In this document: positions 1 to 64,000 of the stretch, piece after piece | Position numbering within the stretch: position 1 is the first letter of the stretch | Layout: each line of letters opens with the position of its first letter | Assembly: GCA_950295325.1 (NCBI GenBank) | Contig: OX485803.1 | Location: 42,671,554 to 42,735,553 of the forward strand | Direction: 5' to 3' | Origin: Polytrichum commune | Taxonomy: Eukaryota; Streptophyta; Polytrichopsida; Polytrichales; Polytrichaceae | DNA: 64,000 nt | Translations under genes and position numbers: made by a program | Notes under the pieces: model-generated | The model's database searches: none | Seen by the model: only the letters and a program-made list of their open reading frames with translations | What the model was told of the DNA's origin: nothing

Positions 1-2794
1 TTTGGGCCAATTGCTTTGGTAAAATGGTATCCGCCAACTCTGTGTTTAACTTCACTGGTAGTGGTGGCATTTGGCTCATTATGCCTGGCATATTCGTCAT
101 CCTACATAAACAAATGGCAATTAGTTCAGATCCTTAAGATACATATAAATTATTCGTCATCAATGTCTGATACTAATCCACACTTTGCAATTACTAAAGG
201 AAAAGATTTACATACAAAGGGAGTAACAGAAGGAATTGGAAATTCACAAGAGGGTATTGAAACATAGAGCACCACATCTGCTAAAAAGCACCATCCCCCA
301 GAGTATCAGTTGTAACAACAATTTATTTGTTGTCTGTTTTCAAGTTTCTAAATTGCCTGTATAAACACATCGCAAGAGAAGTCCAAAACAAAGAGCTATA
401 CCCATTCAAAATTGCAAAAATGTTGTCCCTGAACCGAACCAGCAATTCAGTATTCTCCTGCATCTGTGAAGCCAAAATGGTAACATCAGTCTCAAACGGA
501 CTTGAAGAGTCAAACTGCATAGGTTCCATAACAGATTTGTCTTTCAACCAATATAACGGATAAATTGAAGACTTTCAAGAAGGATGTAGAGTGAAAGTGA
601 AGCACTTAGACCATCACTTATGTAGTTGATTACTAAGAATGCCTAAACTCTGAGCACCACATGTAATGTACAAAATATTATGCATTTTCTGTGGTTTTGT
701 GAATCCTCATCCTAGAGCATTTGGTACATGATCTGACACAAAGGTACAGTAATACCATTCAGACAGAAAAAGGAGGGTCGCTTCTTATAAATCAAACCCA
801 AAATATATGATACACTGATCTAATTATTCAAACAGAGGTAAATTGGACCATTGAGTTCTGGACTAGACCAGTTACACTCCTTTCAATTTGCACAATCTGT
901 ACAGAAATCTAATAATTTTAAAAGATGCAGAAATAAGAGTGCATACTTTCATGGCAGCAAGGTTGGAACGAATTTGGACAATAACTTGAGCATTCTGCTC
1001 TAGCAGATGCCCTGTTGTGCCTCCAATTGCTGCACCCAGATTAAAGATCATACCAATGAGAAAAGTCTTATAAAAGGCACCAATGCTGAGTATATTCTAT
1101 AGTCTTATGCAACATTTAGATCAATGCCAATGGAAAACACCATTTGCATGTTTGAATTCCACATCAAAAAGTCCCTGGTAATTGCTTCACCAGACGTCCA
1201 AAAGATAGGTTGCCCAACGACAATACGAACTGGTGAAATAGACAGATAGCCCATACATGATGATCATTGATAAGCAGTGAAGTAATTGCTCGTAAATAAT
1301 CGACAACTCACCATCATTCGAGATCCCGTCATCATTGTCAATGGGTGGAGGAGGTGGAGTATACATGGGCATAGGTGACCTCGCCATAACTGTTGACATT
1401 TGTTTTGGTGCAGTCTCAGCTTTATCCTGCAAAAACAACATCCATGAAAGAGTACTCTGCGTAAGATCGCTTGGACTATGATATGCCACATCCACGCAAG
1501 CAGCCAAGGACAATGGATTCCTCTTTTACTACTGGGGCAGACTATTGACAACAAAAACAAAACAATACCTTCTTGTCTTTGCTTTTTTTTGTTCCACTTT
1601 GAACCTCATCTTTTCGCCTCTTCCCATTCTCCTTCTTCTGTTCATCAAGAAACTGCCAATTTTGTCAGCTATGTATTGGAATGACCAGGATTAGGGCATA
1701 CTTGGAAATCAACCCACTTCCAGATTGATTTGCGCTCAAGAAGAACAGAAGACAAAGATAACAGTCTTAAGGGGTGATGAGGCCACTCACAGTCATCCAA
1801 CGACAACGTAGTGCCACATCCCGCACTGTCTTATCTTGTAATTGAGCAGCAATCTTGATATACTTGAGGAGGTTGTCTGTCTGGAGAGCATATCTGAAAC
1901 ACCATCATGTGTTAAAAATAACGATAAGAGACAAAACAATTTATCGTTTTGACAAATGAGAATGACATTTCATAAGTTCAGCCTCTGTCAACTGGATCTT
2001 GTGCATCGGACCCTCACTGTGTCATTAGATTGGAAGGCTCCACACTGCACCTCCATCCCCACCTACTGAATTTCCTCCTCATGTCAGCTCTCACTGATCA
2101 ACTGAGACTGAATCGTGTGAATCATAAACCTCCCACTAGACTTGAAAACTCCACCAGAGGTAATGCATCTGACAGCCCCAATTTTCTGTTGCACGGACTG
2201 GAGGGATAGGTGAATGGAAGTTGATGATAACCTCAGTGCATGATAAACAAAATGTGTGCACTCTTTGAAGGATACAAAGCTGCTCCCAGTAAAATAAAGG
2301 TCTGGCATCTAGACGCTGTAAGCAATAATATCATCATCTATCAAGCAGACTCAAGAGAAACTGTGTGGAAGACATAAATAATCATGAGAAGAGATACATA
2401 AGGTTTACGCAGAGATTCCACCAGAGTAATAATCACCATAGGTCCCCCCCTTATCTTCTTGAAGACGACAGACCTAGCTGAAAGACAAACCTTGCCTTTT
2501 CCAAAAAGAAACATTAACAAGGTAGACAGACAACAGGCGGAGCTTCAAAGGCCAAAGATGTCATCAAGATTTCTCAAGAAAGTGTGAGGTATGCTGGAAG
2601 GTGAACATGAAATAAACGAAACTAGGGGGGACCGTAGGAGGTGAAACGTAAATTTCAGAATGATGTCCATTCTAATCCCAAGGAACTAACTCAGCCAGGC
2701 AGGGCTCGGCATCTTCGGAGAAACTGAAATGCAGTAGGGATAAAAGAGGAGCTTGATGCAAGATCATGTATACCCCAGGAAGGAATGAGATGTC

Positions 2795-2831
<37 letters not shown>

Positions 2832-3212
2832 AGGAGTGTAATAAGTGGAAAGAGATGAGGCCAATTACTTGTTGAGGGCTTCTTCAAGGGTGTTTTGTTC
2901 CTCAGGAGTCCACTCCATGGCCAAGCCACAATCATGTAAGAGGTTGTGTGTGGCATTCTCGCCTCCATTTGCAGTGACGACGATGCCACCACCATTGGAG
3001 GCCGGTGCTCCGTTGGGTAGAGATGGGGCAGCCGAGGGCACATCCATGGGGGCCGAGAACCTGGGGCTCGCAGTGCCATTCGCACCTACCACATTCTGAT
3101 TCTGAATCCCACTGTGCTGCGCCTTGAGGGCGGAATTATTATTGTTGGCTTTGGCCTGCTGCTGGTTCGGACCAGATCCCGCCATAGCCGATTGTGCCAT
3201 CCAACCAACCAA
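1..3212 (-). CDS. SANT/Myb-like DUF3755 family protein, seven exons, 3' end cut by window edge
   Basis: On the minus strand the exons are 2869-3212, 1791-1893, 1569-1637, 1312-1426, 947-1029, 402-463 and <1-101. All six introns have GT..AG ends (four donors GTGAGT or GTAT-type) and the phases join without a stop, giving about 292 codons up to the edge. Residues 1-97 are a low-complexity Asn/Gln/Gly/Ala-rich leader. Exon 1 then ends in AMEWTPEEQNTLEEALNK, and exon 2 continues the SANT/Myb-like segment with QDKTVRDVALRCRWMT. Exon 3 is a basic Lys-rich stretch (KKENGKRRKDE) that could be a nuclear localisation signal. Exon 4 has a proline run followed by IDNDDGISND. Exons 5-7 hold the DUF3755 segment (AIGG..GHLLEQNAQ, then ENTELL..FRDNIFAILN) and the conserved tail PGIMSQMPPLPVKLN. 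This order matches plant DUF3755 proteins from memory. Their biochemical role is not established; the SANT-like domain suggests nuclear DNA or chromatin binding. Starts at 3212, 3200 and 3185 are all possible; MAGSGPN at 3185 looks like a usual plant N-terminus. The stop lies beyond base 1. Confidence 0.9.
2799..2830. repeat. (AG)n microsatellite in intron 1
   Basis: An uninterrupted AG dinucleotide run of about 32 bases lies just downstream of the exon 1 donor, within the 975-bp first intron (1894-2868). It is a likely length-polymorphic site. Confidence 0.95.
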
Positions 3213-4415
3213 ACTCGCCTCACCTCTCGAAGTAGAAAAGAAAATGAAAACCTGGCGCCTTCAAAAGGATAAAAAGAGAGAAAAAAAGAAAAAAAAACAC
3301 CAGAGAAGAGATGATGATGTCGCTGCTCCTGTTCTCCTCCTTTCTTCGGTTGTTCCTCAGTCACTCAGTCAGTTTTGGTGGTTTCGGTTTTGTGGAACCC
3401 CTCCCGAATGGGGTAACAAAACCTCTGACCCCAAAAGCATGAGCAACATCTTTACAATCCACAATAATCCCACACCACCACGGGAACTACTAAAGACATT
3501 CCTCCTCTTCCTCCTCCTCCTCCTTCTCCTCCTACTACTACTACTCCAGGCTCCTCCAGCAGCCAAAAAGAGCCTCTCCTCCCTACCGCATTCATCAAAC
3601 AACCTTCGGCTTCTTCAACTTCTACAACGTCTTCTTCTCCTACTTCTCCTTCAGTAGTCTTCACAACTTACACCTTTGCGCAAGATGTTGATGTTGAAGA
3701 TGATGAGCATGAGGATGCTCTTCACGTCTCCACCCTCTCACTTCCATCTCTCTCTCCCTACCCTGTCCCCTACCACACCACACTCTCTCTCTCTCCTGTC
3801 GAGTTGTCTACAATGTGTTTGCACTCACACAGAACCAAGTTCGCCCATACTGCATCATCCCTCGCAGTAAGTATCTCCACACCAAACTTACTCGCGTCGT
3901 CACAGCCCTGAGCCTACTACCAATTCACGTCCCACCACACTTGATGATGTTGGCATCCACAACCCTCAAGTCATGCCACAATCCACGTCAGCTGCTGCTG
4001 CTGCTGCTCGTAGCGCACGAGCGGGCGAGCGAGCTCACACTTCGAAGCACACCGAACCAATTCATCCACAAACGTAGGAGCTCGCCATACACCACTCCCG
4101 CACCCCCATCAAAGCTTTCCGACTCCGCTCCTTTCGTGGTGAAAAAACAAAATGCTCAGAAGAAAGCAAAGACGGACAGACACACAGAGAGGATGAAAAG
4201 CAAGTTGTTTGATTGTTTGTTCCTTCGTTCTTTCATGAATTTCACCACGGGCGGTGAAATCCAGCTCCCTTGGAACTCTCCGAAATCCGTGTAGGGGGAA
4301 AACCACCACCACCACAACCTCCAATCCTCCGTCACGGTGGAACTGCTCCCCAAATTTGCTGCTGTGTTGTTTGAGTTTGTTCTGATAATGTTAGCTTAAC
4401 TTACTACCCCTCCCT

Positions 4416-4418
<3 letters not shown>
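3213..4418 (-). promoter_or_regulatory. Upstream region and probable 5' leader of the DUF3755 gene
   Basis: This region lies directly upstream of the minus-strand start codon. It has long pyrimidine/purine tracts (3490-3545 CTCCTC/CTACTA runs, 3600-3660 CTTCTC runs, A/G-rich 3240-3310), as is common in plant leaders and core promoters. Short open frames on both strands are low-complexity translations (poly-Leu, poly-Arg) of these tracts and are not taken as genes. I could not fix a transcription start or a TATA box. Confidence 0.45.
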
Positions 4419-4473
<55 letters not shown>

Positions 4474-4480
4474 CTTTCTC
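4419..4480. repeat. (CT)n/(GA)n microsatellite upstream of the gene
   Basis: About 62 bases of CT repeat with a few CTTT interruptions towards the right end. GA/CT tracts are frequent in plant promoters and 5' leaders. It sits between the proximal upstream region and the CpG-rich block. Confidence 0.95.
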
Positions 4481-4489
4481 GCTGAGTCT

Positions 4490-4920
4490 CTTGTTGTTAC
4501 CGGAGTGAGTGAGTGTGTATGTGGGCTGTGACGAAACCTCGCGAGTGACGGGGGACGATCCTGGTAAGTTAGCGGGGACTACAGAATTGTTGTCAGACGG
4601 GAACTTCACCGCGAATTCGCAAATCGGAGGAGGGGAGGCACAAGCGAGCTGTGCGTGTGACCGCCAATCTGCGGGCGAAAAGCGAGAAAAAGGACGATCG
4701 GGCGAGCGGCCTGGCTCTCAAGGGGAAGAATCGGACGAAGGGACAACTGTTCCGTTCGCTCGTAGATTCGGTCGTCGGGGTTCGTTCGCTCGTCGGCCGG
4801 GCCTCGGGGCGGCCACCGTAGATCTTTGCGGATCGCAGCGCCCGAAATATCTAAGGTTCGGGCCAATCCGGACCGCACAATTCCCGAACGAGACCTGGGC
4901 CTAACCTAACCCCGGTCCGC
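4490..4920. promoter_or_regulatory. CpG-rich block, possible distal promoter or untranslated first exon
   Basis: This is the most GC- and CpG-rich stretch of the window, with many CG dinucleotides between 4540 and 4880. Both strands are open here (4509-4904 plus, 4606-4878 minus), as expected in GC-rich DNA, and neither translation resembles a known protein. Candidate splice donors exist on both strands (CTG|GTAAGT near 4563 plus; CCG|GTAACA near 4501 minus), so it could hold a 5' untranslated exon of the minus-strand gene or a bidirectional promoter. It marks the edge of the genic region; everything to the right is AT-rich. Confidence 0.35.
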
Positions 4921-5118
4921 TTTTTCTTTGACTCCGGGTCAGACTCTCCCCCTGCCTCCTCATCACTGATGAAGAGACCCAAGCTCCCCCAACCCCCCCC
5001 CCCCCCTCTCGCTTTGCTTAGCGCCTTCAGTTACACTTAAGTCACTGTAAGGTTAAGTTTACCCCTCTCAAGCCACCCTTCAATAGTCGCCCCCCTCCCT
5101 TGCCACTGAACTAAACTA

Positions 5119-5465
5119 CACTAAACATTAAGATAGAGCTAGTGTGTGTCCCTATGGTAACTTTTCGGGTGACACTTCTCGTGAATAAGTGAATCAATAT
5201 TGTCATGGATGATGATGGACGAGTTCATCCGTTGGCTAAATCCCTACCTTCTCTTCTCATCAACTATTGTCATGGATGAAAAAGCACTTGGTAAGTGACA
5301 GTAATTGTAACACGGTACATCTATGATCCCCCTCTCCCCTCCCCCCAAAAAAATTATACAAATAATGTTCAGTTAACATTTAGTGTTGGTGACACTACAC
5401 TGCGGTTTACGAGGAGTGTTGAGCAAGACGATTAGAGTTGGTGACACTAAACATGATAGTTAGTG
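5119..5465. mobile_element. CACTA-like MITE, copy 1
   Basis: The left end reads CACTAAACATT and the right end GATAGTTAGTG. Each end is flanked by TA (5117-5118, 5466-5467). The interior (GGATGATG.GACGAGTTCATCC, TAACATTTAGTGTTGG and others) matches the element at 41976-42441 over most of its length. CACTA termini with internal TTAGTGTT motifs fit a non-autonomous CACTA-type element. No coding capacity. Confidence 0.65.
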
Positions 5466-5559
5466 TAGTACACCACTCTCACTTAACATGGAGCCTAACT
5501 CCCCGAATTTGGCTTATCACAAACAACATCGATAACGCTATCCACGAGGAACACACTCT

Positions 5560-6560
5560 TGAGGCTGTCTTGGACGTGATGATGATGTGACTTATACACC
5601 CCTTGAAGGCGTATGTTGTTGGACCACCACCACACGCCTTCAAAGGCGAGGCAAATATGCTACCTTTTTCATTCATCAAAAGCCTCCCATGGCATCCCAC
5701 TTGCATGTTCGTAACACGTGCTTTTCAAAGTTGGGTGTGAAATTTGGCACCCCGTTCTTTAAAGCTCACATTTGATGATAGGTGTTTGAAGGTGTTTTGC
5801 CCTCTTGTAACCCCATTGCAACTTGTTGGGCTTAAACCACACGCCGAGTTTGGAAGCGGAGTGCAAGGGCCTTCCTCTTTTGCTTTGTAATCTTTCCATG
5901 GCAAGTTTTGCACACCTCTTGAACGTGCTCCTATAGTTGGGTGCAAAGTTCCACACATTGTTCTTGAAGCTCACATATGGTATGTGCTCGGAGGCTTACC
6001 TTAGTGGCCCCCACCCACATGTGTTGTCGGGCTTTGAAACAACACGCCTTTGCAAGCAAAGTGCAAAGCCTACCTCATTTGCTTAGCTATCTCTCATGGC
6101 AGGTTGATTGCAATATCAAATATGCTAGCTATCACTCATGGGTACATGGTTCCACTTGTCGCTCTTTCAAGCTCGCATATGATGGACCCTATTGTAGGTT
6201 CATTGGATTTCTAAACCACTCGCCTCAAAGGTGGAGCACAAAACCCTACGTCTCTCACTCAGTCGTCTATTTGAGTAGGACTTATGCACTCATGCACATG
6301 ATACCACACTTGGGTGGACAATTACGCTCGTTACTCTTGAAGCTCACAAAAAGGCCCTCAAATGCATATGCATGTGGACCCCATCACATGCTTGCAGGCT
6401 TAACCCACACGCCTTCAAAAGTGAAGAGCCACTCCAAATTCTTTTGATTAGCCCCCTCCCATGGCAAGTTGTTCACAACCCTATACATGCCTGCATAGTT
6501 GGGTGTGCAATTTCACAACCAGTGTTTGAAGCTTGCATATGATATGCCTTTTGAAGCCAC
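5560..6560. repeat. Degenerate tandem array, about 200-bp unit, five units
   Basis: The motif AAGCTCACATATG or a close variant recurs at 5762, 5966, 6169, 6340 and 6529 (spacings 204, 203, 171, 189). Other landmarks keep the same order in each unit: an ACACGCCTTCAAA-type motif, CCATGGCA (near 5688, 5897, 6095, 6459) and GTTGGGTGTGNAA (near 5731, 5937, 6499). The units are well diverged. A 156-codon open frame at 5977-6447 crosses the unit boundaries and is taken as chance. Confidence 0.7.
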
Positions 6561-9540
6561 ACGTTATTAAAACACATCGCAAGCTTGTCGGCCTTGAAAG
6601 ACACATCTTTGAAAGCAAAAGGCATATCCCAATTGAGGTCACTAAACCATCTTAAATCTCCATAAGGGGGGGGGGGGGCAAGGCACATAATGTAGTTCAT
6701 ATGTTACCACATAAATGTACAAAAGGCCATTTGATGAGAATTTGACTTACAAATTTGAATTTCTCTGTAAAGATATGCAGACCTAGAATCACATTTATAA
6801 TCCCAAGATATGATAAGTAAGTCATAGAATCGCATTATAGAAAGAACAAGCATGCTTGTGTGAATGGGGCATTGACCACTTTGCCATCAGTATCTACTAT
6901 AAGGTAGGAGCACCTTAAACCAAGATATCACCCAAAACTAACACCCACAACATGTTGCATAATAAGGTGCATGTTGGTTTTGAGAATGTTCAGTATGTGA
7001 ACATCAAGGTCCCCTAACGGTTTTGGGTGCCCATACAATTTTCACTTCAAATTTTTGTATTTATTTCAAAGTTTTTTTTTTTTGGGGGGGGGGGGGTAAA
7101 AGAAGCTACAATACATATGGTCTCTTCTTTCCTACATGGGAATAATTTTCTTATGTTCATACGGCTACCACATGTATGCCAAATACCTCAACTTCTTGGT
7201 TTAAGGGCTCCTACCTTAAGATCGCATACCTACTTTAAATTTACAACACCCTTCAAAAGCCCACGATGTTTAAATATTTGGTTGATTTAGTGACTTTATA
7301 TGGAACTCACACAACAAGGAAGGCGAAGAGCCCACCCTAGATCCCACCCTAGCAAGGGGAAGTAGCATGCGGGTGAAGAGGCTCTTCATTCATGCTTGCT
7401 AGATCTGGATCCGGCATTTATATCTATTTATTTAGAGGGCAAGACGAGTCTCGACTATCAACCCTTCAACTTGATGCTTACATATACCAAATTAGAGGGT
7501 GGGTTTAGACCCAAGGGTTTGATCTAGATCTCATTGAAACTTCAAGGTAAACTTGCACATGGCTATAAAATTATTACTTGTTAGAATGGGTGACCTTCCT
7601 AGCATATGATATCCATTGTACCCTTTTTTACGATGAACCCAATCATTCATGCACAACTTGATGAATTAATTGCTCTAACCAACCATGTGGGAAGCCAAAG
7701 TTTTCCCCTTGGAGAGATAGATGCATGCTAGCTTGTTTCCATGCCATTCAAGGTGTTCACCTTTAAGATAGTTATTTAGTCAACTCTAACAATGGTGGCC
7801 CAAACTCAATGATTTAACCAAGTCCCAGCATACATAATGAAGTAAAGCCCGGAGAGTGCTATCATGTGAGCAATGAGTAGAAACACTAACTTATGACTAG
7901 TAAGTCAAGAAAAATATTTGGAATTACACCCACTTGTATCCTACACCCGTGGTGTTTTGCCACAAATAGTAACAAATATTTTTGTAATAATAAAAGTGGA
8001 GATGAATTTAAATAGTTTTGTTAGATTCAACACTCAATTCTTCAAAAAAATTGCAACACATTCCAAGTGTTGAACATAATTTAGAATATTTTTTTAGGAC
8101 TCACTTAGGTATGAGAAATGAATTAATGGCAACATTCTGGAAGAAGAAAACTCAAGTTCTTGGGCATAGATGGTATAAGAGAATTTTCTCATATGAATCG
8201 ATGTCCACTAATTGTGGTAAATTTAAAAGGAAGCCCAAGATCCAAACATTGTTACATAATTTGAAGTTATAATCACTTTGATTGTAAAGAAATTATCACA
8301 AGTGGGGTTATTTGAACACATAGAGAAGATGGGTATAGGGATAAAATACCAATAGTGCACACAACACAATGGCCATTTTTTTATTAATAAAAATGCAAAA
8401 TCACAACCATACCACACACACTCACACAAACTCCTCCATAGCCATAAATTGTAATATATTGATTTAGCCTAATTGTGCAGATAAATGCACCCATCCGCCT
8501 CATCATATATGAATGGGTAACAATTGATTTGTATATACATGTGGCAAGAGACTGGCGTTGCTAACTGGGCCATGATCCAAGCAACACCCATTGCATGTGG
8601 AGGCTAAGCCATAAATTTTGAAGGAGGAAATCACATCTAATCTTGTTTTTTTTTTTTTTTTTGCATAATGAAATTGTAAGTGTTAGACTTCAAGTAGGCA
8701 CTTCTTAAGTTACGGATGTCATATAGTCAGGAGAATTTGGAGAGATGGTTAAATTTGTTTCGTCAATCAATTTTTACTCACCACCTTCTTGACATGCTCT
8801 TCGTTGGAATTGACGGAAGCTACCTAAGCTAGAGTTCCACATGAACTAGGAGTTGGTATTGTACCATTCAATGGTGATAGGATTACATCGAACGGTGAAG
8901 AGTTTTCCTTGTATCCACCTATATGGCAGTCACTATGTATGCAAGCATGAATGGAGGCACTTAATAATTAAATGTTGAGAGGTCAATAAATTTGCACAGA
9001 TCATGAACAAAATCAACAATGAAATTCATGTGGCCTGAAACACCTCGAGAGTATGAGAACACCAACATGTAGATGCATAAGCATCAAGGACAGCAAACAT
9101 GCACTAATATTGTCAAAATCTTCAAAGATACAAGCCTCTAAAGAAACCCAATTTCACATATTGTCTAAAAATGAGGACATGTTGTCATGGAGCCAAAAGT
9201 AAAATATGAGATTTATGCAAATTTTCAAATTTTTTATTTAAGAAAAAAATGCGTCAAGTGCTCTCATGAGAATCAAATTAAAGTCACAACACAACACCTT
9301 GGGCATTTGCTAATTCCTCCTAAATGTATTGAAGACTACATATCTTACATTTTTGGCCATTCTAAAGATCATTCGCGATGTTATGTAGTTTTTTATCAAG
9401 ATGTTTTCAAATGACCCAAACAATGGACCACCAATGCTTATTGGTGTTTTCAACAAAACATGTATGGTTGATAGTTTGTTCTCTTGGATCATAGACACTA
9501 CACATCAAGATGTTGGATTTTTATAGTCACAAATATTAAA
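6561..9540. other. AT-rich intergenic DNA, no gene seen
   Basis: Contains homopolymer runs (poly-G near 6666 and 7085, poly-T near 7070 and 8646) and only short chance open frames. I see no conserved protein motif, TIR pair or long repeat here. Confidence 0.6.
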
Positions 9541-9950
9541 TAAACTAAATTTGATCAAGTGCGCTCCAAATGACCCACCAACGCTTCCCAATCATCTAGA
9601 ATTAATTGAAGAAAAAAAGAGAAAATTGTGTGTCAGAATTGAGACACTTTATTTCAAGGTTTTGCCATCTTTTCTTACAACAAAATCAAATCAAATTAGG
9701 TCAAAGGGGCTCGATATGAATCCAATAACACTTCCTAGGGGTCTAGAATACATCGCAAGAAATGAGAAATTTTTGTGTTGGAACCAAGACGCTTTATTTC
9801 AAGATTTTTCCATTTCTTCTCACAAAAAAATTGATTTTTTTTGGGTCAAGTGGATTCCACATGAGTCCACACAACATTCTCCAAGGGTCTAGAATAAATT
9901 GCAAAAAATGAGAAATTTGTGTCTGGATCCAAAGTGACTAAATTCCAATG
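9541..9950. repeat. Tandem array, 147-bp unit, about 2.7 units
   Basis: CTAGAA recurs at 9596, 9743 and 9889 (spacings 147 and 146). In each unit it is followed by a GAGAAAATT..TGTG stretch, ACNCTTTATTTCAAG and a run of Ts and As. The units begin with a GATCAAGTG/GGTCAAGTG..ACCCA stretch. A related half unit may occur near 10115-10175. The 113-codon open frame at 9551-9892 is a by-product of the repeat. Confidence 0.75.
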
Positions 9951-12660
9951 TTATAGAATTTTAGTTTTTGAAGGAAAATTTGAGTTTCATGTGGATTTTA
10001 TTCTTCATGAAATCGAGAAAATGTGAATTGAGTGTTTTGGTGGCCAAGATACTAAATTTTAATATTTTAAACTTTCTTTTTCTCTTGATGGTACATTGAA
10101 TTTAATATGGTTAGTTGGTCTCCAAAATGACCCAACGACACTTCCTAATGTGGTAGGAACAGTCCTAAAATTTGAGATTATGTGATCCGTCACCCATACA
10201 CTTTTGTTTTTTTGTTTTTTGATTTTATTGCACCTTCCTAATTTTTGGTTTTCCACATCCCATGATGGTTAGTTTGGTGTGGCAGGGGGGCCATAAACCC
10301 TACCCTGCCATGAATGGTTTATGGTGGGGGAGCCATTGCGCTACCCACATCATTTGAGACATGAATGCACGCTCCAAACACACATACGAGGGCTCCTCCA
10401 AATATGCATTATGTCCTTATACCTACATACAAGCTCATGGATTATTTGTGCAATTCATTTTGCCTTTACAAGATGATGAATGCTCTTGTGTGTCCGAATA
10501 TTTGCTTAGTATAAGATTCAACTTCTAGATAGGACATGTACGTTGAGCAATAAATGTACTCTATAGATGGAGAGGTGTTTGAAATGGATGCAAAACAATA
10601 ATAGCGGATGGTTTTATATGGAATTTGGGTCTTTGTTCATTTACAGTTATAGGTCTTTCTAATTCCTAGATGCAAGCTTCTAGTATCATTTTAACAATCG
10701 GGTTTGACATGTCCATTGTTTAATTTCCAAATGTCACCACTATTAATTTGGAGCCTATCGTAGTCGTCTTGTTTTTTTTTCATTCTTTTATGTAAGACAT
10801 GACCATGGACGTGCATAAATGCCAACATGCAACCTCGCATAATCAGTCCACATCAAGTGACCTCAACAATCCGGGACACAAATGATTTGTCTTTAAGAAG
10901 GCACGATGGATGATTTGATCCAAACTTTCATGCAAATTGTGAATTAGAGGTCATAGTTGAAAGGTGGGTCACAAGTAAAGGCTATGATTCAACATTGAAG
11001 CTTAAGGCTATTGCCAAATGTGGAGATCTAATGCTAATGGCAATGGCCACGAAGTCTTATACAAGGGCATAAGGTCTTAACATCAATGATTGTGCCTTGG
11101 AGGGCACAAGTTGTGTGGTTTCACCAAACGGAATCTAGAAGTGCCATCTGGTGTTGAATGCGACTCACATTGACCCGACAAAGTGAACTACTCCATTCCT
11201 CGCCCATCCACAAGGGAACAAAAATAAGAATAAAATAATAATGCATAGAGGAGCTCTTGAATTATGCAAGGCATGGTGTGGTACATACCACATCGGTGTT
11301 GAAGATTGACAACTCTAATTATGAGTGGCACATTGAAGGTTGTCATCCAACTCTACCAAAAGATGTTGGGCAATGCAAGTCATTACATGGACTTTGTGCC
11401 AAAGTGAGAACTAACAAACATGGCACCTCCACTTCAATGTATATAGACATGAAGGAGAAGTTCCCTTTCATCAACAATGTGGAGCATTTGGTTTTGCCAT
11501 GACGATATCAAGCGTTGCATGAATGGCAACAAAAATGAATATGTTATGGAATGGCCTATGGTACAAAACATTGGCTGCTAAATATCTTATGGGAGAAGGT
11601 ATTGGTGCTAGAGTATGTCATGTTCCAATTGCAGCAAAGGGAGACATTTTCGCCCCATTGTAGGCTCTCAACAATTGGGACACTCCCCATACCTTCATTT
11701 CATTTTTGTGTGCCATTAAACCCTGACGCCCATTCAACTTCCACATTTTCAAAGATAAGGCATCATACTCTAACATCGCAAACAACACATCACATAAACA
11801 AATGGAAGAGTTATGGACATATGGACGGACACTATGTTGATGGAGTCACTACCATTATGTATTCAAGATTTGGAGTGTTCATCAACATCGTCTCCAAGAA
11901 TGACAACCCCTAATGTGTCATAGTCGATGACATCCCATAATACGCATGTTTGGACTTCATCAAATTGTCTTCCATGGCTTTGGAAAATAAAGAAAAATTG
12001 ATGCATTGCAAACACTTGTACTATGAGTTCAAATTTCCATCCAAGGTGAATTACGACAACAACAAGGTCATCCACACTCCAACACATACTTACAACAAGG
12101 TCATGCGATCACTTGCGTTTGTCAGTGTTGTTAAACACAAGTAGTGACGCTAGTATATTATTCATCGGAATGTTGCAAAATGACCGTTGATGATATTGAT
12201 TGTTTTTAATTGGCATTGGTTGCATGCAACAATGTTTCCGATTATTACAATAAAAATCAGCAATTGACATAATTTTATTCTAGTGGCCATGGTAATATGC
12301 TACCTTATGTTCTCAAATTTTAAATGTTAAACACTATACAACTAGTTTAAAATAATAAATATAGTACCAAATTTAAATGATGGCCCCTATAGTCATGGGA
12401 ATTTACTATATTTGAACCTATTGCTCACATATTACCACTCATTGCTCATGTGTTATTGCTTGCCGCTCACCACTCATGTCTTGGTTTCCCTCTGTAAAAA
12501 CCCCTCAGGCTCAAATAGTGCTAAGATGAATGACATTCTTAATACTTTATTTTGAGGGTACCCTCTACAACTACGGTCCACCCAATCACACAATCCACAC
12601 CATAATCTCCTCCTCCTTACCCATAACAAACTTGAAAAGTAGTCATGTTTTGACCTCACA
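9951..12660. other. AT-rich intergenic DNA, no gene recognised
   Basis: Open frames at 11257-11502 and 11551-11913 are short, match no family I know and have no splice context I could join. A short inverted repeat (CCATAAACC / GGTTTATGG) lies at 10290-10325. Confidence 0.5.
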
Positions 12661-12667
12661 ATTTTAT

Positions 12668-12835
12668 TTTATCTTGGAACATAGGAGGTGCTTGACCACC
12701 TGACTAGTATTCTGTCAAGTAGAGATACAATTTCAAGGTCAGGTATCGAACCGCCAACCACTCCATTCAATTTGGATGCCTCTCCACTATCATCCAATAG
12801 TTTAGGGTCATCTCAAACCACTTTGGACCTCAAAA
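12668..12835 (-). mobile_element. tRNA-derived SINE-like copy 1
   Basis: On the minus strand the segment contains TAGTGGAGAGG, an exact fit to the pol III A-box consensus TRGYNNARNGG, and about 30 bases later GGTTCGATACC, close to the B-box GGTTCGANTCC. Upstream it shares GAGATGACCCTAAACTA with the copy at 49390-49590. Two copies sharing both boxes support a tRNA-derived SINE. No clear 3' tail or target duplication was defined. Confidence 0.5.
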
Positions 12836-14859
12836 ATTGCACCACACAAACATCAACATAGATTGCACATGAAGTAACATAACATGGACATTTCGAAACT
12901 TCCACTTATGTGTTTGTAAATGATGAATTTAAATGTCTCTTACAAATGTTTGTTAGACTATTATGGGCTTGTTGTGACTTGTAACCTACTAGATAGTACT
13001 CGAAGGTTGTTATCTTTAATGTGTGACTTACAACAACATTTAAGGAGGTTGTAACAATTTGATTTTCTTCCGGATATTTTAAGACGTACAACAAGATACG
13101 TACATTCGCCATCAGTGAATCATCTTCTATAAATGACCATCATATTTGAGGTTTACCGTCCTCTTAATGGAAACCATCTCCACTAATAAACAAACCATTG
13201 GTGAAACTAAATAATCAAGGACGTGTACCCACGTTTTGAAAACAACTTCCAAAACCTCACAATTGATTATAATACATAAACGCAAATGATAACCAATGAA
13301 GTCTTTTGGAACTATGTATTGGAGGCAATATTTCATAATATATAAATTCCATCTTTTTGGGGTGGATGGTATCATTAAAAAAAATCAATGTTGGAAAGTT
13401 ATGCTATGTGTTGGACAAAAAAACACCTATATTGAATGGATACTCTTTTTTCATCCTTTATCTAATAATATGGATGTAAATAGCTTATTTTTTCCGAAGA
13501 AAATTAGTTCATACAAGTTTGGAATTCTTTAATTTTCAATAAAAAAAATTCCACGATGAACCTAGTGGAGATTCCTCCCCATAAAACATGATTTTGCATT
13601 ATATTATGGTTGAGATTGTTCATGGTGTTGGATTAGTCCACAGTAGGGCCGCTTACATCGTGCGTTTAAAACTTGGAAAACTACCATATGTGACATAGGC
13701 ATAAGTCCGACAAGTGTTAAGATAGCAAGAAGCTTTTTATCTTCTTCTCTATAGTATAGTATATACTTGAAGGTTTTATATTCCCCCTGCAATAAAGAGT
13801 TTGGTAAGGTATGTGACCTTGTTGTGGACACTTTCAGCTCAACGATTAATCTTAGACAATTAGATGGTTGAGAATCATATTATTTGGTTGGCCTTTACAT
13901 ATCGTGAATATCATCACTTCACATTTTCAACTAAAGAGTTCATATGCAAAATTAACAAGAGGCCAAAGCAAAGATTCCCTTTTCTCTTTAAGTGGTCCCA
14001 TAAGCCCTTCCAATTATATGCAACATTGAACCCATAATAACACCTATGTTTCGAACACATAGTCCCATATCATTGTAATACATGTCTTTGGAGTGTTCAT
14101 CTTTAACGCCACAACAAATTTCTCAACACCGTCCACAATGAAAAGGCCGCTAAAGACAACCCACTCATACAAGCACTTAGAACATCCAGATGGCATCATT
14201 ATCATAAGCGGCATCAGAGGAGCCATCCATGAACAACCAAACAAAGAACTAGAACGACTCAAAATACCTATAAATGAAATTAGAACACTCGTGAAACAAT
14301 TACACCAAATTGCCATTAAATACGTCACATACTTGATATTAATTAAAAGGAAACTAGACAACAAGCAACCCCCCATAGACAACCCCCCCCCCCCTTCCCT
14401 TAAAGACAAGGCCCTGCACATATTAACCTAAAGGAACCCCACTTTTTGAGAGGAGGGCAATATCTTTACAATGACACTTGGTCAAACATGACCACGGTAT
14501 AGAAGAACATGCTCCCATTCATGTCAGTGTATAAACTAAACCCCAACATTACTTTTACTTATTTATAATGTCCATTCTTAACTTACAACCCCAAAGGTGT
14601 CCGATTAAGAAAAGTGACCACATAAGGTCCACGCCTCGACCACGCTTATATGGAGTTGAAAATAGGTCCTCTAGATTTGACATGAAATTCATGATTTAGG
14701 CAGCCCAACGTCTTGGGCCAATCAATTAGTCAAAGTCTCAATCATGGTTGATAAAATATAGTGTAGGCATGTGTGTGGTCATGTGAGCTAACAATCATCA
14801 ACTTATCCTCGTGTCATTGTTGTAAGTACTCCAAGAGCCAATGTAATGTGTATGTAGGA
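12836..14859. other. AT-rich intergenic DNA, no gene recognised
   Basis: Only short chance open frames. The frames at 14044-14421 (minus) and 14093-14431 (plus) overlap on opposite strands and match nothing I know. Part of 13960-14040 weakly resembles the dispersed repeat described at 27855. Confidence 0.5.
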
Positions 14860-15060
14860 AAAGGACCAAGGTAAATAACCCCTAAACCCTAAATGCCTAT
14901 TCCCAATATACCACTTAGAAATGTATCGCAACGTAAGAGTGGTTTTTACACTAAGGTACACGACCCTTGTTCGGTCACTTTCCTTGTTAGGATATCTACA
15001 TTTAAGTGGCATGTGCTTTGTGTGTTTTAAGAACGGATTCCAAAAAGATACCGTGGCACC
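14860..15060. repeat. Dispersed repeat R3, copy 1
   Basis: Shares an ordered set of blocks with 16430-16610, 17600-17730, 48160-48300 and 62000-62150: GGTCACTTTCCTT, a CACCTATATTTGAGTGG-type block, then GAACACGGATACCAAAAAGA with substitutions. A short CCTAAACCCTAAA (telomere-type) motif lies near 14880. The class is unknown. Confidence 0.45.
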
Positions 15061-15276
15061 ATAGCTGGTTTCGTGCACCTTGAAATGATTTTTCTTTTGA
15101 AAAATGAGGTTCATTAGCTAAAAATATAAATTTTGATATTTTGTTTGCCCTATGATTGAAAAAAAAGCAATTGATTTTTGCAATGTGGTCCAACAATATT
15201 TTTTTTCTTCCCTAATACAAAAATTCACTTATTCGTTTGATTGGGCTCATAATTTATGGGTTTTTATTGTTTTTGG

Positions 15277-15687
15277 CTCGGGGAGTGCACTTAAAGTTAA
15301 GACTAGGAATCATGTGAGTGCGTACTTTTGACCCCCCTATGTATGTACTAAAAATTAATCTAAAAATTGTAAAAAAAATGAAGTTGTTAAACACAATCTA
15401 AAGTTCTTGTTGTATAAATTTCAAAAAATAATCAATTGTAAATATTTTTAAATAGATTTTTGAAGCAAAAAACAACGCATTTTAGTTCAAACTTCTATCA
15501 TTTTTTTAATAAATTAAAAAAACTTTTCGTCCTGAAATTTATACCAAGTGATAGATATATACGTAATGATTTGGCACTTAAAATTTATTAATTTAAAAAC
15601 TATTTTAAGGCCAAGTATTGTAGGGGGTATGCCATTAAAACGCACTCACGTGTATTCCTAATCTTAACTTTAAGTGCACTCCCCGGG
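15277..15687. mobile_element. Long-TIR MITE with 8-bp target duplication
   Basis: The left end CTCGGGGAGTGCACTTAAAG and the right end, reverse complemented, CCCGGGGAGTGCACTTAAAG pair over about 48 bases (through GTTAAGAYTAGGAAT and GTGAGTGCGT) with few mismatches. The flanking octamer GTTTTTGG is duplicated exactly (15269-15276 and 15688-15695). The interior is AT-rich and non-coding. Long TIRs with an 8- to 9-bp duplication fit a Mutator-like or hAT-like MITE; the superfamily is not decided. Confidence 0.8.
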
Positions 15688-15695
15688 GTTTTTGG

Positions 15696-18477
15696 GGGAG
15701 AATTATTTTTGCACGAACAAGCTATGGTGCTACGGTATGTGTTTGAAAGAGATTGAAATATGGATCAAGTGTTCAAATGATGAAAACCATTCTATCCTCA
15801 ATAATCAACAGTATTGGGAGGACCTTTATGATCATTTAATGAACACAAGATTTTTCACTTTGACAATGAACAAGTAGAAGATTTGTTGTTGTCATTGTTG
15901 TTGTTGTCATCGTTGTAAACAATACATGAGTTTTCTTTCACTATATCAAATGTTTAGCAAACACATGATCAATGTGGATTTTGGTGCATCCCACTTAAGT
16001 AGAAATACACATGTTATCCTCATCTAGACTCAATGGTTACCCCAATTGTATGGGCATATCTGTTGACACACTTTCAACACACCTAGAGTTCATGAAAGAT
16101 ATGTAAATCCTTAATGATTATTTTGGATGTCATGATATTAAAATATGCATCACACCTTTATAATAAACACATTTATTGAAAACATATATAAAAGAAATGT
16201 TATGGTATTAGATCATAGTTTTCTTTGCACGATATTTAAGAATCCTATCAAATGATTTTGACATGTTGTAATTATGGATCGGGCTTTAGTCATGTTTTAC
16301 TTAAATATCAGTTAGTCATGTCTCTCTCAAGATGTGCATATATGGATCCTTTTTTAATTACATTTAGGGTTTATTCCATAATTTTTCTAGCTTTTTTATT
16401 GAAATTGATGGAGAATCTTGGCGAGGGTTGCCACATGCCTCGATTGTAAGCCTTTGCCTATAACCCATCCAACCAATTGTAACATAATCCTCCAAGGAAT
16501 GAGGTAGACAACCCTTATTTGGTTACTTTCCTTAATTGGACACCTATATTTGAGAAGTGTGTGGTTAGGTGTGGCTTTGAACACGGATACCAAAAAGACG
16601 TGTTTTAAAAAGTGATTGGACTAGACACTCATAATATTATAACTATTCTAGGTTCAATAGTCGACATAATTTGATGGGGGGGGGCGGGGGTATATGACCA
16701 TTTTATGAGCACAATAATCTATCTTCATGTTGACAATGAATATGATGTTTCGATGAGCTCTAAAAATTATGAGGAGTGTAGCTATAAGATTGGTTTGGAT
16801 TTGCTAACCATCTTGTGCTATTGCAAGCTAAATAGCAGGTTGGGCGTGAATGAATTTGAAAAATCAATCCTACTTTTTTGAAAATTAATACATCAAATGG
16901 CCTAAATGGAAGAAAAACTAATCATAAAAATATAATATTAGGAAATTTCTCAAACACTAAATAATCTCTCATCCTTTGTCAATGAGATGGAACATATGAT
17001 TGATTTGCATGTGCCTCTTAGCCATGCTTGTAAATTCTTAGACATCCTTTATTGAACATGAGCACAAAACAACCCAAAAGATTGTTCACAAAAGTCGTCG
17101 TCGTTGTTATTGTTGTTTTTGCAAAGGGATGAAGTCATTGATAGGCAAATGTAAACATCGATGTCCAAAAGAGCAAGTGTGAATGAAGAGTCTCGTTGCA
17201 AAGGAATATATACATTGCAAAGAAATAATAAAAGGCTAGGTGACGAAGGTGGGATCCATGCGTTCAATAATCAAACCTTGATACATGTGTGCCTTTGTAT
17301 TCAATGCATTTTGGAGGAGCGGAGCTTTGTGGGGCCTAAACTTATCCATTGTCAACAAGGGAGCTACAATAACAACAAGCTCCGTATAGGTCGAGGTCCG
17401 GTTCATTTCCAATTGAGCTTCCGTAGATTAATTTGGGGTTTTTCATGCCATTTTTAAACTCAATAGATATAAAGGTAACTATTTTGAACCTAGAAAATAA
17501 TTCACTCCGGTTTTACCTTCCCAATGATTGACATAGACAATTGCAGAGCTCTAATCCCCAAGCCACAAGGCACAAATGTTGAGGGACTATCATCCAACCC
17601 AACTCCTCGAGGATTTTGCAGACCAAATGCATGTGGACCTTGTGTGGTCAATTTTCTTGATTGGAGAATTATGTATGGATGATCTAATGCACAGTGTGTA
17701 GTTATTATGAATGGACACCAAAATGACACGTCTTACACTGCATTGGACTATGTGTTGAATATAAAGACATCTTTATACACATATATAGTTGATACAAATA
17801 GGAAAACCTACATGATCAATTCAAGAGAAGAGAGTCTCTTCACTTTGACCTCTTATAAATTTTGGATCTCAAGTATGATTCCCAAACTTAAAATGATAAT
17901 CTTCATGATTCGCAATCGCTAATCGGATGAGACAACTCCCAATCTATTCCAAAGCCCAAGATTGTGTGTGAAGTTAGAAGTGCCCACAACAAGGCCACAT
18001 AATTACCTTACTTTACGGTTTATCACGATGCGACTCTAAAGCCACTACACATGTCCATCTGGGTGGATGTTTGTAACACTTACTGATAAAGAGAGCAAAC
18101 CAACGGCACATGTTGATTCCTACGCAAAACCTGAACATTAACTTTTTTTAGACATTTTAACATCCAGATCATGATCAAGGACCCCTGAACAATCTTCTTG
18201 ACTAATTTTAATACGCCCCAATACATTTACTTCACCCCGGATGGTAGGTGTTAAGAATCAAAATCCACAAATTCAAGGGAGGGGGAGAATGAAAATGCTA
18301 ACCATTGGTGTAGAGCTTGGGTATTCCTACTTCAAGACAAACAACCTCTAAATCAAGGTCAATGACCTCAATACAACATAATAGGTTTCAAATCGGGATG
18401 CATCAACAACCAACCTACAAAGGCCGGGATCTTTACTACTACCCCTCATCAGGTGTCATGAAACCAAACCCTGCTGT
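15696..18477. repeat. Dispersed repeat R3 copies in AT-rich DNA
   Basis: R3 blocks recur at 16430-16820 (including GGACACCTATATTTGAG, GAACACGGATACCAAAAAG and a downstream ATGAGCTCTAAAAATTATGAG block also seen near 48375) and at 17600-17730. 15830-15880 weakly repeats 16690-16740. No gene is recognised between them. Confidence 0.4.
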
Positions 18478-18690
18478 GTTTGGGGAGATTTTTGAACACA
18501 ATCGATCGGAATCCGAGTGGTTTCCAAATCCAACTAATCACATGTTGACATCTTCTTTTTGGTTTTCCTTGTTAAATGAAGACATCTTCTCTAAATCCCT
18601 CTACAACGATCGGTAATTCTCCCCGAAGTCGTGAACTCCGAAACCCTAAACCCTAAACCCATGGTCGGGTGGGTTCTCCCCAGCCATCGA
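18478..18690. repeat. Dispersed repeat R1, copy 1, with a short telomere-type motif
   Basis: Contains the R1 blocks GGGGAGATTTTTG, ACAATCGATCGGAATCC, TTTCCAAATCCAAC, CACATGTTGACATCTTC, CTACAACGATCGGTAATT and GGTTCTCCCC in the same order as the copies at 29960, 41788 and 48596. Two and a half CCCTAAA units lie at 18641-18660; this is a plant telobox-sized motif, too short to be an interstitial telomere. Confidence 0.55.
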
Positions 18691-19086
18691 GACCCCGTGC
18701 GTCCCGTGTACTCCCAATGATGCAACTAAACACGGGCCTCGAATTGTCGGAGCCAGGAAATGAAGTAAGTGAGTAAGTAAGTACCAAGAGGCAGGCAGCG
18801 ATGGGCAGAGTGTTAATCCAAATCGAGCGTACTTTGGAGTAATCAGAGTCCTCAGTACTCCTCCTCCGCCCACAAGTGACCGAGGCTTGGCTTGGTTTGG
18901 TTGGGTTTTGGTTGGTTGGTTTGTTTGTTTGTTTGAGCCATTGTTGCAGCCACCTGACTCATATAATAATAAGTACTTAAGGGTAGTAAGCAAGCACGTC
19001 TTTAATGGGATGCTCTCTAGCCCTGCACCCACTTCGTTGTGTAGGGTGTGAACACGGACCACTATGTTAACTCAAGCTCAACTACA
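18691..19086. other. Somewhat GC-rich intergenic stretch
   Basis: Base composition is richer in GC than the surroundings, with GTAA and GTTT/GGTT short tandem runs (18770-18785, 18890-18935). A 138-codon minus-strand frame (18646-19062) crosses the R1 repeat and the telobox and matches no family I know, so I do not call it a gene. Confidence 0.4.
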
Positions 19087-20101
19087 AGGCCACTTCACAC
19101 CAGAGCCCAACATTTTCCTTTTTAATTGCACCCATACCCAGACCATGCCCATCAGTAGTGACCTATGCCCACCCATAGCATGACATGTGCGCACCCATGC
19201 CCACACATAGCATGACATGTGCCCACCCATGCCCACCCATAGCATGACATGTGCCCACCCATGCCCACCCATAGCATGACATGTGCCCACCCATGCCCAC
19301 CCATAGCATGACATGTGCCCACCCATGCCCACCCATGCTATTCAAATTGCGCCCATGTATTCAAAAATTGTGCAATGTGTCTTGTATGATTGTGTAATTG
19401 TGCCCCACCCATGCCCACCCATGAACAATAATATCGCAGTCATGCCCACCCATGCCCACCCATGAACAATAATATCGCAGCCATGCCCACCCATGCCCAC
19501 CCATGAACAATAATATTGCACCCATGCCCACCCAAAACCCATGGGCATGGGTGGGTATGGGCATGGGCATGGGTATGGGCACCCAATGTAGGGCTTTGCT
19601 TCACACACGAGACTGAGAGCCCGTGACCATCTCACTTCAAGCACTCTCGTTGGTGGAAAAGGCGGAGCCGGTCCAAGTTCGCTACTTCATACTACGCTTG
19701 AGGGACCAACGGAGTGTGTGAATGAATTCACGATGGATGGAAAGTCTACATGGATTCGTACATGGCGTCGAATGGATCACGGTTCATGGTCACTTGGACT
19801 GTTTTCAAACACCGCCTCTTGGAGGTAGGCCTCACACAAAACCGGGAGACCATGGCACTCCGAATGCTCTGAGTGGTTGGTTTATTTTATTTTATCATGC
19901 GTGAGGACCCGCATGAATAGAAGTTCATTGAAATGACATTTGGTTGAGGGCCCGGTCACGTACGGCTTCATCCTACACTTGAGGGCCCGTGACCACACTA
20001 CTACATGATTTTGGAGGTGTGTTGGGACGGCTTTTGGACACTTTCTTTTGGGCTCTCACAATTTCATGGTCACGGCTCTTGCCGCGTGTGTGAAGTGGCC
20101 C
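19087..20101. mobile_element. MITE family 1 (GGGCCACTT TIR), copy A, interrupted by a hAT element
   Basis: The ends AGGCCACTTCACAC and GTGTGTGAAGTGGCCC form the family TIR (consensus GGGCCACTTCACACATGAG). The body shares GACTGAGAGCCCGTGACC, a GGCGGAGCCGGTCCAAGTT block, TACATGGCGTCGAATGGAT and TTTTGGGCTCTCACAATTTC with copies B-E. Without the hAT insertion at 19101-19598 and its duplicated 8 bp, the element is about 509 bp, the family's usual size. Flanking triplets (ACA/TAA) do not match here. Confidence 0.85.
19101..19598 (-). mobile_element. hAT-type MITE nested inside MITE 1 copy A
   Basis: The left end CAGAGCCCAACATT and the right end, reverse complemented, CAAAGCCCTACATT form 14-bp TIRs of the hAT type. 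The host element's CTTCACAC is duplicated on both sides (19093-19100, 19599-19606), an 8-bp hAT target duplication. The interior is two minisatellites built on ATGCCCACCC: a 32-bp unit (ATAGCATGACATGTGCCC...) starting at 19175, 19207, 19239, 19271 and 19303, and a 41-bp unit (ATGAACAATAATATCGCAG...) at 19421, 19462 and 19503. It is the inverted, shorter relative of the element at 23669-24344 and lacks the transposase remnant. Confidence 0.92.
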
Positions 20102-22387
20102 TAAGGCGAGTATGTGGGTTTGTTCGATTCTATCTCAACAAAGAAAGAAAGCTTTGTATACGTCAAAAGCATAGATCGATATATGAGCTCCGATTGGATG
20201 TACAAGTGGTTTACTTTATACTAGGGGTCAAATTTCACACAAATTACATAACATTAGTTAGGAAGGAGTCCCACTTTCAGGCCCGATGTTACCCCCCTCC
20301 TTTTTATTTACCCTAGATATGTGTAGTTGGCAGCGTCTTTGATTAGAATGACTATGGCTGGTCCGTGATACTTAGTGGTCCCTAAAATAACATAGTTTGC
20401 ATCACTGGTGTTGAAAGCACAAGCTAATTATGGTCATGTCAAGCTTTGCAAAAGTCGTTGCCTCGGGAACAATACATGCGTACTTTGCCCATTGTAATTC
20501 TCAATCTTTAAGTGGTACATTGTGGTAAATATGTTAGTGTTACAATGTACATTGCACAAATGTTTCATAATTACTATAGAAGTACATGGTAGATCAATGT
20601 CCTCGTTTTTTTGTTCCCTAGAGGGTCTCTATACTAAATAACTAGGTGGGAATGGATTTTGATGTTCCCCACAATGGTCCCCTCAAGGAACATTGTGGGG
20701 AACGCCAAAATCCACTGCCACCTTGCTCTTTACGATTATATGAATGTGTGAAATTTTCATCATCTTCCTTAAGAATAAACATATAGCATAGTTGGAATAA
20801 AGTTTAAGAGGAAAAAGATGTTGGTTCAAATCCTGCACCCGCACTTGCAATTTCTATAAAACTAAACCGATTTATTTTTAAGCATTTCGATTTAAAAAAT
20901 TAAATCCCTTGAGTTTCTGCTCAAGTCTAAAACGACGAATTATTGGAACAGTAGGAACATTCAATGTGTGTAATTACTAGTAGAATGTGATCATTTACAT
21001 GTATGTGGTCCCAAGATGATATGCTTTGCCATTTATGATGTGGACATAACTAGCTTGTGCATTCAAGACTAATGGAGGAAACTATGTTGGGGCTTATTGG
21101 TTGCATGCCAATATCCATACTATACAACAACAGTTTGTGGCTAATGTGGGTCATCATGTAGGTTGACACAATCGAAGTGGGACTTTGGTCCCGGAGGGTG
21201 GCTAGCATCAGTCACAGTAACCATAACCAAATCTCTAATAAGGATGATATGGTTCACGGGGGCATGTGAATTCATGTTTTATTCTCAGCTTCTTGTGAGC
21301 TAGGCCCATGGCCCACCCAACTCAACAAAGGTGTTAGGTAATGTTACGTACCTTGACTAGTTGAAATAATCAATATGAAGGCAATGTAAGACATAAACAG
21401 TGGAATAAAGTAGGAAGGAAAGGACATAGAGGAAGATGAGGCAATCACAACACTGGAAGAAAGAAAAGGTGGGACATGATCAAGGTATGGAAGAATGGGC
21501 TCCCATTCATGGCAGGCATTAAAAACATAGATGTTATTTTTCTTTTATTTTTCTTGATGAAGGATGGGACATGCTATAGTTTTGTTTACTGTGGTTGGAG
21601 AGAACACTATATGTAGTAAAGTTGTCACCCTTCCAACTCTACGTCACCTCTATGATTTGGTTGAAGATATTTATGGGAATTTTCTAATGGAGATTCCATT
21701 TTTGAAATCGACCTCCAACTAAGTTCAAGTCCTAGAGTTCGTTTACTCCCAACACCATTAAGAAGAAACGTCCATGTCAAAATGCCTAACACTAATCTCC
21801 TCTTAGATTTGTATATATGTGTGATTTTGGGGGATGAGTTTGGTGAGTTTCTCATGGTGAGATCTCATGCACCGTAGGTGATGTGAGTATATTCTTGATA
21901 CCTCTAGAAAGCCATTGGTGAAGTGCAATGTATCTTGGATATTTCATTTCAATCCGATTGAATTTGAGGGAGGTGTTGATTAAAACGTTCATTGTTTTTG
22001 GTACTATACATGTGAAACTTTGGGTAGCTAATCTTTAGGATTTCTTGTATAAATACATATTGCAAAAGTAGCTTCCATAATGCCAAAAACATCATTTTGA
22101 GATACTTCGGTTCTTGAATTACGATTTGAAGATGGTCTCTCATTTTATAGCATTATATACCTCATTGTTGTGTGGATAATGTGAAGCTGGGATTGATTCC
22201 CTTGGGTATTTTTGAATGATGCTTTCTGAATCCTCTCTTTGCAAATTCAACGTAGAATACCGTATGTTGTGGACATAAAATGAATGCAAGCGCCACCTGC
22301 CAAGCAAAATAATTTGATTAGCCTTGATATGGAATGAGAACTATGGGTTGGGACCCAATAATGTAATGTTGATAGTGTAATATGCAA
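20102..22387. other. Intergenic DNA, no gene recognised
   Basis: Contains the long hairpin at 20644-20723 (listed separately). Short frames at 20005-20316 and 21625-21855 match nothing I know. 20590-20690 weakly resembles 39050-39130. Confidence 0.5.
20644..20723. repeat. 37-bp stem hairpin with 6-nt loop
   Basis: The arms 20644-20680 and 20687-20723 are complementary with five mismatches, sharing GTTCCCCACAATG and TGGATTTTG. The loop is CCTCAA. It could be a small foldback element or a small-RNA precursor; the sequence alone does not decide. Confidence 0.8.
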
Positions 22388-22765
22388 AGTCTTTAAAAGT
22401 GGGCGGAAATTGCAGGATTGATCCTTCTTTGAGAAAACTTTCTATTAAGAGCTGATAAGCCCATTGTGTATCGGAGCATGTTTTGAAATTTGGATGAAAT
22501 TTCAGGGGCTTTGTCTTTCCACCTCCCAAACTTTTGAGAGAATTTTAAAATTTTAAAATAAGGTATGCACATGGGACCTGCTAATCTAAATTCTTGGTCA
22601 GCCAATGCAAGGCTAGTAGGACAAGCTAGACAACCAATGTTTTATAGAGCGACACCACTCTTTGTGTATGGAATTCTAAACATGAGAAGCCTTGGATGAT
22701 TCTGTGTTACTTATCATAAACTCCGAGTTTGGAGATAAACCCATGGTTTCCTCTGCTTTACTTTA
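22388..22765. repeat. Dispersed repeat R4, copy 1
   Basis: Parallels 31985-32360 over nearly its full length: TTGATCCTTCTTTGAG, AACTTTCTATTAAGA, TTGTGTATCGGAGC, TTTGGATGAAA, CACCACTCTTTGTGTATGG, ACCCATGGTTTC and CTGCTTTACT occur in the same order. No TIR or coding frame was seen, so the class is unknown. Confidence 0.65.
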
Positions 22766-23660
22766 CGGATGACTCTAATGCCAATTTCATGTTAACGGGT
22801 TGTTTGTGAATGGAATGATGTACCATGTGCTCACCACCAAAGGCCACACTAAAGGGGCACTAGAGTAGAGGATGTTGCCCTTTTGTACGAGGAGAGAGGC
22901 AACCTATATCTACACATACAATGGAATGACAAAGGCCAAATACGGAGATATCCAAAATACCAAAGTGAAAGGACTTACCATCATGCGATGGATAAAGCTG
23001 GGTCCCATGCATCGCCAAGAGCAATTTTACTACTCGATTCCACATCATGAAAGAGCCCCAAAAGTTGTAATGGGGGGTGATTTTGGTGGGCGATTCCTCG
23101 ACAATGTCACTTTACAAGCGTCCATTGTCTAGAGATATTCAAATGCAAAAGGAGGACGAGGGGAGACAATGAATGCCCACACTCAATGGTTGATACTAAA
23201 GTGCTAAATGGGCGATGGGCTTTGCGCCACTACCTTGAAAATGATGTCAAGTCACTTTAATTTTGTAAGCAACCTTACAAAATTACCCCAATCATAACAT
23301 TGTTAAGGTCTTAATAGAGTCACCACTAGAAGATGATTCCAAAAGCTGGCATTTATGTATATTTGTTCAAACTGTTTGTCCAAAAATATCAAGGAATGTG
23401 GACTTGTGACGACAAAACACCAAACAACAATGGCAAAACAACAACACAACAACCACAACTTTGAATGTTTATATTTCATGTTCATCAACCACCATATTTG
23501 TGTAGTTAGCAATGTAATTCGTGTCATGTTGACGAATGGAATTGTCCTAAATTCGTGCATAAAGTCAAATATACTTAAATCCTAGTTGTAAGCACTTGCA
23601 ACAAGATCGAGGGGTTTGGTATTTACGATTTAGAGCAACTCCAACAAATCCTAAGGTTAT
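22766..23660. other. Intergenic DNA, no gene recognised
   Basis: Contains short frames at 22872-23132 and 23355-23585 with no family resemblance. Nothing else stands out. Confidence 0.5.
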
Positions 23661-23668
23661 CCGTAAAG

Positions 23669-24344
23669 CAGAGCCCTACATTGGGTGCCCATACCCACCC
23701 ATGCCCATGGGTTTTGGGTGGGCATGGGTGCGATATTATTATTCATGGGTGGGCATGGGTGGGCATGGGTTCAATATTGTTGTTCATGGGTGGGCATGGG
23801 TGGGCATGGCTGCGATGTTATTGTTCATGGGTGGGAATGGGTTCGATATTATTGTTCATGGGTAAGCATGGGCTAAAGCAAAGCATATTGGATACCACTG
23901 CTAAATTCAGTATTCTCTTGTGGTGGAAGCTGAAAGGAGCCCCCACATTCCCCATCATGTCGCACATGGCGCGTTCAGTTTTGTGCATCCCTGCATCCAA
24001 CTCCAAATCGGAGTCAAACTTCTCGGATGCAGGGAATACGCTAACCAAGAAGTGCTCCAGGTTGAAGCCAGCGATAGTGAACGACCTTTTATTTGTCCAA
24101 TCCAACCAAGACTTGGTGTAGGCGGGTAATCCACATTACACAATTTTTGAATACATGGGCACAATTTAAATAGCATGGGTTAGCATGGGTGGGCATGGGT
24201 GGGCACATGTCATGCTATGTGTGGGCATGGGTGGGCATGGGTGCGCACATGTCATGCTATGGGTGGGCATGGGTGGGCATAGGTCGCTGCTGATGGGCAT
24301 GGTCTGGGTATGGGTGCAATTTAAAGGCAAAATGTTGGGCTCTG
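23669..24344 (+). mobile_element. hAT element, deletion derivative retaining a transposase fragment
   Basis: The ends CAGAGCCCTACATTGGG and (reverse complement of the right end) CAGAGCCCAACATTTTG are hAT-type TIRs. CCGTAAAG is duplicated exactly at 23661-23668 and 24345-24352. Both subterminal regions are the same GGGTGGGCATG minisatellite found in the copy at 19101-19598, in inverse orientation. Between them lies about 250 bp of unique sequence holding the hATC remnant (23885-24121). It is intermediate between an autonomous element and the shorter MITE. Confidence 0.93.
23885..24121 (+). pseudogene. hAT transposase C-terminal dimerisation domain (hATC) remnant
   Basis: The plus-strand frame ending at the stop at 24119-24121 encodes about 78 residues with hATC landmarks in order: WWK (from 23921), a P.MSHMAR helix, L.IPASN, SESNFSDAG, LT....RLKP..V and a final LL.VQSN. 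In complete hAT transposases this region mediates dimerisation and follows the catalytic RNase H-like domain, which is absent here together with any zinc-finger N-terminus. Upstream the same frame runs into the minisatellite, so no functional start exists. The reading frame is still open across the domain, suggesting limited decay. It cannot be an active transposase. Confidence 0.88.
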
Positions 24345-24352
24345 CCGTAAAG

Positions 24353-24810
24353 TGAATTGGTCTTAGACTGGATCCCAATGCAACATCACTCCCCCATCAT
24401 GTGTTTAAAAGTTTGAACATAAAGTCACCAGGTTTAACGCTCCTAACACTGCTTGTTCGCCAAGGAGTGCTAGCTACCTGGACCCACCATAGAGAATCGA
24501 CCAAGCCCAACGATTATACAGTCTCCACTCCAATACAGTTACATACTCTCCGCTTCAACTTGAACTCTAGCTAAGCTGATTTGATATTCATTCTCCGATA
24601 GATTTGAACAAATGAGTGTCCACCTAATGTGTTTGACAATGCTATCGATGCATTCAACAAGATGCATGCAAGTTATAGGGTTTGTGAATAAGAACATGTC
24701 ATTGATTTTGGGAAAAAATCAGGATGGTTTCCGCACATGCTAATGATTTTGGAAATTTGGAAGTACACATTCAAGGTAAAAACATCACATTTAGCTGAAC
24801 TTTCGGCCAG
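24353..24810. other. Intergenic DNA, nothing recognised
   Basis: Lies between the hAT element and the 31-bp minisatellite. No open frame of note and no repeat partner found in the window. Confidence 0.5.
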
Positions 24811-25110
24811 CATCTGAAACTTGAACTCTCAGGCCCCGAAGTTGTTGCATATCCAAGCATGTGAAGTGTAAACCTCCCAAACTCTCAAGAAATTGAAGTC
24901 CAAGCCTCCAAATTCTCAAGCATCTGAAGTCTAATCCTCCAAACTCTCAAGAATATGTAGTCCAAGCCTCCGAACTCTCGAGAACTTAAAGTCACAAGCA
25001 TTCAAACCCTCAATCCTTCAAACATCCAAGCACTTGAAGTGCAAGCCCATGAATTCTCAAGCATCTAAAAATCCAATCCTCCAAATTCTCAAGCATCCGA
25101 AGGCTTCAAA
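24811..25110. repeat. Minisatellite, 31-bp unit, about nine units
   Basis: Units of the form CATCTGAAGTCYAAKCCTCC followed by AAATTCTCAAG follow each other with a 31- to 32-bp period. Two longer units of about 48 bp (near 24842 and 24983) carry a 17-bp extension. Units differ by several substitutions. No coding frame runs through the array. Confidence 0.85.
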
Positions 25111-25203
25111 TATGAAATCGAAGCCAACAACCAAGCTTGGCTCCAACCGAAGTCCAAGTTTGCATCCAAAATCACTACATAGCATCTCCAAATGAACCTG
25201 CTA

Positions 25204-25508
25204 CACTAAATAGGTAGATTAGTGTTAGATGAAGATTAGTGTTAGATGCAATAGTTACTTAAAACACTAATTTTCAACTGATATTACAATTAGTGTTTGA
25301 ATATGGTTTGAACAAATTATACCTTTTACGAGGTTCTCATATTCTTCTTCCTTCAATTCTGCATTCCAAGATTTACAAAATATCATCTAACACTAAATAT
25401 GCTCATGTAAATTTTTAAAGTTATTACTTGGTACAAATAGTGTTAGAGTTGACATTTAGCGTTTTCGTCGACTATTAGTGTTTCCAACACTAATCTACCT
25501 ATTTAGTG
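25204..25508. mobile_element. CACTA-like MITE with perfect 23-bp TIRs
   Basis: The left end CACTAAATAGGTAGATTAGT, continuing GTT, is repeated exactly in inverse orientation at the right end. TA flanks both ends (25202-25203, 25509-25510). Subterminal TTAGTGTTAGA and AACACTAAT motifs recur, as in CACTA elements. At 305 bp it is non-coding. TIR perfection suggests a younger insertion than the relatives at 5119 and 41976. Confidence 0.85.
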
Positions 25509-25510
25509 TA

Positions 25511-26627
25511 CTGTTCATTAAAAAACATCCGGTTTTGATCCGGGGTTCAATACTTTACGGATGAATTTTATTATATTAGCCCGTCTACTACTCCCATCAA
25601 TCCCACCTTCCAAATATAATTAATCTTTGATTGCTCGCGGATTGAGAGTTTTAAACTAAACACGAATGGATCTTGCCCAAAACAAGCACGTATTCTTGAG
25701 CGATTTACTTATTTTATGTATCCCCCCTCTATACGATTGTAGCTATTGACATCATTTATCATCTCCATGAACTTATTATAAAATTTTCATAAAATTTGTA
25801 TCGTTTATGTCTTACGAAGTGCTCATATCTTTCAAGGAATATTTCGACAAATTGATGACTTCAATCTCATGTTATGCTTGGAACTTTCTATCAGTCAATA
25901 TCATGTACAAATTGAGCCGTCGTTGTTAAATTGAAATTGAAATTAAAGTATGGGATGCCAAGAAGCTTATGGGACTAAAAGTACATCAAGATGTTGACAA
26001 AAATGCCAAATTTCTTGAGTAATAAAATGCAATGGCCTTTGTGAGAGAGATGCTCATATTAGCTTGGCGGTCCAACTGGAAGACTTGAGACTACCTAGTA
26101 ATACATTTTGAAATAAAGAGGGAACCTATCTCTAATGGAGTTCTGGAGGAGGCACTCCAACTCATAGTGTGCCTTGATATTTTCAACAACTACATTGGAA
26201 GAGCAAAAGTGGCATAATATGTTATCTTATTAACACATCCTTAGGAAATCGTGGACAACTATGTTATGGCTTTATTGATTTGGACATTTTGATGATGTAA
26301 ATTCTTGGGAATGTACCTAGCCACAAGGCTAGGATTGGATGCAATTCAAACTTGTTGAATTTAATGTCAATGTACAATAGAAAATTTAAAAAGTGCTATT
26401 AATATTGATGTTTAATACAATATGTAAACATTTGCCAAACATACAAGTTCATTCTATATGTGTATATAACTCTCCCTGATAAGAAGGAACTACAAATTCA
26501 ACAATATTTAACATTTATAATTATTTTAATTAGTTATACTCCACTCGTGGCATTTTTATTTCTTCACTCTCTCGCTCCTTGAAATTTGGGGTTTTATTAT
26601 TAAAAAAATCCTATTTTGGTTCAAGAT
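25511..26627. other. AT-rich intergenic DNA, no gene recognised
   Basis: No open frame above 60 codons, no TIR pair and no repeat partner noticed. Confidence 0.5.
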
Positions 26628-26630
26628 TAA

Positions 26631-27705
26631 GGGCCACATTTTACTTGGGCCGGATTGAGATCCGGCCCGAACACTCATAATTTGGGCCAATAGGATCACT
26701 CTGTTTCTTCAAATCTAGCCCAAGGGCTTTATACTAGGGGCCGGCTCAAACACTCGCTCATCCCAGGTTGCATCCTAGATGGAATTTTTTTGGCACCAAA
26801 CCATCCGGCCGGCTTGAAGAAGTCAGGACGAGCTTTTCCTCAGCCTAAACATTCAACATGGGTTCATCGGATTGGGCTCATCCGTTGGATTGGGCTCATC
26901 TCTACCATCAAGCTTTAGAAGATACATTCTTCTCGTCTTCTCTCCACTCCTCTAATAACACAACAATTAGCATAAATATGATTGCATTAGACTAATAAGG
27001 TAACAATTAGGGCGCTAATCACAAACAGAAGATAAAAATGAAACATTCAAGCATTTAATCAAGCATATGGTATGGCTTAGGCTATGGGTTAGTCTAATAA
27101 TGCAAGAATTAGCACAAATATGATAGCATTAGGCTAATAACACAACAATTAGAGTGCTAATCACACACTTAAGATTAAAAAAACATTTAAGCATTTAATT
27201 AAGCATATGATATGGCTTAGGCGATGTGTTAGTCCAATAAGACAACAATTAGTACAAACATGGTAGCATTAGGCTAATAACAAAATAATTAAGGTGCTAA
27301 TTATACACTTCAGACAAAAATAAAATATTTAAGTTGTTAATCAAGAATTTGGTGTGCCTCCTAAACCGCACCCATTGGTTAATCCATTGAACATGGTAGA
27401 TAAATTTATAGGAGAATTTTGACATTGGAATTAGATTCAAAAGCCCCAATTCCAATTCACTGACCACAACCTTATAGAGGTCATCCCCCATGGTAAGTGT
27501 CATGAAACTTAATTGTTGAGAACACTGGGCATTGACCATGGTAAGCTTCAAGAAACTTAACCCTCAAGATCATCAAGCCTCATCACTTTACATGGGACAA
27601 GGTTGGGTCCGAAAAAAGTTCATAAAGTAAGGCCGGATTGAGGGCTTAAAGGACATCAATCAGGCCGATGCTCGGGCCGGTCCCAAGCCATGTATAAAGT
27701 GGCCC
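26631..27705. mobile_element. GGGCC-ended TIR element, 1.07 kb, TAA duplication
   Basis: The left end GGGCCACATTTTACTTGG pairs with the reverse complement of the right end, GGGCCACTTTATACATGG. Both are followed by CCGGCCCGA-type subterminal motifs. TAA flanks both ends (26628-26630, 27706-27708). GGGCC termini and a 3-bp TAA duplication fit the PIF/Harbinger superfamily. The interior has a 142-bp triplication and no transposase. Confidence 0.75.
26952..27372. repeat. Tandem triplication, 140-142-bp unit, inside the TIR element
   Basis: Units start at 26952, 27094 and 27234 with CTAATAACACAACAATTAGC or a variant. Each contains GCATTAGRCTAATAA, GTGCTAATCAC, a run to AAACATTYAAGCATTTAAT and AAGCATATGRTATGGCTTAG. 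The third unit is the most diverged. Confidence 0.88.
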
Positions 27706-27854
27706 TAAGTTACATGATTGTACATAACTCTTAAGAGTTATTCAAAAGTGAAGACATAGTGAATTCAAAGCTAAATGGGTTTCCAATACCTCAACACTAA
27801 CTCTTCTTTGTTCACTTAACGTAGATGAATCTTGAATGGTTATTTTTTCCGCTA

Positions 27855-28060
27855 GCCCACGTCTCCTAGGATATGAAATACGGAATTAGTAGAAGTGAGT
27901 TAGCAAATCCAAGATCATAGTCACTAACCTTAACACTTTCGGAGCTTATATGAATATCTCATTGTCGAAGTGAATATTCTCGTGCTCATTAAGTGGTCAT
28001 ATAGGCCCCTCTAATTATTTTCATTGTTGAGCCTAGAATAGTTATCATATTTTGAGCAAT
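27855..28060. repeat. Dispersed repeat R2, copy 1
   Basis: Block order TCTCCTAGGATATG, GATTAGTA-type, GTTAGCAAATCCAA, GGAGCTTATATGAATATC, TATTCTCGTGCTCATTAAG, TAGGCCC..CTAATT and TTGAGCCTAGAATAGTTATC is shared with 49600-49835 and, more loosely, with 56275-56430 and 33760-33985. The class is unknown. Confidence 0.6.
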
Positions 28061-29955
28061 TTGTATATAGGCTTTTGTTTGGGTTCAATTCAATAAAAAC
28101 AACACAAGTAAAGTTAAACTAAGTGTTAGTTTGTCTATCTAAGTGTCATTATTAGGTTAACTAACAAGTCGTGATAGGTTTTGGGTAGGGTTTGGTGTCT
28201 ATACCTAGGTTATACACTAGTTCCTATAAATTTTGTAGGAGAAGAATAAGGCCAATAATTGAACTTAAAGGTCACTTAGTGTAGTACATGCAATTGTGTG
28301 GACTCTCCCTTGTAGCCAACCATAGAACAATATTATTGACTCACTAAACCATGGATTCAAAGCAAGGAATCACACCTTAAGAATGATCTTTATTTGAGTG
28401 CCAATAGTGTCATATACTCTTGGCCATGGGTGTCCCAACTGCGCATCATAATCCTTCTTTGATTAAATTACATTTTAGGGGATCATGAAATGTTGGAGGC
28501 AAAACCTCTCATGTTAGTAGGATAATTGATTTATCTTTTATTTTAATAAGTCCGTCTGGCCATTGTGCTTACTTGGGCTAATTAAAGGACAACATCTTGT
28601 AAGTTTCCAAAACCATTAGTCACGGCAAGTTAGATAGGTAACAATGCCATTGTCCATCCTTTGACACTTTAAATTACTTTAATTAAAGTCTCGAAGATTT
28701 AATATTTCTCTCATTTGTCCATGTGGTTTCATATGGGAGATTATGTCTTTGGAACAAGGGGGTGGGTTGAATGGGTAGCTTTGCCACATGTTTAGTGACA
28801 TGAAAAAAAAATCATGAATTGATCATCTAATCTTGGAATTTTCCAAAAATATGTGAGGCATTTCCTCATGTGCTCAATACCTATTTCAATTGCATCTTAT
28901 ATAAGCGTAGTACACATCATGACATGATATAAACATTTGAAGGTCTTAATTTAATCACGTAAAGAAATCACTTATAGCATGTGTAAATATGAACGTTAAC
29001 CCCATAGAAATTAGGTGTATGTGGTATGCCGCCTCTGAAGTTCCAACCCATAGTGTGTTTTCCTACAACTCACTCTCAAGTTGTGTAGTTAGCATGACGG
29101 GAAGTGCAGTATGAAATCTATGAACATAGATTGGAAATCTAATATTATATTAGATCATAAAACCATATAGTGGGAGAGAACGAGTGGTCACGAGTTGTTA
29201 TTTCCGTAATGTACAAGTTATGCCATTGGCAAAAGAAATTCAATCATGAGAAGTCTATACGTCCAAAAATGCAAGTAGCTTGTGTGCCCACCCTTTTGGC
29301 CTTTTGGTGTTTGTCATTGAGAGGGGTTAGCACTTGGCACACAACCCCTTTCACACAACAAAGCGCACTAGTCGAGTCGGCTTTATTCTTTGTGGGTCCA
29401 TGTAAACCGATCTTGTGCACCCAAGCGTGAAACAAGTCTATGTTGTTCTCAAAATAGCAAAACCAATACTATGTGTCATAATTTTGCATTCACTTAAAAT
29501 TGAACATGTTTTCAAACTCCAAACTTTTCGGTTAACTCAGTTCTATGGGTGGATCCATTCATCGATACACTTTCAATAATCATAATTTTTTTTAGAGGGA
29601 TAGGAGAATCCTCTATGGTACGAAGGTTACATCAAGATTAAGGTATGATGAAAACATCGTTTCTATTTTGAGAGGTTATTTCTATTCATTAAATTGATGT
29701 TCATGATGAGATTTGAATAAAAGCATTTGATCTGATACAATCATAATCAACTTCACATATGCAATTCTACAAGAAGATTCTATCATACAATTCAACATGG
29801 TGTAATTATGGAGTGGATCTTGTTCAACTTTAATTTCAATTTCATTGTTGTACATTTGAATCTCAAAATGAATGTGAAGAATACATGATGTTGGTTTCTA
29901 TAAGTAATACATACTTAATGTGCACAAGTTGAATGCAACGGTTGTGGTGTGGACA
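28061..29955. other. AT-rich intergenic DNA, no gene recognised
   Basis: One frame at 29170-29430 lies in a short GC-richer patch but matches no family I know. No repeat structure noticed. Confidence 0.5.
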
Positions 29956-29959
29956 ATGA

Positions 29960-30145
29960 GATCCTAATGTTTCTAAGTCCAACCGGTTACATGTTCACAT
30001 CTTTCAATTATTATTCATTGATTCTATCAATTCCTCTAAAACGATCAACAATTCCCTTGAAATCTTGAAATTTCAAACGATTGTTTCTCAAATTCAACTA
30101 ATTCATTGTAACCAGCGGTCGGTTCTCCCCACTCATTGGTCCATC
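29960..30145. repeat. Dispersed repeat R1, copy 2
   Basis: Contains GAGATCCTAATGTTTC, AAGTCCAACCGGTTACATGT, TTCACATCTTTC, CCTCTAAAACGATCAACAATT, TTCATTGTAACCAGCGGTCG and GTTCTCCCC in the order of the other R1 copies. Confidence 0.6.
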
Positions 30146-30177
30146 TAGCATGGTTAATTAACTGTGAGCATGTATTC

Positions 30178-30655
30178 CTATGTCTTTTCAACACATGTAC
30201 GTAACTTGTTCATATACCACGCTCCGCGCCACATAAGACCACTGAGGCCCTTGGATGAGTCTTGGTGGATCGACGGCCGAGATGCACCATGCCCGTGACC
30301 ACACAAGACCCATTCACGACGCCTCAATGACATGGCAATGAGTTCCATTCCACACGGACGTGCAAAACTCCAAATATATGGTGACTTGAGAACACATGTC
30401 ACCTTCAAACCATGGACACCCTTGTTATTCTCGTGTGAATGGACCTTTGTCATTGTGGCTTTCTCCCTTATACAATGCACATGATGTCTTCCATACAATT
30501 TGAGGTACGTAGACAAAAAGGACAAGCGAATTGGCTCGGTCGCATTCCTCTTCGGATCAATCGGGTAAATGGAGCCATGTGCATTCCAAACCGCATCCAT
30601 AAAGTACCCACCGTTGTGAAAGCCACAATACCGTCCTTCCTTGGCCGTTTCGGAA
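30178..30655 (-). other. Possible decayed gene fragment, unrecognised
   Basis: A minus-strand frame of about 157 codons runs from an upstream stop near 30650 to a stop at 30178-30180. The region is clearly richer in GC than its AT-rich surroundings. The N-terminal part includes AKEGRYCGFHNGGYFMDAVW and NAHGSIYPIDPKRN, which read like protein rather than random sequence. I do not recognise the family, and no flanking exons or promoter are evident. It may be a captured or decayed exon, or chance. Confidence 0.2.
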
Positions 30656-30693
30656 TCTTAGGTTCAAATATTTCATCAAATTTTCAAAAGTAG

Positions 30694-31980
30694 AGTTTGA
30701 AAAGTAGTGAGAATAGCATTTGTTTTAATGTTTTTTCAACATTGGATCGGATCTAGCAGTGAAAATTGTTTGTGGAGTTGGGAAGTGCCCATAATAGGAC
30801 CACATATCTTACACTAATAATTCAAGTTATTGTTCTCCGTTTTTATTTGATCGGGCAAGAAAGTGGCATATTGTCCGAATGTCGTATTTTCATTGGTATG
30901 ACGTTTTGGCTTCAAATGTTGCATTGTCGAGACATTAAAAACATTTATATCTGGAAAAATATGCTCACAAATGTTCTCCAATGTGCACAACTTTCCCTAA
31001 ACTTCTTCTACATGTTTCAAAGTAGTAATTGCATGTGAAACTTGACATAAAGTATGGGTCCCACTACTTATGCACATGAATTGCCTCTACTACATGACAA
31101 ATCAGACCTAAAAATGACGTATTATGAACATTGTAGATGTAGTATGGAGATAAAATTAATACTAGAGAGTTGGGTTGACGGGAAATGCGTCATATAGTCG
31201 AGGTGTTGTGTAATGAGGTGTCATAATATGGAGGTTAAACTAAAGACACCCTTTGTGCATGACTCTAACATAAATTTCTTATGATGTTGATTCAAGGGCA
31301 CATGTGGGGTACATCCTTCAAGAAAGAGGAAATATGTACTCCATAACACCATGGTTTCACTTTTGCGTTACTCCATCAATGATTCTATTTTGTGGTGGAG
31401 TACAAGTGTTGACACTAGTATATATAACTTACAGGGAATACAATACTGGGCACTTGGAGATGTTATAGCATGAAACTACACTCTAAACTCTGAAATATCA
31501 CGCTTGTGGCAACCAAAGTGCTCATGATATTAAGGAGTTATGTAGTGTTAATATGGATGCGTGATGAAAGAGGATTAGTGTAGCTTGTGACATTATGGAA
31601 TACCACAAAGTCAACATTGCAATATGTTCAATTATCACAATGATGGCAATGTGATGCATGTAAGCATGTGGTTTATTTTAATGTCAAAATCCATGATCTA
31701 CTAGAGGGGAATGTGATAGTAAGGAGTGAGATTTAAATTGAGAACATTTGTTCCCTATGGTTTTGGGATATAAGAGAAGGAGTGACGTGAAGGAGGTTGA
31801 TGTTACAAAGTTTGGAGTGTACATTCTCGTGGTAAAAGTTACTAGATAAAGACAAAAATATGTGGTTGTTGGAAACAACTGTTTGGTATCTTGTGGCATC
31901 GACTATTCCAATCCCTAGGGACAATAAACTATGTCAGTTTTGATCGTACAATAGAGTTATATGTAAAGGTCATCAAAGAG
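30694..31980. other. AT-rich intergenic DNA, no gene recognised
   Basis: Only short frames (30766-31038; 31684-31899 minus) with no family resemblance. Confidence 0.5.
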
Positions 31981-31984
31981 GGAT

Positions 31985-32360
31985 AAAATTGTGGGTTTGA
32001 TCCTTCTTTGAGGAAACTTTCTATTAAGATCTTAGTAGCTCGTTGTGTATTGGAGCTTCTTTGCAAAGTTGGATGAAACTTGTGGGACCTCCACTTTTCA
32101 CCTCTCAAACTTTGAGGGAATTTTGGAGTTTAAAATAGGTTATGCGTATGAGAGCCGTTGTCCTAAATCTCGGATTGGCCTGTGGAAGGCTAGCTTGGCC
32201 CACCCATCCGAGTAGGACAAGCTAGAAAGCCGGTTTATTTGAGCTTGGCACCACTCTTTGTGTATGGCAATTTAAGCATTAAGAAAACTTGGGTGACTAT
32301 GTGTTAATTCTCATAACCTCTAGGTTAGCAACTAAACCCATGGTTTCGTTTGCTTTACTC
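31985..32360. repeat. Dispersed repeat R4, copy 2
   Basis: Parallels 22388-22765 through TTTGATCCTTCTTTGAGG, AACTTTCTATTAAGA, TTGTGTATTGGAGC, CACCACTCTTTGTGTATGG and CCCATGGTTTC, with frequent substitutions and small indels. Confidence 0.65.
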
Positions 32361-34889
32361 CACAAATAACTCTCTAATGTAGTTGAAATGAGGCACACTT
32401 TATATCGGAGTGTCCCCTTCATAACTTCATTAGACATAGCTTTCCTCTCTCATTTCAAGAAGGCAATACTAGCGTTACTCAAGTCTTTCTTCCAATTGGA
32501 CCATCAAGTTGATATTGGTCTTTATGTCACGAATGCCACCGTACCCCGTTATTCTAGGGAATTAGCCTTTTCAACACAATCTTGATAAACTTTTAGTCCC
32601 ATAAGCCTTTTGGCTTCCCATACTTCAAATCAATATCGTTTCATTGCATAGTCACATCAATACATCTCTTATTGCCTATAGGTGATTGATGTATCATGAT
32701 GGCATACATTGCCACACATTGTCATCTCTCGCATTTGTCGCACTTCTACACACCATAACCAATCGCTCATCCAAGAGTAGAAAAGTAGTTGAAATTTGTC
32801 CAGATGTTTCATTTATGGAGGTATGATATCATCTATAATTCCTATATTTTATCCATGAGCTAGTTGCTTGTAACTATAAACTTGCTTGAGTAAGTGGATG
32901 ATGAGCAACTCACATAGCTCATCATCCACTCTCCTCTTGTTCGTTATCTAGTTCGTAGTCACACCATTTCGTGACTATCAATTTATTTCAAGATTAAACA
33001 TTGACATTACACTACATCTTCCCTTTTAATTGACAGAGTAGCTATTTTTATTAACAATAATATTTATTTAATTTCTAAAAAAATCCCCAATAAAACACGA
33101 TAAAGGCCAAACCACCATTGTATTATGGAATATCCAAAACGTTGCAAGCTTATCAACATTTTGACAAAAATACATATAAGTACTTTCATCATGTTGTTGT
33201 CAACTTGAGCAGGGTAGGGCCAACATGCTCGAATTCACAACAGATTGTCTAACGTAGTTTTTTCTTTTCTTCTCCAATGTTGTCAAAGAGATATATAAAG
33301 CTTCTACACAAGCAACTACGTATGGCATATCCCATTATACCACCCATGCAACTTGAATTCTCAAAAAAAATCAATCTTTTATGATGTAATTCAATGGTGT
33401 GGAACAAATAAAGAAAAAGAAATGTTGGTATTCTTGTACCTTTGTGAATGTGAGCACGTTCCCCTTATATTGATCATGCGTATTCATGATGCAAGATAAG
33501 GTGTGTTGCCTTCATTTTGGAAGGTGGACGCCAGAACTATTAACATGAATTGCAGTAGATGGAATGATAAAATAAAGGTTTGGGAACATGTTGGACCACT
33601 AATTAAATGTATGTAATTAATACCACCCTACGTTCATGGCATTGTCATAGAACTAAGGGTTGCAATTACCAAAGAAACCCAACACAAATCCATTCCGAAT
33701 CCACTACATTGTTTTCCCTCCGTCGAAGTTTAAGATAAGTGGGCCTAAACCATATAATGTTTTCTCATTATCATATCACTTCTCTTGGGATAAAAATCAT
33801 GCAATTAGTACAAGATGATTAACATGCTCACATCAAGATCATACTCATTTGCCTCATAATTTTTGAAGTTCATATTAATAACTTATGCATTTTTAACATG
33901 AAAGATTATATTTCTTGTTGGATGATGCACGTCCCCTCCCAAATTGTGTTGATTAGCCTAGAATAGTCAACAACATTGAGCACGTAGTCCATTTTTTCTC
34001 AAGATTATTTTTAATAAAAAAATTATACCAATCTCGTATCCAAACATAACCACACACCTCTCAAATACAAGTATTTGATCAAGAGAAGTAACAATTGGGC
34101 ATGTTTACCTTAGACAAAACACCAACTTGAGGATTGCCAAATTATTAATATTGTCATTAAGTTTGTGTTGTTAAATCGACCTCGTAGTTTGTGAAAACGA
34201 CCACAAACATGCACTGTGCAATCACGTGACCTATCAAAATATTGATTTTTCATCGCACACGTGAAGAGGATCAAGGTGTCAGCTTTGTGTTGGAATAAAT
34301 AAACTTGACCAACTTGGATGACAAGTCACAACCTAGTCGACACATTAGATATTGATCGTGGTTGTTTTAACCAGTGTGTGGACGATTTAACAATCATCTT
34401 TGTTCTATTTTCTAATTGTATTGGAAACAACGTGATTCCAAAATACAAAATGAATCTGTGCGACAACAATCATTCGTTGTTGAAAAGGGAGTCTCATGCA
34501 TTCCATCGTGTATGTAGTTCAATCATTTTCAAAGACAAAAACCCATATTATAAAATATAAATAAAAGGAAATTTATGTCATTTTCCTACGGATGAAATAG
34601 CCATAAACATCCCCAAAATCATAAATGGACGTGTCCACATTTGGATGAAATTATGGACTACCATCCACGTATGGCTTCATCACTCCAATAATTGTTGGTT
34701 TTCCGGCATTCTTGAAAATTTGTAGAATGAACGAAAAGCTATTGGTATGTATGAAACACTGGAGAATAATAATAACTCCTATAGTACACCTGAGTTATTG
34801 ATGACCGATCTCAATGAAATGAATGTTTTCCCACTTTTGCAGGGAAGAGAATCGTGGGAGTTAGAACATCCATCATAACTCCACGTAAA
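32361..34889. other. AT-rich intergenic DNA with fragments of dispersed repeats
   Basis: 33760-33985 resembles repeat R2 (ATTAGTACAAGATGATTA..., then GTTGATTAGCCTAGAATAGTCA). 33435-33510 shares a GTGAATGTGAGC....TATATTGATCATG block with 51785-51850 and 62490-62570. A short perfect hairpin lies at 32893-32930. No gene recognised. Confidence 0.45.
32893..32930. repeat. 14-bp perfect hairpin, 10-nt loop
   Basis: AGTGGATGATGAGC at 32893-32906 is repeated in exact inverse complement at 32917-32930. It is not followed by a T-run. Its origin is unclear. Confidence 0.75.
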
Positions 34890-35670
34890 TTATGATAACT
34901 TGCAGTTCTTCATCCAATGCATGATGAACTACATTGCACTAATTTATAAATGTTTTAATTCCGTTACCTACATCGTCATCATTCTTGGAGACTATTTACG
35001 ACCATTTGAAAATAATTCCCCCCCCCTTTTTTTTAATAGGGTACGACGTAGTGATTCGCACCACTCTTAAACGAATGTACGCGTCCTAGACCACCGACAT
35101 GCGTCACTTAGAAATTGTCCGATGTCATTGGAGAATCTGCAAATCTATTACTGCGGTAGATTTGCATATGACAAATTATACTGACTACATTGATATAATT
35201 CATGAATGTTGTTGAGTTACCTACGTAGTCATGTTTGACGATTATTCATGGCCAATAGAAAATCATTTCATGCTCTCCACTGTACTACATAGCACTCCAC
35301 ACCGTCCCCACAAGTATACGAATCATGTGCAATTGACCTGCATCACTAGGAAATTATACTACTCATTGGGAAATCCATAAATTTATCACGGCGGTAGATT
35401 TGCATATGATGAACTATACTGACTAAATTTATGTAATTTATAATTGTCATTGAGTTACCCATGTAGTCATCATGCTTGGAGATTATTTACGACGACATGA
35501 AAATCATTCCAATTCCTGTAGTGTACTACATAACACTCCACACCATCCCTACAAGTTTATGACTCCAGGGCAATTGACTTTTTCCACTAAGAAATTGTCT
35601 TACATCATTGAAGAAAATATGCAAATCTACGATAGTGGTAGATATGCATGTTTCTCTCACCGATGCATGA
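34890..35670. repeat. Tandem array, about 240-bp unit, three units
   Basis: GCATATGATGAACTATACTG or a variant recurs at 34919, 35164 and 35402 (spacings 245, 238). In each unit it is followed by a GAGTTACCYAYGTAGTCAT-type block and a TTGGAGATTATTTACGAC block, and in the second and third units also by ACATARCACTCCACACC and a GGTAGATTTGCATATG block that starts the next unit. Confidence 0.82.
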
Positions 35671-38600
35671 CAATTGCCTAGGACTCATAAGTTGCTAGTG
35701 CATAATTGGAAATTAAACCTTATGGCGGGACACCATTGTCCCAAATAAACCGGAGCCTTTTTGATGATGGGTTTTGTGGTTGTAAGTGATCGAAAATAAA
35801 AACCAACTTCAAATACCAAAGTGTGTACATGACGCCAAGATAATCTCAACGCCACTTTGACCACCTTCAATTGACCATTTTTGACTTGACACGGATTTTA
35901 GGATTTCACCAGTGGATTATGGGACACTGTGTGTCCAGCCATAAGGTTCAATTATTGACTCTCTTTTGAGGATAAAATACATGACGAGTCGCACATGAAA
36001 AAATTGTCAAAACACCTATTCGAGTTTGATCTTTAATACAATACCAATCCAACAAGAAATTTTCATGTGTGTCTCATTAATTGCTTCCAATGGGAATATT
36101 GGAATACGGAACGGCCTCCAATTGAAGTTAACATTTTTTTCCTATAAAAACTTTTGGTAGGCATATGATTCTCTCACAAGCTTCAATTATCTTGGTTCAT
36201 ATCAGAAAAGAAATAGAATTAAGTTTGTAGAGTGGTATATATCAATGAAACTTTTCAAAATTTTGTTTAACTTATGCAATTTTTGCAGTCCCACACCTCC
36301 ATTATGAAGTTGGCTTCTACATGAAAGTGGTTGATCGAAACAAATGTTGTTGATAGTGGATTGAAATGCCCTTGACATCAAGAATGTCATTGGATTGCAC
36401 CCGGGGATGATAAAATGTTAAGCTGAGCACATTGAAGTTGGCTATTAGTGTAGCTTTAAAGTAAATACAAAGAATGTTTGTGGTATAGAATGTAAATCTT
36501 GTCATGTACACTATTGGGTCATAGTAGTTCTCCAAAAAAGATTCCACAAAATGAGAAATAGTAAATTCATATGCATGTATTGTAATAGATTGATGGAATC
36601 CATAGATTGAATGTTTGTTGCAAAATGATAGTTTAGGATTACAACTTAAACAACACTTCCAGATTTATGTACTTCATGCGTACATATACAAATGTGACAT
36701 GGGGACACGTTCAAGTGCACATAAGTTCAAATAGTTGAAACTGATGAGCAATTTTTTTAATTCCAGATTTTAGGTCTACAATATTGTAAATTTTTTATGC
36801 ATCCATAAGTAGTCGATTAACGTAAAATATTTATATGTTCTAATCTGGTTTTTTAAAATTGAGATTAGATTACAAATACTTGAGATTCTTGAAGAATAAA
36901 TAAAAGGAAACAACGTTAAATACGACAAGAGTTTGATGTTGGGAAGATAACCTCCAAGCCAAACGTGTATGAGGATTCTTAACCCATCATGGTTTTACTC
37001 AAATGTGATATTTTGGGATGGTGATGAGGATGCAAATGACAACATTTTTTTCTCATAAACATTTGTGTGCATTGGCAATGAGTAGAATATGTCAGTATTT
37101 ATGGGAATCAAAATAAATCAATTGATTTATAAGGAACTATCATGTTCAATACACAAACGTGTTCAAATTCAATGTGCAACTAGTGAATGTTTTTCACATA
37201 GTGAACTCGTTGGAACACACAAAGTTCTTAGGGATTGTTTTATATCCAAATGACAATTTACAAAATAGGTAGAAAGTTGTAAGTAATTGTGTTAAAAAGA
37301 GATTTTTGCATATTATACATGGTGTATAGTCAACCCTAACTCCCTGTCCCAACACACAGTGCATGAGTGGATCTTCCCCAACCAATGCACTTGCCCTCCC
37401 CCTCCAACACCTTCTCCCTACAATTCATTGAATTTAGATACTGCCATGACAAGTTTCCAAATATAGCGATCCAACACAAACGGGACAAATACATCCCCCT
37501 CATGATTGACATCACCGCACATAGGTAATTACTCATCATCATCATCATCATCATCAATGTAGGGCAATGAGGTGGAAATTGTTAAAGACAATTCCAATAT
37601 TCTCTTTGCTCAAGTCAAACTCCCCCCATCATAATCAATACCCTTCAAAAACGACTATACACAACTGCCATTAGATCATTTTCCGGATTGATCCTCAACA
37701 AACGCCAACTTGAAACATAAAATGCACCCCTCACACTTACCCCCATAACTCCCAACCAAACCCAAACACTGGAAAAGTAGTTCCTAGATGTAGCCATTTA
37801 GACTCAGTTAAGGGAACTAGGATTTAAGTACATTTGGATTTATGCATGAATTTTGGACAATTCCAACTGCCAATACGACGTACACTAGATTGCAAAACTA
37901 CACTTGCACTAAACTTTAGTAGATTTAGAGGAAACACAAAAATTCCATCCATTTGTCCTTGGAGATCTAGATTGCACTAGAATCACATTTAAAATACATT
38001 CTCGTGCACTCAATTGGTCATCTCAAAACTTTGTTGTTTGATATTTTAAGCATGGTTACATGTTTAGGGTTTAGTAACAATTCAGAGTTCACGGAATAGG
38101 GTGGAGAGGATACATAATGATCAACAAGAGGTTTAATGAAAAACTAGTTGACCATATTATCTAGACCTAAACCCTAAATCCCGAACCTATTACTATTGGT
38201 GGAGTTCTAAGGAAGTTGGAACACCACTTGCGAGAATATAAAAGACAACATTGAGAAAGTTAATGAACCCATGATATCTCCCTCCTATGGTGAGAAGCTC
38301 TAAGAGCTTTACCTTGGTTAGGTGGGTTTCTTGTTCCTTAAGTCCTTTCTCAACCCACCTCGGTGCCAACTATTTCCACCCAATCCCCTCATAGATACAA
38401 TGCTTACACTCTAGATGATAATTTTACATATTTTGGAGCCAACGGCAATGTTGTGGGATTTAATGAAAGTCCATTAACTCTATGGTGATAGAAGAGGCCA
38501 CCAAATTATGGTGTGGTGTTAGAAAAGGGTACCAATGGTGTGGTGTTGGTGTTAGTTGAGTTATACATTTTAGTTTAACATGCATTCATTTGTGAGTTGA

Positions 38601-41600
38601 CTCCTAGCTAGTTTGTGATTTCTCTTAGCCATTAAGATTGTCAAAAGAATAAAGCCATGATAAAATCTTATGTTAGAAGTGCACTAGAAGTGATTCGAAC
38701 TGCATCTTATTGATACTCAAAGTGTGAGATCCGCGTACAAGTACAAAAGAGGTGAGAGAAGCCGATGTGCTTGTCACACATTTTCATACAATTTTCATCA
38801 TGATTTTGTTTAGCACAACATTGGCATCGGTAAATGTATGTTTTAAAAGACCCATTGTTACGTTGCGGTTGAGCTCAAGCATAGTTTCTTACCATGTAAT
38901 TCAACGTGTCCACCTAGAAATAGGCATGTCATTGTCCATCTATGTTGCCTCATGTTAATGTATGGTTTTACTTGGGTGCAACAATATTACCTCCCAGTTA
39001 ATGTAACAATGCTTGTGTTTCATAATTGCAGTGTTACACTAAAATAGTGTGTTGTATTTCTTTGTTTGTTCCCTAAATGTTCTTCATGATAAAGAACTAT
39101 GTGGGAATGCATTACAATACCCTCAAAGTTCATTGACATGATGGTGGGTGTCTCACATATTGAACTTGAATGTCATCTTTGGAGCATGTTTGCTTTGGGT
39201 TGTTGCCCAAATTGCTACACATAGCTTATTCTTACTAGGAGCAACACCCATGGGCAATGGTTATCTTTGACGGGTCCTCCTTCATTTCATCTGATGTGTG
39301 TGTGTGTGTTGTTGTTGTTGTTGTTGTTTTTTTTGTTTTTTTTTGTTTTTTTTTGCCTTTAAATGGGACCCCGGGGGATGGATTCTTCATACCATGTGTG
39401 CACTAACGTGAGTGTCAAAAGGGTTGTAATTTGAGGCATTAGTGTACGTAGTATATGTAAGGGAGGGGTATTATTTCTCTCTAGTGCGTAGAGTTAAGAA
39501 TACTATTAAGAATTTTGAGTTGAAGGTAGATGTACAAAAAGGAGCCCTAAGATTTAGACGAAAATTTGACAATAGATATGCTAGTTTTATCCAATTACCT
39601 TATTTCATCCAAATGTCATGTGTTTTAGGGTCAGATTATTATGAGTTATATCCTATGAATAAAAACAATGTTCAATGATTTTCTCATTGGAAAGTGAAAG
39701 TGGATTATATGTAGAAAGACAAAGTTTATTCCATAATTTATATTTTGTGTATGTAGTGGAGGTAATTATCTCATTTAAAATGGAGCAACTTAGTATAAAC
39801 ACATGTCCATTTTCTAGGCTACTGTTAGTGCGCATACATTTAATTTTCTCTATAAATTTCTCATATACAGGGGATTTTAATTCATAGTCACCCATGCACG
39901 TCATTTAGAATTCCATTGAAGAGTCTACCCCCGGGGAATGTGACGGACAACATCAAAAACTACCCTTCAAATGATGGGTTGAGAAAATCCTTATCTTTCA
40001 CACAAAATTGAAGATCAAATCACGTTCTTTCAAGTATAAGTGTAGAGAAGTTTGAACTTCTTACAATATCTAGTCCAAACTAAAAACACTCCGATTCTTC
40101 ATGTTTGCGCGATAACTAAAATACAACTCTCCAATCCATATTCTCTACCTATATGCCAAACAATGATGCTTACAACAAAGCATGCAAAGTGTCCAACTTC
40201 AGTGTAACTCGCACATGGTTTTTGATAGCATTGTGTATTAAAAATCCCCTTTCACAAATTGCAATACTTGAGGGAATGACAAGTATATTTCGGAAAAGTT
40301 TTCTAAAATGTGGCCAATTGGTATACTACTTGTTGATGCCCCCACAAAATTGTCATGTGTCATACAATGAGTTACTTTCACATTCATGCCTCAATGTTTC
40401 TACAAACTGAAGCAACTCAACTCTACTTGAATTGCTTTCAATTGCTGTTAATCCAAATTTTATGATCAATCTCTCCAACCATTACTCTAACATAGTTATA
40501 TGAACTTCTTCATCACTCGGATAGTCTTAGTGACCTTCTACGAGGATCAAATTCATCTTGGCATCACTCTTCTTCAAAACAAGTTGAAATCCAATGGGAC
40601 TTGCACCTATCTCTTCTTGAAGTATATAAGATTCACCAAGCCAAGTGGGAGACCCAGATGATGAAGTGACGTGGTAGTTTAGAACACTCTCCCGGCAAGA
40701 GATGACCCCTTGGGTCACTGGGGGCAATAAAGGGTTATTTCTTGGTTAGAAACAATGGTTGGGTGGTTGAGCCACTTGATCTCACATAAGGTATGAATGG
40801 GCTGTTCGGTTTTTGTTTTCTTGTTCACCAATTTGTATTGGTCAAACTGTGTCTTGGAATTTGTGTTGCATATTAAATATTGTGTGTAGAATAGTTAATG
40901 GAATTTAAGGACACGTGTTGCCTAAGATTCACATAATCACACACTCCATTCACATGTAGATGTTCCATTAAGAAAATAAACCAATTAACACTTGCAACTG
41001 TTAATCAATGATAAAACATATCATGAGCTAAGAGATGTTTATTCAAGGTCTTCCCGGTTTCCATTCCATGTACATAACATTGCTTAGGTTATAGCATGTG
41101 GCCCCTATTCAATTCGGGGAAGAATACTAGAACCCCGTGAATCTTATAGACATTATTCTACCATTTGGAGATAGAATCCATATGTGACGATGGATTGTGG
41201 TAGGGGGAACCAACAAACATGTATACCAGTTGAATTGCTTTGATTTTTTATAATTGAGAAATTGTGTTGTTTGGTGATTGAAGGAGGAGTGGTCCAACTC
41301 CTAGTTTGCCTCAGGCTTAGTATTATTTTTTAAAGGATGGCCAAGCATGAGTGAGGTATAGTGCTCTCAAAATTCCCAAAATTCCCGGACACTTGGGTGC
41401 AACATTCTAGTGATGAGTAATGTTATGTTGGATGTCATTTTTTCTATAAGCATTGAAAATATGCACATTGTATTTGGATGGCAGGACATGACATTATACA
41501 ACTCCTTGACCACACTTTGTGGGACCAAATATCTGGTGAGAATAATTCTCCTTTAATTCCAAGATTCCCCGTTTATGGGGAACATGCAGATTGTGTACTA

Positions 41601-41787
41601 TGGAGTTTATGACAAACAACCATGAATTTAGGGTTTTTATTAATTGCAATCTTTTTCTTTGGAAAAAGACCATTATCTAGCTGCTTAGAAATAATTTGGA
41701 ATAAAGGCGCATTCACACTACTATACTAAAAAGACAATATGTGATTAAACATGATCATTATTTAGACCAACCATTACAATGTCCAAC
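35671..41787. other. Long AT-rich intergenic stretch, no gene recognised
   Basis: Contains simple repeats (ATC run at 37527-37555, GTT and poly-T runs at 39300-39353) and short chance frames. The minus frame at 40527-40727 (MPPVTQGVISCRES...) looks somewhat protein-like but I cannot assign it. A weak match to 20330-20690 lies at 38900-39130. Confidence 0.45.
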
Positions 41788-42263
41788 ATAGAATTTTGGA
41801 CATAATCGGTCGAGATCCCAATGTTTCCAAATCCCATTGATTACATGTTGACATCTTCTTGGTTATTATTATTATTATTATTATGATGATGAATTTGAGG
41901 TATATTCTCTACATTCCTCTAATATGATTGGTAATTTTCTTGAGGTCTTAAACTCAACCAGTTCATTTGTAACTACACGAAATAAGATATTTAATGTCAT
42001 ATGGTATTTTATGTCACTATGGTAACATTTCCAAATGACACCGCTTATGAACAAGTGAACAAATATTGTCATGGATGATGGATGAGTTCATCCCATTGGC
42101 TGAAACCCTAGCTACCTTCTCTTGTCAACAACTTGCGATGACTTGCGATGAAATATTGTTATGGAAATTTGGATGGAAAAACACTTAGTGAGGGTTAGTG
42201 AGTGACGATAATTGCAATGTTGTCCATCTATAATCCCCCCCCCAAAAAAAAATTTATATATAC

Positions 42264-42302
<39 letters not shown>

Positions 42303-42464
42303 TATACATACATACATACATACAACGAATGACAAATAATGTTGGGTAACATTTAGTGTTGGGGGCACTCCATGGTGGTTTACAATTAGTATTGAGCAAG
42401 ATTATTAGTAGAATTGGTGACAAGAAATATTATATTTAGTGTAGCAATCAGTTCTCCCTGTTCA
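41788..42464. repeat. Dispersed repeat R1, copy 3, broken by a CACTA-like MITE
   Basis: R1 blocks ACATAATCGGTCGAGATCCC, TTTCCAAATCCCATTGATTA, GTTGACATCTTCTTGG, CCTCTAATATGATTGGTAATT and CAGTTCATTTGTAAC precede 41975. The R1 ending CAGTTCTCCCTGTTCA resumes at 42449. The element at 41976-42441 separates them, and the next one starts at 42465. A TTA/TTATTA microsatellite lies at 41863-41884. Confidence 0.65.
41976..42441. mobile_element. CACTA-like MITE, copy 3, nested in repeat R1
   Basis: The left end CACGAAATAAGATATT pairs with the reverse complement of the right end (CACTAAATATAATATT). TA flanks both ends (41974-41975, 42442-42443). The interior matches the copy at 5119-5465. A TA/CA microsatellite (42256-42324) accounts for most of its extra length. 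Removing the element restores a continuous R1 sequence, supporting the boundaries. Confidence 0.8.
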
Positions 42465-42964
42465 GGGCCACTTCACATATGAGACTGAGAGCCCGTGACC
42501 AATACACTTCAAGTACTCTCAATGCTGAAAAAGGCGGAGCCGGTCCAAGTTCGCTTCACACTATGCTTGAGGGACCAACGGAGTATGTGAATGCAAGATG
42601 GATGTAAAATCTACATGGATTCCTACATGACATCGAATGGATCATGCTCCATGGTCACTCGGACTATTTTCAAAAACCACCTCTTGAAGGTAGGCCTAAC
42701 ACAAAACCGGAAGACTATGGCACTCCGAACACTCACAACCGTTGATTTCTTCTATTTAATCATGAGTGAGGACCAACATGAATAGAAATTCATTGAAATA
42801 GCATTTGGTTGAGGGCCCAGTTACATACGGCTTCACACTAGCACTTGAGGGCACGTGACTACACTACATGATTTTGGAGGTGTCTTGGGACGGCCTTTGG
42901 ACACTTTCTTTTGGGCTCTCACAATTTCACGGTCACGACTCTTGGCTCATGTGTGAAGTGGCTC
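42465..42964. mobile_element. MITE family 1, copy B, with TCA duplication
   Basis: The ends GGGCCACTTCACATATGAG and CTCATGTGTGAAGTGGCTC form the family TIR. TCA flanks both sides exactly (42462-42464, 42965-42967), so this copy defines a 3-bp target duplication for the family. At 500 bp it is non-coding and collinear with copies A, C and E. Confidence 0.9.
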
Positions 42965-42982
42965 TCATCGATTCGGTGGAAC

Positions 42983-43011
42983 AGAAGAAGAAGAAGAAGA
43001 AGAAGAAGAAG
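42983..43011. repeat. (GAA)n microsatellite
   Basis: About 29 bases of AAG repeat just right of MITE 1 copy B. Confidence 0.95.
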
Positions 43012-44152
43012 TCCGGTCTCCGAAGGAGGCCGGAGTGAATAAAGTGTCTGTTCGTAGAACACCCTGGGCCATGCCTTACGGCATTGGCTTTAGATGTAAA
43101 ACTACTTTGCCCTTTTCAGGACGTAGACACTATTGGGTGGAACACATACTACTAATCACTGACCTAGAGTTTATTTTTAGTGGCAAGTCGAGACATAATT
43201 CACCATGGAAGTCAAAAATTTCAAACGTGGCCACCATAATTTTGGCAAACCCGCAATTAGGTTGTAAGTGGACTTACATGAGAATCTCGAGGTCGTAAGA
43301 AGTTCACGTGTTGCCAAATGGAATGAAAGGGCTCGTTTACTTGGAATATAAGCTAGCTACGGACGTAATGGATGAACGGGCATGAAATTAGGGGATTCCA
43401 ATCAATTTGTACCCCGAACCAAAACAAAGCAAAAAACAAATGGGATTCTTATAAAAGCCTTTTCATAGAACGAGCGTAATAGAAGCATCACAAAACATTC
43501 TGAGGGGTGCCTTTGGCCGCTCGATTGTGAGGAGAGGCCATTGGAGGAGGAGCGAGGTGCGTGTCAAGATTAGGCAACGTGCACACTTTGGTATTTAGGG
43601 TTTGACCGACCCAATACACATTTATAGCCGGCCGGCCGATGGAAAGACATTGCATCCGAATTTTTTATTCATCACCAATCATTGGACTCCTTAAAGATAT
43701 AATACGTTTTATATTAGTGAATTTTAGAATTCTCGAGAGTCTACCATTGAAAGTGTATTTTATAATCTTAGTACTACTAAGTTAGTCGCATCTTCAAGCG
43801 ATCGACAACCTATTGATAGAGAGCTATGTTATATGTTCCGTGCATTGACTATGTGTATATGCTTACAATATACCCGGCAACGTGAAAGTTTGGGCCTTCA
43901 ACCACATTGTAAACTCATCCTCGTGAATTAGAATCACGCATGTAGTACGGCACATGATTTTGGCTGGGATTTATACTATGTTTAAGTGCACCTTTGCTAG
44001 TACTGTTCTTGGTGTTTGTGGAGGAATGCAAAAATGCAAAATGGTGTTCATAAAACAATTGGTCAATGTTTTTATAACTAGGATTTTGTTATGAGCTTTT
44101 GGGATAACTTACTTCCAACTTCCTAAGTGCCTAAGTGACCAATTTGTGTCTC
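43012..44152. other. Intergenic DNA, no gene recognised
   Basis: Starts with a CCGGTCTCCGAAGGAGGCCGG imperfect palindrome near 43013. The frame at 43035-43298 has no family resemblance. A GCCGGCCGGCC run lies near 43627. Confidence 0.5.
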
Positions 44153-44155
44153 TTA

Positions 44156-44634
44156 CGGCCGCTCCGTACTATGGCTGAAGGTCAAGAGGCCATCGATTTC
44201 CACCAATTCGATTGCAAGAAATCAAGAATGCAACCTCTTGACCCTTCACACTAGAGGCCAACGTTCAAAGGTTGTCACTCTCCAAAATGCCTACATGGCA
44301 GTTGTTTTTGACCAAGGCGATGAACTCTTGAAGGAAGTTTGGGTTGGACAAGAATGGAAACCCAAACTATGGCCAAGAGGTTGTCGACATAAAACTAACA
44401 AGATCTTGGCCGTTAGATTGGAGGGGTTGTTTTGGGCAAGGAGTAAAGTGGGATGCTCCTTCTTCCTTTGGAATTTGGGCTTGCCCTTTGTAGGCTTCAC
44501 ACTATGCCCGGTTGAAGGCTCCAATTCCTATATTTTATTGGCTATTTTCAGCCCATTTCTTTGGACTCTCAACAAAATTTGGCCATTCAATCCCACGGCC
44601 TCTTGACTTGGACGGCAATAGTGTGAAGCAACCC
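44156..44634. mobile_element. GGCCGCT-ended TIR element, 479 bp, TTA duplication
   Basis: The left end (CGGCCGCTCCGTACTATGGC) and the reverse complement of the right end (GGGTTGCTTCACACTATTGC) form imperfect TIRs that converge on a shared GTCAAGAGGCC. TTA flanks both ends (44153-44155, 44635-44637). The ends resemble those of the 1.93-kb element at 53830. The 122-codon frame at 44238-44606 inside has no family resemblance and is taken as chance. Confidence 0.7.
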
Positions 44635-44637
44635 TTA

Positions 44638-47153
44638 TTTAAGTTTGGCAAGCCAGTTGGGGTTCAAGGGTAACACTAATGTAATTTGAGGTCAAGGAGA
44701 TTGGTAGGAAAGTGGTGTCACAATAATGTCACTTCTTATTTGCCATATTTTAGATTTGGAGTCTAGTGTAAATCATTGGGTCCAAATTTTTGCTCCCGAC
44801 AAACAAGATTTCTTGACTCACAATTTATTAAGGTCATGGACATTAATGTTAAGCAACTATAGGATATCATGGATGGTAAGTGGGGGCAACTCTTAACAAC
44901 ATCACAAACAAAATTGAGCCTCCAAGAGTGCACTTTATTATTTTTAATGTTCATATATGGGGAATTATTTTTACATTTAGAGATGTCAAACAGGCTCAAG
45001 GCAGGGGGTGGGGACTAATCACTTCTACAACTTTGTCCTAAACATGCATTTTAATAGAGTAGAATATAATGACTTGCATTTATTCTCCGAAGAGGCCATT
45101 CATATCAGAGTTTAATTTCTTAGATAGGCTAGCTTTGACAAATATATGTTCAAACATGTATGATCATATTTGTGGCATCAACCACTATTTTAAAAATTAT
45201 CTCTATTCTAAAGAGCCAACATAGAATCTAAATCTTCTTGCAAACAACAATGATGGACCATTCCGTATAAAGAGGTGTAGAATATCAATATGTAAGTTGT
45301 TGAAATGCTCAAAAAATGGAAACCTATATTTTTTTGAAAAATACAAGAAGACCAACCCTCACATGCATCCATAAGAACTAACACCATCCATGTAAGGTTA
45401 GTAGTCATATGCAAGGTGAATATCAAACTAAGGTCAATTGTTATCCATGTCACTTACAAGTAGGTAAATATCATTGGGTGGAATAACACATTGCATATTC
45501 CATCTTCTTTGATAGCATACTCTATATTCTTACATCTTCAATCACATTGTGTTCAACCCATGTACATGGGAAGATGCCATGATTTGGCTCCATATGTCCA
45601 TATTTCCATTACAACATTTGCTACTCAATATTTCTTATGAGACTCACACATGAGCACCGCAAAACACACACACACACCAAAACAAAACAAAAAAAGTCAT
45701 CAAAACTCCAAAGCTCGTGTATTTAATGTGATGATTGAGAGTTACTTAGGGTTGGAGAATACCACATTGAGGATTGATCCCCGTGAGGTTTTCATCCATG
45801 ATGAAAGGCATTCCCTAGTCTCTTAGATCCTCGTAGCTTAGAGAGTGATCAAACCTTCTTATTGTTTTAAAATATAGATTTTTAACTTCTAGGTCTCAAC
45901 CGATACACCATTTATGGTATTTAGTGTCTCATACACTATTTGTGAAGGATCTAAACTAGGTGCTTAGAAGTCTCAACGTGTCACGTCCATTATTTGTCAA
46001 CATAAGTAACCTTTTCAAGTGAAATCTAATTTACGTTATGACATTTAGCGTAACACATTGGTACTCTTGAGATGATCGTTTCATGTTTTACAATGCGAGA
46101 GGAAGACATCATTGAGCATATCGATGGCAAGTGCCATGTGTTTACATTTTAAGTGCACAAGAGGAAGATATTCTTGATCATGTCAATGTCAAGTGTCATT
46201 TGTGTAAAGATTTAGTCAACTTTGCAGGCCATTCTATAACATGGGCATACACCTCATAACATTATTGAACATACCTATGCCAAGATATTAGCGAGCACAT
46301 TTGAATATTGAGTGTCATGGGGTAACACTAATGATGAAGTTGTTGAGTTTTTGTGTAACCTATCACATGCCTCAACATAGGGTAAGTGGCACTAATTACA
46401 AACCTGACACTACATGCCATAAACAACGTAGATAGGAATTCATGAAGCCTCTAAGGTAGAAATACCATAACCCGTGAAAATAAGGTGATTTGCATTGAAG
46501 ATATGGTCTGACAATCATGAGATAATTTTCCAAGATAGACAATAAGGATTCATGAAGAATGCAAGTTGTTTTATATTTTTTCTGTCTTGTACAAAAAATG
46601 CTACAAATTTTCAAAGTGAAAAGTTGTCAAACCCCCTACTCGTTCACTAGATTCTTCCTACACCAAACATGGTAATCCGCATTTCCATACAAGACATCGC
46701 CTAAATCGGTTACCTCATGAGTACATTAACACTTGACTCCCATTGGCTACACTAAGTGTGCACGCATTGAAGTTGCCGCTGAGCCATGATCCGTTTTAGA
46801 AACGACACTTCACCATTATGACGGCGATCTAGTGCACAGCTAGAGGGTGGTTAACTGCTTATGGTATTTCTACCTTAGTCTTTGTGTGAGAGAGAGACTC
46901 GACCACCCTTGGTATGGTCCTTCTTAGCAAAGGAGGACTCTTTTTGTTGATATCTCATGTATAATTATCTCTTGTGTGTTAGAACATGGAGTTACGTTTT
47001 GAGAGCTTGGACAAGCTTGTTTAGGTCGAATTTCATTCCCTTGAAAGTAAAACACTTCCGAGAACTTGCAAGAATAGTTGTAGTCTAGGTTTGCAAAAAT
47101 GATTTGTTTCAAGAGTCTCCATTAGACTCTAGATCTCGTTGCATGCTATCTTT
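44638..47153. other. AT-rich intergenic DNA, no gene recognised
   Basis: Contains a CA microsatellite near 45665 and short chance frames only. Confidence 0.5.
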
Positions 47154-47168
47154 ATAGAACGAGAGATG

Positions 47169-47579
47169 GTGGGTAACATTGGATCATTTGGAAACAAAGA
47201 AACGGCATCATTTTCAACTCCTTTTTTATTGGTTGGTGGAGAAACCCCATCATATCGCATGGGATACTCTCCTCAATTATGGCATGATTGAGTGGCAACG
47301 GGCTCTCCTTAGGTTCTCAAAAACCTTGAGAAAGCTCATGATGTGACTTATAATAATGTTTTGAAAGTGTTTGATAATGTTTGGGATATTAAAGGCCTTA
47401 TTGCTACTAGGAGTAATTTAGTGATGACCTGGAAGGTTAGGCTGACGATGGGCATTAGCACTTGATACCCCACAGGTCAGTGGTTTAGGGTTTTTCCATG
47501 TGGTGGGTTTTGTTTTTGGTTCCCTCTTTGCAATTGATTCTTTTCAATTTGCAACAAAAAAAAGAAAAGAAAAAGAAAC
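47169..47579 (+). mobile_element. 5'-truncated LINE with poly-A tail and 15-bp target duplication
   Basis: Frame-broken translation from 47177 gives HWIIWKQRNGIIFN and, after a frameshift, WDTLLNYGMIEWQRALL. These resemble the extreme C-terminus of plant LINE reverse transcriptase proteins (zf-RVT tail). About 170 bases of 3' UTR-like sequence follow, then an A-rich tail (47555-47579). ATAGAACGAGAGATG at 47154-47168 recurs with one mismatch at 47580-47594, the expected LINE target-site duplication. The catalytic domains are absent, so it is dead on arrival. Confidence 0.85.
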
Positions 47580-47594
47580 ATAGAACTAGAGATG

Positions 47595-48159
47595 CACATG
47601 TTTAACAATGCTTGGCAATAGTATCACATTGTATGATTGTCTAGTGGGTCTATTTGTCTTGAATTTGATGAATGGGATGGAAACAGAAGGTAGAGCCATA
47701 CTTTTGTCAAACTTTTGTAAAGTGTGTGTTCTCGTTCTTCACATGTTTATCCATATTTGGATGTTCAAGAAATGTGCTTGAATGCCTTCACAAGGGACCA
47801 ACAATAAGAAACTACTTGACTTCAATGTATGAAGAAATGGACTCTTCTACCCTGGTCAAACCTCTCATTGTTAGAAGATGATTTCTTTGTCTTTACTTGG
47901 ACATGTTATTGATATTAAATGTTGTACACTCTTCTATGACACATATTTGGAATATAATATTATGAATACAATAATTGACATTGTAACAATGGTGCCTCCA
48001 CCACTTTAGTGTAGGAGTTGGAGAGAATTGTGATGATAGCATTGGAGATGCCCTTAAAAGTGCCTTCAAATATGCCTCAAGCTATGTGCAAGTGGGCCTT
48101 GCATGGGACCCCATGTGTTCAAAAAGTTTAATGCACCAATCCAAGTGCCCATAAGGTAG
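47595..48159. other. AT-rich intergenic DNA, nothing recognised
   Basis: Short frame at 47672-47881 without family resemblance. Confidence 0.5.
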
Positions 48160-48440
48160 GTATAACCAAAACCAACACTATGATATGCGGGTCGAATTGG
48201 GTCCATTATCTTCAATGGACATATACATTGAATGGTATGAACAATGTGCTTAATTAGGTGTGGATCTAGGAATTGGACTACATCCTCAAAATTTGCGAAC
48301 CATTCTAGGGTTAATAGTAAAGAGATTTGGGAGGCGGTGGTCGGGGAGGGGGTGAATAAGATATTCATATGAGCTCCAAAGATTATGAGCAAAATTTCCT
48401 CCAATTGTGATTAAGATTTGCTAATCATCTCAAACTAATC
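48160..48440. repeat. Dispersed repeat R3, copy 4
   Basis: Resembles 16430-16820 in order: AATGGACATATACATTGAATGG, TTAGGTGTGGATCTAGG, CATTCTAGGGTTAATAGT, a G-rich run, then TATGAGCTCCAAAGATTATGAG and GATTTGCTAATCATCT. The 112-codon minus-strand frame here is not taken as a gene. Confidence 0.45.
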
Positions 48441-48595
48441 AGGTGGTTTCTATCCCAAGAGTTATAAGTATCCGTTTACCACAACTACTGGATGAAAGTC
48501 CTCAAATGTATGATGGAGGTACATACTATTAGTTTTACGTTTATGTACATTACAACCACTTCCATTCAAGTTACCGTGAATGGTTGTCGATGTCT

Positions 48596-48935
48596 GGGGA
48601 GGATTTGGGACATAATCGGTCGAGATCCTAGTGTTTCCAAATCTTTTCCATACCTTTGTCATGTGGGCATCGGATTGGGGGTGGATCGAACATACACTTA
48701 ATTCACGTCGGTCTCCTCCGGAGACCGAATTTTTTCTCTTTTTTTCTCTCTGTTTCCAAATCCAACCAGTTACATGTCGACATCTTTTGGGTTTGTTTTA
48801 TTAAGTTAAGGCATATTCTCTAAACTCCTCTAGAATGATGTGTAGTTTAGGGTTAGTATTGAACTTCAACCGGTTTTCAAACTTTAACCGGTTCATGTGT
48901 AGTTAAGCATTTAGTCGGTTCTCCCCGTTCATTAA
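48596..48935. repeat. Dispersed repeat R1, copy 4, with a 107-bp insertion
   Basis: GGGGAGGATTTGGGACATAATCGGTCGAGATCC is followed by TGTTTCCAAATC, then the insertion 48644-48750, then a second TGTTTCCAAATC that continues into CAACCAGTTACATGTCGACA, CCTCTAGAATGATGTG, ACCGGTTCATGTG and CGGTTCTCCCCGTTCA, the usual R1 order. Confidence 0.65.
48644..48750. mobile_element. 107-bp insertion flanked by a 12-bp direct repeat
   Basis: TGTTTCCAAATC occurs on both sides (48632-48643, 48751-48762) although the other R1 copies have it once. The insert ends in a T/C-rich tract and contains the palindrome CGGTCTCCTCCGGAGACCG (48709-48727). The long direct repeat would suit a short retroelement, but a local duplication is possible. 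Confidence 0.45.
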
Positions 48936-49389
48936 TGGCCATGTTCTTTGCATGTGGAAATGATGAACAACTTTGTCCTATAACTTAACTTACTACAGCA
49001 TTTATTTGAATGCCCCCTGCTCATGCAGCCAAAAAGGAAGTTGTGCTCTTTATTCATTTGCAGTGGATTTTCTAGCTGTTCCTTTCTTTTGTTAAAAAGG
49101 GGGGAAAAAGGGGGAAAAATAAAATAAAATAAGGGGCTCAGGAGTAGACCACTACTCAGAGAATCATAACAACTTCACATCATGCATCAAATTACAGCAA
49201 CGTAGCTTTTTTGTGGGTGGTTGTCTTGACAAGTGTCTTGAAGTCCATGATTGTGTAAGTGTCAACCGTAAAATGAAGTGAATGGGAATGTTCTTAACTA
49301 GAGGTTGATACTTGATACCTAGCCAATATGATTTTAGGGTAATAATAATGTAATATAGTATACAACGTCGGGCAAGCTGATGTGAATTT
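48936..49389. other. Intergenic DNA, nothing recognised
   Basis: G/A-rich run at 49100-49135. No frame or repeat of note. Confidence 0.5.
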
Positions 49390-49590
49390 TGTGTCCGCCC
49401 TGCTCAAGGATTTTCTTGGTGCAGGGTGGGGTTCATTGCCTACCTTGCGGTGGGTGGGCTCTTGGCTTTTTCGTTAAGTAAAGAGAAGATTTCACAGTCG
49501 GGAATCGACCCGTTAACCTCTCCATTTGGATTCGGGTACCTCTCCACTATCATCTGGTAGTTTAGGGTCATCTCGGAGCATATTTGAAGG
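49390..49590 (-). mobile_element. tRNA-derived SINE-like copy 2
   Basis: The minus strand carries the same A-box TAGTGGAGAGG as copy 1 and, 28 bases on, GGGTCGATTCCC, which fits the B-box. It shares GAGATGACCCTAAACTA upstream. The part beyond the B-box extends to about 49390 and differs from copy 1, so the 3' boundaries are uncertain. Confidence 0.5.
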
Positions 49591-49599
49591 CACATGGGT

Positions 49600-49835
49600 C
49601 TTAAATGGTCAATCTTTCTAGCCAAGCCACTTCTCCTATGATATGGAAACATGCGATTAGTACAAGATGGTTAGCAAATCCAAATTGAGGCTTTAGTCAT
49701 TTTCCTCGTCGTTTTTAGAGCTTACATGAGTATCTTTAGAAATAAAATAAAATAAAGATATTCGTGCTCATTAAATGTTTGTATAGGTCATGTCCAATTG
49801 TGTTGTTTATTGAGTCTAGATTGGTTATCAAATTT
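49600..49835. repeat. Dispersed repeat R2, copy 2
   Basis: TCTCCTATGATATGGAAAC, GATTAGTACAAGATGGTTAG, CAAATCCAAATTGAGG, AGAGCTTACATGAGTATCT, ATTCGTGCTCATTAAATG and TATTGAGTCTAGATTGGTTA follow the R2 block order. The repeat begins directly beside SINE copy 2. Confidence 0.6.
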
Positions 49836-52800
49836 TGAGTATGCAATTTAAACATGTGTAATTATGATATGCATTTTTGGAGCCAAACCCAACCATGTGC
49901 CACGCTTATTTAGGTTCCCTAGAAAAAAAACAATGTAATTGAATAAGGGGTGTCTAAATAAAACAATGACTATTTAGGGAATTCTAAGTAAGTTTTTCAT
50001 GAGTTTAAGTTTATGTATTTTTCATAACATCTGGCCTAGTCTATATTGTATGTGTTGAAATCCAGTGATCAAATTTGAATTTTGTATTCCTGCCGGATCC
50101 AAAGTTCATTGATTGGGTTGAAGGTGTCTCTCCTTGTAGACTTCATTAACAATTTGGTGTATAATGTTGCTTGAAATACAAAAAAAATTGGTTGATTATA
50201 TGCTTTCAACTAATTTTGGATTTTAATTATTTTGTTATTAGAAGGAATTTGAGCCTATGGGAGATCCTTTAGTTCTAATGCAAGATCCTTCCTAGACTCT
50301 AGGGCATTTGTTGTTGTTGAGTTGATTGAGAGGTGCATGGCATGGTGGCTCCAAAGTTTGACAAACCATCATTTCGTGTGACCATTTCTCCATCAAATCA
50401 AATGTATAATGAAATGTTGGAATGCACTTACAAACATGCTTCCATTCCTACAAAATAAGTCATCCAACTCAAAGAATCAAATACACAAAAAAACCCCCAA
50501 GGTTTTGTTGCCTTAGTTGAGGAAAGGTGTGGGAACGGCCACGAGCAAATGGCAAGAACAAGACATAACCAATGAGTGAAATTGATGAGATATTTCTCTC
50601 AAAGCCTCAAGTAAAGTGCATCCCCATACGACTATTATACTTTTTGTAGGTGTTAGTTTGGCGCCACTGAGTAGAATATAATACCCATTTTGTCAAGGCA
50701 TGTTTTGTAGTTTCTTTTTGTCTTGTTCTTTGAAAAATTTGCTATTTCATCGCAGCATAGATAATTATCCATTGCTGACTTGGAAAAGAGTGAACACGGA
50801 ATTAAAAGCCGCACCGAGTGTGAAAGAAAATACTTGGTGGGTCAAGCAACAAGAACGGAGAGATGCAAAACTTCAACACAACAATAAAGTTATCTGTGAA
50901 GTCTAAGTCGCTTGGGGGTCCCAAACCCGGTGTCTTCAAGGATCGCCGCTGAGAGTTCTATTTCCAATAGTGGCTCTGCGGGTGCCCAATACGGGGGCAA
51001 ATATATATAATAAACACAAAATCTTGGATAATATCCTCTTTGGCTTTGGGATAGAGCATCCCCACCAGCCTTGTCAAGGAGATAGGCAACGCCATTGTAC
51101 CTTTGTAAGAGGCATGCCTGCTAAATTTGAGAGCCCATCAATGCCCAACAACGTCATATTGACCTACCATGCAGACAAATAACCCACCTTCATTTGTCAA
51201 AAAGATTGGAAATGGTGTTCCTTGTCCGCCTTGGCTACCTCATCGACCATCCTAAAATGAGCATGGTAGGCTTTTGCTTGCCGAAACTAGTTGCTTGATG
51301 ATGCTTAGGACGTGTTTGGAGGTGAAGAAAAGGAGCACAATGTTTGTGCAGTATTGTCATTTCAAGCTTCAAATCTATCCACGTGATTACTTGCCGTTAT
51401 TGGGACACCAATTCGAAACAAAATTGCATTGATACTATAATGCACATACTCATAATGTCGCTTTTTTCTACACAAAGTTGCTGGGATTACAAGTTTGGGA
51501 GCTGCAAAATCAATATAGACGCATAATGCTTATACAAAATTGAGCCCATGAAAATACGTAACTCTTCACATCAGCCTTTTGGGAGTTGCCCAATCAGCAT
51601 AGACACATAATGCATGTAAGAAATTGTGCGTGGAAAATATGTGGCTCTTTATCTCAACCTCTTTTAAAAGATAATAGACAACCTTGTTCTTGCCTTTTGA
51701 TTCCTTCAAAACCTATTTTTGAATAGTAGAGTTAGAAAGAAAAGAAAAGAAAAGAAAAGATAACGCCCGTACTATGTGTACAGGCGTGAATGTGAGCCTG
51801 TTAACCCTATATTGAGCTCGGGGATCCGAGATGCAATATTGGGTGTTATGTCTCCTATATTGTAGAGTTATAATTAATTTAAAGCAATACAGAGAAAACT
51901 TGCAAATGTCACCACTCTGGACTAGGAGAAGCTTAATTGGAGAAATCTCTCGACCACAAAAGAAAGTGTTCTAAAGAGCAAGAGATCAAGGGCTTAATCA
52001 CAAACATGCCTCACCCTACGATTGTCATCAAGCTATTTATGTACTCCATTTATAACCTTGAAACACAACCGATTTTGAATTGCCCCAAATGCTCAAGAAT
52101 TTAGAATTCTTGATAGTCATGCAACACCTCCATCCCAAGGACCTACCTATGTGGCAAAGTTGTTGGAATTATCAAGTTTGAAACAACCATAGTGGTGAAC
52201 TCCCCCACGACATCCCAATTGAATTATTATTTTTGGTGTTGGCGTTGCCACAACTTGCGGAATGCTCTTTCATGGTTTTGGGGTTTTAGCATGCATCTGG
52301 AGTCTGTGGGCTCAACGACCTCCCATTGTCAAGCATTTACTAAGCCATTTCTCCATGCGTCTAAGGACCCAACCACTCCTCCATACGTTTGAGTATGTGG
52401 ATCATGATCAAAACCCTTTGGATCATTGTCAAAAAAATAGTGTCATGGTAGTGGTAGTGGTGATGTTCACACCAAATTGGTAGGGTTTACGACGAAATCT
52501 TTGAGCCTTTAGGTCCAAACACTCCCTTGCTTTAAACACCATGACAAACATGTAAGAAAGGTATTCTGATATTTTGCAATGTATGCAATGACAAGAAAGA
52601 ACGTAACACAACTATCCCTAATCATGTGTGAAAAAATGTATTTGAGGATTTTTGGAAGGAATTCCCCAACATTGATTACTAGAAAGAGACTCTTTAGGAT
52701 TGGCTGAAGGAATCCTTGAAGGATCTAAACATGAGCATGGTTAATGAGGTTGGGTTAGGGGAGGATGTATGGTAGTGTGATGAGAATTTGGCGAGGTTAC

Positions 52801-53090
52801 GAACAATGATGGCCACACCACATCAAACAAGAAGAAGCGAGTTATTACGAACATGTCATTTTTAGAACAAAGAGAAAACCCACCACTTTCACAACTTGAG
52901 AATGGCAAAGATTACCAAAAAAAAATTTGTTATGATAATAGATTTGGTTGTCAAAAATCTACTTTGTGGTGTCAAAGAACCAATTACAAATATCCATGAT
53001 CCATGTACATAGTGAAAACTTGATAGGAGATTACTTTTGTTTTCACAGTATAGGAAGCCCTCTACAATAGAATACAACGTTGTCAAAAAC
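49836..53090. other. AT-rich intergenic DNA, no gene recognised
   Basis: Contains an AAAAG pentanucleotide repeat (51735-51762) and a copy of the GTGAATGTGAGC....TATATTGA block (51785-51850). Frames at 50700-50906, 50970-51182 and 52192-52483 match no family I know. Confidence 0.45.
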
Positions 53091-53095
53091 ATTAA

Positions 53096-53122
53096 GTTGA
53101 TACCATGTTAGAAATAGAGGTA
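53096..53122 (-). other. Possible relic of a Copia LTR/primer-binding-site junction
   Basis: The minus strand reads TATTTCTAACATGGTATCAA. Plant Copia elements often have an LTR ending TAACA followed by TGGTATCAGAGC, the site complementary to initiator tRNA-Met. Only the first eight bases of that site match exactly. No second LTR or gag/pol frame was found to the left, so this may be coincidence. Confidence 0.25.
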
Positions 53123-53826
53123 TAGAGAGAGAATTGTGAGAAAGGCTCTCCACCCAACCTTAGAGAAGGATTTACGTAAAGCGTTGATCTTCCTCTCACC
53201 CATGAACCTCACTTATTCATACGTAAAATACACTTGTTAGTTATTCCAAGATACTAAAAACACCAATCACTTGGCTACTCGTCTACTTATCTAGGGTTGT
53301 TTAAGATCATTGGCTTATATTTCAAAGAGCATGGAGTACATTGACTCGAAACTTCTTTCTTTCTTTTTCTTTTCTTTTCTTTTCTCCTCCCTCCGGGCTT
53401 TGACTAGCCCCATGGGATGTTATAAGCATTGAGAGTTTGCTAACGTGCATCCAAAGTTATCATACACTACGTAACTAAAATGGTGATGGATGATAGTGGG
53501 GCCACCACCTTAAAGAAAAGGTTATGGTCATTCATTGAGAAGCAAAGCTCTCGAGTAAAGTAATGACCAAAGCAATACAAATATCTCCCACAAAACCATG
53601 CCTTCCACATGAAAATAATTGCGCTAACTTACACCTACTTACATAAGTGGTCTCGACCAAACACATAAATTTGGGAAAAGCTACAAAAGCTTCCTTAGTA
53701 TCGCACACAAGATACAAAAAACAAAACCATGTGTAATTAGCTAGGTGGATTCCCATCTACGCATGTCCTCCGTTGCTTTATCCCCACCATCATCACCATG
53801 TCTTTAATACTAAACGTCTAGTATAC
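53123..53826. other. AT-rich intergenic DNA, nothing recognised
   Basis: CTTTT repeat at 53357-53385. Chance frame at 53532-53756 (minus). Confidence 0.5.
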
Positions 53827-54280
53827 TTAGGGCCGCTTTACACTACAGTGGAGAAGTACACCGGTCAATCAAGAACTTTCGCCCAAGACATGGTTGTTTG
53901 AGGCGAGGGATGATATGCCGGAGAAGATGAAAAGACAATAAAATAATGTCTTAAGAAGTCTTGACTGGCCGTAGTGTAACCACCTAGAGGAGAAGTGTAT
54001 TGGACAACTTCACCAAGAGGAGAAGTCCACCGGACTATTAAACAAAACGGGCAAAGCTGGCCATAGTAAAAACCTAACCCTCTAATTGACCATTGTATTG
54101 ATATTTAAAAAATATATATTGATAATGTATATGGCAATGTATATGGCAATGTTTTAGAACTTCTTTCATGACAATAATTTAAATGAAAATGTTCCACCTC
54201 TACAATACATTCGAATTAAGGTAAATAAGTAGGTAACATTATCTCCTTGTTGATTTTTAAAGAAACAACATGTTGGTATA

Positions 54281-55018
54281 GTCCAACCTCGTTAATACGA
54301 CACTCGTTTATACGACACCCTCAATATTACGACACATTTTTACGAGACCAAACTTTTTAGTTTAAAACTCCATCTTTTATACGACTACAACACTTGATAA
54401 TGCAACATATAGAATCTCCGTTTTGTCATATTAAAGAGGTAGTTAATGCTAGAATTCCTTTCATCTATATAATGTACATCTAAAATATATCCATGTTCAC
54501 TTGGGAACTACGTGGGAACTTCACTTATTGTTGGGAACTTAATGGTAATTAGGGTTACTAGTGTGGAATGGACATGGTTAGGGTGAGAGTGGCCTCTTGC
54601 CTAGTATGTTGCCTTGTACATGGGTGATATAGTATCACCAGTATCTTGATGCTAAATATCATGCATCATTGTTGTCTAGTTTCTTATTAGAGAACTCTTT
54701 ATATTTTGGTGTTAATGAAATTATTAGTTTCCAAAAGTTAGATGGGAATTAAGATAAGATAACAATTGCTAACTTGGGTGGCAACACCAAAGATCTTTGG
54801 ACTCTTATTTTAAGAGTTCATGAGTAATAGTTTGGAGTTATAAGTTATTATTTCATACCATCTATATTGCTTAAACTTGTTGTATATATTTTTAAGCTCA
54901 TATTACTTATGTTTTTGTATTCTCTCAATAATATGACAACTTTATGTCATTTGTCATAGTAATGAGAAGATGATACCTCGATAATACGACTTTTTCGTAT
55001 TTCCAAAAAAAGTCATAC
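54281..55018. mobile_element. Possible pogo/Tigger-like insertion inside the 1.93-kb element
   Basis: The left part has repeated CTCGTTAATACGACAC-type motifs spaced about 18 bases apart (54288-54385), and the right part has ACCTCGATAATACGAC. TA flanks the proposed ends. Such CCTCGTTAATACGA subterminal motifs are typical of pogo-type elements. The TIRs pair poorly and no transposase was found. Confidence 0.35.
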
Positions 55019-55503
55019 TAAAGTGGGAGAACAATAGTGCAAAGATTTCTCTCGGGGCGATCACACCCCCTTACGTTTCATAACCACGTGCGATAAAAGT
55101 TTGCTACCCAATATTATATGCCATATATAATTTTGAAAATTATAATATTTTTTCTACAGATGCATAACCATTGATATTATCTTTTTTTACATATATTTTT
55201 GAAATTTGTGAGCATCTTAATTTTGTATTAATTATTTTAGTTCAATGTTGCATCATTCTAGTTAGGAACGGCATGTTTTATAAAATTTATCAAAAAAATC
55301 ATAAAATTTGGTTATTATTTTTTACTATGTAATAGATACCATGTATATCTACTCATGAAAGACAATTGTCAAAATTTTGGCCCATTTTGACCCATTATGT
55401 AGAAAGTAGACTTTATTTATCGCATGTGGTTTTCAACTTGATAATGGAGTGCACCCCCCGAGAGATTTCTTTAAGGAAGAAATATTTTATTGAAGTTGGA
55501 GTT

Positions 55504-55565
55504 CTCCGGAGGCCAAGTTTCTTGTCTGATGCTTTGAGGTTGCCCAAGAAACTTGACCTCCGGAG
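55504..55565. repeat. 21-bp near-perfect hairpin inside the TIR element
   Basis: Arms 55504-55524 and 55545-55565 pair with one mismatch around a 20-nt loop (CTCCGGAGG.CAAGTTTCTTG). Pairing continues imperfectly outward through GTTGGAGTT and ACCTCCCC. The shape resembles a MITE-derived small-RNA precursor. Confidence 0.75.
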
Positions 55566-55763
55566 ACCTCCCCTTGGAAAAAGTGTGGCACATTGCCAAC
55601 CATGTCATTATTTCAGCCATGTGCAAAGCTCTCCACCAAAGGACTCTTGGCCGTAGTGTAAACCACCACCGGACAAGAGTGGCACTCTTGGCCAATCAAA
55701 TTTCAGAATTCCCCCAGAACTCATGACTGGAGAACTTCTCCATGTAGTGTAAAGCGGCCCTTA

Positions 55764-56230
55764 GGGCCACTTCACACACGAGACTGAGAGCCCGTGACCA
55801 ATTCAAGGACTCTCTTTGGTGGAAAAGGTGGATCCGGTTCAAGTTTGCTTCCCACTACGCTTGAGGGACCAACGAAGTATGTGAATGCACGATGGATGTA
55901 AAGTCTTATGGATTCCTACATGGCATCGAATGGATCCTGGTTAATGGTCACTTGGATTATTTTCAAAAACCACCTCTTGGAGGTAGGTCTAACACAAAAC
56001 CGGGAGACCATGGCATTGTGAATGCTCACAACCATTGCTTTATTCTATTTTATCATGTGCGATGTTCCGCATGAATTTACATTCATTCAAATAGCATTTG
56101 GTTGAGAGCCCGGTCACATATGGCTTCACACTACATGATTTTGGAGGTGTGTTGGACGGCCTTTGGACACTATCTTTCGGGCTCTCACAATTTCATGGTC
56201 AAAGCTCGTGGCTGATGTGTGAAGTGGCCC
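55764..56230. mobile_element. MITE family 1, copy C, abutting the 1.93-kb element
   Basis: GGGCCACTTCACACACGAG at the left and CTGATGTGTGAAGTGGCCC at the right. The body is collinear with the other copies, slightly shorter at 467 bp. Its left flank TTA is the right duplication of the neighbouring element; its right flank is TAA, so its own duplication is not clear. Confidence 0.88.
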
Positions 56231-56244
56231 TAAGGTAGAGGTGT

Positions 56245-56475
56245 GGTAATCGGATACTTTTCTCTCTCCACCGGCTTCATATAGGATATGATATAAGCAG
56301 TTAGTGCAAAGTGATAAGCAAATTCAAATCATTCTTGTAGCCGATTTTCTTGTAAACTTTGGAGCTCACATGAATATTTTTGTTTATATCAACGTGAAGA
56401 TTCTCATGCTCGTCAAGTGGTCAAATGTCCGGGGAGATTTTTGGGCATAATCAGTTGAGATCCTAGTGTTAAGAT
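56245..56475. repeat. Fragments of dispersed repeats R2 and R1
   Basis: 56275-56430 follows R2 (ATAGGATATGATATAAGCAG, GATAAGCAAATTCAAATC, TGGAGCTCACATGAATAT, GATTCTCATGCTCGTCAAG). 56432-56475 is a short R1 piece (GGGGAGATTTTTGGGCATAA, CAGTTGAGATCCTAGTGTT). Confidence 0.45.
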
Positions 56476-56768
56476 ATGCTATGTGCCTGAATAAATATAT
56501 GTACATATAAACTTACATATACATCTTTGCCTATATTTTTACAAACCACTTAAGCCTTATTCTTGAAATCAATTAATTATAGAGTAAAATTTGCCCAACC
56601 TACTATCAACCTACAGTAGTCGGGGCTACACTTAATATGACATGTAGTGCACTCATGAAGCAAACGTAAGAATGTAAGTGTGTCTCTCATCTTATGTCCA
56701 ACTCATTGCACTTTGAACCACAAATAACTAGTACATATATTTTATTATTCTACATTCTTTGTGCAATA

Positions 56769-56808
56769 AATATATATATATATATATATATAGATATATA
56801 GATATATT
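56769..56808. repeat. (AT)n microsatellite
   Basis: TATA run with GATATATA interruptions at its right end. It ends where truncated MITE 1 copy D begins. Confidence 0.95.
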
Positions 56809-56811
56809 AGA

Positions 56812-57065
56812 AACCAACATGGCACTCCCAATGTTCATAACCGTTGATTTATTTGATTTTATCATGTGTGAGGACCCGCATGAATAGAAGTACCTTGAAA
56901 TAACATTTGGTTGACGACCTAATCACATATGACTTCACACTATACTTGAGGATCCGTGACCACACTATATGATTTTGAAGGTGACTTGGGACGGCCTTTG
57001 GACACTTTCTTTTGGGCTGTCACAATTTTATGGTCACGGCTCTTGCCTCGTGTGTAAAGTGGCCC
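56812..57065. mobile_element. MITE family 1, copy D, right half only
   Basis: Collinear with the last ~250 bp of the family from CATGGCACTCC to CTCGTGTGTAAAGTGGCCC. The left half is missing and an AT repeat abuts the break. TTA follows the intact right end. Confidence 0.8.
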
Positions 57066-59845
57066 TTATGTACTGTCGTATTGTTGAATTAAAATATGTT
57101 TTGGTCTTCCAACTGTCATCCCTTTCATATTAGTCCTTCTCAGGGTTTGCTTCCATTTGAACTTCATCTTCAAAGGTCATACTGTCCATTGGTGAGAGGT
57201 TTAGCATGTCCTAAGTAAAGTTTGTTATATCTTGATCCAAAGGATTGTTACCAACCAATTGATTTATTGGCATTCAAATGAGAATGGGACTCTCATGTAG
57301 AATGCCAATAAATCAATTGACCCTTAAAGGACAATGTTGCCCCACGGGCTTGGTATTATTTTGGGAGAATCTTGTTCAAAACTTCTACTCCATTGCACCA
57401 AATGAGGTTTTTAGAATGCCAAATCGAGCACCTTAGCAAGATCTATACTTCTTTAGAATAGAGCCTATGTTAATTAATTGGTTAATCATGCTTAAAATGA
57501 ATTTTAAAAGATATTTTGGGTGTGGTATCGGGAAAGCATATGTCCTTTAAGGGTTAAACACATTTATCCTTGATCATCTGGAGTGCACTTTGCATCTTCA
57601 AATTTGGGTTACTTACATGTGACATGTTGTACTATGTTCGAGGCCGAATATCACTCTAATCATAAATAGCATCATTCATTCATCCACAATATGCAATTTC
57701 TTTTACTTGTAAGTTTTATGGAGCTTCTTCAAATATGATTTGGACACCGTAAATGTGTTAGGCTAGTTGCTTGTTTGTGCCTCGAATAGAGTATCTCCAT
57801 GACATAAAAACCTAACAAATTACACAATGGTGCACAATTGTATCAACTCTGAAACTATCTTCCCATCATAACATCATTCAGTTGGTATCAACCTTTTCAA
57901 TCTAATAATATCAGTACATTGCTTCACTGAGTTTTTCAACTTGGATTTGTCAATGCAGTGCTCTGATGTGAGAATAAACAAAGTATAATTTCGAATAGAA
58001 TTGGGCTTATTCCTAGCCCCACCCAATGTACAAACTTGGTTGAATAATATAGTTATGTTGGATCTCCAATCAAGGCATTTGTTAAAGGTCACATATTTTG
58101 TCAACCGGTGCACAAAGTGACATATCCTTCAAGTAGTGCCACATGCATTCATCTAGGTTTGTGGTATTCACAAGCTTGTAGATAACTTGCGTACACCCAT
58201 GGGTACTTCATTACTAGAATATCAAGAAGGAGGTTAGACTTAATTTAGGGACTCTATATTTTTGCAAGAGTTTTTTTTGAAACATATTAAATGTAATATA
58301 GCCTCGTTTTAATTTCCATAATGCATTATAAATAATATATTTTATGCTATAATGTCATGTATTGATGGTACAAAACTTGTAGAGGGTCACAAGGTTTTCC
58401 CAATCACATCCTAAACTCTTGAGCATTTAGTAGCGTTCTTTTGGTGCTCAATGATGTTATTGTAGAGTGTGTGTGTGTGTGTGTTTTAATTAATAATAAT
58501 AATAATAATTTTAAATTGCTTAGTAGTGCTCTTGTGGTTGTGTTCCACCTTTTATCCATAGACTTAGTAACATAAGGCAACCCATGTCTTATGGTAATGG
58601 GTTGCCTTATATTCCTAAGCTTATTGATAAAGGGTGCCCTAAAGCACCACATATATGATGATTTTAAACAACATGAAAGACGCATTTTTTGATTAAAACA
58701 TAGGTTTAAACTTAAATGGAAAAAATCATGTTCAAATTACCAAAAGGTGGAAGACAATGAGACAAAGTAGATGGAGAAAAATAAATTAGGATAACAAATT
58801 AGCCCCCCTCGCGCCCCCCCCCTCCCCTCCCCTCCCCCCCCCCCCCCAAAAGAAGAAGAAGAAGAAGAAGAAGAAGCTTTGACGCATGTATATACAAAAA
58901 CTATGAGATAGTGAAGTGCCTGTGCATATACCCTAGAACAAGTGGGTTTATATTCATCATGATGATATAAAATCGATGTTCCTTCTTTTTATTTCATTCT
59001 TCAATTTCCGTGTAGAGACATTGACTACAATACCGGCCAAATCTTTCACCATGTACATTTTGGCCTTTCCCAACCTTGAGTGTTTGCTCATTAAATACTA
59101 ATGTTGTTGCATCCTCGTAATTTCTATGGCAATATGTGATACCAAATTCTTGTCGAGTAGAAGTGCTTACATAGGTCACATGACCTTGTGGGGAAAAACC
59201 CAGCTAGGGACCCATGGGGCATCAAGTGACAATGCCCATGTGGGTCTAACCTTCCAAGTCACTGCTAAATTACACGTGATAGCAATGAGGCCTTTAACCC
59301 CTAACTATCCAAGAAGTCAAAAAGTGGTTGCAAGAGTATTTCAAATATATATCTCTCAAGGCAAAAAATTTCATTTCTTGTTTTGTTTCTTGCACCTTAC
59401 ATATTAAAGTGTTTCATTGTCTGAAGCAAACGAATCAAATATTTATATCAATGACTCTAAGATAGGAATCCTTGATATTTTCTTTGTTGCAAAATTTTAT
59501 ATTTTGGAAAAGTTACAATGTTAGTGACATTAATATTTTTGGTTTTTCCCACCAAATTATGCATCTCAAAATTTAAGCTAATCATATCAAATATCAAGTG
59601 ATATTGATACATATTGGAAATTTTATTACTTTCTAAAGGAAATGCTTGGAAAATGATTTGGTGGAGACCAAAGATAAAGATCCATATTCCAACCACACGG
59701 ATATGATTTAGAATGATCTCACTAAGACTTTCTCTTGTATGCCAACACAACCAAAGTTTCTAATTACACTTTATAGTACATCTTTGATTCAAGCTAAAAT
59801 CCCCAAGCTTTTAGGGGTTAACACACCAAACCCTATCAAACCCTT
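57066..59845. other. AT-rich intergenic DNA, no gene recognised
   Basis: Contains the hairpin at 57256-57319, GT and AAT runs (58467-58511), and a poly-C tract followed by GAA repeats (58803-58876). No convincing frame. Confidence 0.5.
57256..57319. repeat. 20-bp perfect hairpin
   Basis: CAATTGATTTATTGGCATTC at 57256-57275 is matched by its exact inverse complement at 57300-57319. Within the loop ATGAGA (57278) pairs with TCTCAT (57291), extending the fold to about 26 pairs. Confidence 0.85.
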
Positions 59846-59858
59846 CTAGAATGTCAAT

Positions 59859-60025
59859 TTAAGCCACATTAGGAGCTTTCTCAAGATTCTTGAGTGTACT
59901 TTGCCACTCAATCCTATCATAAACGAGGAGAGCATCCCACACGATCTAATGGATTTTCTCCATGGACTAGTGGAGTGAGTTGAAAATTTGGTCATTCCTT
60001 TGTTTCCAAATGATCCATAGTAACC
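59859..60025 (-). pseudogene. LINE reverse transcriptase C-terminal remnant
   Basis: The minus-strand translation gives LWIIWKQRNDQIFN from about 60020 and, in another frame, VWDALLVYDRIEWQSTLKNL ending at a stop near 59859. Both match the LINE remnant at 47169-47390. Stops and a frameshift show it is dead. Unlike the other copy, no poly-A tail or target duplication was found. Confidence 0.65.
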
Positions 60026-60029
60026 CACT

Positions 60030-61999
60030 ACAAAGAAAACACCAAATCTTATTTCATGAAGAATATTTGAATCTCTATTTTCAAGACTTATGTAGTTGGA
60101 TATACATTATGATAAACAAGATTAATGTATATGTTAAGATTAATGTATATGTTAGTTTAACCATGTTGGTAATAGGTCATGCATTGGCCATTGTGAATGT
60201 TCACTCAAAATACCTATCGCGTTTGTCATATTATTATTATTATTATTATTATAAACCCAAGTTTATAATGTCAGACTCCATGATTTCCATGTTCTGGTAT
60301 CACATAATGTCGTTTTACAAGTTCTTTGCATAGCTTCTGCATGCAAAGCCCATGCCAAATTTCTCACATGTTTTGCTGTTAAAATTACATAGGTTAAGCT
60401 TTATCAACATCGATTGATCCATTATGGTGACAAAAGAATACCGCAGAGGGCTCACTATTACGACAAAAAAATATTATTCTCCCATGAAAATTTGCCATGT
60501 GTCTTGCTCACATTCGCCACTTGTATCCCCACATGGAAATTATATTTTGGCACATGTAAAGATGGAATAAGGGAGCCCTCTATGGGTAGTTGATCTTGAT
60601 CTCCATTACATATCCTCGTCAACGATGTCATCATATAGATAATACCACAGTAAACTTACTATGTATAGCCGATGTATTCTGACATATGAATTGCTTTGAA
60701 ATTGTTTTATTGCTTTGGAGCTTACGGTATCTCTTGGCATTGAAACGCAATGTTTTGAGAGTTTGCTAATGTGCATATAATATATACACGATACATAGTT
60801 TTGCATCCCTTTTGGACTCAAGATTTGGACCCAAATTTTATTATTGGTTCCTCAAACTAGGAGTAGGTTGGGAGTGTATACTTGAGTGGAGACCAGTAGA
60901 ACTTGACAAGAAAATGATGCCACATTACTACCACTTTATTTCTACATACAATGCCTTGGACCCAAACCCTAGCGTGAACTCCTTGGATCCATAATTATGC
61001 ACTCGACCAATAGGATCGCTTGATAATGGAGTTTCATTGCTCGTGGACTCTTTGTGTGGACCACCCTCAACATTGCCCGATTCAATAAAAGGATTCTCTC
61101 TCACACACACACTACACTCGCATATAAGATGATGAACATGCACTAGTACAACATGCCAAGACTGCACGGATTCAAGCTACACTAATAAATGTAATTACGT
61201 TGCCTTCGCGAATAAGTTGCCTCTTACACATGCAAATCGCCTTGGGTCAAAATTAGATATTAAAAACTTATAACTTTGTTTAGTACTTTGTATAACAACC
61301 ACACAAAAAAACACGTTTATTGCGTTCTAATAACATGGTAAAAAATACTCAAAATATTGTGGAATGTCAATAAATTAGCATGGGGCAAACTAGTGTGCCT
61401 CACACACACACGTGCAGGCCCATGTAAGGTGATATAATATTATTTATCTATCCTTGAAATGTCTTTCGGTTTTCCTTTGCATATTACTAAGTAATATGTT
61501 TACATCATCATAAGGACATAGAGATTCACGATGACGTGTAAAACGAACTTTCCATGTCATGTACTAAAGCCTTCATTTGGAAGCACCTTTGGAAGTATAT
61601 ACGTGTATAATATGTCATACACTTTTAAGTTGGAATTTGAGCTCACACTACCAAAGTACAATATGTGCACATATACAAGTATTTGTCTCACACGTGACCC
61701 AAGTAAACATTTGTGGGAAAGAGGGAATTATCATATATGAGTGTATTGTACATTCATCCAACGTAAAGTCCTAGAATAGTATGTAGACCCGAAGTTACTT
61801 AAAAGAATCTTGAATAGTCTACTCGAGGTCATTTGAGATGAATCAGTAATAGACTTATAGGGGTCAAGTTTTTTTTATGTTAGATGGATGAGAGGGGCGT
61901 TCGTATGCAATAATTCCCTCCAAATTTTGATTTGTATATCACTCACCAGGCTCAAGTGGCTTAGTGAACTATGCCCATTACCCAAATTGGTCTTCAAAT
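60030..61999. other. AT-rich intergenic DNA, no gene recognised
   Basis: ATT run at 60228-60252 and a tandem ATTAATGTATATGTTA pair near 60120. Short chance frames only. Confidence 0.5.
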
Positions 62000-62150
62000 G
62001 TATAGATTTGAATGAAATGAAATTGATGGCATAAGGTATGTGGGCCTTATGTGGCGATTCTTCTCAATTGGGCACATGTATTTGAGTGGCATATAGCAAG
62101 GTTTGTAGTTGAAAATGAAACCCTAAAAAGTCACATGGTGTTTCTTGAAG
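62000..62150. repeat. Dispersed repeat R3, copy 5 (weak)
   Basis: CTTATGTGGCGATTCTTCTC, TTGGGCACATGTATTTGAGT, GGCATATAGC and GAAACCCTAAAAAGTCACATG follow the R3 order but are well diverged. A GTGAGCCCATTGGCCCTATG block near 62500 is shared with 33435 and 51785. Confidence 0.3.
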
Positions 62151-63039
62151 GCGAGAAAGCTAATTAAGATGAGGAACTTTCCATGTTACGATCTCGTTCA
62201 CACAACAATAGAAGTTGTTATAACGCACCCAAAGATTACATCCATATTGTTACAATTTCAAGTTAACATCTTGACATGGTAGAAATCCATGTATAAGATT
62301 TTGATTTGTCAATGTTCGTTGTCAATTCCCATCACGGCATTATATAAGGAGATAATGTGCGTAAGCTCAACTAACTGATGTAGATTATATTATGAAGGAT
62401 TGAGAAAGAGATACAATCAAGTGTGAAAATGGTGGCTCAAAATCCTATTTATTGCAAGACGAGAAAAAGAAACTCTAATGTTTTCACACCAACATGATTG
62501 TGAGCCCATTGGCCCTATGTTGATCATGGTATTCCGAGATGCAAATTAGGGGGAAGTTGCCTTCCTTTTGTGAGGTAGGCTCAATCTACTTATTGCATAG
62601 GATTGTATATTGTATTGTAATTTTGTTGTATTTGCACCCTTCTTCCAATGTCTTTCTCTATTTGGCCCAAGCCCACTAGAAAGATGAATGAAGCTATTCA
62701 ATATAGGTTACTTTTCTAAGAAACGAGTGAAAATGAAGCTAACAACAAGAAACTTCCATTCTCCTTGTCTCCAAAGTCTCGTATGGGTCTCGGTGACCGA
62801 GTGTTGAGAGATCACGTAGACCCTCCCAATTGTATTCGCTATTAGAATGGTGTCTATATTTCAAGCATATACTTAGCCCTAGTGAACATAGACTAGGAAG
62901 TTCCATGTGTTAGAAAGAGATCTTCAGTCCGACCTGTGATAACTTTTGCATTTCAACTCATATTCCAATTGCAGTTCGAATGAGATTTCTTTTGATTCAG
63001 GATTATTTCCTAATTGAGACAATTCAAAATCCAATTCAA

Positions 63040-63290
63040 AGGTTGTAACCGGTTGGCCGCTTTGTTTCGACGAGGTGGCACTACACGATTGGCTCTGAGC
63101 ACACAAGTTTGCAGACGATAACCTCGACATCCCAGCCGGTTATGATCATCTAAATCGGTTATGGTGACAGGTGACCCACTGTTTAGGTCACGTGCGCGGC
63201 TCAACAAAGCAGCCAACCGGTTACGTCCGGTAATCGTTTTATTGGAACCGGTTCTGCACCGATAACCGGTTCCAATAAAACGATTACCTA
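63040..63290. repeat. ACCGGTT-rich region with a 25-bp perfect hairpin
   Basis: CCGGTT occurs repeatedly (63046, 63134, 63215, 63248, 63266). At its right end GGTAATCGTTTTATTGGAAC continuing CGGTT (63229-63253) is matched exactly in inverse complement by 63264-63288 around a 10-nt loop. Pairing continues weakly outward (TTACGT). The stretch is richer in GC than its surroundings. It may be a foldback element with subterminal repeats. Confidence 0.85.
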
Positions 63291-63330
63291 ATACGTAATT
63301 GTTTGTAGAGTTGGCAGTGCCAGTCACATA

Positions 63331-63836
63331 GGGCCACTTCCCACATGAGACTGAGAGCCCGTGACCATTACACTTCAAGCACTCTCATTGGTGGAAAAGG
63401 CGGAGCCGCTCCAAGTTCGCTACTTCACACTACGCTTTGAGGGATCAATGGAGTATTTGAATGCAAGATGGATGTAAAGTCTACATGGACTCCTACATGG
63501 CATCGAATGGATCATGTTTCATGGTCACTTGGACTATTCTCAAAAACCACCTCTTGAAGGTAGGCCTAACACAAAACCGGGAGACCATGGCACTCCGAAC
63601 ACTCATAACCGTTGATTTTTTCTATTTTATCATGTGTCATGGCCCGCGTGAATAGAAATTCAATGAAATAGCCATTTGGTTGAGGCCCCGGTTACATATG
63701 ACATCACACTGCACTTGAGGGTCCGTGACCACACTACAAGATTTTGGAGGTGTTGTGGGACGGCCTTTGGACACTTTCCTTTGGGCTCTCACAATTTCAT
63801 GGTCACGGCTCTTGGCTCATGTGCATGAAGTGGCCC
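63331..63836. mobile_element. MITE family 1, copy E
   Basis: GGGCCACTTCCCACATGAG at the left and CTCATGTGCATGAAGTGGCCC at the right. The body of 506 bp is collinear with copies A-C and closest to copy B. Flanks are ATA and TTA, so the duplication is imperfect or decayed. Confidence 0.9.
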
Positions 63837-64000
63837 TTACTTATGTTAGATTTGAGTGTGATGATTTTGTGAGCAGTTGCCATGATAGTGCTGAGTCATA
63901 TATATATATATATATATATTGGTGGGGCCCACATTCATGGAGTTTTTGCATGGTGGGGTCCATGCAAGCTCCCAAGTGGCCCGATGTGATGATGTGGCTG
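63837..64000. other. Window end, AT repeat
   Basis: An (AT)n run lies at 63898-63919, followed by a GGTGGGGCCCACATTCATGG and CATGGTGGGGTCCATG palindromic patch. No gene. Confidence 0.5.

Follow-up and report, generated by a model that had tools for sequence, protein, structure and literature searches.

The 676-bp element at positions 23669..24344 (+ strand) of the window, the 64,000-nucleotide stretch of Polytrichum commune DNA analyzed here, is very probably a MITE-like miniature hAT transposon that arose by one internal deletion of a ~5-kb autonomous-type hAT element, was presumably multiplied in trans, and carries a transposase C-terminal domain (hATC) as a passenger. It consists of E1-222 joined to E4678-5047, where E coordinates are positions on a 5,047-bp full-length relative in the same genome, and we assign it to deletion class A. 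The element is non-autonomous and of MITE type, being short, with intact ends and incomplete coding capacity (transposase residues before 618 are absent).

The TIRs of the hAT superfamily are short and of the CAGNG type. The two ends of the element, CAGAGCCCTACATT (left) and AATGTTGGGCTCTG (right), are TIRs of this type, 14 bp long with one mismatch; the left repeat CAGAGCCCTACATT lies at 23669..23682 (+) and the right, given as CAGAGCCCAACATT, at 24331..24344 (-). A perfect 8-bp target site duplication, CCGTAAAG, occurs on both flanks (23661..23668 and 24345..24352, no strand assigned). Inside the ends are two subterminal minisatellites, both built on CATGGGTGGG: one on the left with CATGGGTGGG-type units and periods of 10, 31, and 41 (23715..23872, +), and one on the right (24173..24284, +). 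The left-end pattern, allowing up to two mismatches, has 7 matches in the window, versus a mean of 1.28 and a largest value of 4 in 100 shuffles. A paired-end scan of the window (ends 100-6500 bp apart, at most one mismatch in the duplication) recovered only two elements, this one (L001 in the scan) and another at 19101. An Rfam scan of the window gave no match. The original prediction, made from the letters alone, had described an hAT deletion derivative that still encodes the transposase C-terminal domain; its coordinates, 23669-24344, are exact, and the TIRs, the perfect CCGTAAAG duplication, the open hATC segment, and the motifs that it listed are correct.

The coding part is what remains, still open, of the end of a transposase gene: residue 618 onward, of 693, together with the stop codon (23890..24121, +). 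It lies within a frame of 180 codons that is open over 23579-24121. Pfam Dimer_Tnp_hAT (PF05699), the hATC profile against which a check had been proposed, matches window positions 23867-24121 with an E value of 1.1e-19 over profile positions 7-83 of 84 (70.5 bits versus a cut-off of 21.4), which rules out chance similarity to hATC. The gene-derived part begins only at the junction at 23890, so the first few residues matched by the profile are encoded by the element's left end. Among solved structures the remnant aligns with Hermes transposase chains (best E value 2.4e-10); it has four matching sequences there, each of them from Hermes or annotated as a transposase. It includes a glutamate aligned with Hermes E572, the sole equivalent of a key Hermes residue kept in the window element.

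A full-length relative was reached through a PF05699 search of the genome (407.8 Mb, 64 contigs), in which the best 150 of 1060 candidates were scored, including a 698-codon open frame on contig C5. The element around this frame is 5,047 bp long (G000:C5:19121909-19126955) and has a perfect duplication, GCATGTAG, on both sides. It shares its first 29 bp exactly with the window element, and the right parts of the two have 94.5% identity over E4678-4988 (311 positions) and 97.7% over the last 86. The original prediction had called for a genome search for an autonomous parent; the element found has the same ends and an unbroken 693-codon frame, and together with the PF05699 match it bears out the reading of the window element as an hAT deletion derivative with its C-terminal domain. 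The transposase frame spans E2828-4909 including the stop and encodes 693 residues from the first ATG; the gene starts 2.8 kb from the left terminus and stops 138 bp from the right terminus. Pfam domains in the frame are DBD_Tnp_Hermes (E value 1.6e-5) and Dimer_Tnp_hAT. Five key residues of Hermes, D180, D248, R318, W319, and E572 (excerpt of PMC6027215), align with D200, D271, R365, W366, and E658, and all five are identical.

Comparison with this relative accounts for the whole of the window element. Positions 1-224 of the element correspond to E1-222, at 100% identity over the first 29 and 87% beyond, the differences lying in the repeats; from position 222 onward it continues as E4678-5047. 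Read letter by letter, the join has GGA common to both sides (23890..23892, +), and E223-4677 are absent, so that one internal deletion explains the element. Deletion by faulty repair after excision has been inferred from such junction patterns in other transposons. Here E222 and E4678 of a ~5-kb hAT element were joined at this 3-bp microhomology, probably in the same way. The deletion kept both ends with their TIRs and subterminal minisatellites, which are presumably transposase binding sites, and its product may then have been moved in trans by full-length transposase and multiplied, with the hATC-coding piece carried along as a passenger that shows no detectable maintenance as a protein. 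The step in trans is suggested by the many copies that share the same ends and are flanked by different 8-bp duplications.

A genome search with the 676-bp element gave 714 first-look candidates; the hATC core is present in all 40 of the best that were scored, a set that includes the window's own copy and was found with a query that itself contains the core. Among the loci fetched (L001-L102, duplicates dropped), we counted at least 23 copies of class A (joined at E4678), which combines high copy number with a shared structure, at least 21 of class S (joined at E4635), at least 11 of class B including the window copy at 19101, and at least 25 others. Classes A and S are the best-populated hATC-bearing classes; 370 and 413 bp of right-end sequence remain in them, respectively. 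Other right breakpoints, taken from the starts of BLAST matches, are at E3690, 4172, 4453, 4486, 4500, 4513, 4521, 4568, 4572, 4596, 4657, and 4690, with 4638 and 4639 near that of class S; this list is drawn from L001-L070, many of which overlap each other and all of which were located by hATC-containing queries. The left side is resolved except at 3690, 4172, and 4572, and L034, L059, L060, and L065 are cut by the locus end. Mean divergence is 2.9% in A, 3.2% in S, and 1.1% in B, for copies picked by likeness to the queries, so these values give no age ranking.

Duplications across the family were also compared. In 73 sequences, some overlapping, we identified 46 paired-end elements, accepting at most one mismatch in the 8-bp duplication, which is perfect in 37 of them and mismatched at one position in 9. 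The duplication motif of Ac-type hAT elements is nTnnnnAn. Of 37 perfect duplications tested (36 of the paired-end set, with that of L004 omitted, plus that of the full-length copy), 26 have both T2 and A7, a tendency toward this motif; the window element's own CCGTAAAG is without T2. In L004, a second element without hATC (1025-1462) adjoins a class-A copy, and its duplication, CACCAGAG, resembles the family's own end; this is possibly a clustered or nested insertion.

A genome search with the 693-aa frame gave 67 matches among the best 64 of 231 candidates scored, which group into 51 places: 15 near-full (starting by residue 100 and ending at residue 640 or beyond), 31 C-terminal only (starting at residue 330 or beyond and ending at residue 670 or beyond), 1 N-terminal only, and 4 other. 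Of the near-full places, the C5 copy alone covers residues 1-693 in a single stop-free frame; a second near-full place on C5 is stop-free but split between two frames. Against the full-length frame, dN/dS of the long copies is 0.24 for L059, 0.24 for L060 (the same values), and 0.27 for L065, and that of shorter copies, which may include decay, is 0.38 for L049, 0.55 for L047, and 0.32 for L034 (the same place as L049). Between copies it is 0.43 for L059-L065, 0.27 for L059-L049, and 0.34 for L065-L049. Judged from these sequences, constraint on the long transposase copies is not uniform (0.27-0.55 in the other comparisons). On C4 there are two pairs of oppositely oriented transposase copies, the members of a pair having the same match scores: 54394495-54396572 and 54437884-54439961, with starts ~43 kb apart, and 50791940-50795342 and 50855449-50858851, with starts ~64 kb apart. 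The first pair also has equal values in the identity and dN/dS comparisons. Such pairs would be either inverted duplications of large size or a product of the assembly.

Why so many derivatives keep hATC has a simple geometric answer: with the gene stop 138 bp short of the right terminus, a derivative in which a few hundred bases remain at that end retains hATC. To sample right ends independently of the domain, the non-coding right end of the full-length copy served as query (524 candidates, 40 scored, 30 fetched); the resulting 30 loci, ranked by likeness to that right end and therefore not random, comprise 1 full-length copy, 15 with a whole or nearly whole hATC, 4 with a partial one, and 10 with none. 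The cuts inside hATC are at E4711, 4815, 4815, and 4817. With 4 of 30 loci cut within the domain and 10 of 30 lacking it, there is no barrier to deletion in front of hATC, and that explanation is ruled out. It is also unlikely that the 3' coding segment is retained as a cis-acting sequence for efficient transposition: the 370 and 413 bp of right end kept by the best-populated hATC classes would suit such a role, but class B is well populated with only 132 bp of parental right end (E4916-5047) plus extra repeat units, and breakpoints within hATC exist. Nor do the copies point to use of the piece as a protein. Of the 40 aligned copies, 6 have stops in the frame and 8 have frame-breaking indels; one has both, leaving 27 free of either. 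Distinct variants among these copies were compared with the same changes placed at random in the same sequence context. Variants in at most three copies comprise 30 synonymous, 70 non-synonymous, and 3 stop changes (expected 31.1, 67.1, and 4.7), singletons are 23, 44, and 2 (20.3, 45.2, and 3.5), and all variants are 38, 82, and 3 (38.2, 80.0, and 4.8). Stops are slightly under expectation in all three sets, within scatter (a fraction of 0.28-0.30 of the simulations gave no more stops than observed). We obtained an omega-like ratio of 1.08 (95% interval 0.70-1.72), and a value of 0.24 is rejected at 2.8e-13. Since the changes fit neutrality, versus 0.24-0.27 on the long transposase copies, we take the remnant as what it looks like, a freely mutating passenger, and reject as unlikely a conserved small protein. 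The 27 intact frames reflect low divergence (3.1% from the consensus), and they leave room for recent function in some copies. KP is a truncated P-element protein that functions as a regulator, and a translated hATC remnant might by analogy with such proteins be a dominant-negative regulator of full-length transposase. The open frame of the window copy with in-frame ATGs upstream within the minisatellite, the dimerization region implied by the Pfam name of hATC, and the 27 of 40 copies without stops or frame-breaking indels in the aligned part would accord with this; the neutral changes, which reject the constraint of the long copies, and the loci of the right-end sample that are cut inside hATC or are without it make it highly improbable. 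Equally improbable is a weaker form, in which the hATC-only peptide of some copies dimerizes with full-length transposase and damps its activity without detectable long-term selection on the frame; if true, the family would carry its own brake.

The passenger reading leaves the relation between the window element and its neighbor. The latter, at 19101..19598 (-), is a 498-bp MITE related to the first element and belonging to deletion class B; it is without hATC and flanked by a perfect duplication, CTTCACAC, at 19093-19100 and 19599-19606; it has minisatellite ends of the same kind and parental right-end sequence from E4916. The original prediction was right about these ends and the missing domain, and had taken the pair to show an intermediate on the way from an autonomous element to a MITE. 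Geometry permits the 19101 copy to derive from the 676-bp element by further deletion, the parental sequence in it lying entirely within the part that the 676-bp element retains. Two class-fixed bases speak against such descent. At E4956, all 22 class-A copies that can be scored carry A (the 23rd has a gap), whereas G is found in all 21 class-S copies, all 11 class-B copies, all 24 scorable copies of other kinds, and the full-length element. At E5026, all 11 class-B copies, that of the window among them, carry A, whereas each of the 32 copies from outside class B that can be scored (12 in A, 8 in S, 12 other) carries T. Descent between A and B would require bases to have changed back, so an ancestor-descendant relation of the two elements is rejected as very unlikely, and the bases fit classes A and B as parallel deletion lineages of one parent family.

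Class B makes up 10 of the 30 loci in the right-end sample; a genome search with the 19101 copy gave 710 first-look candidates, of which 40 were scored, unsorted by class. In class-B copies (L082, L092-L098, L101, and L102) the deletion junction holds short ACACAATT-type units in varying number, forming a small array that seems to have grown there. The 19101 copy is nested in a ~1-kb inverted-repeat element (window ~19086-20102) with ends (A)GGCCACTTCACAC and GTGTGAAGTGGCC(CT). In the copy of this host repeat that carries L043, the 19101 site is empty and the target sequence is present once; L043 itself, again with CTTCACAC as its target, occupies a different position, and each of the two host-repeat copies thus shows the other's site without insertion.

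A MITE from an internally deleted hAT element is of a kind already known, and nothing here is of a new kind. The family is a clear worked example of MITE origin, with a full-length hAT, several junctions, and several amplified deletion classes in one genome, and it provides a simple geometric reason why many derivatives retain hATC. It also carries a warning for annotation: short open frames hold many of the 150 scored hATC matches, and the matches that belong to this hAT family are deletion remnants, not genes. The closest solved relative of the 693-aa frame is Hermes of the house fly (PDB 8edg, 6dww, 4d1q, and 2bw3; E value 5.1e-47), in a protein comparison with solved structures in which only residues 29-450 and 622-688 align. 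Mar, a hAT/Buster element of the Drosophila willistoni group, is alike in that its MITEs are attributed, in the excerpted account, to internal deletion of a full-length copy followed by amplification; there the full-length D. willistoni copy is without coding capacity, whereas here one 693-codon frame is unbroken and several deletion classes coexist, many retaining hATC (PMC3517528). BuT2, another Drosophila hAT, likewise has short sequences with the ends of the complete element, attributed to internal deletion, but as portrayed in part of that report the amplified ones hold only the element boundaries, whereas the 3' coding end is kept here (PMC3942097). For rice mPing, internal deletion is the suggested origin according to a passage in a review (PMC12595863). 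Har-P, a short truncated P-element derivative, is moved by the transposase of the full-length element, as we envisage for the present elements; Har-P belongs to the P superfamily and its activity is demonstrated, whereas this family is hAT and its mobilization is deduced from sequence (PMC6917496).
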